Below, one piece after another: positions 1-42,876 of a stretch of 42,876 nt of DNA. Within the stretch, counting starts at the first letter, position 1; every line of letters starts with the position of its first letter. The DNA is taken from IMG/VR virus record IMGVR_UViG_3300032291_002680, positions 1 to 42,876 of that record; one strand, 5' to 3'. Source of the DNA: a virus. The position numbers and the translations under genes were made by a program. The notes beneath the pieces are model-generated. The model ran no database searches. It had not been told where the DNA came from and worked only from the letters and a program-made list of their open reading frames with translations.

Positions 1-123
1 CAAGTTAGAACTTATCCAACTGCGGCGGCTGCAACAACGCTTTTAACTGCATTTTCTATGGGTATTCAAACCGATGCAACGGCTTATCAAACGCAGCAAC
101 CTTTGGCTGGTTCAATAGTTAAC
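1..123. repeat. Terminal overlap, left copy (identical to 42754-42876)
   Basis: Bases 1-123 are the same as the last 123 bases of the window. Both copies lie in the same reading frame of the tail-spike gene, so joining them restores one uninterrupted protein. This is what a circular or circularly permuted genome looks like after assembly. A genuine packaged direct terminal repeat is possible but unlikely in the middle of a structural gene. Confidence 0.95.
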
Positions 124-366
124 ATCACAAATTTAGTTCCACAAACTCGCGTGAAAGTAAATAGAATAGATACAGGCGCATTACTTCAACAAGCTTCATG
201 CGGCGCAGGGACTACTTTAAATTTCGACTTTCAATATACAGGCTTAGTCAGAATTGAAGCAAGAAACGCAAGCGGCAATCCTGCGTACAAGCCTTGGATT
301 ACTCAAGCAACAATTTCACCAACGGCTGCAACAAGTGTTGTGGCTTTGCAAGAATCAGATCAATAG
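1..366 (+). CDS. Tail spike/fibre protein, C-terminal end (gene continues from 39823)
   Basis: Open from base 1 in frame 1 to a TAG stop at 364-366, giving 121 residues with no initiation needed here. A methionine at base 58 is internal. Through the terminal overlap this is the end of the 39823 reading frame, and the joined protein is about 1098 residues. The segment is rich in Thr, Ala and small residues and looks like a beta-sandwich C-terminal domain (an N-I-T-N-L-V core and an R-I-E-A-R-N strand), as expected for a trimerisation or receptor-proximal module. The next gene follows after 10 bases with a G-rich ribosome binding site. No enzyme motif is visible in this part. Confidence 0.85.
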   Translation, partial: QVRTYPTAAAATTLLTAFSMGIQTDATAYQTQQPLAGSIVNITNLVPQTRVKVNRIDTGALLQQASCGAGTTLNFDFQYTGLVRIEARNASGNPAYKPWITQATISPTAATSVVALQESDQ

Positions 367-376
367 GGGGTTTTAA

Positions 377-1813
377 ATGGGTATAGTAGACGATTTCTCA
401 ATATCGAGTACAGGGGACGTAAGACACACAAGCGGTGCAACTGTTTACACTGTTTTAGAGCTTCACCAATGGCTTCAAGACTTGGCCGATGATGCCGCCT
501 CGACTGGTAATGATATTTTGGACATTCTCGCGCCCGTACCGTCTAAACTGGACGGCCCTCGAGATGCTGCGGTCGCATCACGACTAAACTTATTAACTGA
601 TGGCGCAGTAGCATTTAATCTAGACGACGATGCGGCTCAATATATTAACTTCGGCTCGGTGAAACAAACTGCGGCTGCGGTTCAATACTCGGGTTTAAAA
701 AGTATCGGTGGTATCGTTGCAGCTTCACCGATCTATGTTGTACAAAATGGTTCTAAGCTCACAAAGTTTTGGGCTAACGGACACATTCAGATTTTAATTA
801 AAGTTAAAACAGGCGGCTCACTAATTGATTCAGGAAACGTGACAGCTTTCTCTCGTAAATGGGGCCAAACTTACTCTCATTTCGACGTGAACTTATCGGC
901 TGGTGGTGAATCAAATGCCGCCCTTTCAACTGCACTTGATTCTAACATTGTTTTATCTGAGGTAAACGCTGGACTATTATCATCAAAAGTCAGTATCTCA
1001 GTAGGTGACACAAATCAAGATTTGGGTAATGGTAACGGAAGCAAACTTTATAAAGGCACAATCACTTTAACTGGAAGTGCTACACTTCAAGAAGCCTATC
1101 AATATTTACAATACTTAGCGCGTGAAAACTCGGCTGCAACGGTCAACGGTGTAGCTGGTTGGAGATACCGACTTTTAAATGCGGCTTACACTGAAATACC
1201 TTCGGCACCATTTGGAACATTCGCAGGGGGTACTTTCTTCATAGCTCAAGGCTGGTGGATTACAGGCGTATTAGCGGCTGAATCAACTAAGTACCAACTT
1301 ATCGCTCACGACGGCACAAGCCAAGTACCGCCGACTTTAGCGTCGATTACTGTAGGTAATCTTATAGCTGGGGACAGAGTTTTAGTAAGTCGTGACAATG
1401 GCTCAGGTGGAATTTTAAAAGATGAATACACACCAGTAGCGGCATCAAGTGGTGCAACTGCACTAACTATCGTTGAATCAATTAAAACCGACACCCCTGC
1501 GGCTGGCGTAATACGCATTAAGGGTATTAGATACACTTACACTTCTTATACCGCAGGGACGAAAACATTCAACGGACTTTCGCCTGCATTAGTCTCTAAT
1601 ATCGTTACGGCTGATGATGTCTTTGTGCCATTGATTGATAGAGCTGCGGCTTCTGCAAATGAATCAGTAAGCTTTATTTTTGCAAGTAATTACACAGCAA
1701 GGGTTGACGTTCGTCAAGGTTCAGGCGGCTCGCCAATTATCCCATTTAACACAGCATTAAGCGTAACCAGTGCAGGCGCTTCGGTAAATGCTTCGAGAAA
1801 CAGTGACGTATAA
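377..1813 (+). CDS. Tail-associated structural protein, unknown family
   Basis: 478 residues, ATG start after a GGGGG-rich ribosome binding site, directly behind the tail-spike gene. The N-terminus (about 1-60) has the pattern T-V-Y-x-V-L-E-L-H-Q-W-L-Q-D-L-A-D-D-A that I associate with structural proteins of short-tailed environmental phages. The rest is beta-rich, with many Gly/Ser/Thr/Ala residues, few Cys and no transmembrane segment. Its stop TAA shares a base with the next start (TAATG), so the two genes are translationally coupled. A fibre, fibre-adaptor or virion surface role is inferred from context; no specific function can be read from the sequence. Confidence 0.75.
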   Translation: MGIVDDFSISSTGDVRHTSGATVYTVLELHQWLQDLADDAASTGNDILDILAPVPSKLDGPRDAAVASRLNLLTDGAVAFNLDDDAAQYINFGSVKQTAAAVQYSGLKSIGGIVAASPIYVVQNGSKLTKFWANGHIQILIKVKTGGSLIDSGNVTAFSRKWGQTYSHFDVNLSAGGESNAALSTALDSNIVLSEVNAGLLSSKVSISVGDTNQDLGNGNGSKLYKGTITLTGSATLQEAYQYLQYLARENSAATVNGVAGWRYRLLNAAYTEIPSAPFGTFAGGTFFIAQGWWITGVLAAESTKYQLIAHDGTSQVPPTLASITVGNLIAGDRVLVSRDNGSGGILKDEYTPVAASSGATALTIVESIKTDTPAAGVIRIKGIRYTYTSYTAGTKTFNGLSPALVSNIVTADDVFVPLIDRAAASANESVSFIFASNYTARVDVRQGSGGSPIIPFNTALSVTSAGASVNASRNSDV

Positions 1814-2322
1814 TGGCTTTTTACTCGGCCCCTTTTACATTTGATTTTGATACTTCAAAAATCGACGTAGATTCGGGCTTTGTGGATATTGATTGCATTG
1901 ATTTATACACCGCTTGCAAATTAGCGCAAGCCTCAATAGAAGGAATCACCTATGAAAGAATTGCCTCAGGATCAGGACTCGTTAGTCTTGGAGTCGGAGT
2001 CGAAGTCGGTCTCACCATCGAATTTTTGGGGTCTTGGCAACTTCGTTTCCCGAGTGGTAACTACGTTGCCAGAATCGCAGGGGGAAACCTCGTCGGCGGC
2101 CCAAGTGGAGACCCAATCGCCTACACCGCAGGAGTTCAAACCCTCTTGATTCAATCGGCGGCATCGACTGTTGTTACAACTGGTGGTGGCGGTGGCGCTA
2201 CACCTTCGGCGATTGCAACGGCTGTATGGGGTGCAAGTTTAACGGCAAATAAAACGGCTGGCACATTTGGTGCTTTCGTACAAAAACTTTTAACTTTAGC
2301 TAAGTACATAGGTCTTAAGTAG
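1813..2322 (+). CDS. Tail-associated protein, unknown family
   Basis: 169 residues, coupled to the upstream gene by a TAATG overlap. Residues about 60-130 are beta-rich with a W-Q-L-R-F-P-S-G-N-Y-V-A-R-I-A-G-G-N-L-V-G-G motif, followed by a run of five glycines (about 139-143). A short helical C-terminus has a V-W-G-A motif and ends in K-Y-I-G-L-K. The glycine run looks like a linker between a beta domain and a C-terminal helix. I associate this domain order with small proteins next to tail genes in uncultured phages, but no function is known to me. Probably a virion or tail-fibre accessory protein. Confidence 0.7.
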   Translation: MAFYSAPFTFDFDTSKIDVDSGFVDIDCIDLYTACKLAQASIEGITYERIASGSGLVSLGVGVEVGLTIEFLGSWQLRFPSGNYVARIAGGNLVGGPSGDPIAYTAGVQTLLIQSAASTVVTTGGGGGATPSAIATAVWGASLTANKTAGTFGAFVQKLLTLAKYIGLK

Positions 2323-2338
2323 CTTTTCGTGAGGTTTT

Positions 2339-2488
2339 ATGGCAAAATGGACACACAGTAAAAACTTATCTTTAAAAGATAAAACTACGCTCATCAAACA
2401 TGAAGCTAAAACAAAACAAAGTTTTACAAATGTATTGTGGGCTTTGGCTCTCGTTGCAGCTTGCATAGCTGTTTATCTAATCAAATAA
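2339..2488 (+). CDS. Small membrane protein (49 aa)
   Basis: A 49-residue frame with a GTGAGG ribosome binding site four bases before the ATG, filling the gap between two structural genes. The N-terminal 30 residues are Lys-rich (M-A-K-W-T-H-S-K-N-L). Residues about 32-48 form one hydrophobic segment (V-L-W-A-L-A-L-V-A-A-C-I-A-V-Y-L-I-K), so the predicted topology is a cytoplasmic tail with a C-terminal anchor. It sits between tail genes and upstream of the membrane genes at 3726-4490, so a lysis-related or virion-assembly role is possible but not shown. Confidence 0.6.
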   Translation: MAKWTHSKNLSLKDKTTLIKHEAKTKQSFTNVLWALALVAACIAVYLIK

Positions 2489-2538
2489 ATTCAATCTGCA
2501 AAAACCATATTGCGATTCATTAACTCCAAGGAGTAATA

Positions 2539-3723
2539 ATGGCTTTAAACGTAAAAGGTCAGCTTAAGGAAGCTCAACTTGAAACCCTAGCTTCTGACCC
2601 TGCAAATCTGCCTCATGGTAGAGCTTGGTATGATACTGTTTTAAATAAAGTTAAGTTTTCGATTTCAGGCGTAGCTAAGATTATCCCGACTGTAGATTCA
2701 ACTGATACTATCACGAACAAAACGATTAGCGGCTCATCTAACACTCTTAGTAATATAGCCTTAACCTCGTTATCAACCACTACCGCCTCACGCGCAATCG
2801 TAAGTGATGGTTCTGGTGTACTTTTTCCCTCAACCGTAACAGCAACAGAGTTAGGTTATGTAAGCGGCGTTACTTCTGCTATTCAGACTCAGTTAAATGC
2901 CAAAGCTCCAAGCGCATCACCAACGTTCACAGGTACAGTTACTTTACCTGCTACCGTTACAGGTGCATCGGCGCAAGTTTTAACCTTGCCAGCATCGACT
3001 GGAACTCTTGCTTTAGTTGGTGTCGCAGCGTTTGCTTCAAAGACAGCTAACTATACAGCAACGTCTTCCGATGAAGTTTTAACTTGTGATGCGACATCTG
3101 CAACAATAACTATTACATTACCAACTGCTGTGGGTATTACTGGCAAAAAATATGTAATAAAAAGAATTGATGCACACGTCACAAATGAAGTTATTGTTGA
3201 CCCAAATTCAACACAGACAATAGATGGCGCAACAACTCTAGACATTATAAATCAATATGACTCTGTAGATATAGTTTCAGATGGTGCTAATTGGGTTATT
3301 ACTGCTGACAACAGAACAAAAGAAAGCGTAGCGTTTTCAACTGGCACAACAGGTTCTTCACAAACAGCAAACACATGGATAACATTACCACTGAATACAG
3401 TTTATGGTAACTCAAAATACACATTAAGTAGTAATGCTTGGACTGTTAAGAAAACAAGTCGCTATAGATTGATGATGCAAAATTCAGTAATCGCAGGTAA
3501 TGGCGAACTTATTTACGTTACATATTCGGTCAATGGCGCATCTGAATCATCTAACTGGATTAACAGTTATTTGGTAGACGCAAATCCCTCTGGTTCAACA
3601 ACTCATGTCACAGAAGTAAGAGATGTTTTATTAACAAAAGGCGATGTAATAAGATTAAGGGCTCGATGTGATACCAACACTAGAAATAGCAATAATGGTC
3701 GTATGACTGTAACGGAGTTATAG
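2539..3723 (+). CDS. Tail fibre protein with C-terminal C1q-like jelly-roll domain
   Basis: 394 residues after an AAGGAG ribosome binding site. Residues about 60-150 carry the repeated tail-fibre signature seen in many phages: T-N-K-T-I-S-G-S-S-N-T-L-S-N-I, then E-L-G-Y-V-S-G-V-T-S-A-I-Q-T-Q-L-N-A-K, then S-P-T-F-T-G-T-V-T-L-P. A beta-rich middle segment follows. The last 130 residues resemble a C1q/TNF-like trimeric head (S-G-T-T-x-S-S-Q-T-A-N-T-W, then S-R-Y-R-L-M, then a terminal beta strand with R-L-R-A-R-C). It probably forms a trimeric fibre contacting the host surface. The family assignment rests on these motifs, not on a search. Confidence 0.8.
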   Translation: MALNVKGQLKEAQLETLASDPANLPHGRAWYDTVLNKVKFSISGVAKIIPTVDSTDTITNKTISGSSNTLSNIALTSLSTTTASRAIVSDGSGVLFPSTVTATELGYVSGVTSAIQTQLNAKAPSASPTFTGTVTLPATVTGASAQVLTLPASTGTLALVGVAAFASKTANYTATSSDEVLTCDATSATITITLPTAVGITGKKYVIKRIDAHVTNEVIVDPNSTQTIDGATTLDIINQYDSVDIVSDGANWVITADNRTKESVAFSTGTTGSSQTANTWITLPLNTVYGNSKYTLSSNAWTVKKTSRYRLMMQNSVIAGNGELIYVTYSVNGASESSNWINSYLVDANPSGSTTHVTEVRDVLLTKGDVIRLRARCDTNTRNSNNGRMTVTEL

Positions 3724-3725
3724 TC

Positions 3726-3929
3726 ATGAACCTCAACGATAAAACCACAATATCACTCTGGGCTGTAATCGCATCACTTCCTTTTATAATCGGTGCAATT
3801 ATGTGGCTTACATCGGTTGATGCTAAAGCCACAAAAGCTGCTGAGTCGTCAGTTTTAATTCAAGACACCCACACTAAAGTTATTAAGATGGAAAAAGACA
3901 TAGAGTATATAAAGGAAAAGCTAAAGTGA
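3726..3929 (+). CDS. Small membrane protein with C-terminal coiled coil, holin-accessory type
   Basis: 67 residues, two bases after the fibre gene's stop. It has one transmembrane segment near the N-terminus (about 11-29, I-S-L-W-A-V-I-A-S-L-P-F-I-I-G-A-I-M-W-L). A charged helix with heptad-like spacing follows and ends in E-Y-I-K-E-K-L-K. Phages often carry such proteins beside holin and spanin genes. It is the first of three overlapping membrane-protein genes (3726, 3926, 4113), so a lysis role is inferred from architecture and position only. The next gene starts at a GTG overlapping this gene's TGA. Confidence 0.65.
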   Translation: MNLNDKTTISLWAVIASLPFIIGAIMWLTSVDAKATKAAESSVLIQDTHTKVIKMEKDIEYIKEKLK

Positions 3930-4129
3930 TAGACAGAAGAATACTAGGCTACTTTTCAATTATATTCATGCTTGGCTTTTGCTACGCCTTGGTTGTTGAA
4001 AAGCAGTTTGTTATTTTAGCTATCGTCACAGTGATTTACTTAGGTCTTATATTCGGCATAGATAAATTCAAGCTCGACCTTAAAAACAAAAAGATAGAGT
4101 TAGAGGACAACATTGAGCCTAAAGCTTAA
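3926..4129 (+). CDS. Two-helix membrane protein, holin candidate
   Basis: 67 residues with a GTG start overlapping the previous TGA (GTGA), preceded by a weak GGA-containing ribosome binding site. Two hydrophobic segments are visible, about 8-24 (Y-F-S-I-I-F-M-L-G-F-C-Y-A-L-V-V) and 28-46 (F-V-I-L-A-I-V-T-V-I-Y-L-G-L-I-F-G-I), separated by a short E-K-Q turn. A Lys/Glu-rich cytoplasmic tail follows. Small size, two helices and a charged C-terminus fit a class II-type holin, but no family signature settles this. The next gene begins inside its last 17 bases. Confidence 0.6.
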   Translation: MIDRRILGYFSIIFMLGFCYALVVEKQFVILAIVTVIYLGLIFGIDKFKLDLKNKKIELEDNIEPKA

Positions 4130-4490
4130 TGGACTCATTCTACTTCTTGGTGGATTGCTTGGTGGTCTTGGCGTTTATAAACTTATGCCTAAGCCCCTAC
4201 CTCAAGTGATAACTAAAGAAACGGTTAAGACTGACGTAAAATACAAAACTAAAATAGTTACTTTACCTAACGGAACGAAAACAGAGACTATCGAAGTAGA
4301 TTCCAAAACGGTCACTAATAGCTCTAGCGCTCCTACAAAGGCTCAATACTCGCTAGCTCTCTCTGGCCTTAAGAGTGTTGAATACGTTTCGCCTTCGGCT
4401 CGTTTAGGCGACCTGCCTCTTTGGGTGGGTGTTGATATTAAGTTAAAAGATTTAAAAGATTCAAAATTACAATTACGAATGGAGTTTTAG
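4113..4490 (+). CDS. N-terminally anchored periplasmic protein, possible spanin-like lysis protein
   Basis: 125 residues starting at TTG 4113, chosen because AGAGGA lies five bases upstream. The N-terminus has one Gly-rich hydrophobic segment (about 7-23, L-I-L-L-L-G-G-L-L-G-G-L-G-V-Y-K-L). A Lys/Thr-rich beta-type stretch follows (V-I-T-K-E-T-V-K-T-D-V-K-Y-K-T-K-I-V), then a compact C-terminal domain ending in L-R-M-E-F. The topology is signal-anchor with a periplasmic body. It is grouped with two other membrane genes, so a disruption role at lysis is plausible. The beta-rich body is unlike the coiled coil of a classical inner-membrane spanin, so the call is weak. Confidence 0.55.
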   Translation: MSLKLNGLILLLGGLLGGLGVYKLMPKPLPQVITKETVKTDVKYKTKIVTLPNGTKTETIEVDSKTVTNSSSAPTKAQYSLALSGLKSVEYVSPSARLGDLPLWVGVDIKLKDLKDSKLQLRMEF

Positions 4491-4874
4491 ATGCCTACTT
4501 TAAGTTATGGTTTTAAAACAATTTCAAATGGTGTGCGTGGGTTTTGGGATGATTTAAACTCTAACGTCACTCAAACTAACAATCACACGCATAATGGCGT
4601 TAATAGCTCTAAAATCGCTCCTACGGCAATCACAAAGGCAACACAACAAATCCTAGCGGCCTCATGGTCTGCTACGTCTGGTGGGTCTTATACGCAGACT
4701 GTGACGCTACCAAGTGGTTATTTATTCTCTACTGGCTTAAGCATTAAGTTTTATATCTTTTCTGGTGGTAACATTACTGACGAATTAGCAATCACACCAG
4801 TAAGGCTAAGTGATAGCACTTATCAATTAGAAGTGAATGACAACACTATAACACTAACGGCGGTTTATGCTTAG
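4491..4874 (+). CDS. Small tail tip/fibre protein with an H-x-H motif
   Basis: 127 residues, beginning directly after the previous stop. Residues 31-40 read N-N-H-T-H-N-G-V-N-S. This H-x-H-N/D-G pattern resembles metal-coordinating histidines in phage spikes and fibres. The remainder is beta-rich (W-S-A-T-S-G-G-S-Y-T-Q-T-V-T-L-P) and Cys-free. The last 8 bases overlap the stabilisation protein at 4867. It is likely a minor tail component, possibly at the tip or attaching the fibres; the exact role is unknown. Confidence 0.6.
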   Translation: MPTLSYGFKTISNGVRGFWDDLNSNVTQTNNHTHNGVNSSKIAPTAITKATQQILAASWSATSGGSYTQTVTLPSGYLFSTGLSIKFYIFSGGNITDELAITPVRLSDSTYQLEVNDNTITLTAVYA

Positions 4875-7149
4875 TCAACAAGGCGCAAGTCAACAAATCG
4901 TTGAAGTCGATGACTTTAGCGGTGGAATGACTGACAACATTTTAGGTTCTGAGAAAAATAAGTATGAAAAGGCTGATAACTTTTATTTGCAAAAAGTAGG
5001 TGGCAAAGCTCGTATTTTAACTCGTCCAGCAATGAGGGCTTATACTTCGGCTAGAGTACCAACTAGCACCGCAATAAATCACACTTTTGATATTGAAAAG
5101 AAAACTTTTAATATTGCAGATCGTAGAATTTACGAAAACACGACTACAGCTTTTACCGAAGTCACTGGCCCAACAAACAAAGCTTTTAATCTTGGTGATG
5201 CTGCTTCTAAATACGCAATTAGCGTTTGGCAAAAACACGCTATTATTGCTAACGATGCTTTTACCAAAGTCATTCGTCTTTTTAAAAGTGGTTCGTCTTG
5301 GACTTTAAACAATCTTGGTTTACCTGCGCTTACTGGAACCGCAACATTAACGCCTTCTCACGCTGGTTCTACGCACACTTATGGATATGCTTTTCATTTT
5401 TATACTGAATACACAAATCAATCTGTAACTTTTGCCGAACAAGGTGCGATTACGTTTCAAACTGTTTCTTCAAATCATGATACTTCTGGTGCACATACTG
5501 TAACAATAACGCCACCTGCTGGTTGGACGATTACCAACGGCTCTACTGATAACTACAACTTAACTAATTTAAAAGTTAAAATTTGGAGAACACAAAGAAG
5601 CGGAACAACATACTATTTCTTAGCTGAAAAAGCTTATAACTTTGCTTCTCATGTTGATTCGACTACTGATGCTGTTTTAAGCGCCTCATCAAACGATGTG
5701 CTTTATACAAATGGCGCGGATGATGTTCCAATACACGAACAACCTCCACAATCAAAACTAGCACATATCGTAAATGATATATTATGCTTAGGACACGTTC
5801 TTGAAAATAGCGAGTACATACCTAACAAGCTTCGTTTGTCTAATCGGTTTCAGCCTTGGTCTTGTCCTAGTGAGTTTTATGAAGAATTTGACGAAGAAAT
5901 TGTTGGTTTAAATTCATTTAACATATACCCAATAGTTTTTTGTAAAAACAAGATTTACAGAGTTGAAGGTTATTTTTTACCAGATGGAAGCGGTGGTGTA
6001 ACTAAAAAACTCATTTCATCTACGGCTGGATGCTTGACTAATAGATCAATTATTCGTACAGACATAGGTCTTTTTTGGGCTGGTAATGATGGCTTTTACT
6101 TTACCGATGGCTACCAAGTTCAAAGAATTTCAAATGATCTTTTAGTTAGTTATTTAAGTATTACTGAGACTACAGCACAAAAGTCTGGAATTACTGGCAC
6201 ATACTACCCAAGACTTCAAGCTGTTGCTTGGGCTATAAAAGCTAACTCTACTTCGGATAATAACGATACAATTTATTTAACTTACTTACAGGCTGGAATT
6301 TCAGACTCAATGCCTTTTTCAACATGGAGTGGTGGAGAGATACCAAGTGGCTTTAAGCCAACTTCTTTGCATCATATTGATGGCTCTTTATACATGGGAA
6401 GTTACGATGGATATTTATTTCATTTTGACCACGATTTGTTTTCAGACCATAGAGTTGAGGTTGGCGTTGCTGTTTCTTCTTGGGTTAATAAAGCGATAAT
6501 CTACGACTATCGTTCATCGGCTTTTGATTTTGGCTCATCTTCGGTTAAGAAGTGGGTTACAAAACTTTGTATGTCTTTTGAAAACGCTGGTTCAATTTCT
6601 TTACAACCTTATTCAATAAACGACAACTCTGGCGATCTTAGAGAGTTAAAACTCATAGATCAAAAGGGTGACGTTTCGTGGGGTGATTACACTATCGAAT
6701 GGGGCGACCCGACTGTTGCGTGGAACTATACGCCTATTATAAGCGTTAAAAGAATGTTTCCTAAAAATGGTTTAAGATGCTTTTATAAACAAGTTATTTT
6801 TAAAAATGCTTATGCTGAATACGAAACTTCTTCTTTCTTGGGTACGGCTACCTTTAATGGCACAGCGAATACGGCGATTTTAGACGTAGGTGCAAATCAA
6901 TGGCCTTCGGATATAATTGATTACTTTGTATCTGTAGCTAATGACAATTATGTTCAACAATACAAAATACTAACAAGAACAACTACGACTTTGACTTTGC
7001 AAGACGCAGACAATGTTTTACCGACTGGTTCTTTTTCTTGGAAAATCCAAGGGTTTAGACGAGACGAAATAGTAAGAATCATAAGCTACACACTTGATTA
7101 CGCTATGACTTCTCAAACTGGTGAAGTTTACAGGGCTGATGGCGCATGA
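4867..7149 (+). CDS. Tail stabilisation / DNA-plug type protein (P22 gp10-like role)
   Basis: 760 residues, starting eight bases inside the upstream gene. The N-terminus (about 10-60) has the F-S-G-G-M-T-D-N pattern followed by K-Y-x-K-A-D-N-F-Y and R-P-A-M-R. I recognise this from large podovirus tail proteins that sit below the adaptor ring and hold packaged DNA. The rest is long, beta-rich and repetitive (a propeller-like spread of W, Y and G-x-D-G motifs such as G-N-D-G-F-Y-F-T-D-G-Y), with no transmembrane segment. Being next to the adaptor gene at 7472 supports this role. Family placement is by motif and context; the length exceeds P22 gp10 (472). Confidence 0.65.
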   Translation: MLSQQGASQQIVEVDDFSGGMTDNILGSEKNKYEKADNFYLQKVGGKARILTRPAMRAYTSARVPTSTAINHTFDIEKKTFNIADRRIYENTTTAFTEVTGPTNKAFNLGDAASKYAISVWQKHAIIANDAFTKVIRLFKSGSSWTLNNLGLPALTGTATLTPSHAGSTHTYGYAFHFYTEYTNQSVTFAEQGAITFQTVSSNHDTSGAHTVTITPPAGWTITNGSTDNYNLTNLKVKIWRTQRSGTTYYFLAEKAYNFASHVDSTTDAVLSASSNDVLYTNGADDVPIHEQPPQSKLAHIVNDILCLGHVLENSEYIPNKLRLSNRFQPWSCPSEFYEEFDEEIVGLNSFNIYPIVFCKNKIYRVEGYFLPDGSGGVTKKLISSTAGCLTNRSIIRTDIGLFWAGNDGFYFTDGYQVQRISNDLLVSYLSITETTAQKSGITGTYYPRLQAVAWAIKANSTSDNNDTIYLTYLQAGISDSMPFSTWSGGEIPSGFKPTSLHHIDGSLYMGSYDGYLFHFDHDLFSDHRVEVGVAVSSWVNKAIIYDYRSSAFDFGSSSVKKWVTKLCMSFENAGSISLQPYSINDNSGDLRELKLIDQKGDVSWGDYTIEWGDPTVAWNYTPIISVKRMFPKNGLRCFYKQVIFKNAYAEYETSSFLGTATFNGTANTAILDVGANQWPSDIIDYFVSVANDNYVQQYKILTRTTTTLTLQDADNVLPTGSFSWKIQGFRRDEIVRIISYTLDYAMTSQTGEVYRADGA

Positions 7150-7469
7150 TAAACCTTAATCTAAATAACATTAAGGACTTGGACGTTAAACAAGCCTTAG
7201 AGCAATTAGTCGAGAAATTGAACCAAAAAACAATCTTAGGTGGCGAATGGGATTATTTAGAATACTCAATACCACAGTCAGCTTCGGTAGTTTTTGAACT
7301 AAATCATAGACTTAAATTCCGACCTACTGATATAATCGAGCTAAATAGAGATTCAACTATCACTTCACTAACTTTCAATAAAGATAGATTCACACCTACC
7401 ACAGTGTATTTTACAGCTACAGGAATAGGCGTTTTACGCTTTCTTGTTGGTAAGCAAAAACCGAGGTAA
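7146..7469 (+). CDS. Unknown small virion-region protein
   Basis: 107 residues with a 4-bp ATGA overlap with the upstream gene, so translation is coupled. The N-terminal 35 residues form a charged amphipathic helix (D-L-D-V-K-Q-A-L-E-Q-L-V-E-K-L-N). A beta-rich second half (W-D-Y-L-E-Y, then L-K-F-R-P-T-D-I-I-E-L) follows. The pattern suits a small tail- or head-completion protein placed between the stabilisation protein and the adaptor. No family was recognised. Confidence 0.6.
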   Translation: MINLNLNNIKDLDVKQALEQLVEKLNQKTILGGEWDYLEYSIPQSASVVFELNHRLKFRPTDIIELNRDSTITSLTFNKDRFTPTTVYFTATGIGVLRFLVGKQKPR

Positions 7470-7471
7470 TA

Positions 7472-8134
7472 ATGGCGACATGGGCTGAAATTAAAACTGA
7501 AATACAAGCTGAGTACGATTTAAGTGAAGAAACTTTCGTTGATAGCGTTGAGCTTCTACAATATGCAAATAGTGCTATTGAAGATATTGAAAAAGAAATA
7601 CACACCATTCACGATAAATATTTTCATGCCGAAGATATTATTTCTTTAGTTATTGGGACACAGGATTACAATTTACCTAGTGATATTTTTGCAAACAAAG
7701 TTACTGGTATATATTACAACAACGGAACTACTAAGTATGAGATAACTGAAATTAAAGACATTCGTGAGATTATGGACGTAGAAATTGATGACGATTATCG
7801 TTATAAAATAATCAACACAACCTCTGGTGGTACTAAGATTCGTCTTTACCCACAGTCACGCGAAGCTTCTACAAATGTAATAATTTTTTATCGTCGTAGA
7901 ATAAAGCTTTTTACTCTTGATACTGATGCTTTAGATGTTCCAGAAGCTAAAGAATTTGTTAAGCAGTATGTAGTTGATAAAGCTATGAACAAAGAACGTA
8001 TGACTCCTGACGCTCCTGAGTCGGCAGCATTGGGTCGTAAACGTAAAGCTTTATTAGACTCGTTGGAAAATATGATTGACGACGATAACACTAATTTACT
8101 TATTAACACTGATTATTACGAGGAGTTTCGGTAA
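7472..8134 (+). CDS. Head-to-tail connector/adaptor protein (P22 gp4-like / gp11-like)
   Basis: 220 residues. The N-terminus is helical (W-A-E-I-K-T-E-I-Q-A-E-Y-D-L, then L-L-Q-Y-A-N-S-A-I-E-D-I-E). The central motif G-T-Q-D-Y-N-L-P-S-D-I is typical of podovirus head-tail adaptor proteins. A beta region (T-K-I-R-L-Y-P) and a long C-terminal helical segment with many K/R/E residues follow. It would form the dodecameric ring between portal and tail. Neighbouring genes (stabilisation protein upstream, ejection proteins downstream) agree. Its stop overlaps the next start as TAATG. Confidence 0.75.
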   Translation: MATWAEIKTEIQAEYDLSEETFVDSVELLQYANSAIEDIEKEIHTIHDKYFHAEDIISLVIGTQDYNLPSDIFANKVTGIYYNNGTTKYEITEIKDIREIMDVEIDDDYRYKIINTTSGGTKIRLYPQSREASTNVIIFYRRRIKLFTLDTDALDVPEAKEFVKQYVVDKAMNKERMTPDAPESAALGRKRKALLDSLENMIDDDNTNLLINTDYYEEFR

Positions 8135-8952
8135 TGGGAATGGATTTAACGTCACAAGAACAAGCTCAGATTGACGAAGCACAAAGAAGAAGAGACACTC
8201 CTGCTGGTCAAATTTCTGCTAGTGAGGCTGAATATCAACGGCTTTTAAATGAATTAAAAATAAAACAGTTAAAAGATGCCGAATTAGCCAAGCAAGGTAA
8301 AAATCCAGATGGCTCGCCACTTACACCAGAGTTTCAAGGCATTGCAAATCCAGATGGCACTTTAAAATCAAGTTATGAACTATCGCCTTGGCAACAAGTA
8401 AGCGCTGACACTGGCGCTTTAGACTTATACAAGCAAACAGCTCAAAGAGAAGCAGGAGTTGAGTCTCCATACGCTAAGCTAGCCTTAGAACGTCAACAGT
8501 TAGAACAAGCTGCCTCGGCTGACCAAGCTGGCGCTGGCGCTTCTAATACGATGCTACAAGCGGCTAGTAGGCTTGCGCAAAGCGGTGGGGTTAGTGGTGG
8601 CGCTAGAGAGCGTTTAGCGCGTCAAGGCGCTCAGTCTGGCTTCATTCAGCGACAAGGTGTCGAAAGACAAGGTGCGCTTGATAGACTTGGCATTAGATCA
8701 CAAGATGAGCAAAACAGAATGGCTGGTCTTCAATCACTTCAAGGTATGCAAAACACTCAAGCCGACATTCAATTTAAAAACCAACAACAGGCCGCTAACA
8801 TCGGTCAATTTAACGTAGGTTCTCGTCAAAAAGAACAAGAAGCTAAAAGACTGTTTGATGCAAATAAATACAATCAGCAAATGCAAGCATGGGCGGCCAA
8901 CAAATCGGCTGATGCTCAAAGAGGCGCGGCTGGCGGTGGTGGTAAAAAATAA
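8134..8952 (+). CDS. Putative internal virion (ejection) protein, Gln/Ala-rich
   Basis: 272 residues, TAATG-coupled to the adaptor gene. Composition is dominated by Q, A, R, E and G, with a long predicted helix from about 110 to 250 (repeated Q-G-x-x-R-Q-G and R-L-A-x-Q-G elements) and a poly-Gly C-terminus. Such Gln/Ala-rich helical proteins in this position are usually the ejection proteins of P22-like or T7-like virions. They leave the capsid with the DNA and help form the channel across the envelope. No enzymatic motif or transmembrane segment is visible. The role is inferred from composition and location. Confidence 0.6.
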   Translation: MGMDLTSQEQAQIDEAQRRRDTPAGQISASEAEYQRLLNELKIKQLKDAELAKQGKNPDGSPLTPEFQGIANPDGTLKSSYELSPWQQVSADTGALDLYKQTAQREAGVESPYAKLALERQQLEQAASADQAGAGASNTMLQAASRLAQSGGVSGGARERLARQGAQSGFIQRQGVERQGALDRLGIRSQDEQNRMAGLQSLQGMQNTQADIQFKNQQQAANIGQFNVGSRQKEQEAKRLFDANKYNQQMQAWAANKSADAQRGAAGGGGKK

Positions 8953-9438
8953 ATGCACATCAACCGTTTCACGCGCCAAGAATGGCAAGCTTACAGCGAA
9001 TCAGCACACTTAATCTGTTTTAATCAAACAGGTCGCGGTGAGCTTGAGCGTTGTGATTTTGCCTTGATGGTGGTGGATGGTGATGTTCCTTTAATGTACG
9101 CCACAATCAAAGAGCATGATTCGCTTTCAGCGCACTTGTCTTTTGGTGGGGCTTTTCCTTCGTGCAAAGGAACTAGCAAATCAGTTAAAGCATACGATTT
9201 AATCATGGACTATTTGAAGAAAAACTACAAATACGTTACCATGTACGTTAAGAACACAAACACACCGATGTTAAAGTTCGGTCTTCGAGCTGGTTTTATC
9301 ATAACTGGCGTTAATTATATAAATGAAAAAACTTACTTAAATCATACCTTGGAGGTTAAAAATGTGGTGGGCGTTACCAATAGCAACGACAGCAATGGGA
9401 CTGATGAAACAGAATCGGCAAGCGGAAGATCAGCGTAA
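8953..9438 (+). CDS. GNAT-like N-acetyltransferase fold protein
   Basis: 161 residues starting immediately after the previous stop. Residues 90-140 match the C-terminal half of a GNAT fold: a helix (Y-D-L-I-M-D-Y-L-K-K-N-Y), a strand (Y-V-T-M-Y-V-K), N-T-N-T-P-M-L-K-F-G-L-R-A-G-F, then a final strand and aromatic tail. The N-terminal half has S-x-H-L-I-C-F and a beta hairpin. The acetyl-CoA loop (Q/R-x-x-G-x-G/A) is not obvious, though G-T-S-K-S is at the right place. The last 25 residues are Ser/Asn-rich and overlap the next gene by 77 bases. Similar small GNAT proteins occur among podovirus structural genes; substrate unknown. Confidence 0.6.
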   Translation: MHINRFTRQEWQAYSESAHLICFNQTGRGELERCDFALMVVDGDVPLMYATIKEHDSLSAHLSFGGAFPSCKGTSKSVKAYDLIMDYLKKNYKYVTMYVKNTNTPMLKFGLRAGFIITGVNYINEKTYLNHTLEVKNVVGVTNSNDSNGTDETESASGRSA

Positions 9439-9784
9439 ATATAATTTAGCACAATCTGAAATGACACGTTATTCACCTTGGACTGGACAAAAGGGACAGC
9501 TTTCAATGGGCGATACTGGTTCACCTTTAGAGGCTGCTGTAGGTGGTGCGGTTCAAGGCATTGGTCTAACACAAAGCTTAGGTGGTGATTTAGGCTTTGG
9601 TGGGGCAAGTCAATCAATGTCTCCACAATCACAAGGTTTATCTTTAGGTGGTCAAGAAATGGCAAATGAGCTTGGTGAAAGATATAACATGGGTTTGCCT
9701 AATATTTTTCAAAACCAACCCAAACTTCAAAACATGGGTCTTTCTTTAGCGCAAAACAGACCTAGAACACCGTATGGGTACTAA
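9362..9784 (+). CDS. Putative small internal virion protein
   Basis: 140 residues. The start lies within the GNAT gene, chosen because GGAGG sits six bases upstream of ATG 9362. The first 15 residues are hydrophobic (W-W-A-L-P-I-A-T-T-A-M-G-L-M). The rest is low-complexity, rich in G, Q, S and L (S-L-G-G-D-L-G-F-G-G-A-S-Q) and ends in R-T-P-Y-G-Y. Composition and position between two other Gln-rich proteins fit an ejection protein. The 77-base overlap with the preceding gene in another frame is unusual but supported by the ribosome binding site. Confidence 0.6.
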   Translation: MWWALPIATTAMGLMKQNRQAEDQRKYNLAQSEMTRYSPWTGQKGQLSMGDTGSPLEAAVGGAVQGIGLTQSLGGDLGFGGASQSMSPQSQGLSLGGQEMANELGERYNMGLPNIFQNQPKLQNMGLSLAQNRPRTPYGY

Positions 9785-9786
9785 TC

Positions 9787-10905
9787 ATGGGTAACAGAAA
9801 ACCTAACTTAGCAAATTTGCTTGCATTTTTACCGCCTCAAGAGCAATTCACGCCTGATATGCTTTTAAACCCTAACGCACAATCTATGCCGCAAATGCAA
9901 GCGCAACCACAAGCTGAACCGCTTTCAATGGTAAATCAAATCAATCGCTCGCAAACTAGCTCTAATGCTTCACCGCAATTAGGATATGGACAGCAATTTG
10001 ACCAAGCGTTTTATAAACAAATGCAAGACCGAGCCGAGCAAGATCAAGCATTGCAAAAGCAAATGCAAGAACTTCAAAGCCAAAAGCCTAACGCATTTAG
10101 AGAAGCTGATTTGAGCACACTTTTAGCTTATGGCGATCAACTCTCTGGTTCACGTTTAGCGCAGAATTACAAAGCGCCTACGGCGGCACAAGAACGTAAA
10201 GCTATGATTGAGAAATTGCGTGGTGAAATAACAAAGTCTCAACAATCAATGGGTGATGACCAACTTGCTTATTTGAAACAAAAAGCGCAAGAGCAAAGAG
10301 ACGTGGCGAGTGAAAAACGTATGCTAGCTAAACTTGGTGGTGCACAAAAAAGCGTTGGTTGGGATGCTGCGGATAGAGATTTTGCAAAAGAATACTCTGA
10401 CTGGAATTTACAAGGTGGTTACAAAACTGCCGAAGAACAAGCCCAAAAACTTGAACAAGCAGCACAAGCTTTAAAACAAAATCCTTCACTAAGTGGCGGC
10501 AACTTAAGGTTTATGCCTGAGTTTATGCGAGAAAGATTTGCTCAACAATCTTTTGCTTTGCAACAAGCGGTTGAAAGCGCGGTTCAAGGTACTTTGAAAT
10601 TAAATCTTGGTGGTCAATTTACCGAAAAAGAAGGCGCGAATGTTTTGAAAAGAACTTTCAACCCTAATTTACCAGTAGAAGCTAATATTAAACAAATGGA
10701 AGCAACTGCTAGAGAGATAAGACAAAGAGCTGTGGCGAAAGACCAAGCATCTAAGGCGTTTTTACAAGGCGGCACAGTTAGAGGGTTTTCTCCACAGAAT
10801 TTAATGAAAAACACTATAACTGTTTCTAACGGAAAAGAAGTTTTAGAAATTGAACCTTCTGACTTGCAAAACGCTTTAACTGATGGTTACACAGAGGTAA
10901 AATAA
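9787..10905 (+). CDS. Putative internal virion (ejection) protein, Gln-rich
   Basis: 372 residues following the previous gene by two bases. Residues 1-100 are Pro/Gln/Met-rich and probably disordered (M-P-Q-M-Q-A-Q-P-Q-A-E-P). Residues 120-330 are strongly helical with Q-x-x-A and K-x-x-E-Q-A-Q-K-L-E-Q-A-A-Q-A-L patterns, consistent with long coiled coils. The stop shares one base with the next start (TAATG). No catalytic motif was seen. Ejection proteins of podoviruses share this bias, so the call rests on composition and operon position. Confidence 0.6.
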   Translation: MGNRKPNLANLLAFLPPQEQFTPDMLLNPNAQSMPQMQAQPQAEPLSMVNQINRSQTSSNASPQLGYGQQFDQAFYKQMQDRAEQDQALQKQMQELQSQKPNAFREADLSTLLAYGDQLSGSRLAQNYKAPTAAQERKAMIEKLRGEITKSQQSMGDDQLAYLKQKAQEQRDVASEKRMLAKLGGAQKSVGWDAADRDFAKEYSDWNLQGGYKTAEEQAQKLEQAAQALKQNPSLSGGNLRFMPEFMRERFAQQSFALQQAVESAVQGTLKLNLGGQFTEKEGANVLKRTFNPNLPVEANIKQMEATAREIRQRAVAKDQASKAFLQGGTVRGFSPQNLMKNTITVSNGKEVLEIEPSDLQNALTDGYTEVK

Positions 10906-13070
10906 TGTCTGACTGGAAAACAAGAGCAAAACCAGTAAATCAATCTACTGGTGGATGGAAAGAAAGAGCGCAAGGACTAAGATCCCAACTTGAATCACAA
11001 ACTCAAGAGCCATCTTCATTTAATGTAGATATGCGTTCACAAGAGTCGCCAATTTCTGCTGGTGATCGCGCTATCATTAAAAACCTAGCTTCAAACCCTG
11101 CGGTAGCAAAAGCTTTTATTCAAAAGAACTATCCAAACTTAGAAGTTGGTATTTTTAACGATGAAATTGTGACTAGAAACAAAGGTGAGGCTAATTTCAA
11201 ACCTATTGACCCATCTTCTTTTTCAGTAAAAGAAATAGGTCAAGACATAACTGACGTAGCTTATGACATTCCTGCTGGTGCGGTTCAAAACCTAGCGGCT
11301 ACTGCGGCTGGCATCAAAGCTGGTTTAGCTAGTGGAGGTTTAGCCACACTACCTGCGGCAGCTTTAGCTTCTGGTGCGACTGGCGCGGCTTTAGAAGTTG
11401 GACGACAAGGCTTAGGTTCAGTCTTTGGTTTAGAGAATAACATGAACGCTGGCAACATCAAATCTGCTGGTGCTTTTGGTTTTGCTGCGCCTTTAGTTAC
11501 CGGTGTAGATCGTTTACCAGAAAGTTTAAAACAAAGTGGTCGTGGGTTTTTAAAGCGCGGTGTAGATGCTGTAGGGCCAGCAGCTACAGAGTTTTTCACT
11601 GGTATTGATAAACCAACCCAACAATACTTTCGTCAAAATAAAGATGTTATTAAATCTATCGCCGAAGGTGGTGGTGATCGCCAACTTGTTAAAAGTGGTG
11701 GTGAAAAGTTATTTAATTATGCCAAAGAAACAAAAGAAGAATTATTAGGAAACGCTGGAAATATACAAAAAGGCGCAAAAGAAGTTGATATTGCTTCGGT
11801 AAAAAAATCTTTTACAGATGCTATCGAACAACTTGAGCCTGAGAATTTTCGCAAAACAAATGGTGACTTGCCCAATGAAATTGAAGATGCGACAAGAGTT
11901 AGACTAAAATCGTATTATAATAGTTTGTTTGGGTTAAAATATCCCGATGCACCAGACTTAAAAAACATTCCAGAAGCTTCAAAAGTTTACCAAGAAATTG
12001 ATTCTTTATTAAAAGTTGCTCCAAATAATCAGGCAGCAAATTTTTCAGATTTAGGCGTAAATTTACCACAAAAAAGGAATGTTCCTAGTAGTGGTGGTTC
12101 TTACTATTTACCTGGCGAAGAAAATCGTTTTCTTGATGATGTAAACGCTTATGTTCGTGGACAAACAGATGAGCAAATTTCACAGTTAAACGCTGAAGCT
12201 AAAGCATTAGCTAAAGCAGCAAATATTAGTGAAGAAAATGCAAAACAGGCTTTAATAAAACAAAAAGTAGAACAACTTAAAGACATTACAAAAGCCAATA
12301 CAAGAACTGAAAAATTAGATAAACAAACTGGCGTTGGCGCTTTCAATTTAAAACAACAGTTAAAATTATTTAGCGATAGTTTGCAAAAAGGTAATTTGAC
12401 TGGCGAATTAAGCCCTACAGAAACCGCAATACAAGCGCAAGTTTCGCGGCCTGTAAACGAAGCCTATGGAGCTTTAAACAATGCTTTTGATGTAGCTACT
12501 GGTGGTCAATCTAAAGCAGCAAATGAGGCCGCAACTAGATTTTTGTCACCTTTAGGTGAATATGAAGTGATTAAAAAAGGAATTACAACAAAAGGTGAGC
12601 TTGACCCTCAAAAAACATACTCAACTCTTGTTAATCTAGGTAGACCAAGCAAGCAAAACATATTAGGTGTAATTGAAAACCTTAGAGGCCAAGGCGCGAT
12701 TGATCTTGAAGAACCTAATCAACTTCGAGCTTTAAACGCTTTCTACGGCCCATCAGACGATTCTTTTCTTTTACGACCTGAACAAGTAGCTCCAAGAAAA
12801 ACAGCGATACAAAGCGCTACTGGCGCTATTGGTTCTCTTTTAGGTTACAAACTTGGGGGAGGCTATGCCGGCGCTGCTGTTGGCGGTGGTGCGGGTGTTA
12901 TGGGCGGTGCTGGTCTCTCATCTAAAGGAGCTGCTAGATTTTATAACAACCTTGGCTCAGGCATCGACCGCTTATCAGCTTCACCTTGGTTACAAGTTCC
13001 TGTTCTTAACCCAACCAATCCTGCACTCAATCCTTGGTTGTTTTATCCTAACCAACAAGAGCAGCCTTAG
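10905..13070 (+). CDS. Large internal virion (ejection) protein
   Basis: 721 residues, the last gene of the late transcript. Residues about 120-190 and 625-680 are Gly/Ala-rich hydrophobic stretches (for example Y-A-G-A-A-V-G-G-G-A-G-V-M-G-G-A-G-L). These could insert in membranes, as known for podovirus DNA-ejection proteins that build the trans-envelope channel. The middle is helical and charged, with an S-x-x-E-N-A-K-Q-A-L-I-K-Q-K-V-E-Q-L coiled-coil-like region. The C-terminus (S-P-W-L-Q-V-P, then N-P-W-L-F-Y-P-N-Q-Q) is aromatic. No lytic transglycosylase motif is seen. Its TAG stop lies in the loop of the terminator at 13060-13085. Confidence 0.65.
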   Translation: MSDWKTRAKPVNQSTGGWKERAQGLRSQLESQTQEPSSFNVDMRSQESPISAGDRAIIKNLASNPAVAKAFIQKNYPNLEVGIFNDEIVTRNKGEANFKPIDPSSFSVKEIGQDITDVAYDIPAGAVQNLAATAAGIKAGLASGGLATLPAAALASGATGAALEVGRQGLGSVFGLENNMNAGNIKSAGAFGFAAPLVTGVDRLPESLKQSGRGFLKRGVDAVGPAATEFFTGIDKPTQQYFRQNKDVIKSIAEGGGDRQLVKSGGEKLFNYAKETKEELLGNAGNIQKGAKEVDIASVKKSFTDAIEQLEPENFRKTNGDLPNEIEDATRVRLKSYYNSLFGLKYPDAPDLKNIPEASKVYQEIDSLLKVAPNNQAANFSDLGVNLPQKRNVPSSGGSYYLPGEENRFLDDVNAYVRGQTDEQISQLNAEAKALAKAANISEENAKQALIKQKVEQLKDITKANTRTEKLDKQTGVGAFNLKQQLKLFSDSLQKGNLTGELSPTETAIQAQVSRPVNEAYGALNNAFDVATGGQSKAANEAATRFLSPLGEYEVIKKGITTKGELDPQKTYSTLVNLGRPSKQNILGVIENLRGQGAIDLEEPNQLRALNAFYGPSDDSFLLRPEQVAPRKTAIQSATGAIGSLLGYKLGGGYAGAAVGGGAGVMGGAGLSSKGAARFYNNLGSGIDRLSASPWLQVPVLNPTNPALNPWLFYPNQQEQP

Positions 13071-13085
13071 TTGGCTGCTTTTTTC
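13060..13085 (+). terminator. Rho-independent terminator of the late operon
   Basis: A perfect 7-bp stem (AGCAGCC / GGCTGCT) with a 6-base loop TTAGTT is followed by a T run (13078-13084). The loop holds the TAG stop of the + strand gene (13068-13070) and the TAA stop of the convergent minus-strand gene (13067-13069). On the minus strand the hairpin is followed by CTTGTT rather than a T run, so it should act mainly on late + strand transcripts. Confidence 0.9.
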
Positions 13086-13615
13086 TCCACATACCGAATA
13101 ATATGCTCAGCAAGTTCGGGTTCGTTGCGCCAATCGCACCAATACAAGCGCACCGACTCACGCCACTTAGGATTTAACTTAGTCCATAGCGGCAGTAAAC
13201 CATAAGCATCAGCTATACAAATCACTTGATTAGGTTCTTCTAGCGGCATTACAAGTGCATGAAATAAAACATCAGCTTTAGCCCATAGTTTTTGAAACCA
13301 ATTCGGCTTAAGCGTTCTTAGGCCATTTACAGATGGTGGTATAAAGTCCTTGCCGTTAGCTTCTAAAGTTAGCCAAAATGGATTTTTTTCTGATTTTCTC
13401 AATCCTGCAAGTAAACACACAAGTTGGTCACGACTAAAATCGTAAATGTATTCTTTTGGGTGACGAATGTACTCCATTCTAAAAGGACTACGGTACCATT
13501 GTAGATCAACCTTTCTAGGCCATTCAACCACAGTCATCAGTCCTGCTAATCTTGCGCTATCTTGTAGGTCGGTGCTTCCGTTATCTTGTGGCAGCCCTAA
13601 GTTGTCGAATTTCAT
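13067..13615 (-). CDS. Conserved-looking phage protein of unknown function
   Basis: 182 residues with AAGGG six bases before the ATG. It is Trp- and Pro-rich (W-P-R-K-V-D-L-Q-W-Y-R-S-P-F and W-C-D-W-R-N-E), with alternating strands and helices suggesting a compact soluble globular protein and no transmembrane segment. It is the last gene of the long minus-strand block and ends convergently against the late operon inside the shared terminator. Upstream lie an inverted repeat (13635-13671) and a promoter-like stretch, so it may have its own promoter. No family recognised. Confidence 0.7.
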   Translation of the reverse strand: MKFDNLGLPQDNGSTDLQDSARLAGLMTVVEWPRKVDLQWYRSPFRMEYIRHPKEYIYDFSRDQLVCLLAGLRKSEKNPFWLTLEANGKDFIPPSVNGLRTLKPNWFQKLWAKADVLFHALVMPLEEPNQVICIADAYGLLPLWTKLNPKWRESVRLYWCDWRNEPELAEHIIRYVEKKAAN

Positions 13616-13634
13616 TTAATCCCTTTCATGTAAT

Positions 13635-13671
13635 ACTATACGATACCAACAAAGTATTGATACCATATAGT
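13635..13671. promoter_or_regulatory. Imperfect inverted repeat, operator/promoter candidate
   Basis: Two 13-base arms, ACTATACGATACC (13635-13647) and GATACCATATAGT (13659-13671), are inverted copies with 10 of 13 positions matching and an 11-base spacer. They lie 20-57 bases upstream of the minus-strand gene starting at 13615, where a promoter is expected. A GATACC half-site also occurs in the palindrome at 30359-30373, which may mean one regulator acts on both. Confidence 0.45.
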
Positions 13672-13683
13672 ACCATTTACTAA

Positions 13684-13752
13684 CTACTGAGGCGCTACTG
13701 ACGACTGCTCTCCGTTCGGTTCGGACTGCGCCCACTTGAGCTTCGCTTGCAT
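13684..13752 (-). CDS. Possible 22-residue leader peptide
   Basis: ATG at 13752 lies within the repeated element 13742-13760, four bases after the stop of the Gly-Ser gene. It opens a 22-codon frame (M-Q-A-K-L-K-W-A-Q-S, ending S-V-A-P-Q) to a TAG at 13684. The second copy of the element opens a 17-codon frame with a similar start. There is no clear ribosome binding site; reinitiation after the upstream stop is possible. It lies in the leader of the 13067-13615 gene, so it could be an upstream reading frame. Confidence 0.25.
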   Translation of the reverse strand: MQAKLKWAQSEPNGEQSSVAPQ

Positions 13753-13760
13753 ATAATTAA
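13742..13760. repeat. 19-bp direct repeat, copy 1
   Basis: TTCGCTTGCATATAATTAA here recurs exactly at 14754-14772. Both copies lie upstream of a minus-strand gene with a 125-140 base leader. Read on the minus strand, each contains ATGCAAGCGAA, a potential micro-frame start. Read on the plus strand, it contains TATAAT without a matching -35 box. Confidence 0.7.
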
Positions 13761-13972
13761 CTTAAAAACGATAGATGTTTATTCGAGCCATCGCCAGAGC
13801 CATAGCCAGAGCCATAGCCAGAGCCATCGCCAGAGCCAAAGCCAGAGCCAGAGCCAGAGCCATCGCCAGAGCCATAGCCAATGCCAGAGCCATAGCCAAT
13901 GCCAGAGCCAATGCCAGAGCCATAGCCAGAGCCAAAGCCAGAGCCAGAGCTTGTATTACTCATTTCGCTCAT
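13757..13972 (-). CDS. Gly-Ser-(Tyr/Phe/Ile/Asp) repeat protein
   Basis: 71 residues from the ATG at 13972, whose first base is the last base of the upstream gene's TAA (TAATG), so translation is coupled. A longer version would begin at 13984, but the coupled start is preferred. After M-S-E-M-S-N-T-S, about 54 residues alternate G-S with G-Y, G-F, G-I or G-D, ending in N-K-H-L-S-F-L-S. There is no transmembrane helix or Cys, and the chain is probably flexible or beta-spiral. I recall DUF6948-like phage proteins carrying such tails themselves; here the tail seems to be a separate coupled gene. Function unknown. Confidence 0.6.
   Translation of the reverse strand: MSEMSNTSSGSGFGSGYGSGIGSGIGYGSGIGYGSGDGSGSGSGFGSGDGSGYGSGYGSGDGSNKHLSFLS
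13785..13950. repeat. Hexanucleotide tandem repeat, GAGCCA/GAGCCT-like units
   Basis: About 165 bases of imperfect hexamers on the + strand (GCCAGA, GCCATA, GCCATC, GCCAAA and GCCAAT variants) encode the Gly-Ser repeats on the minus strand. Since all units are multiples of three, slippage would change repeat number without breaking the frame. It has no spacers, so it is not a CRISPR array. Confidence 0.85.
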
Positions 13973-14349
13973 TACTGTCTCCAAATTTTAACAGAGTCGA
14001 TTGATTTCTTAGCTTTATCTGTAACATCTAAAATTTCAATGCAATCTGTAACTTGAATTTTGCTAACTGCTTCTGGAAATTTACAATCATTCGGCTTTGT
14101 AGTTCCATCAATAGCAAGTTGCGACAAACTAGCTGCGCCTGACCAATACCAAATTCTACGAGCTTCTAAAATAATAGCTGTTTGAAAAACTATTGATTTT
14201 AAATAACCAGCAAATACGCCAGAATTAGAACATCTAATTAGCTTGTATTCTAAGCCATCTTTTGACTCTGCTTTTGTTTGGCTCTGAATTGAATCAACTA
14301 AAACATATTTTTTACCATTGATTGTAACTTCATTTTGTGTAATATCCAT
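13972..14349 (-). CDS. DUF6948-like phage protein
   Basis: 125 residues with a GAGGAG ribosome binding site before the ATG. The core (about 45-115) has S-G-V-F-A-G-Y-L, then A-R-R-I-W-Y-W-S-G-A-A-S-L-S-Q-L-A, then C-K-F-P-E, then E-I-L-x-V-T-x-x-A-K-K-S-I. I recognise this pattern from the DUF6948 family of phage proteins, whose function is unknown. Its TAA overlaps the ATG of the Gly-Ser repeat gene, suggesting the two are made together in fixed ratio. A small hairpin lies just upstream (14367-14384). Confidence 0.65.
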   Translation of the reverse strand: MDITQNEVTINGKKYVLVDSIQSQTKAESKDGLEYKLIRCSNSGVFAGYLKSIVFQTAIILEARRIWYWSGAASLSQLAIDGTTKPNDCKFPEAVSKIQVTDCIEILDVTDKAKKSIDSVKIWRQ

Positions 14350-14366
14350 TTTTTCTCCTCTTTCTA

Positions 14367-14384
14367 CCTATCGTGATTGATAGG
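14367..14384 (-). promoter_or_regulatory. Small hairpin upstream of the DUF6948-like gene
   Basis: CCTATC / GATAGG, a 6-bp stem with a 6-base loop, lies between two minus-strand genes just before the ribosome binding site of the 14349 gene. There is no T run after it on either strand, so it looks like a processing or binding site rather than a terminator. Confidence 0.35.
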
Positions 14385-14386
14385 GG

Positions 14387-14626
14387 TTAGTTAACTGTAT
14401 ATCCTCTAATGCGGCCAATAGCGTAAAGCAAGTTTTCTAGCTCAATCTTGCAGTCATTAGCTATATCGCTAGGTAGTTTTTCCATGATCTTGTCAAAAGC
14501 TCTTTCTGCTGAATGAGACTCGTTGAAAATGTTTTCTTTCAACTTACTTAATTCAAGCTTATGTCTTTCGTGTCTAACGTGAGTTTCTGCCATATTCGTT
14601 ACTGATTTAAAATCTGGTTTTTCCAT
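14387..14626 (-). CDS. Small helical protein, unknown
   Basis: 79 residues with AGAGGAG just before the ATG. The sequence is almost wholly helical and charged (H-V-R-H-E-R-H-K-L-E-L-S-K-L-K-E-N, then A-F-D-K-I-M-E-K-L) and ends in G-R-I-R-G-Y-T-V-N. It is a soluble, possibly coiled-coil protein with one Cys. It has a long leader (14627-14797) with the second copy of the 19-bp repeat. No family recognised. Confidence 0.6.
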   Translation of the reverse strand: MEKPDFKSVTNMAETHVRHERHKLELSKLKENIFNESHSAERAFDKIMEKLPSDIANDCKIELENLLYAIGRIRGYTVN

Positions 14627-14710
14627 ATCTCCTCTTTCATAAAAAGCAAGCGGCAGTTCGCTACTACTGCATTGATTAACGTAGCCCCCAAAAGGTATTC
14701 GCTTACTAGT

Positions 14711-14764
14711 CTAGCGGTTAATCCGAGCTTGGCTTTGTGCTAAAAACTTCACATTCGCTTGCAT
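14711..14764 (-). CDS. Possible 17-residue leader peptide
   Basis: ATG at 14764 in the second copy of the 19-bp repeat opens a 17-codon frame (M-Q-A-N-V-K-F-L-A-Q-S) ending at a TAG at 14711. The start resembles the 22-codon frame at 13752 (M-Q-A-[KN]-x-K-[WF]). There is no clear ribosome binding site. A CTAGACTAG palindrome and a GCAGT/ACTGC hairpin follow before the next gene, so an attenuation-type leader is conceivable. Confidence 0.2.
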   Translation of the reverse strand: MQANVKFLAQSQARINR

Positions 14765-14772
14765 ATAATTAA
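14754..14772. repeat. 19-bp direct repeat, copy 2
   Basis: Exact copy of 13742-13760, in the 171-base intergenic region between the endolysin gene and the 14387-14626 gene. GCAAGCG from this element can pair with CGCTTGC near 14648-14654 in the same leader, which would close a long stem in the minus-strand RNA. Confidence 0.7.
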
Positions 14773-14797
14773 ACACTATCTAAATGGCTAAGGGTTG

Positions 14798-15202
14798 TCA
14801 TGGTAAAAAGAACATCTTGCCCGACTTCGGCGGTACCACCTGTACATGGCACCACGTAGCCGTTTTAGAAAAGTCCTCAAACCACAAGCCTATTTCTTGC
14901 ATCAAAGCTATGTTGTTTTTAATAAACTTATGCAGATCACTTACAGGCTCTTTAACTGGCACTAGATCAACAGCTAACCCCTCAAGGTGCTTAGACTTCA
15001 TCGGTATTTTATTTTGGTCTGTAATGCCCTTTGCTGCGTAAATGGCTAGATGCTTTTCTAAAGACCTGTAGCCAGATGTTACTCGTAAAGGTTTTCCGTA
15101 AGCCTCACGAAGTTTGTTAATCTTCTCTGATAACTTAAGCAAGTTGTTGTAATGCTCTAAGTCCATGTCTTTGTAGTAGCCTAGTTCGTTTAGTGTAATC
15201 AT
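14798..15202 (-). CDS. Endolysin, peptidase M15 family (D-Ala-D-Ala / L-Ala-D-Glu type)
   Basis: 134 residues. The zinc-peptidase signature is complete: V-T-S-G-Y-R-S (41-47), S-K-H-L-E-G-L-A-V-D-L (70-80, ligands H72 and D79) and W-C-H-V-Q (117-121, ligand H119). This matches the M15_3 single-domain phage endolysins that cut peptide cross-links in peptidoglycan. No signal peptide is present, so a holin is needed; candidates lie far away at 3726-4490 on the other strand. The ATG follows the upstream TAA directly. Confident family call; exact bond cut unknown. Confidence 0.85.
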   Translation of the reverse strand: MITLNELGYYKDMDLEHYNNLLKLSEKINKLREAYGKPLRVTSGYRSLEKHLAIYAAKGITDQNKIPMKSKHLEGLAVDLVPVKEPVSDLHKFIKNNIALMQEIGLWFEDFSKTATWCHVQVVPPKSGKMFFLP

Positions 15203-15529
15203 TTAAAACTCCATATTAAGCTGTTCAATAGCATTGTTTTTATTCTTATCTTCGTTCAAATCATCTAATCCACAAAACCCATTACAGTCTACAAGTGATT
15301 CAACTGGTCTACCATCCATATCCGCTAAAGACTTATGGTTAGGATAGTTCGGGTGAGGCTTTAAGAAAACTAAGGCAGCGTATTTATCTATCTTGCTTGC
15401 TGCTTTAGCTTCGTTGCTTTGGTCTTTTAACATCGTTACAGGATAGCCAGATTTATCGGTTAGCTTATGCTCCATATCTGCCATAGCTTCAAACTTATCT
15501 GGAAACTCTCTCGCCTTATCTGTTTTCAT
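15203..15529 (-). CDS. Unknown soluble phage protein
   Basis: 108 residues, ending immediately before the endolysin start (TAA then ATG). Hydrophilic, rich in K, D, E and N. It has an internal P-H-P-N-Y-P-N-H-K motif and two Cys in a D-C-N-G-F-C-G segment (about 82-87) near the acidic C-terminus. No transmembrane segment or known family is seen. Its 5' end overlaps the 3' end of the 15516-15716 gene by 14 bases. Confidence 0.55.
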   Translation of the reverse strand: MKTDKAREFPDKFEAMADMEHKLTDKSGYPVTMLKDQSNEAKAASKIDKYAALVFLKPHPNYPNHKSLADMDGRPVESLVDCNGFCGLDDLNEDKNKNNAIEQLNMEF

Positions 15530-15716
15530 TTTGAGTCCTTTGGTAATCAGTCAATTCTCTTTTTAATTTGCTAACAACTTCGTTCAGATTATGTAAAAAA
15601 ATATAATAATTATCTCGAATAGCCTTGCCGCTTGGTCTATGAATAACTTGAATAATCTCGTTACAGTCTTGAGGAAATTTGCTAACACACCATGTTTTAT
15701 TAAACTCGATATTCAT
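15516..15716 (-). CDS. Unknown small protein
   Basis: 66 residues, start overlapping the upstream stop as ATGA, so coupled. A beta-type N-terminus (N-K-T-W-C-V-S-K-F-P-Q-D-C-N-E-I-I-Q-V) is followed by an amphipathic helix (L-N-E-V-V-S-K-L-K-R-E-L). Soluble. No family recognised; part of a run of small accessory genes. Confidence 0.55.
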   Translation of the reverse strand: MNIEFNKTWCVSKFPQDCNEIIQVIHRPSGKAIRDNYYIFLHNLNEVVSKLKRELTDYQRTQNENR

Positions 15717-16207
15717 TTAACTTCCCCCTTATCCTTGAAGTATTGTCGGGCTAGCTGCTTAATTTCAGTAATCACCTTTTCAGCTTCGGTAAGTTGCTTT
15801 TTATACGAACAATGAACAAGCTCATTTTTAATCTCAACTTCCAACAATGTTTTTTCAGCTTTAACAGCTCTTAATTCAGCCTTAAGCCTCTCAATCTCCT
15901 CAGCTTGCTTTGATAGTTGGGCGGCGACTGGCAGAAGTTCGATAACGTGATTGAATGGTAAAAGTTTATCATCTGGTTTCTGTGTCCTAACGTCGCAACC
16001 TAACCATGTTCCTGTTTCAGTATCAAACTCCTCTGGGCATATCCAAAACTCTTGTGCCCCACTCACTCCCACGCTAGCAAGGTGGTTTAGACAGGAGTCG
16101 AAGCCTAGTTCAAAGTGTTCAAATAACATCGACGTAGCTCCTGATTTATCACAGTAACCATGTTTCTCTGCCAGCTCGCTCTTAACTTGGTCTAGGGGTT
16201 TAGTCAT
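15713..16207 (-). CDS. Unknown protein with C-terminal coiled coil
   Basis: 164 residues from ATG 16207, chosen because TGGAG lies about eight bases upstream; a longer frame opens at 16246. The N-terminal half is globular with a W-I-C-P-E-E-F segment. Residues from about 100 form a strong coiled coil (S-K-Q-A-E-E-I-E-R-L-K-A-E-L-R-A-V-K-A-E-K). The start lies 8 bases inside the upstream gene. The architecture resembles the accessory Ead/Ea22-type proteins of lambdoid phages, but no family motif was recognised. Confidence 0.55.
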   Translation of the reverse strand: MTKPLDQVKSELAEKHGYCDKSGATSMLFEHFELGFDSCLNHLASVGVSGAQEFWICPEEFDTETGTWLGCDVRTQKPDDKLLPFNHVIELLPVAAQLSKQAEEIERLKAELRAVKAEKTLLEVEIKNELVHCSYKKQLTEAEKVITEIKQLARQYFKDKGEVK

Positions 16208-16586
16208 TTCGGACTCCATTCTTTTCGATGCGCTTAAGTAAATCACTTAAGTCTTTTTTTACTGAATCAAAATTATCTGGAACATCTATAAATGTGTCGC
16301 ACGATTTTAGCATCTTCAAAACTTCACTCTTACTCACAGGCTCTTGATTCTCGATAGGCTTGTAGCCGATGAGGAGGCCTGTCATTTTATCTTTTTCACC
16401 TCTAGTTGGACAGGTCGCTAGGTCATTCTCATCTCCACCATAAACCTCAACACCCTTTTCAAGCAGGGCTTCTAATTCTGCTGGCATGATAACATTACAA
16501 ACATGACCACCTGTAGAATAATGAACAGCTCCATCATGTACCTTCAACTCTGGCATATACTTCTCGATGTTTTTGTATTTATTCAT
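16200..16586 (-). CDS. Unknown soluble phage protein
   Basis: 128 residues, coupled to the upstream lipoprotein gene by an ATGA overlap. Contains G-G-H-V-C-N-V-I-M-P (about 27-36), C-P-T-R-G-E-K and two amphipathic C-terminal helices. No transmembrane segment. A neighbour in the block of small accessory genes; function unknown. Confidence 0.55.
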   Translation of the reverse strand: MNKYKNIEKYMPELKVHDGAVHYSTGGHVCNVIMPAELEALLEKGVEVYGGDENDLATCPTRGEKDKMTGLLIGYKPIENQEPVSKSEVLKMLKSCDTFIDVPDNFDSVKKDLSDLLKRIEKNGVRND

Positions 16587-16846
16587 CTGTTGCCGATTCT
16601 TTCTTGTACATGTTTTGTGCAGTTTTTACCACAACTTTCGGTGCGATTACTTTCTACTTCTCCACAATTGGAAAAATAGTGCCAGTTTCCATCATCCATA
16701 AATCTATACAAAGTACAGTTTTCATATTTAAACAATTTAGAGACTCGAAAATCATCTTGTGCATCTTGTACAATTACAGGTGTCGATTTTTTTGGACTAC
16801 AGCTTGATAATGATACAAGTAATATAATTATTAAAAACTTAGTCAC
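16583..16846 (-). CDS. Small lipoprotein (DUF4884-like motif)
   Basis: 87 residues, GTG start with AGAGGTG five bases upstream. A signal peptide (F-L-I-I-I-L-L-V-S-L-S-S-C, lipobox L-S-S-C16) marks it for lipidation and membrane anchoring. The mature part has C-T-L-Y-R-F-M-D-D-G-N-W-H-Y-F-S-N-C, the YRF...C pattern of small DUF4884-like lipoproteins, then two more Cys. Phage lipoproteins in this size range often block superinfection or alter the envelope; that role is inference. It overlaps its neighbours at both ends. Confidence 0.7.
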   Translation of the reverse strand: MTKFLIIILLVSLSSCSPKKSTPVIVQDAQDDFRVSKLFKYENCTLYRFMDDGNWHYFSNCGEVESNRTESCGKNCTKHVQERIGNR

Positions 16847-16907
16847 GTTTCACCTCTGTAAGTCTTAAGTTGATGTTGTGATAGCGTGGGGTGAATTTGT
16901 GGGTCAT
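16839..16907 (-). CDS. Possible 22-residue peptide between membrane peptide and lipoprotein
   Basis: An ATGA overlap with the stop of the 31-residue membrane peptide opens a 22-codon frame (M-T-H-K-F-T-P-R-Y-H-N, ending V-K-R-D). It stops just past the lipoprotein's GTG start. It may be a coupling peptide that delivers ribosomes to the lipoprotein gene. Support is only the tight overlap at both ends. Confidence 0.25.
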   Translation of the reverse strand: MTHKFTPRYHNINLRLTEVKRD

Positions 16908-16999
16908 GCTGCACCTACAAAAAACGCTATCCCTGCTATAAAAATTGCTCCAATTAAAAAGCCTTTCCAAAATCCAAAATAATACTCATCACTTCTCAT
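16904..16999 (-). CDS. 31-residue single-pass membrane peptide
   Basis: ATG 16999 follows the pentapeptide-repeat gene's stop by one base, with AAGGAG about nine bases upstream. The peptide has a charged, aromatic N-terminus (M-R-S-D-E-Y-Y-F-G-F-W-K-G) and one hydrophobic helix (L-I-G-A-I-F-I-A-G-I-A-F-F-V-G). It fills an otherwise empty gap and has a good ribosome binding site. Function unknown. Confidence 0.5.
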   Translation of the reverse strand: MRSDEYYFGFWKGFLIGAIFIAGIAFFVGAA

Positions 17000-17000
17000 C

Positions 17001-17561
17001 TTAAACTTTCTCCTTGTTCAGTTCGGCTGCTGGTCGATAGTATCTAATCATTTCAGTTATAATCTTTTTGTTTAACTTAAACTCATTCTCAACCCATGAT
17101 TTATCTTCGCAGTCTGAAAATTTAAAAGCCTTAACTTCATCGAAGGTCATTTTTTTACAACCCCATAAAATATGATCGTCTAAAATTGTGACGAAGTATT
17201 TTGTATTAACTACTTGCAGAGGAGTAAATTTAAAACCGTTAGCCCTCGAAAGATCAGCCCTCGAAAGATCAGCCCCCGAAAGATTAGCCCTCGAAAGATT
17301 AGCCCCCGAAAGATTAGCCCCCGAAAGATCAGCCCTCGAAAGATTAGCCCCCGAAAGATCAGCCCTCGAAAGATTAGCCCACGAAAGATCAGCCCTCGAA
17401 AGATTAGCCCACGAAAGATTAGCCCTCGAAAGATTAGCCCACGAAAGATTAGCCCACGAAAGATTCTCGCCTACCTTCGCTGTAAATCTTTTGCCTGTAC
17501 TGTTATCTAGTAGCCACATTTTATGTTGTTCTAGTCTGATTCTTAATTCTTTTTGGGTCAT
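17001..17561 (-). CDS. Pentapeptide-repeat protein
   Basis: 186 residues. About 34-110 is an uninterrupted run of A-[ND]-L-S-x pentapeptides ([20 protein letters not shown]), which fold as a right-handed quadrilateral beta-helix. A C-terminal soluble domain of about 75 residues follows ([13 protein letters not shown], then D-E-V-K-A-F-K-F). The last part matches C-terminal tails seen on phage pentapeptide proteins. Some members (MfpA, Qnr) mimic DNA and bind gyrase; whether this one does is unknown. The ATG overlaps the stop of a 26-residue peptide (ATGA). Confidence 0.8.
17241..17465. repeat. 15-bp tandem repeat array, 15 units
   Basis: Fifteen contiguous 15-base units of AGCCC[TCA]CGAAAGAT[TC] encode the pentapeptide repeats on the minus strand. 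Variation is confined to two positions per unit, so the array is young or kept uniform by recombination. Each unit is one pentapeptide, so unit gain or loss keeps the frame. Confidence 0.9.
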
Positions 17562-17638
17562 CGTAATACTCCTGTTAAAAAATAGGCGGTTATTAGTAGG
17601 GTTAAGACTACTATGTAGCGTGTTTTAGTTCTTACCAT
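17558..17638 (-). CDS. 26-residue hydrophobic peptide
   Basis: ATG 17638 lies inside the end of the RHH gene (14-base overlap), and the TGA overlaps the start of the pentapeptide gene (ATGA). The sequence is a basic N-terminus (M-V-R-T-K-T-R-Y) and one membrane helix ([17 protein letters not shown]). An RHH protein followed by a tiny hydrophobic peptide recalls toxin-antitoxin arrangements, but that is speculation. Confidence 0.4.
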
Positions 17639-17780
17639 GATTCACCAAATTAAGCTGTTTTAACAGATCACGAAAAAGATCACTTGCATTTTGTTTTGTT
17701 TTTTTGAGATAGGCTTTTAAAGCTTTCTTTTCTTCTTTAGAAAGTCTAAAAGCCACAATTACTTCTTTGTTTTCTTTCAT
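17625..17780 (-). CDS. Ribbon-helix-helix (CopG/Arc-type) DNA-binding protein
   Basis: 51 residues with an ideal AAAGGAG ribosome binding site five bases before the ATG. The strand E-V-I-V-A-F-R-L-S is followed by helix 1 (K-E-E-K-K-A-L-K-A-Y-L-K-K-T) and helix 2 (N-A-S-D-L-F-R-D-L-L-K-Q-L), the complete RHH layout. Such proteins bind DNA as dimers with the paired strands in the major groove and often autorepress. A sequence shared with the Sak4 promoter region lies just upstream (17805-17832), making this the only clear transcription-factor candidate seen. Confidence 0.7.
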   Translation of the reverse strand: MKENKEVIVAFRLSKEEKKALKAYLKKTKQNASDLFRDLLKQLNLVNHGKN

Positions 17781-17804
17781 ATATTCTCCTTTAAAAAGAG
17801 CATA

Positions 17805-17832
17805 ATGATACGTTTAACAAATGTAAAACAAA
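17805..17832 (-). promoter_or_regulatory. Promoter/operator candidate of the RHH gene
   Basis: On the minus strand TTGTTT and CATTAT are spaced 18 bases apart, a plausible promoter. Between them lies CATTTGTTAAACG, which recurs with two changes as CATTTGTTTGACG upstream of the Sak4 gene, in both cases shortly before CATTAT. Autoregulation by the RHH protein is inferred. Confidence 0.4.
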
Positions 17833-18096
17833 TTATTTAAGATTGTTGCGGTGTGCAAGAACTTCGTTAATGGCTTGTTTTGCTAGCTTTTTAGATTCTT
17901 TATAAGCTATCTCTGGGTTTTCTGTTGAATTTCTTTCAATGCCATTGATTTTCTCAATAGCTATTTGTAAAATCTCTAATTCTTTTTTTTCTGGGTCGCC
18001 AAAGGACATTTCGAGATTGTTTGAATAAAGATAATGAACAAAAAAAGCATTAAAGCACAAACTAATAACAAATACCATTAGTAGCAAAGTAATCAT
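17833..18096 (-). CDS. Small membrane-anchored protein, unknown
   Basis: 87 residues. A hydrophobic N-terminus (about 2-24, I-T-L-L-L-M-V-F-V-I-S-L-C-F-N-A-F-F-V-H) serves as an anchor, followed by a charged helical region (E-K-K-E-L-E-I-L-Q-I-A-I-E-K-I). The start overlaps the upstream stop (ATGA). The predicted topology is an N-terminal anchor with a soluble helical body. No family recognised. Confidence 0.55.
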   Translation of the reverse strand: MITLLLMVFVISLCFNAFFVHYLYSNNLEMSFGDPEKKELEILQIAIEKINGIERNSTENPEIAYKESKKLAKQAINEVLAHRNNLK

Positions 18097-18299
18097 AAAT
18101 CCCCCTCTAAAATTTTAGCAGCTTGGTCGTAAACAAAGTCTCTCAGGTCTTTAGGCATACTATCAGCCCAAACCCATAAAAACTCTTTTTTGTTAGGTTT
18201 AGTTTCAGCTTCGGCGAAAACTTCAACCGATGTAATGTGAAATTCATTGTCATAAAGATTATAATGAATTAAATAGTTTTCTTTTTCTAGCATTGGCAT
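18093..18299 (-). CDS. Unknown small acidic protein
   Basis: 68 residues; ATG 18299 is inside the upstream gene, and an internal ATG at 18293 is an alternative start. It is beta-rich (Y-L-I-H-Y-N-L-Y-D-N-E-F-H-I-T-S-V-E-V-F) with a W-V-W-A-D motif and an acidic helical C-terminus. Soluble; no family recognised. Confidence 0.55.
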   Translation of the reverse strand: MPMLEKENYLIHYNLYDNEFHITSVEVFAEAETKPNKKEFLWVWADSMPKDLRDFVYDQAAKILEGDL

Positions 18300-18501
18300 A
18301 AATGTTTCTCACTCTTAGGTAATGTTCGCTGTCTTCATACGTTCTGTAATCGTTCATCGAAGGTCGTAAACCAGCTTTAGCTTCGGCCATAGCTGGCGAC
18401 CATCCTTCTGAGATATACTTGTAAAGACTGTCAATTTTGTAATTATACGAATTGTTGTTAATTAGTTTGCGTAATCCTCTGTCGAATAGTTTTGCTTCCA
18501 T
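18259..18501 (-). CDS. Unknown small basic protein
   Basis: 80 residues from ATG 18501, favoured over 18513 because GGA lies upstream. Helical and basic (L-F-D-R-G-L-R-K-L-I, ending A-R-K-R-K-L-F-N-S-L), with G-W-S-P-A-M-A-E-A-K-A-G-L-R-P in the middle. This last element recalls helix-turn-helix-like small phage proteins, but there is no clear HTH. It overlaps the following gene by 41 bases. Confidence 0.5.
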   Translation of the reverse strand: MEAKLFDRGLRKLINNNSYNYKIDSLYKYISEGWSPAMAEAKAGLRPSMNDYRTYEDSEHYLRVRNIYANARKRKLFNSL

Positions 18502-18514
18502 CGTAGATTCCATT

Positions 18515-18913
18515 TTATAAAACTTTTAACCCATGTCTATAGCTTCGGGTCTTATTGAACGTGTGTTTTGTTTTAATGGCTTGCTCTAAATCCCAACCTT
18601 GGGCTTCGCAAATATCCATAATACGAATTGTCGCATCAGCTAATTCCGTTAAAACACCTTCTGGCTTAACAAATACATCCCATTCTGGCGATATAGGCAT
18701 AAGCTTTATTTGATTTTGTTCAATAGATAAAGGCTCTTTTACTTTTCCTTTTTGCCAAACTGGTGGCTCATTTCTGCGAATAGACTCAACCGCTTCCGCA
18801 AGCTCGGTCACGACTAACATAATTCTTTCAGTCAAAGAACTATCAACATCGTGCCAACCTTTTTCTTTAGCTAGCGTATGCACCGCTTTTTGTATTTCAT
18901 TAAATTCTGCCAT
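18515..18913 (-). CDS. MazG-like nucleotide pyrophosphohydrolase
   Basis: 132 residues with an AGGAGG-type ribosome binding site. The metal-binding helices of the all-alpha NTP pyrophosphatase fold are visible: V-V-T-E-L-A-E-A-V-E (34-43) and L-T-E-L-A-D-A-T-I-R-I-M-D (88-100), with a C-terminal K-H-x-F-N-K-T-R tail. The reaction is hydrolysis of (d)NTPs to monophosphate and pyrophosphate. In phages such enzymes clean nucleotide pools or lower host ppGpp. It sits next to the recombination module. Confidence 0.75.
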   Translation of the reverse strand: MAEFNEIQKAVHTLAKEKGWHDVDSSLTERIMLVVTELAEAVESIRRNEPPVWQKGKVKEPLSIEQNQIKLMPISPEWDVFVKPEGVLTELADATIRIMDICEAQGWDLEQAIKTKHTFNKTRSYRHGLKVL

Positions 18914-18922
18914 AAATCCTCC

Positions 18923-19723
18923 TTATTTTTTAAAGGTCATTCTCCAATGACCTTTTGTATCTTTTTTTAATTTAGCAATTCCACCAATGTCATAAAAGTT
19001 ATGCTCTTTAGTTTTTAAGCACAAATCTATGATCTTATTTTTATTTAATTTATCAGACAAAAGTTCAACAATGTCCTTATCTGACACTAAGACCGCATCA
19101 CGATCTGTTAAATCTGGTGGCGTATCACTTGTCATAAGGTGATAAAACTGTAGGCAAGCAGCCAATATACGCTCTTGGTGAGCTTTATCTGGCGTAGCTT
19201 CGATCAACACTTTATCAATAATTCGGTAATCACCCATAAAAGGCTCAAGTTTACCGACATAAAAAAGGGTCTTAACCCCTTGGGCTACCATTAGTTGTTG
19301 CTGCACTTGTGAAATGTATGATTCTGAAATTTTACCTTCTAATGCTTTTTCATAAGTTGAAGCGCCTAAAACTGTTTTAATCTCTAATACGGTTCTAGTT
19401 TCTTCGTTCCAACCATCTAGCGAAGTCATTAAAAAACTGTAAACATCGTGAACAAAAATCTGCGGCTTAAAGTCTAGATCAAGCTTAAGCTCAATATCAG
19501 ATCGCATCGTGTCTTCGTATTTGATACCTAATTGTGCGTTAAGGCTTGGCGCAAACTCATTCTTAGCCCTACCTGTTTTCTTTAACCATAAACCATAAGG
19601 CGTTTCAAAAGGCGACTCGTTCAGTATAACTGGAACGTCAGAGCCGCCTATTCTTGTGCTTCTAAATTTTGCGTATTCTTCGCGGTTAGCTTTTAGTTGA
19701 TCTTCACTTATGTCGTACTTCAC
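18923..19723 (-). CDS. YqaJ-family phage recombination exonuclease (lambda Exo-like)
   Basis: 266 residues. The core of the YqaJ/lambda-exonuclease PD-(D/E)XK fold is clear: R-I-G-G-S-D-V (26-32), the helix P-Y-G-L-W-L-K-K-T-G (42-51), S-L-D-G (catalytic Asp, about 104), V-L-E-I-K-T (catalytic E-x-K, about 112-117) and Y-I-S-Q-V-Q-Q-Q-L-M-V (about 135-145). It should degrade the 5' strand of duplex ends to give 3' tails for annealing. The ssDNA-binding and Sak4-like genes lie directly upstream, forming one recombination operon. Confidence 0.85.
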   Translation of the reverse strand: MKYDISEDQLKANREEYAKFRSTRIGGSDVPVILNESPFETPYGLWLKKTGRAKNEFAPSLNAQLGIKYEDTMRSDIELKLDLDFKPQIFVHDVYSFLMTSLDGWNEETRTVLEIKTVLGASTYEKALEGKISESYISQVQQQLMVAQGVKTLFYVGKLEPFMGDYRIIDKVLIEATPDKAHQERILAACLQFYHLMTSDTPPDLTDRDAVLVSDKDIVELLSDKLNKNKIIDLCLKTKEHNFYDIGGIAKLKKDTKGHWRMTFKK

Positions 19724-19746
19724 GCTAACCGCCTTTTGTTAAAGAA

Positions 19747-20235
19747 TTACCAGTCCGAAGGAACTGGTTTAGTTGTTGTCGTAGTTTTCTTAACGCCTAA
19801 CTCAGCTTTAACTTTAGCGAACAATGCCGCTTGATTGTTAATGCCAGTTTGACCATCAAACTTAGTTAGACCAGAAGATTTAAGGTTTACCCACTTAACA
19901 GAAAGTCTCGAATTGTCTTCTTCCCAAGCTCCTGTTATTTCGTTCTTTTTTCTTCCATAACCAAACTCAACAGTGCGATCTTTAGTTCCATCAAACATGA
20001 TTGAACCTTTTTTAATGTCATCAAAACCGTTACCAAGATAACCCATTTGAATCAATGATTTAGCTGTGTACTCTTGAGATGCTTCTTTTAAACCGCCATA
20101 CCAAGTGTGACGATGTAATGAGCCATCATCAGCCTTAACTGACAACTCAACAAAAACTTGTGCGTCACCAGCTTTAGTAGTTGTTAAACCTGCGTCTGAA
20201 ATTTGTGCTTCGTACTTTTTCTTTACTATAAACAT
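19747..20235 (-). CDS. Putative single-stranded DNA-binding protein (recombination module)
   Basis: 162 residues, between the Sak4-like and exonuclease genes. Beta-rich (M-F-I-V-K-K-K-Y-E-A-Q-I-S, then V-F-V-E-L-S-V-K-A, then W-V-N-L-K-S-S-G) with a flexible Thr/Lys/Pro tail ending in P-S-D-W. This is compatible with an OB-fold SSB or DUF669-like protein, although the tail is less acidic than in host SSB. Position is the main evidence: Sak4, SSB and exonuclease genes occur together in many phages. Confidence 0.6.
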   Translation of the reverse strand: MFIVKKKYEAQISDAGLTTTKAGDAQVFVELSVKADDGSLHRHTWYGGLKEASQEYTAKSLIQMGYLGNGFDDIKKGSIMFDGTKDRTVEFGYGRKKNEITGAWEEDNSRLSVKWVNLKSSGLTKFDGQTGINNQAALFAKVKAELGVKKTTTTTKPVPSDW

Positions 20236-20244
20236 TTTTCTCTC

Positions 20245-21156
20245 CTATAGCGCGTTAGTCGCGTCTAATAACTTTTCTTTAATTCGTTGTAGTTTAGTGT
20301 TGTCGCCTTTTGCGGCAGCAAGCTTTTCTTTAGCTAATGCGGTTAATTCTTGATCGTGCGGCGCAAGCTTGATTAGTAGTGATTCAATGTCTTTGATAAT
20401 GTCATTAGAAGCCTTGGGTGCGTATGATTGCACAGCCTTCATGTATTCATCATAATCAAATGGAATTGACTCAGGCAAATTCAAGCGCGTCTTAGCGTCA
20501 AATCCAGCCGCATATCTAGTGTACATAACTCTAGAGCCATCACTGATGCCTTTAGCTTTCTTAGTCGTTTTATCAACCGATGTTTGCACATCGTATTTAA
20601 TGAAATAAACATTGTCACATTGACGAATTATCTCTTGACCGAAGCCTTCGTTACATTGAAGGGTGTAGCGATCAAATTGCTGTAGCAATGTAGGGTCGTT
20701 GAATTTTTTAATTAAAGAATGACCAGCAAGCCAAACATCAATTCCAGAATTTGCTACAGACCTAAGAGTAATCATAAATTCTTTTAATTTCTCTTTAACT
20801 GCCGCAGTTCCGCGACCATAAGGAATTTCGCCAACTTCTTTTACTCCATTTTGAGAGCAAATAAGGTTGTTAATGTAGTGTTCTAATGTGGTTACTGAAT
20901 CAATAGCTATAGCTTTATACTGATGAGTAGTTGTTTTTATTTCTTCTAAAAAAGCAACTAAAGATTCATAATCTTTTAGTTCCGAAGAAGAAATCCTAGC
21001 TACATCTAAAGCTTTGGAACTATCCTCAATATCCGCTATCAAAACACCGCCAACCCTGCTTAAAAATGTGGTTTTACCGATGCCAGGTAAACCATAAACA
21101 AGCGATATTTGTTTGTGCTCTTTTACTCCATTACTAACTTTTGACAATAAACTCAT
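20245..21156 (-). CDS. Sak4-like RecA-fold ATPase, single-strand annealing protein
   Basis: 303 residues. Walker A is G-L-P-G-I-G-K-T-T (22-30) and Walker B is A-I-A-I-D-S-V-T (82-89). The switch-like W-L-A-G-H-S (about 141-146) and a C-terminal helical region rich in K/L follow. This is the minimal RecA-core ATPase of the Sak4 / AAA_24 type that pairs homologous strands in phage recombination. Its long leader (21157-21240) has a promoter-like element shared with the RHH gene. A helicase-loader ATPase would be the alternative; the exonuclease neighbour favours Sak4. Confidence 0.75.
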   Translation of the reverse strand: MSLLSKVSNGVKEHKQISLVYGLPGIGKTTFLSRVGGVLIADIEDSSKALDVARISSSELKDYESLVAFLEEIKTTTHQYKAIAIDSVTTLEHYINNLICSQNGVKEVGEIPYGRGTAAVKEKLKEFMITLRSVANSGIDVWLAGHSLIKKFNDPTLLQQFDRYTLQCNEGFGQEIIRQCDNVYFIKYDVQTSVDKTTKKAKGISDGSRVMYTRYAAGFDAKTRLNLPESIPFDYDEYMKAVQSYAPKASNDIIKDIESLLIKLAPHDQELTALAKEKLAAAKGDNTKLQRIKEKLLDATNAL

Positions 21157-21184
21157 GTTTTCTCCTTGTGTTTTCGTTTATTAA

Positions 21185-21235
21185 ATTGTTTTACAAAAAA
21201 AATAATGCGTCAAACAAATGTTTTTGTTTAACAAA
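21185..21235 (-). promoter_or_regulatory. Promoter/operator candidate of the recombination operon
   Basis: The minus strand carries TTTGTTAAAC, CATTTGTTTGACG and CATTAT in order, then GTAAAACAAT, between the 21241 gene and the Sak4 gene. CATTTGTT..ACG followed by CATTAT also precedes the RHH gene at 17780. Clustered TTTGTT/AACAAA half-sites suggest an operator. Confidence 0.4.
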
Positions 21236-21240
21236 GTGTG

Positions 21241-21516
21241 TTAGGTTTCGACGAGACTTCTTTCTATCTTTTCACCGCTTGGATGAATCAAAACTAACGA
21301 CCATTCTTTCATTTCTACTTTTGCGCCTTCTCCCCAACAATACTCAAGTGACTCTTGTGTTAAAGCCATATAATCAGCAATCATTTCACCAGTAACATTC
21401 GGTGAGTTTCTTAAGGCAACCCAAGAAAGGAGCAACGGCTCCATAAACTCAAGAGAGATTCGCTCAAACTCATCTTCTTCGCGCCATTGTTCAAGTAATA
21501 AATCGTAGTCTAGCAT
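21241..21516 (-). CDS. Unknown acidic helical phage protein
   Basis: 91 residues from ATG 21516, which lies one base after the methyltransferase stop; a longer frame to 21567 would overlap that gene. Rich in Glu, Leu and Trp (L-L-L-E-Q-W-R-E-E-D-E-F-E-R-I), with a C-terminal beta hairpin (W-S-L-V-L-I-H-P-S-G-E-K-I). The acidic character could fit an interaction or DNA-mimic protein, but that is speculative. Translation is probably coupled to the methyltransferase gene as there is no good ribosome binding site. Confidence 0.55.
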   Translation of the reverse strand: MLDYDLLLEQWREEDEFERISLEFMEPLLLSWVALRNSPNVTGEMIADYMALTQESLEYCWGEGAKVEMKEWSLVLIHPSGEKIERSLVET

Positions 21517-21517
21517 T

Positions 21518-22018
21518 TTATTTTTTAATCTCCACAGTGCATATTGTGTCATTATGCCAACCACCATGAGCTACTAATAGTATTTCAACTATTTCAAATC
21601 CATTAGTCTTTCCAACCCCATTACTGCACCAACCAAAAGTTAAACAATGTCCACCTATTTTCACTTTTCTTGATATTTCTTTTTTGAGATTTCCCCAAAA
21701 ACTGCTTTGAGTTGTCTTCATGTTTACAGTCATACCCATTTTTTTATAACATTCAGAAACTTGTCTAGGACTGTAAGGCGGGTCAAAAAGAAAATAATCT
21801 AAAGAATTATCTTCTAAAGATTTAATAAACTCTAATGCGTCCATGTGTTTTTCGGCTGTTGTTTCAGTATCTAAGTCGTTTGTTATTGTGGCGAACTTGC
21901 TGTTTCTAGCAAAAGCATCAGCCCCAATTCCTTTATTGTATTTTAGAATTAACTCTTTAATTGGCTTTATTTCAAAAGTATTTGAATTAGGCATAGCCCA
22001 TTTTCTTTTAATTAACAT
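21518..22018 (-). CDS. DNA adenine methyltransferase-like protein
   Basis: 166 residues; an internal ATG at 21994 is an alternative start. The catalytic motif IV is D-P-P-Y (about 79-82, in L-F-D-P-P-Y-S-P-R-Q). The N-terminal G-I-G-A-D-A-F-A and N-D-L-D could form the SAM site, and I-G-G-H-C-L-T-F-G-W-C-S-N-G-V-G-K follows. A very similar short DPPY protein family occurs in many phages. It would methylate adenine N6, possibly to evade restriction. No restriction partner is seen. Length is short compared with Dam (about 270). Confidence 0.7.
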   Translation of the reverse strand: MLIKRKWAMPNSNTFEIKPIKELILKYNKGIGADAFARNSKFATITNDLDTETTAEKHMDALEFIKSLEDNSLDYFLFDPPYSPRQVSECYKKMGMTVNMKTTQSSFWGNLKKEISRKVKIGGHCLTFGWCSNGVGKTNGFEIVEILLVAHGGWHNDTICTVEIKK

Positions 22019-22047
22019 AATAAAAACCCACTATATTTAAAATTGCC

Positions 22048-23307
22048 CTAAAACTCATATTTTCCTCTTTTCTTCTCAACTACTTGTGTATGTTCATACC
22101 AACCTATCTCACTGACTTTTGATTGTGCTAAGTTGGCGTTTAATTCAATCGACCTAAATTCACCATAACGAACCTTGATCGGTTTAATAAAATAACGATC
22201 TAAGTTTTTGTTTAAAGTGCTAGGCTCTTTGCAAAAGTTTAAAACACTTGAACATGGTTGTTTCGCTCGCTTTGAAGCTTTGCTATCGCCAAACTCGTCA
22301 CCTTGAGAGATAACTAGAATATGCGTGTTAGTTCGTTTTGAAAGTTCTTCCATGCCTACATAAAAATCTAACAACTCAGCCCACTCATCTTTTTTACGAG
22401 GTAATAAAACTTTCTCAGCGTAATCAATGATAATTAAGCCGCGCTTTAAACCATCAAATCTACGATAAACTTCAGCTTCAATTTGACTTTGGGTTAAAGC
22501 TTCGCCGTTGGTGTATTCTAAGTTAAACCTAGTTTTAATCTTAGAGTCGTATTCTTGAATTGACTTAAGTGTGCCTTCGTTAGCGTAGCGGCCTGTTCGC
22601 CAATCGTTGTTATTGATACCAGCGCCATTGTGAATAAAGCGTGAGCCGAAGTTAAACTCGTCCATTTCCATATTCACAAAAAGAACGTCCATTATTTCAG
22701 TAGCATTTTGGGCTAAAGAAACGCAGTAATTGGTTTTACCAACGCCTGACATAGCAGTAAGCATAGTAATTGATTTTGGGTTAAAACCTTGGATAAGCTC
22801 TGAGACTTTCTCGAAGCCTGGTATGGTAACGATAGCCGTACCATTTTTAATCATTTCTTCATTTGTTTTAACGAGTGATAAAACATTGTGCTTCATGTTT
22901 AAGATTTTAGTAGGTGTAGCTTGAGCTTTTTTGTACTCGTTTATGAGTTTATCTAAACACTCTGGCTCATCTTGTAGTCTGTTTTGAAAGACAATAGCCC
23001 AATACCTTTTATGACATTCTTCTTGCCTAGCTAAAATCTTTTTAACTTCTAATGGCAACATGAACGTATGTTTGCGAATAACACCAATATAATCTTTGTA
23101 CTCATTAAAGATCATAGTCTTTGCTGCTAAGAAGCCAAATCTAACCTTAGCGTTTAAATCTAAGGCTATGCTCTTAGGCTCACAATCAGGCCAAGTTGAA
23201 CCATCTATGCCATGAGCCACTAATTCGTTGTTCGAGGCTTCATCACGCAACCTACGCATGATTACGGCGTTCATAAAGTCTAAGTAATTATCGTCTATTG
23301 CGTACAC
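22048..23307 (-). CDS. DnaB-like replicative DNA helicase
   Basis: 419 residues, GTG start with GGGGAG four bases upstream. The RecA-type core has Walker A A-M-S-G-V-G-K-T (185-192), the F-V-N-M-E-M-D motif (210-216), Walker B L-I-I-I-D-Y-A-E (291-298) and the motif H-I-L-V-I-S-Q (329-335). The N-terminal 130 residues are shorter than in cellular DnaB and helical. It should unwind DNA at the fork. Its first 20 bases overlap the putative loader gene, matching their joint role. No primase domain is seen. Confidence 0.85.
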   Translation of the reverse strand: MYAIDDNYLDFMNAVIMRRLRDEASNNELVAHGIDGSTWPDCEPKSIALDLNAKVRFGFLAAKTMIFNEYKDYIGVIRKHTFMLPLEVKKILARQEECHKRYWAIVFQNRLQDEPECLDKLINEYKKAQATPTKILNMKHNVLSLVKTNEEMIKNGTAIVTIPGFEKVSELIQGFNPKSITMLTAMSGVGKTNYCVSLAQNATEIMDVLFVNMEMDEFNFGSRFIHNGAGINNNDWRTGRYANEGTLKSIQEYDSKIKTRFNLEYTNGEALTQSQIEAEVYRRFDGLKRGLIIIDYAEKVLLPRKKDEWAELLDFYVGMEELSKRTNTHILVISQGDEFGDSKASKRAKQPCSSVLNFCKEPSTLNKNLDRYFIKPIKVRYGEFRSIELNANLAQSKVSEIGWYEHTQVVEKKRGKYEF

Positions 23308-23830
23308 CGATCTCCCCTTTGATAGCGATAGTTAAGAAACCTCTGAAATCTTGGTACGGTGCACCTTTTAGTTCGGTGATTCTGTACTTATCCATGAACC
23401 AGCGTTTTTTAGCCCCCAAAAAGGCTATAAACTCATCGTGTTCAGTCCAAATTTCTTTTATGAGTGTTAGGTGCTCTGTGAAAGCGCGGTGAAGCTGTAC
23501 GGTTTTAAGCGTTAAATAATAATCATCTTGTTCTAATTCGGTATCTGGTGGCAAAACTACACGATCAACTAATGGCTTAGGTTCCATTAAAAAATCAACG
23601 TAATCAGTCCAACGACCATTAACAAAAGTAGAAAATAACAAAGTGTATTCTTTACTTATGCAATTAGCTTTAATATGGTTTGAGTAATTTTCTAAGGCAC
23701 GACTAAATTGATCTAGTTTATCTGGGTCGTGTACTAGCTTCTTAAGCTTCTTAAAGCCAGCTACTTTACCTTCTTTTCGTGGATATTTCGAGTATAATAA
23801 CTCACATACTTCTGTGTAATCAACTTCCAT
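23288..23830 (-). CDS. Putative replication initiator / helicase loader
   Basis: 180 residues with an AAGGAG ribosome binding site. The Y-P-R-K-E-G-K-V-A-G-F-K-K-L-K-K (15-30) element and the F-S-T-F-V-N-G-R-W-T-D-Y (about 67-78) element match phage replication proteins that sit just before DnaB-type helicases, where a Y-P-R-K helix and an x-x-W-L-N-x-x-R-W-x-D motif are typical. The gene borders the non-coding region 23831-24532, consistent with the origin there. The mechanism (origin binding or loading) cannot be read directly. Confidence 0.65.
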   Translation of the reverse strand: MEVDYTEVCELLYSKYPRKEGKVAGFKKLKKLVHDPDKLDQFSRALENYSNHIKANCISKEYTLLFSTFVNGRWTDYVDFLMEPKPLVDRVVLPPDTELEQDDYYLTLKTVQLHRAFTEHLTLIKEIWTEHDEFIAFLGAKKRWFMDKYRITELKGAPYQDFRGFLTIAIKGEIGVRNRR

Positions 23831-23995
23831 AACGTAAACTCCTTTTTACCTTATGTAGTTAATGCTGAATGTAATATTGACTTAGTACAACTATTGACTT
23901 GATGCGATAAAAATGACAATTTTTAGACACTATTATTCATTACTTCGCTAACAGCTTACACTAGACTTACGCAGCTAACTTACCGTATGCACTTA

Positions 23996-24024
23996 CTCAA
24001 GCTTTAGCGGATTGGCTGCTTGAG
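23996..24024. other. Stem-loop, 7-bp stem
   Basis: CTCAAGC (23996-24002) and GCTTGAG (24018-24024) are perfect inverted arms around a 15-base loop. It is the first of two strong stem-loops in the candidate origin region; there is no T run to make it a terminator. Confidence 0.5.
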
Positions 24025-24057
24025 CGTTAGCGTTTGTTTTCACTCGTACAAGAACAC

Positions 24058-24076
24058 GTCTAAGCTTGCCTTAGAC
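24058..24076. other. Stem-loop, 7-bp stem
   Basis: GTCTAAG (24058-24064) and CTTAGAC (24070-24076) form a perfect hairpin around the 5-base loop CTTGC. No T run follows on either strand. Confidence 0.55.
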
Positions 24077-24233
24077 ACACAAGCCCCTAAGTCCGAGGCT
24101 AAACAACCCCGAACTCGGCTCGTATGTCAAAAAAAACACACCCCTCTAAATTTCAGCTTCGTAAAAAAATTTACAACTTGCCAACCACAGGCTTTAGAGG
24201 GTCGCCCCACCTTGCTACTTTTGTGATTTCTTC

Positions 24234-24273
24234 TAGTAGCTTATAGTTTCTAATAGTAGCTTATAGCTTCTAA
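24234..24273. repeat. 20-bp tandem direct repeat, two copies
   Basis: TAGTAGCTTATAGTTTCTAA (24234-24253) is followed immediately by TAGTAGCTTATAGCTTCTAA (24254-24273), one mismatch. Placed between the loader gene and the + strand island, it may be an iteron-like binding site for the putative initiator. Confidence 0.65.
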
Positions 24274-24532
24274 AAACTATATTCACTTCTCAACCGAACA
24301 GTGCGTATTTCTACCGACAGATAAATTGAGCGTTTATCAGAAGTCTTTGATCTATAAAGGTAGTTATAAACATCTCTACGTCTCTAACAACTAATGACCA
24401 AATAATTGTACACTAATAAATACAAATCAACAAATTTTAGACAAATAAATGATACTAACGCAGTAAATTATTTTTATAGTTAGTGATTAACTTAAACTTT
24501 AACGAAACAATTTTTATATAAAGGAAATCATC

Positions 24533-24718
24533 ATGCAAACACCAAAGAAAATTAAAACATCACTTAAGTTACAGATTTTATTCAACTCTATGTCTATCTT
24601 ACTAATATCTTATCTAATCGCTGTAGATGCGGTTCATACTGTGTCGGCAATCATTGGTTTTGTTTTAGCTATAGCCATTAAGTTAGCTAGCGATAACGTG
24701 GAGGATTTATGTCAATAA
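24533..24718 (+). CDS. Small two-segment membrane protein
   Basis: 61 residues after an AAAGGA ribosome binding site, first gene of the + strand island. A Lys-rich N-terminus (M-Q-T-P-K-K-I-K-T-S-L-K) precedes one or two hydrophobic segments, about 13-31 (L-Q-I-L-F-N-S-M-S-I-L-L-I-S-Y-L-I-A) and 34-52 (H-T-V-S-A-I-I-G-F-V-L-A-I-A-I). An acidic tail follows. Its end overlaps the RuvC-like gene by 10 bases. Function unknown; could be an envelope or exclusion protein. Confidence 0.6.
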   Translation: MQTPKKIKTSLKLQILFNSMSILLISYLIAVDAVHTVSAIIGFVLAIAIKLASDNVEDLCQ

Positions 24719-25248
24719 TCATCGGCATCGACCCTGGGATGACTGGCGGTATCTGCATCAGAGATTTAACCAATAATGAAATAGACTTAATGGTTATGCC
24801 AACTAAAGGCACTGTAAGGTTCACTAAGCTTATTGACACCGAGGCTATCGCAGATATGTTTACTGAAATTCGTAGTGAAATTAAGATGCTCTATATCGAG
24901 GAAATCTTTGCTATATCTAGCCAAGGCTCTGCTTCCATGCTTAGTTTTGGTCGTGGGTGGGGACAGATACTAGGTGTGATACACACGCTTAAAATCCCTT
25001 ACTACGTGGTTAGGCCGCAAGAATGGCAAAAGTATGTCTTACCTAAAGGTAAGGCAGGTACGACTAAGATTAGAGCCTTGCAAATGACTAATGAATTATT
25101 CCCTCATGTTGAACTAAGAGCAAGCGAGCGATCTAAGCTAGCCCACGAAGGTAAAGTAGATGCTCTATTGATTAGTGAGTTTGGTGTAAGACATTACAAA
25201 CATAGACTTGATATATCTAGCTTGAGTATTGAGAAAGTCGAGGCATAA
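24709..25248 (+). CDS. RuvC-like Holliday-junction resolvase / RNase H-fold nuclease
   Basis: 179 residues with GGAGG four bases before the ATG. The RNase H-fold acidic residues fit RuvC: D8 in I-G-I-D-P-G-M-T-G-G, E64/E65 in L-Y-I-E-E-I-F-A, and H146 with D151 in A-H-E-G-K-V-D-A-L-L-I-S-E. Length equals that of bacterial RuvC (about 170). It would cut four-way or branched DNA before packaging, useful in a Sak4-driven recombination pathway. The next gene begins two bases after its stop. Confidence 0.8.
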   Translation: MSIIIGIDPGMTGGICIRDLTNNEIDLMVMPTKGTVRFTKLIDTEAIADMFTEIRSEIKMLYIEEIFAISSQGSASMLSFGRGWGQILGVIHTLKIPYYVVRPQEWQKYVLPKGKAGTTKIRALQMTNELFPHVELRASERSKLAHEGKVDALLISEFGVRHYKHRLDISSLSIEKVEA

Positions 25249-25249
25249 C

Positions 25250-25804
25250 GTGAGTTTATTAACGCTAGCTCCGCTAACTTGTCATGAGGCTTATGGATTT
25301 GCTAAAAAAGATATGCCTTGTAAGTTCTATCGTACTGAAATTGATTTGATTAAAGGTTTTGTTGTTGAGCCTCCGAAGGATTGGAATGACGAGGCTTGGT
25401 CATGTGCGGTTATGTCTTACTATATGTGCTTAGGTATGACTAAACGTAACCCTGCTTTAGCTATTGGGGTCATGGATGACTCTGGCGTAAACAATGATTC
25501 TATTGAATGGTGCTTACTGAAAGCTGGCTTAGAACGAGACAGCAAAGGTGGGTTTGTAGTGATGCAGACTAACGAACCAATAGCACCACCAACCTTTAAA
25601 CCAGCAGCAGATACTTATTTAGATCGAGGCTATGAAGTCAAGCGTGATCTAAAACAAGGCGATCTATGTGTGTTTGAAGGCTTTGTGGGCTTCTTTCACC
25701 AGAATGGCGAAGGAAGTCTATATATCTGTGGTGGCTTTACGCTAGGCTCATTAGGCCTAGCTACCGCAGAAGACAAAACGTTAACTAAAGTTATTAGAGT
25801 TTAA
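25250..25804 (+). CDS. Possible CHAP/NlpC-like (TIGR02594-type) protein, active site uncertain
   Basis: 184 residues from GTG 25250, one base after the RuvC stop, with GAGG about nine bases upstream. Two regions recall the TIGR02594 cysteine-peptidase-like family: W-C-L-L-K-A-G-L (about 87-94, compare W-C-x-x-F-V-N-W) and Q-G-D-L-C-V-F-E-G-F-V-G-F-F-H (136-150, compare G-D-I-V-V-F-x-G-H-V-G-F). The family's His appears replaced by Phe (F145), and two Cys (52, 88) could be the nucleophile. It may be a degenerate or altered cell-wall hydrolase, or something else. Confidence 0.4.
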   Translation: MSLLTLAPLTCHEAYGFAKKDMPCKFYRTEIDLIKGFVVEPPKDWNDEAWSCAVMSYYMCLGMTKRNPALAIGVMDDSGVNNDSIEWCLLKAGLERDSKGGFVVMQTNEPIAPPTFKPAADTYLDRGYEVKRDLKQGDLCVFEGFVGFFHQNGEGSLYICGGFTLGSLGLATAEDKTLTKVIRV

Positions 25805-25855
25805 AACCATAGAGTCTTATCCTTTCTTCTCTATTGGTATTACAGGGTTTTCATG

Positions 25856-25947
25856 CTTAGTCTAGCGACTAAGGCTTAACCGCCCAAAAGTGTTAAGCGG
25901 CCTTATCCTTTGCCTGCCAGTGCAAGGGTCTTTCGCTAGAACTGGCA
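25856..25947 (+). other. Three consecutive stem-loops, structured intergenic RNA candidate
   Basis: In a 168-base gap three perfect hairpins follow each other: CTTAGTC/GACTAAG with loop TAGC (25856-25873), GCTTAAC/GTTAAGC with an 11-base loop (25874-25898) and TGCCAGT/ACTGGCA with a 19-base loop (25915-25947). The second can extend through AAGG/CCTT. No T run follows a stem; an AAGGA ribosome binding site for the next gene lies after the third. It may be a small RNA, a processed leader or a regulatory 5' UTR. Confidence 0.55.
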
Positions 25948-25972
25948 CTTATCTTTTTACAAGGATGTAAAA

Positions 25973-26206
25973 ATGTTAGTTTTGTGCATACTTCTGCAAA
26001 TCGCTCACGCTCAAGAAAATAAATTATCTATCTATAAGCACCAAATAATCTGTGAAACAGTCTGTTACCAAGATGGCGACGAAGCTGGCTTTGTTATCAA
26101 AGGTCAATGCTACTGCGCTAATAAACGTGATGTAACTAAAATCATAACTAAAGTTCAAACTAAGATTGAAAAAGAGAGTAAAGTTGAAAGCCAGATACGA
26201 TGGTAG
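25973..26206 (+). CDS. Secreted Cys-rich small protein
   Basis: 77 residues with AAGGATG before the ATG, downstream of the structured RNA. The N-terminus is hydrophobic (M-L-V-L-C-I-L-L-Q-I-A-H-A) and ends in A-H-A, a fair signal-peptidase site before Q14. The mature chain has C-E-T-V-C and G-Q-C-Y-C, which could form disulfides in the periplasm, then a Lys-rich helix. The last 23 bases overlap the nuclease gene. Function unknown; periplasmic exclusion or lysis control would fit. Confidence 0.55.
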   Translation: MLVLCILLQIAHAQENKLSIYKHQIICETVCYQDGDEAGFVIKGQCYCANKRDVTKIITKVQTKIEKESKVESQIRW

Positions 26207-26606
26207 TTCACAAAGGATAGGTGACTTCGCTGAGTATTTAGTCGCTTGCGACTTAATAAGCAAAGGGTATCGCATTCACATGGCAAGCCCTGGAAGCTTT
26301 TACGATATTATCCTAGATGACAACGGAAGGCTTTACAGGATTCAAGTTAAAGGAAGTCTTAAGCCTAAAAAGTTGAATTGCTATAAGTTTAATAATAGGG
26401 CTAAAAAAGTCGCTAATTATGACTTGGTGGCCTATGTAGCTATAGATCAAAAAAAAATAGCCTACGAAGTGGCTAGACTTGTAGGCGAACGGCATATATC
26501 TATAGATCGGTTTGAATCGATGACACTAAAGCTAGCCATCGAAACGCTAGATCGACAAACCTTTGAAATAACTGAACATGGCGAGATAGATCAAACTGAA
26601 GTATAA
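26184..26606 (+). CDS. PD-(D/E)XK nuclease, archaeal-resolvase-like
   Basis: 140 residues from TTG 26184 (a longer TTG start at 26166 is possible); AGAGAG lies just before. The fold signature is complete: G-D-F-A-E-Y-L-V (E17), F-Y-D-I-I-L-D (D41), R-I-Q-V-K-G-S (Q54, K56), then Y-D-L-V-A-Y-V-A-I-D. This is the PD-(D/E)XK group that includes Hjc resolvases and homing or restriction-type enzymes. It may process branched DNA or attack host DNA. It ends convergently, overlapping the minus-strand gene 26547-26711 by 60 bases. Confidence 0.75.
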   Translation: MKARYDGSSQRIGDFAEYLVACDLISKGYRIHMASPGSFYDIILDDNGRLYRIQVKGSLKPKKLNCYKFNNRAKKVANYDLVAYVAIDQKKIAYEVARLVGERHISIDRFESMTLKLAIETLDRQTFEITEHGEIDQTEV

Positions 26607-26711
26607 GGCTGCGGCTAGCGCTTCTATGGCGTTAGGATAGCGTTTATGGAGCGTTTCTATAGCTGTGGCTAAGTTGTCTAAGGCGTTAGGTTTGAAGGGT
26701 TTATAGGCCAT
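26547..26711 (-). CDS. 54-residue C-terminally anchored membrane protein
   Basis: From ATG 26711 with AGGAG nine bases upstream. The N-terminal 30 residues are polar and helical (K-P-N-A-L-D-N-L-A-T-A-I-E-T-L-H-K-R-Y), then A-L-A-A-A-L-Y-F-S-L-I-Y-L-A-M-F-S-Y-F forms a membrane helix. The end overlaps the convergent nuclease gene. It is the last of a chain of tiny coupled genes. Function unknown. Confidence 0.55.
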   Translation of the reverse strand: MAYKPFKPNALDNLATAIETLHKRYPNAIEALAAALYFSLIYLAMFSYFKGLSI

Positions 26712-26712
26712 A

Positions 26713-26826
26713 TTAGAACGCTCCTGCAAGGTAAGCTAAGGCGGCGAGTATCGCCGCGTGTGGTGTGAGGTATAGGATTGCTAAGTAAGTGATGTTGATA
26801 AAATGGTCTATTATGTCTTGTTTCAT
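26713..26826 (-). CDS. 37-residue hydrophobic membrane peptide
   Basis: ATG 26826 shares a base with the upstream gene's TAA (TAATG), so translation is coupled. M-K-Q-D-I-I-D-H-F precedes a long hydrophobic stretch (I-T-Y-L-A-I-L-Y-L-T-P-H-A-A-I-L-A-A-L-A-Y-L), enough for one or two short helices. Its stop lies just before the start of the 54-residue membrane protein, whose ribosome binding site is inside it. A holin-type or envelope role is possible. Confidence 0.5.
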   Translation of the reverse strand: MKQDIIDHFINITYLAILYLTPHAAILAALAYLAGAF

Positions 26827-27020
26827 TATTTAATTCCACTTCTTACTTCGTTTTTAATTAGCTTATCGGCTATAATTGAAGCATCGAATATCTCTATATC
26901 ACTAGGCATAGTTATATCGTTTAAATCGCAATAGTCTTTGACAAAAGTTTTTATACCAGTGTCGTAGTCGCCTTGAGTTAAGTGTTGCACAATAATATGA
27001 ATTAAATGATCTCGGTTCAT
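26826..27020 (-). CDS. Unknown small soluble protein
   Basis: 64 residues from ATG 27020, preferred over 27032 because a GGGG-type ribosome binding site lies six bases upstream and the upstream stop is adjacent. Charged alpha-helical sequence (H-L-I-H-I-I-V-Q-H-L-T-Q-G-D-Y-D) with an acidic middle and a K-N-E-V-R-S-G-I-K end. No family recognised. Confidence 0.55.
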   Translation of the reverse strand: MNRDHLIHIIVQHLTQGDYDTGIKTFVKDYCDLNDITMPSDIEIFDASIIADKLIKNEVRSGIK

Positions 27021-27021
27021 T

Positions 27022-27192
27022 CTAAACCCCATTCATTTCAGAATAAGCGACAAGACATCCACCTTTTAAGCACTCACGACCAAAAGCTTTGGCATCTTTT
27101 TTAGTCTCAAAAACAAAAAGAGTAAACTTTCTAGCTCTATGTGTTTTGATTGCTACAATATGCACTTTTTTATTTTTTGTTTTCTTTTTCAT
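27022..27192 (-). CDS. 56-residue basic protein
   Basis: ATG 27192 to TAG 27022, one base before the next gene's ATG. The N-terminus is strongly basic (M-K-K-K-T-K-N-K-K-V), followed by a beta-alpha unit (H-I-V-A-I-K-T-H-R-A-R-K-F-T-L-F-V-F-E-T) and a Cys pair (E-C-L-K-G-G-C). The compact alternating pattern and charge suggest nucleic-acid contact. It lies directly downstream of the recombinase gene and could assist it, but that is inference. Confidence 0.5.
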   Translation of the reverse strand: MKKKTKNKKVHIVAIKTHRARKFTLFVFETKKDAKAFGRECLKGGCLVAYSEMNGV

Positions 27193-27193
27193 T

Positions 27194-27763
27194 CTATCCT
27201 TCCTTCAAAGCCGTTATGCGGTTTGGGTTTAATAAGTTGTCTATACCTAAATAAGTCATGTTCATTTTTTCAGCGTATTCTACGCACTCAACATAAACCA
27301 TTGTCGAAGTGATAGCCCTATGGCCTAACGCCCGCTTGCAAAACATAATGTCACGCGTAGCCTTGTAAAGCTCAACGCCAAAGGTATGCCTAAAACAGTG
27401 AAAGCTTTTGGTTATGCCCTTTGGCCTTCTTGCATACCATTGTTGACGAACATAAGTCGTTGAAAAGTCGAACAAATGATAGGTCGGTAAAGCTAGTAAA
27501 GCTTGCACAAGATCGTCACTTATTTTGATTTGTCTGTTTTCACTGCCTTTAGTAGCTTCGATTAAGATTATGCCGTTCTTTTCGTCGATGTGGTCTTTGG
27601 TTAACAAGATTAGCTCTGACTGTCTAGCGCCAGTAGTTAAAGCTATGCGGCACATAAGGCCAAAGCGATCATTGGTTATGCTTGCTTGTATTGCTTCAAG
27701 CTCTTTAGCGTTGAAATACTTTTCTTGGGTTATGCGATGGTTTGAATTTGGGAATTGAGTCAT
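27194..27763 (-). CDS. Tyrosine recombinase, catalytic domain only
   Basis: 189 residues; start overlaps the upstream TGA as ATGA. The full active-site set is visible: R47 in T-G-A-R-Q-S-E, K72 in A-T-K-G-S, H122 and R125 in H-C-F-R-H-T-F, H148 in L-G-H-R-A and nucleophile Y157. Residues 1-20 are too short for an arm-binding plus core-binding domain, so this resembles the small FimB/FimE-like recombinases rather than a typical 320-400 residue integrase. It may integrate the phage, resolve multimers or invert DNA. Confidence 0.8.
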   Translation of the reverse strand: MTQFPNSNHRITQEKYFNAKELEAIQASITNDRFGLMCRIALTTGARQSELILLTKDHIDEKNGIILIEATKGSENRQIKISDDLVQALLALPTYHLFDFSTTYVRQQWYARRPKGITKSFHCFRHTFGVELYKATRDIMFCKRALGHRAITSTMVYVECVEYAEKMNMTYLGIDNLLNPNRITALKEG

Positions 27764-28044
27764 AAGTTACTCGCTTTCGACTTTTGTAGGTCTTCAAAGT
27801 GTTTTAATGTTAGTTGTTCTATTATCTTAAACATATCTGTGTTATGGTCGTTATTTAAGACCATTGATTGAAGTATTTTTTGAATCAAAAAAGCCTTGTC
27901 GAAAGCTTGCAAAACTTTAGAGTATTGAACCATATCGGCGCAATCTGAATAAACCACAAAGCGCGATGACCTCATGTCATCGTTATACTTTGGCGCGTCT
28001 TTTAGTCTGTTTAAAATTATTTCATAGTTAAAATTATTTCGCAT
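27760..28044 (-). CDS. Unknown helical protein
   Basis: 94 residues, ATGA-coupled to the recombinase gene downstream. Mostly alpha-helical (Y-E-I-I-L-N-R-L-K-D-A-P, then F-D-K-A-F-L-I-Q-K-I-L-Q-S-M-V), with one Cys and no transmembrane segment. The start follows the previous stop by one base. No family recognised. Confidence 0.55.
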   Translation of the reverse strand: MRNNFNYEIILNRLKDAPKYNDDMRSSRFVVYSDCADMVQYSKVLQAFDKAFLIQKILQSMVLNNDHNTDMFKIIEQLTLKHFEDLQKSKASNL

Positions 28045-28045
28045 A

Positions 28046-28351
28046 TTACTTTCTACTTTCTAAGACTTTCAAAAGTCTTTTGATGTATCTTGGCTTTGCT
28101 TTGATATGTAAGCACTTTGTTTCGTCTTCGCCAGTTTTATAGTCTATTGTTGAAGTCCAGCCATATATGTTTATAGAGTCATTAAAAGAGTCTATATGTT
28201 CAATGCCTTGTTGCCTTAACTCGTAAAGTATATCTTTTATCGAATAACTAGCGTCTTCAAAAATAAAACCTTGATCTTTAAAGTCGCCTAATTCGCAAGA
28301 CTCTGGCGTGACTGCTTGGTAGGTTTGTGAGACTGTGAATAATTGCTTCAT
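28046..28351 (-). CDS. Unknown phage protein downstream of dnaN
   Basis: 101 residues, alternating strand/helix (F-T-V-S-Q-T-Y-Q, then C-E-L-G-D-F-K-D-Q-G-F, then S-F-N-D-S-I-N-I-Y-G-W). It ends with a basic helix (K-P-R-Y-I-K-R-L-L-K-V-L-E-S-R-K). The S-C-E-x-G-D pattern recalls small phage proteins of unknown function. Start lies one base after the clamp gene's stop, so the two are likely co-translated; a clamp-related role is only a guess. Confidence 0.55.
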   Translation of the reverse strand: MKQLFTVSQTYQAVTPESCELGDFKDQGFIFEDASYSIKDILYELRQQGIEHIDSFNDSINIYGWTSTIDYKTGEDETKCLHIKAKPRYIKRLLKVLESRK

Positions 28352-28352
28352 G

Positions 28353-29384
28353 TTATCCCCTCATTGGCATAATTACAGCTTCAAAGGCTTGGCTAGTGAT
28401 TCGCACAGGACTAAGCGAGTCGTTTATTTTAACGCTTACATTGTCTTGATCTACACAAGTTAAAGCGTCTAATAAGTAGCTAGCGTTGATTGCAAGCTTG
28501 GGATTATAAATGCCTTCTTGGACTTCGTTATTGATCTTGCCTAAGTCTAAGCTCAAGTCTGGACTAATTTGCAATTTGTTTGAATCAAACTTAATGTTTT
28601 TAGTTTTTTTGTCAGCAAGCTTTTCGGCTTTTTTGACTAGGCTTAAAAAGTCCTTAGTCGTGCCTTGAATCAAGTGCTTAAAGTTCTGTGGAATAAATTG
28701 ATTATAATTAGGGTACTTGCCTTCAATTTTTCTAAACACAATACGAGTTGAGGCATTAAGACTGACAAAAATACTTGTGTCATTGTGGCTTACATCAATA
28801 TAGTACTGATTAAGACATAGTTTTACTGCCTTACTAGGCATCATAAAACTTGTGTTAAAAGTAGTGCTTAATGACTTGTGTAGTCTATGGCCATCGGTAG
28901 CGACAAGAAAGCCTTTAGCGTCGAAAAATACAGACATTAAGTGAAAGCGTGTTTCGTCTTTTGACATGGCAAAACTTACAGCTTTTAAACCTAAGACGTT
29001 GATTGACTCTTTAGGCGCTGAACTTAAAAAGTCTATTTTGGGCCATGACTCGGTTTGATCAGTTAAGGTTTTTTTAAGGTCTTTAAAGCCAAGTTCAAGG
29101 CCATTCTCGGTTTGAGCAAATTCGATGTATGTTGAGTCTATGCAATCAAGAAAGTCTTTTAATTCTGAAGGCTCGATTAAATAAACGCTAGGCTTAAAGT
29201 CTAAAGCTACGGCCAAAGACTTTTCAAAGCTAACGTCTAAGTTAGTTGACTGAAGTCTTATGCCTAAGTCGTCGGTAATAATGGCTAGGTTTTGAATTGT
29301 CGGCATTGTGTTCCTACGCTCAACAAGTGTTTTAGCTTGTTTGATAGCGTCTAAGAGTGTTTTTTTGTTAATCTCTGTTTTCAT
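28353..29384 (-). CDS. dnaN: DNA polymerase III sliding clamp (beta subunit) homologue
   Basis: 343 residues from ATG 29384; a longer frame opens at 29447 with an implausible basic extension. Clamp hallmarks run along the chain: R-R-N-T-M-P-T-I-Q-N-L near the N-terminus (bacterial clamps: R-x-T-L-P-I-L-x-N), A-T-D-G-H-R-L-H mid-protein, G-K-Y-P-N-Y-x-x-x-I-P and a C-terminal V-I-M-P-M-R-G. Length is close to E. coli DnaN (366). It would encircle DNA and tether polymerase III. Since no polymerase gene is present, it most likely recruits host Pol III. Confidence 0.9.
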   Translation of the reverse strand: MKTEINKKTLLDAIKQAKTLVERRNTMPTIQNLAIITDDLGIRLQSTNLDVSFEKSLAVALDFKPSVYLIEPSELKDFLDCIDSTYIEFAQTENGLELGFKDLKKTLTDQTESWPKIDFLSSAPKESINVLGLKAVSFAMSKDETRFHLMSVFFDAKGFLVATDGHRLHKSLSTTFNTSFMMPSKAVKLCLNQYYIDVSHNDTSIFVSLNASTRIVFRKIEGKYPNYNQFIPQNFKHLIQGTTKDFLSLVKKAEKLADKKTKNIKFDSNKLQISPDLSLDLGKINNEVQEGIYNPKLAINASYLLDALTCVDQDNVSVKINDSLSPVRITSQAFEAVIMPMRG

Positions 29385-29426
29385 TGTGTGCTTCTTTCTT
29401 TTACATGGCCTTAGTTGACCAGTGTT

Positions 29427-29477
29427 GAGGCTTGCCGTTATTGACAAGGCTCAAGACTGTAGCGCCTTTCGACGCTA
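29427..29477 (-). promoter_or_regulatory. Two hairpins in the leader of dnaN
   Basis: A stem with a central G.C interruption (GAG-CTTG / CAAG-CTC, 29427-29452) and TAGCG / CGCTA with an 8-base loop (29460-29477) lie in the 115-base gap between the 29500 gene and dnaN. Neither is followed by a T run, so they may control processing or translation of dnaN rather than terminate. Confidence 0.4.
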
Positions 29478-29499
29478 AGGTCTAAGGTGAGAGGCGATG

Positions 29500-30174
29500 T
29501 TAACCTGATATTTCTTTAGCTAAGAACTTTAAAAGCTTTGCAGCTTGTGACTTACTTAGGTCTTTTAGCTGAATATTAACTAAATGATTTGAACTAACTT
29601 GAAGCTCAAGCTCAACGTCGCCATGATATTGAACGTTAGCCTCATTTATTCCGAGTCTTGACTCAAATCTAGTTAAGTTCTCATCGACCTTATAATGTTG
29701 CGAGTTATGCATAACACCGCTAGGAACTAGCTTAAATAGATCTTTAGTTATCTGTTGTCTTTGCTCATGTTTATTATTTTGAGCGTCTTTATAGGCTTTA
29801 CATTTAGGTAATAACTCTAAGTATAAGTCTAACTGTAAACGCTTTTTTATATCAGAAACAATTTTTTCAACATCTTTACCAAAACTAAAGCCTATTCTTT
29901 CATTGAATGACTCGACTTTTAAAACGTGCTTCCAGTCGCTAAAGCTTGCATAACTATTTTCTTTCCAGTAACTAGGCCAGCGAACAGAAGCCTCAACGTC
30001 GCCCTTATAACCAAAGCTAAAGCCTATTCGACCTCCGTTAACATGGTCTATTTGTGTCCAGTGATTGATTTCTTTATCTTCTTTAAAAGTCCAGCCCTTG
30101 CCTAGTAGCTTTGCAATCTGAGCTATTTTTGCGGCCTTTTCCTGATTAGTTCCGTTAAATACTGTTTGTTTCAT
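29500..30174 (-). CDS. Unknown protein with internal repeated motif
   Basis: 224 residues, first sizeable gene of this minus-strand block. The motif [GE]-R-I-G-F-S-F-G occurs twice (about 48-56 and 91-98), each followed by a charged segment, suggesting a duplicated domain in the N-terminal half. The C-terminal half is helical then beta, ending in A-K-L-L-K-F-L-A-K-E-I-S-G. Soluble, Lys-rich. No family recognised; early expression is expected from its closeness to the promoter at 30422-30451. Confidence 0.65.
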   Translation of the reverse strand: MKQTVFNGTNQEKAAKIAQIAKLLGKGWTFKEDKEINHWTQIDHVNGGRIGFSFGYKGDVEASVRWPSYWKENSYASFSDWKHVLKVESFNERIGFSFGKDVEKIVSDIKKRLQLDLYLELLPKCKAYKDAQNNKHEQRQQITKDLFKLVPSGVMHNSQHYKVDENLTRFESRLGINEANVQYHGDVELELQVSSNHLVNIQLKDLSKSQAAKLLKFLAKEISG

Positions 30175-30192
30175 ATTATCTTCTTTCTTTAG

Positions 30193-30333
30193 TTAGTTAT
30201 GAGCTAAAAGTTTAGTTATATAGATAGGGTTTAAATTTGCGCAGTAAACGCTCGCTTCATCCCAAGATGAAAAAGACTGCTCGCTTATTAATGTGTCGTT
30301 ATAGAAAACTCCGATAATTATTGGTTGCTTCAT
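30193..30333 (-). CDS. 46-residue protein, first gene behind the early promoter
   Basis: ATG 30333 with AAAGG upstream, stop TAA 30193. The sequence is beta-alpha (P-I-I-I-G-V-F-Y-N-D-T-L-I-S-E-Q-S-F-S-S-W) followed by a helix with W-D-E-A-S-V-Y-C-A and ends K-L-L-A-H-N. It fits the gap between the control region and the 29500 gene and probably starts the transcript. Function unknown. Confidence 0.5.
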   Translation of the reverse strand: MKQPIIIGVFYNDTLISEQSFSSWDEASVYCANLNPIYITKLLAHN

Positions 30334-30358
30334 GTTTTTAGCCTTTCGTTAAATAGCT

Positions 30359-30373
30359 GATACCTAATGTATC
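30359..30373. promoter_or_regulatory. 15-bp palindrome downstream of minus-strand promoter
   Basis: GATAC / GTATC with the 5-base centre CTAAT, about 50 bases downstream of the -10 box and 26 bases before the ATG at 30333 on the minus strand. An operator or RNA hairpin is possible. The GATACC half also appears twice at 13635-13671. Confidence 0.4.
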
Positions 30374-30421
30374 GGCTTTATTTGTTACTAACTTAAATAA
30401 TTTTCGTAAGTAAGTCAAAAT

Positions 30422-30451
30422 ATATTATTTATGTGTATCACATTGAGTCAA
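30422..30451 (-). promoter_or_regulatory. Sigma70-type promoter for the minus-strand block
   Basis: TTGACT (30451-30446) and TAATAT (30427-30422) read on the minus strand, 18 bases apart, close to consensus. A second TTGACT with weaker downstream sequence sits at 30418-30413. It is the best promoter seen in the window and points at 30333, dnaN and the recombinase. Confidence 0.6.
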
Positions 30452-30523
30452 AATTACAGACTTGCGTAGAGTTTAGACAAGCCTAGTTACTTTTTTAGTG
30501 CTTTAAAAAAAGAAAGCTCATTG

Positions 30524-30546
30524 TTTAACATATATATAATGTTAAA
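30524..30546. promoter_or_regulatory. 23-bp inverted repeat
   Basis: TTTAACAT / ATGTTAAA, perfect 8-bp arms with an AT-only 7-base centre, containing TATAAT. It may be an operator overlapping a -10 box. Confidence 0.5.
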
Positions 30547-30557
30547 AAAGAAAGTAG

Positions 30558-30574
30558 ATGATAGCTATTATCAT
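30558..30574. promoter_or_regulatory. 17-bp operator-like palindrome
   Basis: ATGATA / TATCAT with the 5-base centre GCTAT. It is one of two 17-bp sites with a GATAG core within 43 bases, and a GATAGATAAA half-site follows at 30615. The spacing and length recall lambdoid operator clusters. Confidence 0.5.
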
Positions 30575-30583
30575 TTAAAGTAT

Positions 30584-30600
30584 GATAGATAAAAACTATC
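30584..30600. promoter_or_regulatory. 17-bp operator-like inverted repeat
   Basis: GATAG / CTATC arms around the 7-base centre ATAAAAA, 26 bases after the start of the 30558 site. The flanking GATAGATAAA is repeated at 30615-30624. Confidence 0.5.
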
Positions 30601-30671
30601 GAGATTGCTTTTTTGATAGATAAATGCTTTTAGCGCAAAAAAAATGTTGGTGACTTTTTATAACGCTTAAT

Positions 30672-30690
30672 TGTAACTGACATTGTTACA
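30672..30690. promoter_or_regulatory. 19-bp inverted repeat upstream of the late block
   Basis: TGTAAC / GTTACA with a 7-base centre, immediately followed by the next palindrome at 30691. Placed 70-90 bases before the first + strand gene, where the promoter is expected. Confidence 0.5.
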
Positions 30691-30707
30691 GTGACAAAAA
30701 TTGTCAC
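30691..30707. promoter_or_regulatory. 17-bp perfect palindromic arms
   Basis: GTGACAA / TTGTCAC with the centre AAA, abutting the 30672-30690 repeat. TTGTCA could serve as a -35 box with a weak -10 (TACACA) 17 bases on, so a repressor here would block the + strand promoter. Confidence 0.5.
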
Positions 30708-30758
30708 CGCTAAATTGTAGCATTACACAACTACATAAACTCGTAAGTAAGGGCAACA

Positions 30759-31247
30759 ATGAGTAGCAATTTCAATATGTTAGACTCATTTAATTTGTTA
30801 TTAAGTCGATTAAGAGACAATTTGAGCGCAAAAAGAACTGAGCTCAGTCCAGGCAAAATTGAAGGGGGGGTGGGGGTCTACCTTTTATATGAAAAAAAAT
30901 ATGGGACACCCCCTCTCGACATCTCAACCGCTACGCTGCGCTCCGCTCTCTCACTCACTCCTCGCCCTTACCCTCGCAAAACCCAAGCTTTAGCCACTAG
31001 CCTTGCCTTAGCTATTACTCAAAACCAACCCAAATCCTCGTTGCCTGTTGGCTTTGACCCTTTGCTAGCGCAAGCCTCACCATTAGAGTCACGTTTAGAC
31101 AAAGCTTTGCGAAAAGCGCACTCTGACGCTCACTTTTTGCTCACGCAAGTCGGCTACCGCGTTGTTGATATTTCGGATGCGACTGAAAACTTAGCCCTTA
31201 GCTCTTTAAGGTTGTATCGGGTGCTGCGTGAGTACGAGGGTGTATGA
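30759..31247 (+). CDS. Unknown protein, first gene of the + strand late block
   Basis: 162 residues with AAGG a few bases before the ATG. Helical N-terminus (L-L-L-S-R-L-R-D-N-L-S-A-K-R), a mixed centre rich in S, L, P and T, and a helical basic end (L-R-L-Y-R-V-L-R-E-Y). Codons about 34-45 contain seven G, a T and five G in a row, a slippage-prone tract. No family recognised. It could be a late-gene regulator from its position behind the operator cluster, but there is no visible DNA-binding motif. Confidence 0.55.
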   Translation: MSSNFNMLDSFNLLLSRLRDNLSAKRTELSPGKIEGGVGVYLLYEKKYGTPPLDISTATLRSALSLTPRPYPRKTQALATSLALAITQNQPKSSLPVGFDPLLAQASPLESRLDKALRKAHSDAHFLLTQVGYRVVDISDATENLALSSLRLYRVLREYEGV

Positions 31248-31458
31248 ACTTACTATTGCTAAAGAGCCTTATCTCTTTTTTAGGGTGGAGCGCCCTATGA
31301 CTCTTTATCCGCGTTTAAACGGCTCTAAAGCCCCGATTGTGGTCGGCAAGGGTGATTACATCCTTATTGACCGATGGTTTAACCTAGGGGTCGCTAATGA
31401 AGCCCAAATCAGTCAACTTGTTCGCCACGACTACCAAAACAGAAAGGTCAAAAAATGA
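31228..31458 (+). CDS. Unknown small protein
   Basis: 76 residues from GTG 31228 (GTG 31240 is an alternative with GAGG directly before it). Either start overlaps the preceding gene. Beta-rich (Y-L-F-F-R-V-E-R-P-M-T-L-Y-P-R-L) with a conserved-looking K-G-D-Y-I-L-I-D-R-W-F-N-L-G segment. The stop overlaps the next gene's start (ATGA). No family recognised. Confidence 0.55.
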   Translation: MSTRVYELTIAKEPYLFFRVERPMTLYPRLNGSKAPIVVGKGDYILIDRWFNLGVANEAQISQLVRHDYQNRKVKK

Positions 31459-31841
31459 GCGCTAAAGATGGCCTACCTAAGAACTTTAAAATAAAAGGTG
31501 AGGTGTGGCAAATAAGCTACACTTTCGATCTTCATGTTCCTGGTATTGGCAAATGTGATGGTTTTTGTGACATTGATACTCGCACCATTCTTTTAGAGAA
31601 AACCTTAACTAATGAAGAAAAGTGGCGCGTGTTTTTCCACGAACTTATCCATGCCATTAACCACGAACTTCACGTTACGGAAGAAGGCGGCATTGATGGT
31701 GTGCTTGGTGAGATCATCGCTGAAGGTTTAACCTCAGTTTTAAATGAACTTTTCGTTATCAAATGGCGAGGGGCGAAGCGTTACCCGAAAGGCGCTTTAA
31801 GGGAGTTTTGTCGTGCAAAAAAATCAAAACGAGATTTCTGA
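31455..31841 (+). CDS. Putative zinc metallopeptidase (HExxH)
   Basis: 128 residues, ATGA-coupled. The zinc motif is H-E-L-I-H (62-66), followed by A-I-N-H-E-L-H, and a downstream helix with I-I-A-E-G-L (87-92) that can supply the third ligand (E90). The N-terminal half has a beta hairpin and a C-D-G-F-C-D-I-D segment. The layout recalls the small SprT/ImmA-like metallopeptidases of phages. Substrate is unknown; a role in early host takeover or capsid maturation is possible. Family call rests on the motif. Confidence 0.65.
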   Translation: MSAKDGLPKNFKIKGEVWQISYTFDLHVPGIGKCDGFCDIDTRTILLEKTLTNEEKWRVFFHELIHAINHELHVTEEGGIDGVLGEIIAEGLTSVLNELFVIKWRGAKRYPKGALREFCRAKKSKRDF

Positions 31842-31974
31842 GTTAAACGACGTTTTGTTGTTAATTAAGCATCTTAGTTACGAAGAACTAAAAAGGCTGG
31901 AAGTTATGGTTCACGCGCAGTTAGCCATTAGAGCAGCCAAAGAGGAAGCTAAAAGATTATGTCCTACGAAATAA
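31813..31974 (+). CDS. 53-residue helical protein
   Basis: GTG 31813 with GGGAG seven bases upstream, overlapping the metallopeptidase by 29 bases and the next gene by 16. Almost entirely helical (I-S-E-L-N-D-V-L-L-L-I-K-H-L-S-Y-E-E-L-K-R-L, then A-I-R-A-A-K-E-E-A-K-R-L). It may be a small dimeric helper of the terminase genes. Function unknown. Confidence 0.5.
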   Translation: MQKNQNEISELNDVLLLIKHLSYEELKRLEVMVHAQLAIRAAKEEAKRLCPTK

Positions 31975-32726
31975 CACCTTACAAAAACCTTCAATTTTCA
32001 TCAAAGGTAAACGACCAAGCGGTTTTGAATATGTTGCCATCTTGGTTTCGTGACTCGGCCAAAAAAGTGCCTAAACGCTACCTTAAGATTGAGTTCGACT
32101 CTTTGCTTAAATACGCTCGTCCTAACGAATCAGAGCAAATGCTTCGAGTAGCTTTTTGGGAAGAATATAAACGCGCTATCGCCGCTAATGAAGACACGAT
32201 GAACCTGCCAAGTATTTATGGCGGCGTGTGTGATGCGAGAGTTTTTCGTGACATGGTTGAAAAGCAGCCGATTAAACTTGCCTACCTTTTGTTTCCTACT
32301 CCTTCGTTAACCAATTCTTTAGAGGATATTATTCAGCTAGGGACTCAACAAATGCGTAGGTTGCTTGCTTTACCAGCTATCGATGAAGAAGGCAAGGTTA
32401 ACGTGAAACACGCAGCTTTGCAAAAGTCTATTTGGACTGAGGCCATTAAGCTTAAGAATGGCACAACTCAAAACATTAACATTAACCAAAAATCACTTAA
32501 CGTCACTACAACTCAACTTCACGCTGAACCACCACCAATGCAAGATGTGACCCCTCAACCAGCACAAATCGAAGGCGTTAAAGAAGAACCTTTAACAACT
32601 GAGGTTACGGAAATTGAACCTGTGTTTAGTGTGGCTGAATTAGAGGCGGCAGCTTTAGCTGACCTTACGCCACCAAAAGAAGTGATTGAATCTAGCGGAG
32701 CTTACGATGACGAACCCGAAGTTTAA
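31959..32726 (+). CDS. Putative terminase small subunit
   Basis: 255 residues, two genes before the large terminase. N-terminal 130 residues are helical (W-F-R-D-S-A-K-K-V-P-K-R-Y-L-K-I-E-F, then E-Q-M-L-R-V-A-F-W-E-E-Y) as in DNA-recognition domains of small terminases. The region V-N-V-K-H-A-A-L-Q-K-S-I-W-T could be the oligomerisation part. The C-terminal 80 residues are Pro/Glu-rich and disordered, acidic at the end. The call rests on position and architecture. Confidence 0.6.
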   Translation: MSYEITPYKNLQFSSKVNDQAVLNMLPSWFRDSAKKVPKRYLKIEFDSLLKYARPNESEQMLRVAFWEEYKRAIAANEDTMNLPSIYGGVCDARVFRDMVEKQPIKLAYLLFPTPSLTNSLEDIIQLGTQQMRRLLALPAIDEEGKVNVKHAALQKSIWTEAIKLKNGTTQNININQKSLNVTTTQLHAEPPPMQDVTPQPAQIEGVKEEPLTTEVTEIEPVFSVAELEAAALADLTPPKEVIESSGAYDDEPEV

Positions 32727-32919
32727 TTTAGATCACTTCTTGGTACAACTTGATACCGATGAAGACATGGCTTTGTTTGAGCTTGGTAAAAAGCCTAGCG
32801 AACGCGCTCATGTTTACAGGCGTTGTCCGAGATGTGGCACAAAAGCTTGGGAGCAACTTTATCCTGATGAAACTGGTAAAGACAAGTGTTGTAATGAGTG
32901 CGAAGGGATTGATGTTTGA
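32707..32919 (+). CDS. Small zinc-ribbon-type protein
   Basis: 70 residues from ATG 32707, chosen for GCGGAG eight bases upstream; the frame can be extended to 32686. Two Cys pairs, C-P-R-C-G and C-C-N-E-C, about 20 residues apart, form a treble-clef or zinc-ribbon-like site. The N-terminus is acidic (Q-L-D-T-D-E-D-M-A-L-F-E). Its TGA overlaps the terminase TTG start. It may act in packaging or host interaction; unknown. Confidence 0.6.
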   Translation: MTNPKFNLDHFLVQLDTDEDMALFELGKKPSERAHVYRRCPRCGTKAWEQLYPDETGKDKCCNECEGIDV

Positions 32920-34430
32920 GTGAAATAGATGCTCAAGCTAAGGCAATCTTAGCCAAACAAAAAGCGCTTGATAAGTATAAATCGGAATTACCGCACTTAT
33001 ACGGCCATAAGTTTTTCAACTGGTCGCGTAGGTTTTGGGAATCTACTAATCGTTATACTTTTTTGTGTTGCTCGAATCAGAGTGGTAAAAGTTCAATTTC
33101 TATCCGTAAAGCCATTCGTTTTTGCACCGATCAAGAGAGTTGGGCTAGGTGGTTCACGCGAACACCGCAATACGGCTTTTACTTTTACCCTTCGTTTCGT
33201 TTAGCTACGCGTGAATATCACAACAAATGGGTTAAGGAGTTTTTACCTCGCGGTGACATGAAAAATGACGCTAAGTATGGCTGGACACCGGAGTTTAAAG
33301 ATAAAGAGATTTACTGTATTCACTTTAATTCTGGCATGAAGATTTACTTTATGTCATACACTCAAAAAGTTAGCGATCTACAAGCGGCTTCACCTGACTT
33401 TGTGTGCGCCGATGAAGAAATGCCTATGCACTTGTGGGGGGAAGTCTCTGCACGTTTATTAGCCACCAAAGGGCCATTTAGTTTAGTGTGTACACCGACC
33501 ATTGGTGATGACTTTTGGCGTGGTGTATTTGAAAATAACAAGATGCCTAAAGCTTGCGTTATTAAGGCTACGATGTATGATACTGTCACTTTTGAAGATG
33601 GCTCGCCAGGACTAAGGACAGTTCGTGAAATCGAAGATTATAAAGCTAAGTTACCAACTAGACAGCAAATTGAAGTTCGTGTTTATGCGAAATTTGCCAA
33701 AGCTGAGTCTGCTGTTTTTCCTACATTTGACCGCTTTACTCATGTTGTTGCTCCTTTAGAAGAAGCTCGTACATGGCCTACATACGCTGGTATCGACATT
33801 GGTTCGGGCGGTGGCAATGACCCTGCGGCTATTACTTTTATAGCTGTCCGACCTGATATGCGCGAAGCAAGGGTTATTAAGACTTGGCGTGGAAGCAATC
33901 AAATCCAAACCTCTACAATCGACATTCTTCGTAAGTATCAAGAACTAAAACAAGGTTATAACATTGTAGCAACATTTTACGACCAAAGCTCGCGTGAGTT
34001 TTATTTAAACGCACAAGAAGCTGGTGAAGTGGTTTTACCTTCGGACAAGAAGCATCAAACTGGTCAGGGGTTAATAAACACTTTGTTCAAACATGGAATG
34101 ATGCTTATCGAAAAAGACCCCGACCCTCTTTCTGTGACTACTGATGGTTTTCCTTTTTGGGAAACTTTGTGTGAAGAACTAGAGTGTATGAAGGATAGCA
34201 TTAAAAAAGATAAGCAAGTAGACGATCAGGCTGATTCTTTACGTTACGGTGTAACCAGAATCAATTTCGACTTTAGCCACATTGGTACAAAGACTGTTGT
34301 TACCAAGCAAGAGAATAAAACCGATTGGAATGATAGGTCTAACCACTTTACGGAAAACCTTAAGGCTAATGATGTGATGGACTCGGTTGACCGAGAAATT
34401 GAATTTTATAGCGAATTTAGTGATTTATAA
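32916..34430 (+). CDS. terL: Terminase large subunit
   Basis: 504 residues, TTG start overlapping the upstream TGA, with AAGGG as ribosome binding site. The ATPase part has Walker A S-N-Q-S-G-K-S (53-59), Walker B D-F-V-C-A-D-E-E (161-168) and the coupling C-T-P-T motif (192-195). The C-terminal nuclease part has RNase H-type acids in A-G-I-D-I-G (D294), T-F-Y-D-Q-S-S (D356) and D-D-Q-A-D-S-L-R (D440). It translocates DNA into the procapsid and cuts concatemers. Confident. Confidence 0.92.
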   Translation: MSEIDAQAKAILAKQKALDKYKSELPHLYGHKFFNWSRRFWESTNRYTFLCCSNQSGKSSISIRKAIRFCTDQESWARWFTRTPQYGFYFYPSFRLATREYHNKWVKEFLPRGDMKNDAKYGWTPEFKDKEIYCIHFNSGMKIYFMSYTQKVSDLQAASPDFVCADEEMPMHLWGEVSARLLATKGPFSLVCTPTIGDDFWRGVFENNKMPKACVIKATMYDTVTFEDGSPGLRTVREIEDYKAKLPTRQQIEVRVYAKFAKAESAVFPTFDRFTHVVAPLEEARTWPTYAGIDIGSGGGNDPAAITFIAVRPDMREARVIKTWRGSNQIQTSTIDILRKYQELKQGYNIVATFYDQSSREFYLNAQEAGEVVLPSDKKHQTGQGLINTLFKHGMMLIEKDPDPLSVTTDGFPFWETLCEELECMKDSIKKDKQVDDQADSLRYGVTRINFDFSHIGTKTVVTKQENKTDWNDRSNHFTENLKANDVMDSVDREIEFYSEFSDL

Positions 34431-34446
34431 CGTCAAGGAGGACGCT

Positions 34447-34770
34447 TTGTTTAAGTTATTTTTATCTGAAAAAGACATAAAAGAAATTATTTTAGCTGGA
34501 AAAGATGCAAACTGTGAAAGCATCGTTTACAATGGGCTTCATGTTACTTACAAGAAACTAAGCGTACCAAGCGATAGTTTGTGGCCTTCACCAACGCCAA
34601 CAGTCTTTAATGAATCAGACAATCCAACCAAAAACGAAGTTATCGGTGATGAGGCACAAGCCCTCTCTTTAGATTTGCAGTATAAATTACACGAAGACCC
34701 GATAGCCTTTGAAGAAGCATTATCACAGCAAGGGGCTGAATGGAAACGCAAGATCAATCAACAGAGCTAA
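34447..34770 (+). CDS. Unknown protein between terminase and portal
   Basis: 107 residues from TTG 34447, favoured by AAGGAGG five bases upstream; an upstream TTG at 34387 would overlap the terminase gene. Charged helices (F-L-S-E-K-D-I-K-E-I-I-L-A-G), a beta segment (S-I-V-Y-N-G-L-H-V-T-Y) and an acidic C-terminal tail. Its 3' end overlaps the portal gene by 31 bases. No family recognised. Confidence 0.6.
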   Translation: MFKLFLSEKDIKEIILAGKDANCESIVYNGLHVTYKKLSVPSDSLWPSPTPTVFNESDNPTKNEVIGDEAQALSLDLQYKLHEDPIAFEEALSQQGAEWKRKINQQS

Positions 34771-36893
34771 AAGTAGAAAAACTAAATCAAATGTTCACTG
34801 ATGGCGAGGGAGCTGATAGAGCTACTTTTGCCGACATGAGAACGGCTATTTTACTTTACAAGGGCGATCACTTTAAGAAAAACTCTAAAGCTTTTTTAGA
34901 TCGTAATAGTACGCAACTAACAAGCGATACGAAGATGAAGCTCTCGGAGAATCATGTTGGTATTGTTTGCGACAGAACTAAGTCGGCTATTGTTAATCAA
35001 GCGCCAGGGGTGTTGTTTACGCCGAATAATGCGAATGAACGTGGCGACATCAAAGATGCTGAGTTGTGTAACTCGGTAAAAGAATCAGCCGAAGAAGGTT
35101 TAAAGTATTACGATAAGCTTGATAGATGGGTTGATTCTTTCGTTGTTCAAGGTGAATGTTTTTCATTAAATTACTTTGACCCTTTTGCTGGTGAAGTTCG
35201 TGGCTACAAGCAAAAGACTAATGCGGCTGGTGAGCCTTTGTTTGTTCATCCTTCACTTGGTGAAATCCCAATGCCTATTGATGAACTTGGTCAACCTTTG
35301 CCTTTGGCGCAAGGTGATGAGCCTGTTTTTCGCGGTGAGCTTAAAAAAGAAGTTATCGAGCCTTACAATGTTATTCGTCCTAAGTCTGCAACTTCATTAG
35401 ATGAGTCGCCATGGCTTTGTATTCGTAAGATGCTATCGCAAGAAGATGCTAAGGCTTTAATTAAAAACTCGCCTGACTATGAAGATTTATTAAGTGAAAT
35501 TAAAACCGCTAGCGATACGACTTATCAAGTTTTTGAAAACAATGAGTATGTTGATATTTCTGGTCAAGTTTTAGTTAAATATTGGTTTTTTAGAAAATGC
35601 GTAAAATATCCAAAGGGTTATTTTATCGTTCAAGTAGGAAATAAAAAAGCTAGTGAAGGTGAGCTTCCTTTTGGTGTTTGGCCTATAGCGCACACTGGTT
35701 TTAAAACGACTTCTGGTTCGCCTAGAGCGACTGGTAAAGTTAAAGACATTCGTCACGCGCAAACGCATCTTAATTTCTTAGTCTCTAATGAAGCTTTCCA
35801 CATGGTAGCTTTGGGTGACGATAAAGTGTTCACACAAATGGGTACTAAATTAACTATGGGTGCTACATGGAATGGAATACGCTCGTTTAGCGTGAATGGC
35901 CCTGCTCCTGTGGTGCAGCAAGGTCGTGATGCTTCACAATTTGCTAGAGCTATTGATCGCCAAGTTATGACTATTTATCGTCTTGGTGACGTTGAGTACG
36001 AAACACAAGAAACAAAAATGCAAGACCCTTTTGCTATGCTTTATTCTTCGTTAAAAAACAAATTAAAACACTCGCCTTATGCTTCTAAGTTTGAGCGATT
36101 CTTATGTGATGATTGGAAAATCTACATTGAATTATCAAAGCATTACTTAGATGATGATGCGATTATTAAGCACGTTGGTAAGCGTGAAGCTATCAATATC
36201 CCTGAATTTAAAGCTGTTGATGGCAAGGGGTATCGCATTAAGGCTAAACCAGTGTCTGGAACTTTAGAAGAACAATTAGGTCAATCTTTACAAGTGCAGC
36301 AAATCCTTCAATATGTAGGTAAAGACTTGCCTAAGACTGTGGTAGCAAGACTTATTAACCTTATGCCGTTTGTTTCTAAAGAAGCGGTTGCGAGTGAAAT
36401 GTTGCTTACTGATAAAAACATTGAGAATGACATTTTAGCTATGGACAGAAGCGAATTTAGACCAGCCGTTAAAGACGACGATCATGCTATGTATATGCAG
36501 CGTCTTAAGTCACACATGAAGTCTTCTGAGTTTAGAACACTTAATCCAGAAGTACAGAATATGTATCAAATTAAATACAAACAACACGAAGATTTCTCAG
36601 CACAATTAGTTGCAGAACAACAACGTGCAGAGCAAGGAATCATCCCTACTGGTGGCGGTATGGTTAAGTTTGACTTACTTGATGAGAATGGTAAGCGAAT
36701 GGTAGCCGATGTGTCTTCGGTACAATGGTTCTTAAAGCAATTAGCGGCTCAAGGTGCAACGCAAGAAGCGTTAAGCCAACAAGACCAACAAACACAAATT
36801 AACATTTTAAACCAAGCTCAAAACTTGGTTAATAATCAACAACAACAAGGCATGATGCCGCAACAAGCGCCAATGATGCCTCCAAACGCCTAA
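34740..36893 (+). CDS. Portal protein, P22-like
   Basis: 717 residues, close to P22 gp1 (725). The position after terminase, the N-terminal helical part (L-N-Q-M-F-T-D-G-E-G-A-D-R), a stem/wing region with I-V-C-D-R-T-K-S-A-I-V-N-Q, and a Gln-rich C-terminal barrel-like helix (Q-D-Q-Q-T-Q-I-N-I-L-N-Q) fit this group. A dodecamer ring at one capsid vertex, DNA entry and exit channel. The identification is by family size, order and composition. Confidence 0.8.
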   Translation: METQDQSTELKVEKLNQMFTDGEGADRATFADMRTAILLYKGDHFKKNSKAFLDRNSTQLTSDTKMKLSENHVGIVCDRTKSAIVNQAPGVLFTPNNANERGDIKDAELCNSVKESAEEGLKYYDKLDRWVDSFVVQGECFSLNYFDPFAGEVRGYKQKTNAAGEPLFVHPSLGEIPMPIDELGQPLPLAQGDEPVFRGELKKEVIEPYNVIRPKSATSLDESPWLCIRKMLSQEDAKALIKNSPDYEDLLSEIKTASDTTYQVFENNEYVDISGQVLVKYWFFRKCVKYPKGYFIVQVGNKKASEGELPFGVWPIAHTGFKTTSGSPRATGKVKDIRHAQTHLNFLVSNEAFHMVALGDDKVFTQMGTKLTMGATWNGIRSFSVNGPAPVVQQGRDASQFARAIDRQVMTIYRLGDVEYETQETKMQDPFAMLYSSLKNKLKHSPYASKFERFLCDDWKIYIELSKHYLDDDAIIKHVGKREAINIPEFKAVDGKGYRIKAKPVSGTLEEQLGQSLQVQQILQYVGKDLPKTVVARLINLMPFVSKEAVASEMLLTDKNIENDILAMDRSEFRPAVKDDDHAMYMQRLKSHMKSSEFRTLNPEVQNMYQIKYKQHEDFSAQLVAEQQRAEQGIIPTGGGMVKFDLLDENGKRMVADVSSVQWFLKQLAAQGATQEALSQQDQQTQINILNQAQNLVNNQQQQGMMPQQAPMMPPNA

Positions 36894-36913
36894 ACCAAGG
36901 CAAGGAGTTTTAA

Positions 36914-37996
36914 ATGGAACAAAGCACCGAAACAACAAGTACGGCTCAAGAGCCTGTAGTAGTCCCACAGCAAGAGATTAAGTCAGTTGATGATTTACGC
37001 TCGGCCTTGAATGAATCAAAGCCTAGTGAGCCTGTAAAAGAGGTTAAAGCTGATCTTAGTAAGCCAAACTTAGTACCAGAAGGACAAACGGCTGACCCAA
37101 ACGCTCCACCTCCATATACTCCTAAAACTAAATTCAAATACACGACTAAAGATGGCGGTGATGCCGAAGGTGAATTTGATGAAATGATTAAAGCCGCTAT
37201 TAAATCTAAAGAAGATGAAGAAAAGTGGGCTAAGTTTTATTCAAAAGCGCATGGTTTTGATTTTGTTCACACTGGACGCGAAAAAGTACGTCAAGAGTTT
37301 AAGCAATATCAAGATCAAGTAAAACCAGTTATCGAAATGGCTATGACCGCTAACAAGTTTTATACATCTGGTGACTTAGATGGTCTTTTAGAAACTATCG
37401 GCATCCCTTATGAAAAAATACAACAGCACGTTTTTCAAAAGCTTCAACTATCAGAATTACCAGATCAACAACGTCAAATTTATGAAGAAAATCGTAGATT
37501 GCAACGTCAAAACATGGCGATTCAAGAGCAAATGCAAGGTTATCAATCACAAAACTTGACAATTCAAGAACAAATGATAAATAATGAACTCAATCAAGAA
37601 CTAGCTAGACCAGAAGTGGTTTCATTCAAAGGCGCTTTCGAGGCAGCAAACGGCCAAGGAAGTTTTGAACAAGAAATCCGAGCGCGTGGAGCTACAATTT
37701 ACCACACGCAAAATGGTCGCATTGCTAAACCTAGCGAAGTTATTAGTGACGTTCTTAAAAAATTCAGCTTTGCTACACCTAGCTTACAAGCTGCAAATCC
37801 ACAAGCTACACAAACGCCACAATTACAAGCCGTACCTAACGCTCAACCTAGCGCACAAGCACAGCCTCAAGTAATTCCAGCGACAGAGAAGCCCACTATT
37901 CCAGTGATCTCAGGTAGCGGAGGAAGTCCGACTCACAAAAACTTCAAAACTGCTGATGATCTTCGTAAGTATTACGATGAAAAATTCAGCTCATAA
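36914..37996 (+). CDS. Scaffolding protein
   Basis: 360 residues after an AAGGAG ribosome binding site, between portal and capsid. Acidic, Pro-rich and disordered N-terminus (E-Q-S-T-E-T-T-S-T-A-Q-E-P). A long Gln/Glu-rich coiled coil at about 180-235 (E-E-N-R-R-L-Q-R-Q-N-M-A-I-Q-E-Q-M) and a Gln/Pro-rich linker follow. A short basic C-terminal helix (T-A-D-D-L-R-K-Y-Y-D-E-K-F) is the usual coat-binding element of P22-type scaffolds. It guides procapsid assembly and leaves before DNA fills. Confidence 0.8.
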   Translation: MEQSTETTSTAQEPVVVPQQEIKSVDDLRSALNESKPSEPVKEVKADLSKPNLVPEGQTADPNAPPPYTPKTKFKYTTKDGGDAEGEFDEMIKAAIKSKEDEEKWAKFYSKAHGFDFVHTGREKVRQEFKQYQDQVKPVIEMAMTANKFYTSGDLDGLLETIGIPYEKIQQHVFQKLQLSELPDQQRQIYEENRRLQRQNMAIQEQMQGYQSQNLTIQEQMINNELNQELARPEVVSFKGAFEAANGQGSFEQEIRARGATIYHTQNGRIAKPSEVISDVLKKFSFATPSLQAANPQATQTPQLQAVPNAQPSAQAQPQVIPATEKPTIPVISGSGGSPTHKNFKTADDLRKYYDEKFSS

Positions 37997-38014
37997 ATAA
38001 ACAATTTAACTATT

Positions 38015-38031
38015 CCCTCAAAAATAGAGGG
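38015..38031 (+). other. Short hairpin before the capsid gene
   Basis: CCCTC / GAGGG, 5-bp stem with a 7-base loop, followed by AGGAG and the ATG at 38045. It may act as an mRNA processing or stability element for the strongly expressed capsid gene. Confidence 0.35.
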
Positions 38032-38044
38032 CTAGGAGTATTAA

Positions 38045-39280
38045 ATGGCATTAAGTCAAACACACAGCGCGATGTTAAAGCGCTACATGAAAGAAGAAAT
38101 TTTCGAGGCTAAACTAGCTGAGCGTTCATACGTTTGGAAGACAATTAAGAAAAATTACGATTGGGCAGGTGGAGTTTATGAAATTCCAGTAAAAACCAAC
38201 GGATTTAACTCTGTACAGTTTGGTTCATTACCTGCTGCCAACGACATTGCTGAAGCTGCTGAAGTTATGGGAACGGTAACTTCACAAAAAGAACTTGCAA
38301 TGACAGCAATATTCAATGAGCGCGATTTAGCTCGTCACGGCTACAGCGAACAGACTTACATTAAGTCTATTTTGCAAATGGCAGAAGAATTGCCGTTAAT
38401 TGCTGCTGACCAGATTGAATCAAACTTGCTTCGTGGTTACGGAGCAATCGGTAAAGCAACTGCCAATGGTGCTGTAGGTGGTACTATTACTGTTGAAAAT
38501 CCTTCTTTATTTCAACCTCAAATGAAAGTTGAAGTTGACGATGATGACTCAGTTTTAGCGACTGGTTATGTTCGTACTGTTGACATCAACACTGGCGTAT
38601 TAACTATCTACAATGCTCGTTCTGGTGGTGCTGTAGTTGACTTGTCGGCGTACACAACTGCTCAAAATGCGGTAGTGCGTGTTGTTGGTTCTGGTTCAGA
38701 AAAGTTCTTAGACTTAAGAACTGCTTTACTTCCTGCTTCTGTAGCTGGTGGTTCTGACTCAATTTATGGTTTAACTAAAGCTGACGCTATGACTTTACAA
38801 GCTAAACGTGCTTCTGGTTCTGGTTATACTGCTGCAACAATCTTAAAAGACTTGTTAAAAGAGTTTTACGCTAATCGTAAACTTGGTCGCGGTAACATCA
38901 CTGAAATCTGGTGTTCAACTGGTGCTTTCGCCAATGCTGCTATTAACTTAGAAGCTGGTCGTCAGTATGTGGTTAAAGATCGTTCTGCTGGTTTTGGCTT
39001 CAACTCAATTTCACTTGTTGGTAACGAAGGTGAAGTTAAATTAGTTGGTCTTAACTCATGTCCAGACGATACAGCTTTCTTTGTTGATTGGGATGCAATT
39101 AAATTTGCTGGTCAAAAAATGAAAAAGAAGATGTACGGCGAAGCTGGTCAAGAGTACTTCACTGTTCGTAATACAACTGGTATTCAGTTTATTTCTGACA
39201 TGGTTCTTGCTGGTGACATCATCATCAACCCTGGCAAAATGGGTATTGTTCACTCAATCCCTTCATCTGTATCTGCATAA
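38045..39280 (+). CDS. Major capsid (coat) protein
   Basis: 411 residues with AGGAG eight bases upstream, followed by two hairpins including a strong terminator, as expected for the most expressed gene. Size matches HK97-fold coats of the P22 class (430). Residues 20-40 (K-L-A-E-R-S-Y-V-W-K-T-I-K-K-N-Y-D-W-A-G-G) and a mid-chain insertion (V-E-V-D-D-D-D-S-V-L-A-T-G-Y-V) look like an N-arm/E-loop region and an I-domain. Forms the icosahedral shell. Confidence 0.85.
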   Translation: MALSQTHSAMLKRYMKEEIFEAKLAERSYVWKTIKKNYDWAGGVYEIPVKTNGFNSVQFGSLPAANDIAEAAEVMGTVTSQKELAMTAIFNERDLARHGYSEQTYIKSILQMAEELPLIAADQIESNLLRGYGAIGKATANGAVGGTITVENPSLFQPQMKVEVDDDDSVLATGYVRTVDINTGVLTIYNARSGGAVVDLSAYTTAQNAVVRVVGSGSEKFLDLRTALLPASVAGGSDSIYGLTKADAMTLQAKRASGSGYTAATILKDLLKEFYANRKLGRGNITEIWCSTGAFANAAINLEAGRQYVVKDRSAGFGFNSISLVGNEGEVKLVGLNSCPDDTAFFVDWDAIKFAGQKMKKKMYGEAGQEYFTVRNTTGIQFISDMVLAGDIIINPGKMGIVHSIPSSVSA

Positions 39281-39282
39281 TT

Positions 39283-39337
39283 GCTCACTTAACAATTTTG
39301 TTGTGAGCCTAGGGGAGTTAACCTCCCCTAGTTTTTT
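39283..39337 (+). terminator. Tandem hairpins and terminator after the capsid gene
   Basis: GCTCAC / GTGAGC (39283-39308) is followed by a perfect 9-bp stem CTAGGGGAG / CTCCCCTAG with loop TTAAC (39309-39331) and six T (39332-39337). The second is an ideal intrinsic terminator. The first may stabilise the 3' end of capsid mRNA. Genes downstream need readthrough or a separate promoter. Confidence 0.85.
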
Positions 39338-39368
39338 CTTTCTTTAATAAATTTTATCTTGAGGTTTA

Positions 39369-39815
39369 ATGAGCGCAAATGATTCAAAAATCATTTTAGG
39401 TAAAAAGCCCGATGGGACTTATACAGCCGTTAAAGTTGATGAAAATGGCAATTTAGTAACTACTGGTTCATCTGGTGGAAGTTCTGCCGTTCAGATTAGT
39501 GATGGTTCTGTTACAGCGACCATTACTGATGTTAGCGGTAAAAAGTCTTTAGACGTTAATGTCACAGACATTACAATTAATAAAGACAATGATTCAATCA
39601 CTACTCACGCAGCGCAACTCACTACTCGTCTTGACGATACTTCTACTTTAAACATGACTTATGTTGGCGAAGCCAACATAGGTTCTGCTGAATCGTCTGC
39701 TGTGTGGCGTATTAAACGTATTGATGAAACTAGCGGTATAAAAATTCTTTATGCTGACGGCGATGCTAATTTTAATAAAATTTGGAATAATAGAACAAGT
39801 TTAACTTACTCATAG
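39369..39815 (+). CDS. Capsid-adjacent structural protein, unknown
   Basis: 148 residues after TGAGG. The start (S-K-I-I-L-G-K-K-P-D-G-T-Y-T-A-V-K-V-D-E-N-G-N-L) with repeated x-D-G-x and a Ser/Gly linker recalls small phage proteins near coat or tail genes, possibly decoration or tail-fibre base proteins. Beta-rich throughout (T-A-T-I-T-D-V-S-G-K-K-S-L-D-V-N-V), ending in T-S-L-T-Y-S. No Cys or transmembrane segment. Confidence 0.6.
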   Translation: MSANDSKIILGKKPDGTYTAVKVDENGNLVTTGSSGGSSAVQISDGSVTATITDVSGKKSLDVNVTDITINKDNDSITTHAAQLTTRLDDTSTLNMTYVGEANIGSAESSAVWRIKRIDETSGIKILYADGDANFNKIWNNRTSLTYS

Positions 39816-39822
39816 GGAATTA

Positions 39823-42800
39823 ATGGCAAATCAAACGGTCACCACAACAGTTAATTACGATAGCGCGGCGATTGCTCCGCTACTTGATGGTGAAACAATT
39901 TCTGTCAACGGTGGCTCTCTTACAATTAACGCCGACACTCGACATAACCAACAAGCCGCCGTCTTTGGAAATATAACAATATCGTCAACTTTGGGCGGTG
40001 TGGTTGCGATAGATGGTACGACTATTTGGGAAGTTCCATTTTCTGCATCGACTGGCAACGTACCGACACAAGCGGCACTAGGTTCTAACGGCGTAACAGG
40101 CGGCACAAGCGGCGCAACAGGTGAGTTAACAAGAGTGTGGGCTACTGGTGCATTTAACCCTTCGGCGGCTGGTGGAGCTATGCCAGCAACGGGGTTTATT
40201 AAATTAAGAACTAAAACTGGAAACTTTACCACAGGCGAAACAATTACTTTAGCAAATGGCGCAACGGTCACAGCATCAAGCGCAGGAAAGCGAAGTTGGA
40301 TTCATGTAGTGGGAAATTCTGGATCGACTTTGCTTATGCCTCGGTTGGCATCGGTACCAGTCACGGGCGACTGGTATGCTTTAGGCACAACAAATGGAGC
40401 CGACAATCAAACAATTCAAATGCCAGTTAGGGACGAATTTCCTGCGGTGCAAATTGAAACTTCGGCAGGGTCAGGCGTGTATGAATGGTGGGCTAATGCT
40501 GGTGATGCGTGGAATGGGACCTATCCAAACAGCGATTCTTGGGTTTTAACAAACGCAACTTTCACAAGAAATTTTATTGCTGGGCCAGCAAATAACCCTG
40601 CGGCAGATCGACTAAGGGAAACATCGGTTTCGGGAAATCATCTTGTCACTGGTATAAACTTACAAGCTGCACAAATGGACACGGGTTCGTACACTCATTC
40701 AGCGATTGTCAAACAAGAAACTCGACAATGGTGTGTGGTTCAAATTTCTACTAACGGCGGCACTGATCGTTACGGTGCTCTAGTTGATCTTGCGGCGGGT
40801 ACTATTATCGCAAATCCAAGCGTGGGAAGTCCTACAGGCGTTTCGTCTTCAATTACTTCACTAGGTAACGGCTGGCATCAGGTCAATGTTACTTTAACAC
40901 ACTCAACTGGAAATCTTACAAGCTTTGTGGCGATTGCTGATTCTGCAACGCCTACTTATACGACTGGACTTCCAACATATACAGGCAACACAGCGCAAGG
41001 AATTTATCTTGGATTTTCAACAGTAAATCAAGCAACACACGCCTTTATTGCAACCGATGTTCGGGGAAAGTTTTTCTATTCAGACCCTTTTGCTGGGACA
41101 ATTACTTTTGCAAAACGTGGCACAAACAACGCAGGATTTAAGCCACCGACTGGTTGTGCGATACGAATACCTAACATCATTCTTGGAACGTCAACGGCTG
41201 GCGATTACACAGCTCAATTTTTGGCGTATCAAAGTTCTATAAGATATGCTTTCAGAATTGATACTGCGGTTGTGGATTTTGATAAAATATCATGCAATTG
41301 GATTACAACCAATGTTACGCCAACCTCTTACAGAATGCAGAATTCTGCAATTAGTGTAGTGCAGACAATAGTAAATTTTAACTCGGAACTACGAAACTGT
41401 TGTATTGCGCCTACTTTGTATTACAGACTTAATAGTGGAGCATACAGTTTACAAAATTCCGCAAACGGCTATATATATGATAGTCGCATTGTCTCTCGTG
41501 GCGCAGGACAAGTTGTACATCAGGTTATCACATCGGCAAATATCAACGCTTACCGATGCAGTTTTGAGTCGATTGGTCATAATCAAGGCAAGGCGGCTAG
41601 AATAGCATTGGCCCAGCCAGTCGTTAACGTGGTCAGTGCTGGTGGTGAATACGTTGATTGCACTTTCATCGGCGGCGGCGGTCAGTTTAACGTGCAAAAT
41701 TTTTCAATCAGAAATTCAAAGTATTGCGACAACATGATTGGAACAACGCCAGCTTTTGCCTCGCAAGCTTTTAACGTGACAGGAACCAACATTGTCATCG
41801 ATGGAATTACACATATTGACGGTATTGCAAACAATCACCCATTTACACAATACGTAACAACATCTTTAGGTTTTACAACTAATCTTTTAGTAAAAAATAT
41901 CGGAACACTTGCAGCTCCGCTAAACGCTGGAACAGTAAACCCTTGCGGTTATATTTACGCTCAGGGTTCCGCTGGTACGCTGGCCGAAGTGCGTAGATGC
42001 TATGTTAATAATTTGCGACTTGGCGTAATAAACACAGTTAATTCAGCACCGATTTTGAATTTATATGATGTTTGGGGTGACGGAACAACGCCACAAACGC
42101 TTGCAGTGGGAAATTTAATTTCTCGAGGTGGAAGGTGGATAAATCAACGAACACCCTCCAGCTCTTGCTTAGGGGCGCACTGGGACGATGCTTATACTTC
42201 TTCAACAACTGGTCGAATCACAATTATGGCAAATGAGCCGTCGTCAACAACTGGTACACAGTGCTCGTACACTCTCGGACTAGGTTCGGGCTTCAACGGC
42301 TCTGGTTCAGTTGTTGTGTCACGCTTGACAGACGTTGTAAATTGGACAACACCTGTTAAAATTTACGGACATAACTTTTTAGCTGGCGGTTGTGCTTTAT
42401 CAGGAACCGACTGTCAGAATTTAATTTTTGAATATAAAATAGATACAGGCTCAGGTTTTGGCGGCTCATGGACTTTCTTAGCAAATACAGTTCGTCGCTC
42501 GGCTGGTGGGGTAGCAGGAACAAATACCGTCACACTCACAACCGCAGATCGAACCGCATTAACAAGACAACCTCAAATCGGTGACTTTGTTCAATCGGGT
42601 TCATTTAGGCTTCCAGCAAATACAACTGTCACGCTTGTCGTTGGTGACGTTGTGACTTGTTCAAATAACTTTGTAACCAATTTATCAACAAATGAGTTCG
42701 TGACTTTCTCGCCCGTGAACGTAGCAGTGAGCGCGGCAAATGGTTACTCGTTACAAGTTAGAACTTATCCAACTGCGGCGGCTGCAACAACGCTTTTAAC

Positions 42801-42876
42801 TGCATTTTCTATGGGTATTCAAACCGATGCAACGGCTTATCAAACGCAGCAACCTTTGGCTGGTTCAATAGTTAAC
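39823..42876 (+). CDS. Tail spike/fibre protein, N-terminal part (continues at base 1)
   Basis: 1018 codons open to the window end, continuing through the 123-base overlap to stop at 366; joined length about 1098 residues. Residues about 1-200 are beta-rich and probably bind the tail. About 220-405 resembles a jelly-roll carbohydrate-binding module (S-W-V-L-T-N-A-T-F-T, Y-T-H-S-A-I-V-K, L-G-N-G-W-H-Q-V-N-V-T-L). About 405-760 has the spaced N/G-I-x-I turns of a right-handed beta-helix. The rest forms C-terminal beta domains. Likely the host-receptor or polysaccharide-binding spike; catalytic residues could not be identified. Confidence 0.75.
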   Translation, partial: MANQTVTTTVNYDSAAIAPLLDGETISVNGGSLTINADTRHNQQAAVFGNITISSTLGGVVAIDGTTIWEVPFSASTGNVPTQAALGSNGVTGGTSGATGELTRVWATGAFNPSAAGGAMPATGFIKLRTKTGNFTTGETITLANGATVTASSAGKRSWIHVVGNSGSTLLMPRLASVPVTGDWYALGTTNGADNQTIQMPVRDEFPAVQIETSAGSGVYEWWANAGDAWNGTYPNSDSWVLTNATFTRNFIAGPANNPAADRLRETSVSGNHLVTGINLQAAQMDTGSYTHSAIVKQETRQWCVVQISTNGGTDRYGALVDLAAGTIIANPSVGSPTGVSSSITSLGNGWHQVNVTLTHSTGNLTSFVAIADSATPTYTTGLPTYTGNTAQGIYLGFSTVNQATHAFIATDVRGKFFYSDPFAGTITFAKRGTNNAGFKPPTGCAIRIPNIILGTSTAGDYTAQFLAYQSSIRYAFRIDTAVVDFDKISCNWITTNVTPTSYRMQNSAISVVQTIVNFNSELRNCCIAPTLYYRLNSGAYSLQNSANGYIYDSRIVSRGAGQVVHQVITSANINAYRCSFESIGHNQGKAARIALAQPVVNVVSAGGEYVDCTFIGGGGQFNVQNFSIRNSKYCDNMIGTTPAFASQAFNVTGTNIVIDGITHIDGIANNHPFTQYVTTSLGFTTNLLVKNIGTLAAPLNAGTVNPCGYIYAQGSAGTLAEVRRCYVNNLRLGVINTVNSAPILNLYDVWGDGTTPQTLAVGNLISRGGRWINQRTPSSSCLGAHWDDAYTSSTTGRITIMANEPSSTTGTQCSYTLGLGSGFNGSGSVVVSRLTDVVNWTTPVKIYGHNFLAGGCALSGTDCQNLIFEYKIDTGSGFGGSWTFLANTVRRSAGGVAGTNTVTLTTADRTALTRQPQIGDFVQSGSFRLPANTTVTLVVGDVVTCSNNFVTNLSTNEFVTFSPVNVAVSAANGYSLQVRTYPTAAAATTLLTAFSMGIQTDATAYQTQQPLAGSIVN
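42754..42876. repeat. Terminal overlap, right copy (identical to 1-123)
   Basis: Exact duplicate of the first 123 bases in the same frame of the tail-spike gene. It supports a circular map and marks an artificial cut point rather than a biological end. Confidence 0.95.

Follow-up and report, generated by a model that had tools for sequence, protein, structure and literature searches.

Why should a phage bring a sliding clamp into a cell that already has one? The window analysed here, the whole virus record IMGVR_UViG_3300032291_002680 with a length of 42,876 nt, raises this question, for which the papers that we found offered no explanation; a literature search on phage clamps without a polymerase returned no paper directly on the subject. 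Using sequence and structure comparisons we asked what the clamp gene of this virus encodes, which replication genes accompany it, whether other phages show the same arrangement, and which function best fits its residues. The features referred to below are collected in Table 1.

Table 1. Features of the window, with positions counted from its first letter.
Feature	Position	Strand	Basis or remark
Direct terminal repeat, 123 nt	1..123 = 42754..42876		Exact identity
Pentapeptide-repeat protein, 186 aa	17001-17561	-	Pfam Pentapeptide 1.9e-29, PHROG 7713
YqaJ/RecE-like exonuclease	18923..19723	-	Pfam, PHROGs
Sak4-like ssDNA annealing protein (AAA_24)	20245..21156	-	PHROG 124, 2.2e-43; Pfam
DnaB-like replicative helicase, C-terminal motor domain	22048..23307	-	Pfam DnaB_C 2.1e-17, PHROG 19
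Possible replication-initiation protein fragment	23288..23830	-	PHROG 270, weak, 2.9e-8
RuvC-like resolvase	24709-25248		Pfam/PHROGs
Tyrosine recombinase catalytic domain, 189 aa	27194..27763	-	Pfam Phage_integrase 3.5e-18; overlaps the 94-aa gene by 4 nt
94-aa protein without assigned function	27760..28044	-	Same operon, 1-nt gap after the 101-aa gene
101-aa protein without assigned function	28046..28351	-	Begins 1 nt past the stop codon of the clamp gene
Bacterial-type beta sliding clamp (DnaN homologue), 343 aa	28353..29384	-	Pfam, PHROG 947, PDB phmmer, AF2 model + Foldseek
224-aa protein without assigned function, upstream of the clamp	29500..30174	-	QLDLYL at residues 114-119

The clamp reading frame runs on the minus strand from an ATG at 29384 to a stop codon ending at 28353. 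An in-frame TTG 21 codons upstream provides an alternative start, which we consider less likely. A preliminary description of this DNA had assigned the product to the DnaN family from three motifs, ATDGHRLH, GKYPNY and VIMPMR, and all three were recovered in the translation. Profile searches placed the protein in the same family: the Pfam domains DNA_pol3_beta_3 (1.6e-14) and DNA_pol3_beta (1.2e-11) scored above their cut-offs, and the central DNA_pol3_beta_2 fell slightly below (4.4e-5; 24.2 bits, cut-off 27 bits), so that N-terminal, central and C-terminal clamp domains were matched in the correct order. PHROG 947 aligned over the full length (E 2.8e-42, profile positions 3-364 of 368), and a phmmer search of the PDB retrieved solved beta clamps (7e-17). 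The score against the NCBIfam model TIGR00663 (dnaN) was 135.1 bits, 2.5 bits short of the equivalog cut-off of 137.65, a narrow miss, as would be expected if the protein is a diverged homologue and not the product of a host gene copied recently.

The predicted structure agrees with this assignment. An AlphaFold2 model computed with 27 viral relatives (pLDDT 87.8, pTM 0.85) contained the complete three-domain clamp fold, and its best 50 PDB matches in Foldseek were all bacterial DnaN proteins (TM 0.74-0.83). The protein shares this fold (TM ~0.8) and the partner groove with the clamps of E. coli, Rickettsia and Thermotoga, but it is 23 residues shorter than E. coli beta, and the canonical DNA-contact and dimer residues are largely replaced. 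Its identity to the other clamps compared was at most about 27-28%, and in the tree it formed a very long terminal branch (4.8) whose placement had no resolution. Peptide-pattern searches detected no close relatives of the clamp, the helicase or the upstream neighbour among viral contigs, and only distant bacterial dnaN genes among genome contigs. The protein is thus a genuine beta clamp of a phage, strongly diverged, and adds a member to a phage gene family already known.

The interpretation of a clamp without a polymerase depends on the completeness of the genome. The exact terminal repeat and an open reading frame at the end of the record (39823-42876) that continues in frame into ORF 58-366 across the junction (42811-39823 = 2988, divisible by 3) indicate, judged from the letters, that the record very probably covers the whole genome, with a length of 42,753 bp. 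The joined frame (39823-42876 plus 1-366) comprises about 1,098 codons across the record ends and, by its position, likely encodes a tail or fibre protein. The statement of the preliminary description that polymerase, primase and clamp loader genes are missing was borne out, as none was recognisable in Pfam scans of the window ORFs or in PHROG comparisons of the main ORFs, and whole-genome searches for PolIII alpha, PolA, PolB and DNA_pol3_delta2 (the clamp-loader delta-prime family) were negative. A complete phage-encoded replicase, with polymerase and loader of known families in one genome, is therefore absent. The same description had listed a DnaB-type helicase together with a probable helicase loader. 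The helicase was confirmed, but the AAA protein at 20245-21156 is Sak4-like, and the term loader is best replaced by this Sak4 protein or by the initiator fragment. Besides the recombination genes in Table 1, a methyltransferase and a MazG-like pyrophosphatase are encoded (Pfam/PHROGs).

Two repetitive regions were observed elsewhere in this genome. A 15-nt periodicity at 17196-17510 underlies the pentapeptide-repeat protein, whose repeat family includes known DNA mimics. A 12-nt repeat array at 13761-13976 reads on the minus strand as a Gly/Ser-rich peptide.

To relate the clamp sequence to function, groove and interface residues were taken from PMC11139829 and DNA contacts from PMC5042465, and both were mapped by alignment to an enterobacterial clamp. 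In the partner-binding groove, 15 of 17 residues are conserved or similar; those kept are, in E. coli numbering, R152, L155, T172, G174, H175, R176, L177, P242, N320, Y323, V360, M362, P363, M364 and R365. The Pol III alpha-binding groove, whose conservation the earlier description had left to be checked, is thus retained. Conservation is lower among the canonical DNA-contact or pore residues (3 of 11) and at the dimer interface (3 of 7), for both classes the lowest or next to lowest count among the clamps compared; in the same alignment, bacterial clamps kept 12-17 of 17 groove, 4-11 of 11 DNA-contact and 4-7 of 7 interface residues. R73 is changed to S and R80 to D. F106, the position of which is aromatic in nearly all other clamps, is replaced by L, and the adjoining interface strand is three residues shorter. 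Nevertheless, the six pore helices carry a net charge of +5, inside the span of 3 to 8 found for bacterial clamps; the losses are made up by lysines located in domains I and III, in the first helix of each. This charge makes the anatomy compatible with a working ring, for which the interface is the weakest point. In E. coli, most single changes at DNA-contact positions of the clamp are viable (PMC5042465).

Taken together, the DnaN fold, the conserved groove, a net charge of the pore helices within the bacterial range and the lack of a recognisable polymerase, primase or loader support the proposal that the protein is a working, diverged ring clamp, loaded by the host loader and holding host Pol III on phage DNA; the low conservation of DNA-contact and interface residues counts against it. 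On balance we favour this reading as the probable one, with moderate confidence. In the wake of the DnaB-like helicase of the phage, the host clamp loader would place the phage clamp on primed viral DNA. There the groove would bind host Pol III alpha by its C-terminal motif, with host repair polymerases and ligase as possible further partners. A dedicated clamp supply would keep the host replicase on phage DNA. In this proposal we infer that the protein dimerises, that the host loader loads it, that it binds host Pol III and that the phage benefits. The suggestion of the preliminary description that the clamp acts with host Pol III gains from these data, since Pol III is the only plausible replicase in the absence of a phage polymerase and the groove is conserved; its second suggestion, a block of host clamp-dependent processes, found no support in this analysis. 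Phage-encoded processivity factors are also known in the form of T4 gp45 and other viral PCNA-type clamps, but T4 gp45 acts together with a polymerase and a loader of the phage itself and lies outside the bacterial beta family.

The arrangement recurs in other phages, and this counts in favour of the working clamp. A protein search of 50,697 phage records yielded 26 with a clamp. Several of these (Salmonella, Campylobacter A11a, Staphylococcus, Enterococcus) resemble bacterial DNA under a phage label; the dnaN of Campylobacter phage A11a is a near copy of an enterobacterial clamp, suggesting contamination. The order dnaA-dnaN-recF-gyrB is that of the usual chromosomal origin region, and it was seen in LR134132.1 (Klebsiella 'plasmid 12'), probably a misassigned piece of chromosome. 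Real carriers include the Rhizobium phages 16-3, RR1-A, RHph_X2_25 and RHph_TM3_3_14B, the Sinorhizobium phages AP-16-3 and NV1.1.1, Aurantimonas phage AmM-1, Microcystis phage Mae-JY04 and Synechococcus phage S-H1. Together with at least 442 clamp-encoding stretches in a profile scan of IMG/VR and 164 structural matches in BFVD (E up to 0.001), many of them annotated as beta clamps, these isolates indicate that bacterial-type phage clamps are common. The earlier view of phage clamps as uncommon does not hold for what is a named phage family, PHROG 947. The window's terminase has counterparts with 90% identity on two IMG/VR contigs.

The PHROG 947 members, annotated as 'DNA polymerase processivity factor' (in 16-3, RR1-A, RHph_X2_25, AmM-1, Mae-JY04 and S-H1), are likewise full-length bacterial-type clamps, and like the window their phages have genomes (39-69 kb) without a recognisable DNA polymerase. 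They share only 20-28% identity with the window clamp, and the genes around them differ. The majority belong to alphaproteobacterial phages in which, unlike in the window, the clamp gene lies within recombination/replication operons. Family A and C polymerases were absent from 58 of 58 other clamp records (9/9 isolates, 49/49 IMG/VR), and family B polymerase from all nine clamp-bearing isolate phages. Among the related phages tested, a clamp without a recognisable polymerase is, as far as these sequence searches reach, the usual condition. Since the 58-record sample is dominated by alphaproteobacterial (pro)phages, and the clamps of all loci compared form about 18 clusters at 50% identity, we take this as a recurrent arrangement and not as a rate for all phages.

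The gene contexts of these clamps bear on a first alternative, in which the clamp acts at recombination intermediates, linking the phage Sak4 and exonuclease with host polymerase, and serves recombination-dependent replication or repair rather than bulk replication. In rhizobial phages, 66 to 70 of 92 loci contain on one strand the series Sak4, DUF669 SSB, clamp, small ORF and Cas4/RecB exonuclease, and in phage HK620 the SSB that partners Sak4 is DUF669 (PMC5928155). The window likewise encodes a Sak4 protein and a YqaJ exonuclease. However, the module is limited to a single clade of clamps, which accounts for 4 of the 18 clusters formed at 50% identity, and 18 clamp records outside it lack Sak4, so that a general link between Sak4 and clamp was rejected as clade-specific. 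In eight other, non-Sak4 clamp phages a gene of ~310-350 aa with a DUF2303 match adjoins the clamp or lies in its vicinity, and no neighbour gene is common to all contexts compared. The window clamp itself belongs to a different operon, 7 kb from Sak4. The frame between Sak4 and exonuclease (19747-20235) was considered as a DUF669 SSB, and profile comparison gave no match.

Nor was a conserved clamp-binding motif found in the presumed partners. The downstream exonuclease of the rhizobial clamp phages contains QLRLF in 45 of 68 proteins, compared to 2.8 expected, but other clamp phages have KRRIF, TLRIF or KLSIF at this position, and we rejected QLRLF as a clamp-binding motif. These variants and an adjoining conserved G..EE segment indicate that QLRLF is probably part of the nuclease core. 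With the module confined to one clade and Sak4 located 7 kb away, a recombination role is conceivable but rather unlikely for the window clamp, and is not general.

The divergence between the groove and the other two residue classes suggests a second alternative, namely that the protein kept the groove, lost DNA encirclement and acts as a decoy, stopping host replication by sequestering Pol III, Hda or repair polymerases of the host. The 15 of 17 groove residues, set against 3 of 11 DNA contacts and 3 of 7 dimer residues, are what would be expected of such a protein. The clamp fold is nevertheless complete, the pore helices are still net positive via other lysines, the canonical DNA contacts vary in bacterial clamps too, and most of the E. 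coli single mutants mentioned above are viable. Moreover, a decoy would starve a phage that depends on host Pol III. We regard this explanation as improbable, and give an equally small chance to the broader notion of a non-encircling phage clamp that serves as a soluble decoy or scaffold controlling host clamp-binding proteins; if true, a phage clamp would have given up DNA encirclement and kept its partner groove. Just as doubtful is that the protein stands in for a host clamp put out of action, be it by a toxin, a defence system or the clamp inhibitor of a competing phage: escape from such an inhibitor could yield the extreme divergence seen here, but no clamp inhibitor was identified in the window.

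Dedicated partners encoded next to the clamp were considered, as the preliminary description had suspected two adjoining genes. The 101-aa protein has relatives in two Pseudomonas phages of 57-58 kb, whose inspected stretches bear no clamp annotation, the upstream 224-aa protein has no detected relatives, and none of the 94-aa protein were found among the clamp loci compared; the proposed partnership thus gained nothing from these comparisons. An AF2 prediction of the 224-aa protein from its single sequence (pLDDT 35) was too low in confidence for use. The suggested search for QLxLF-type motifs gave six consensus matches in the window proteome versus 4.6 expected from shuffles, that is, no enrichment above chance. 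In the four operon neighbours of the clamp, two matches were found versus 0.3 expected (P ~0.04), the better one being the QLDLYL of the 224-aa protein. These motifs may serve as a lead for a partnership and are suggestive at best.

The window clamp represents an extreme sequence of its family, showing that selection keeps the groove while individual DNA-contact and interface residues drift. Clamp-only phages show that a clamp is worth encoding by itself, and the recurrence of such genomes makes the question of why a phage carries its own clamp testable in isolates, for example in Rhizobium phage 16-3.
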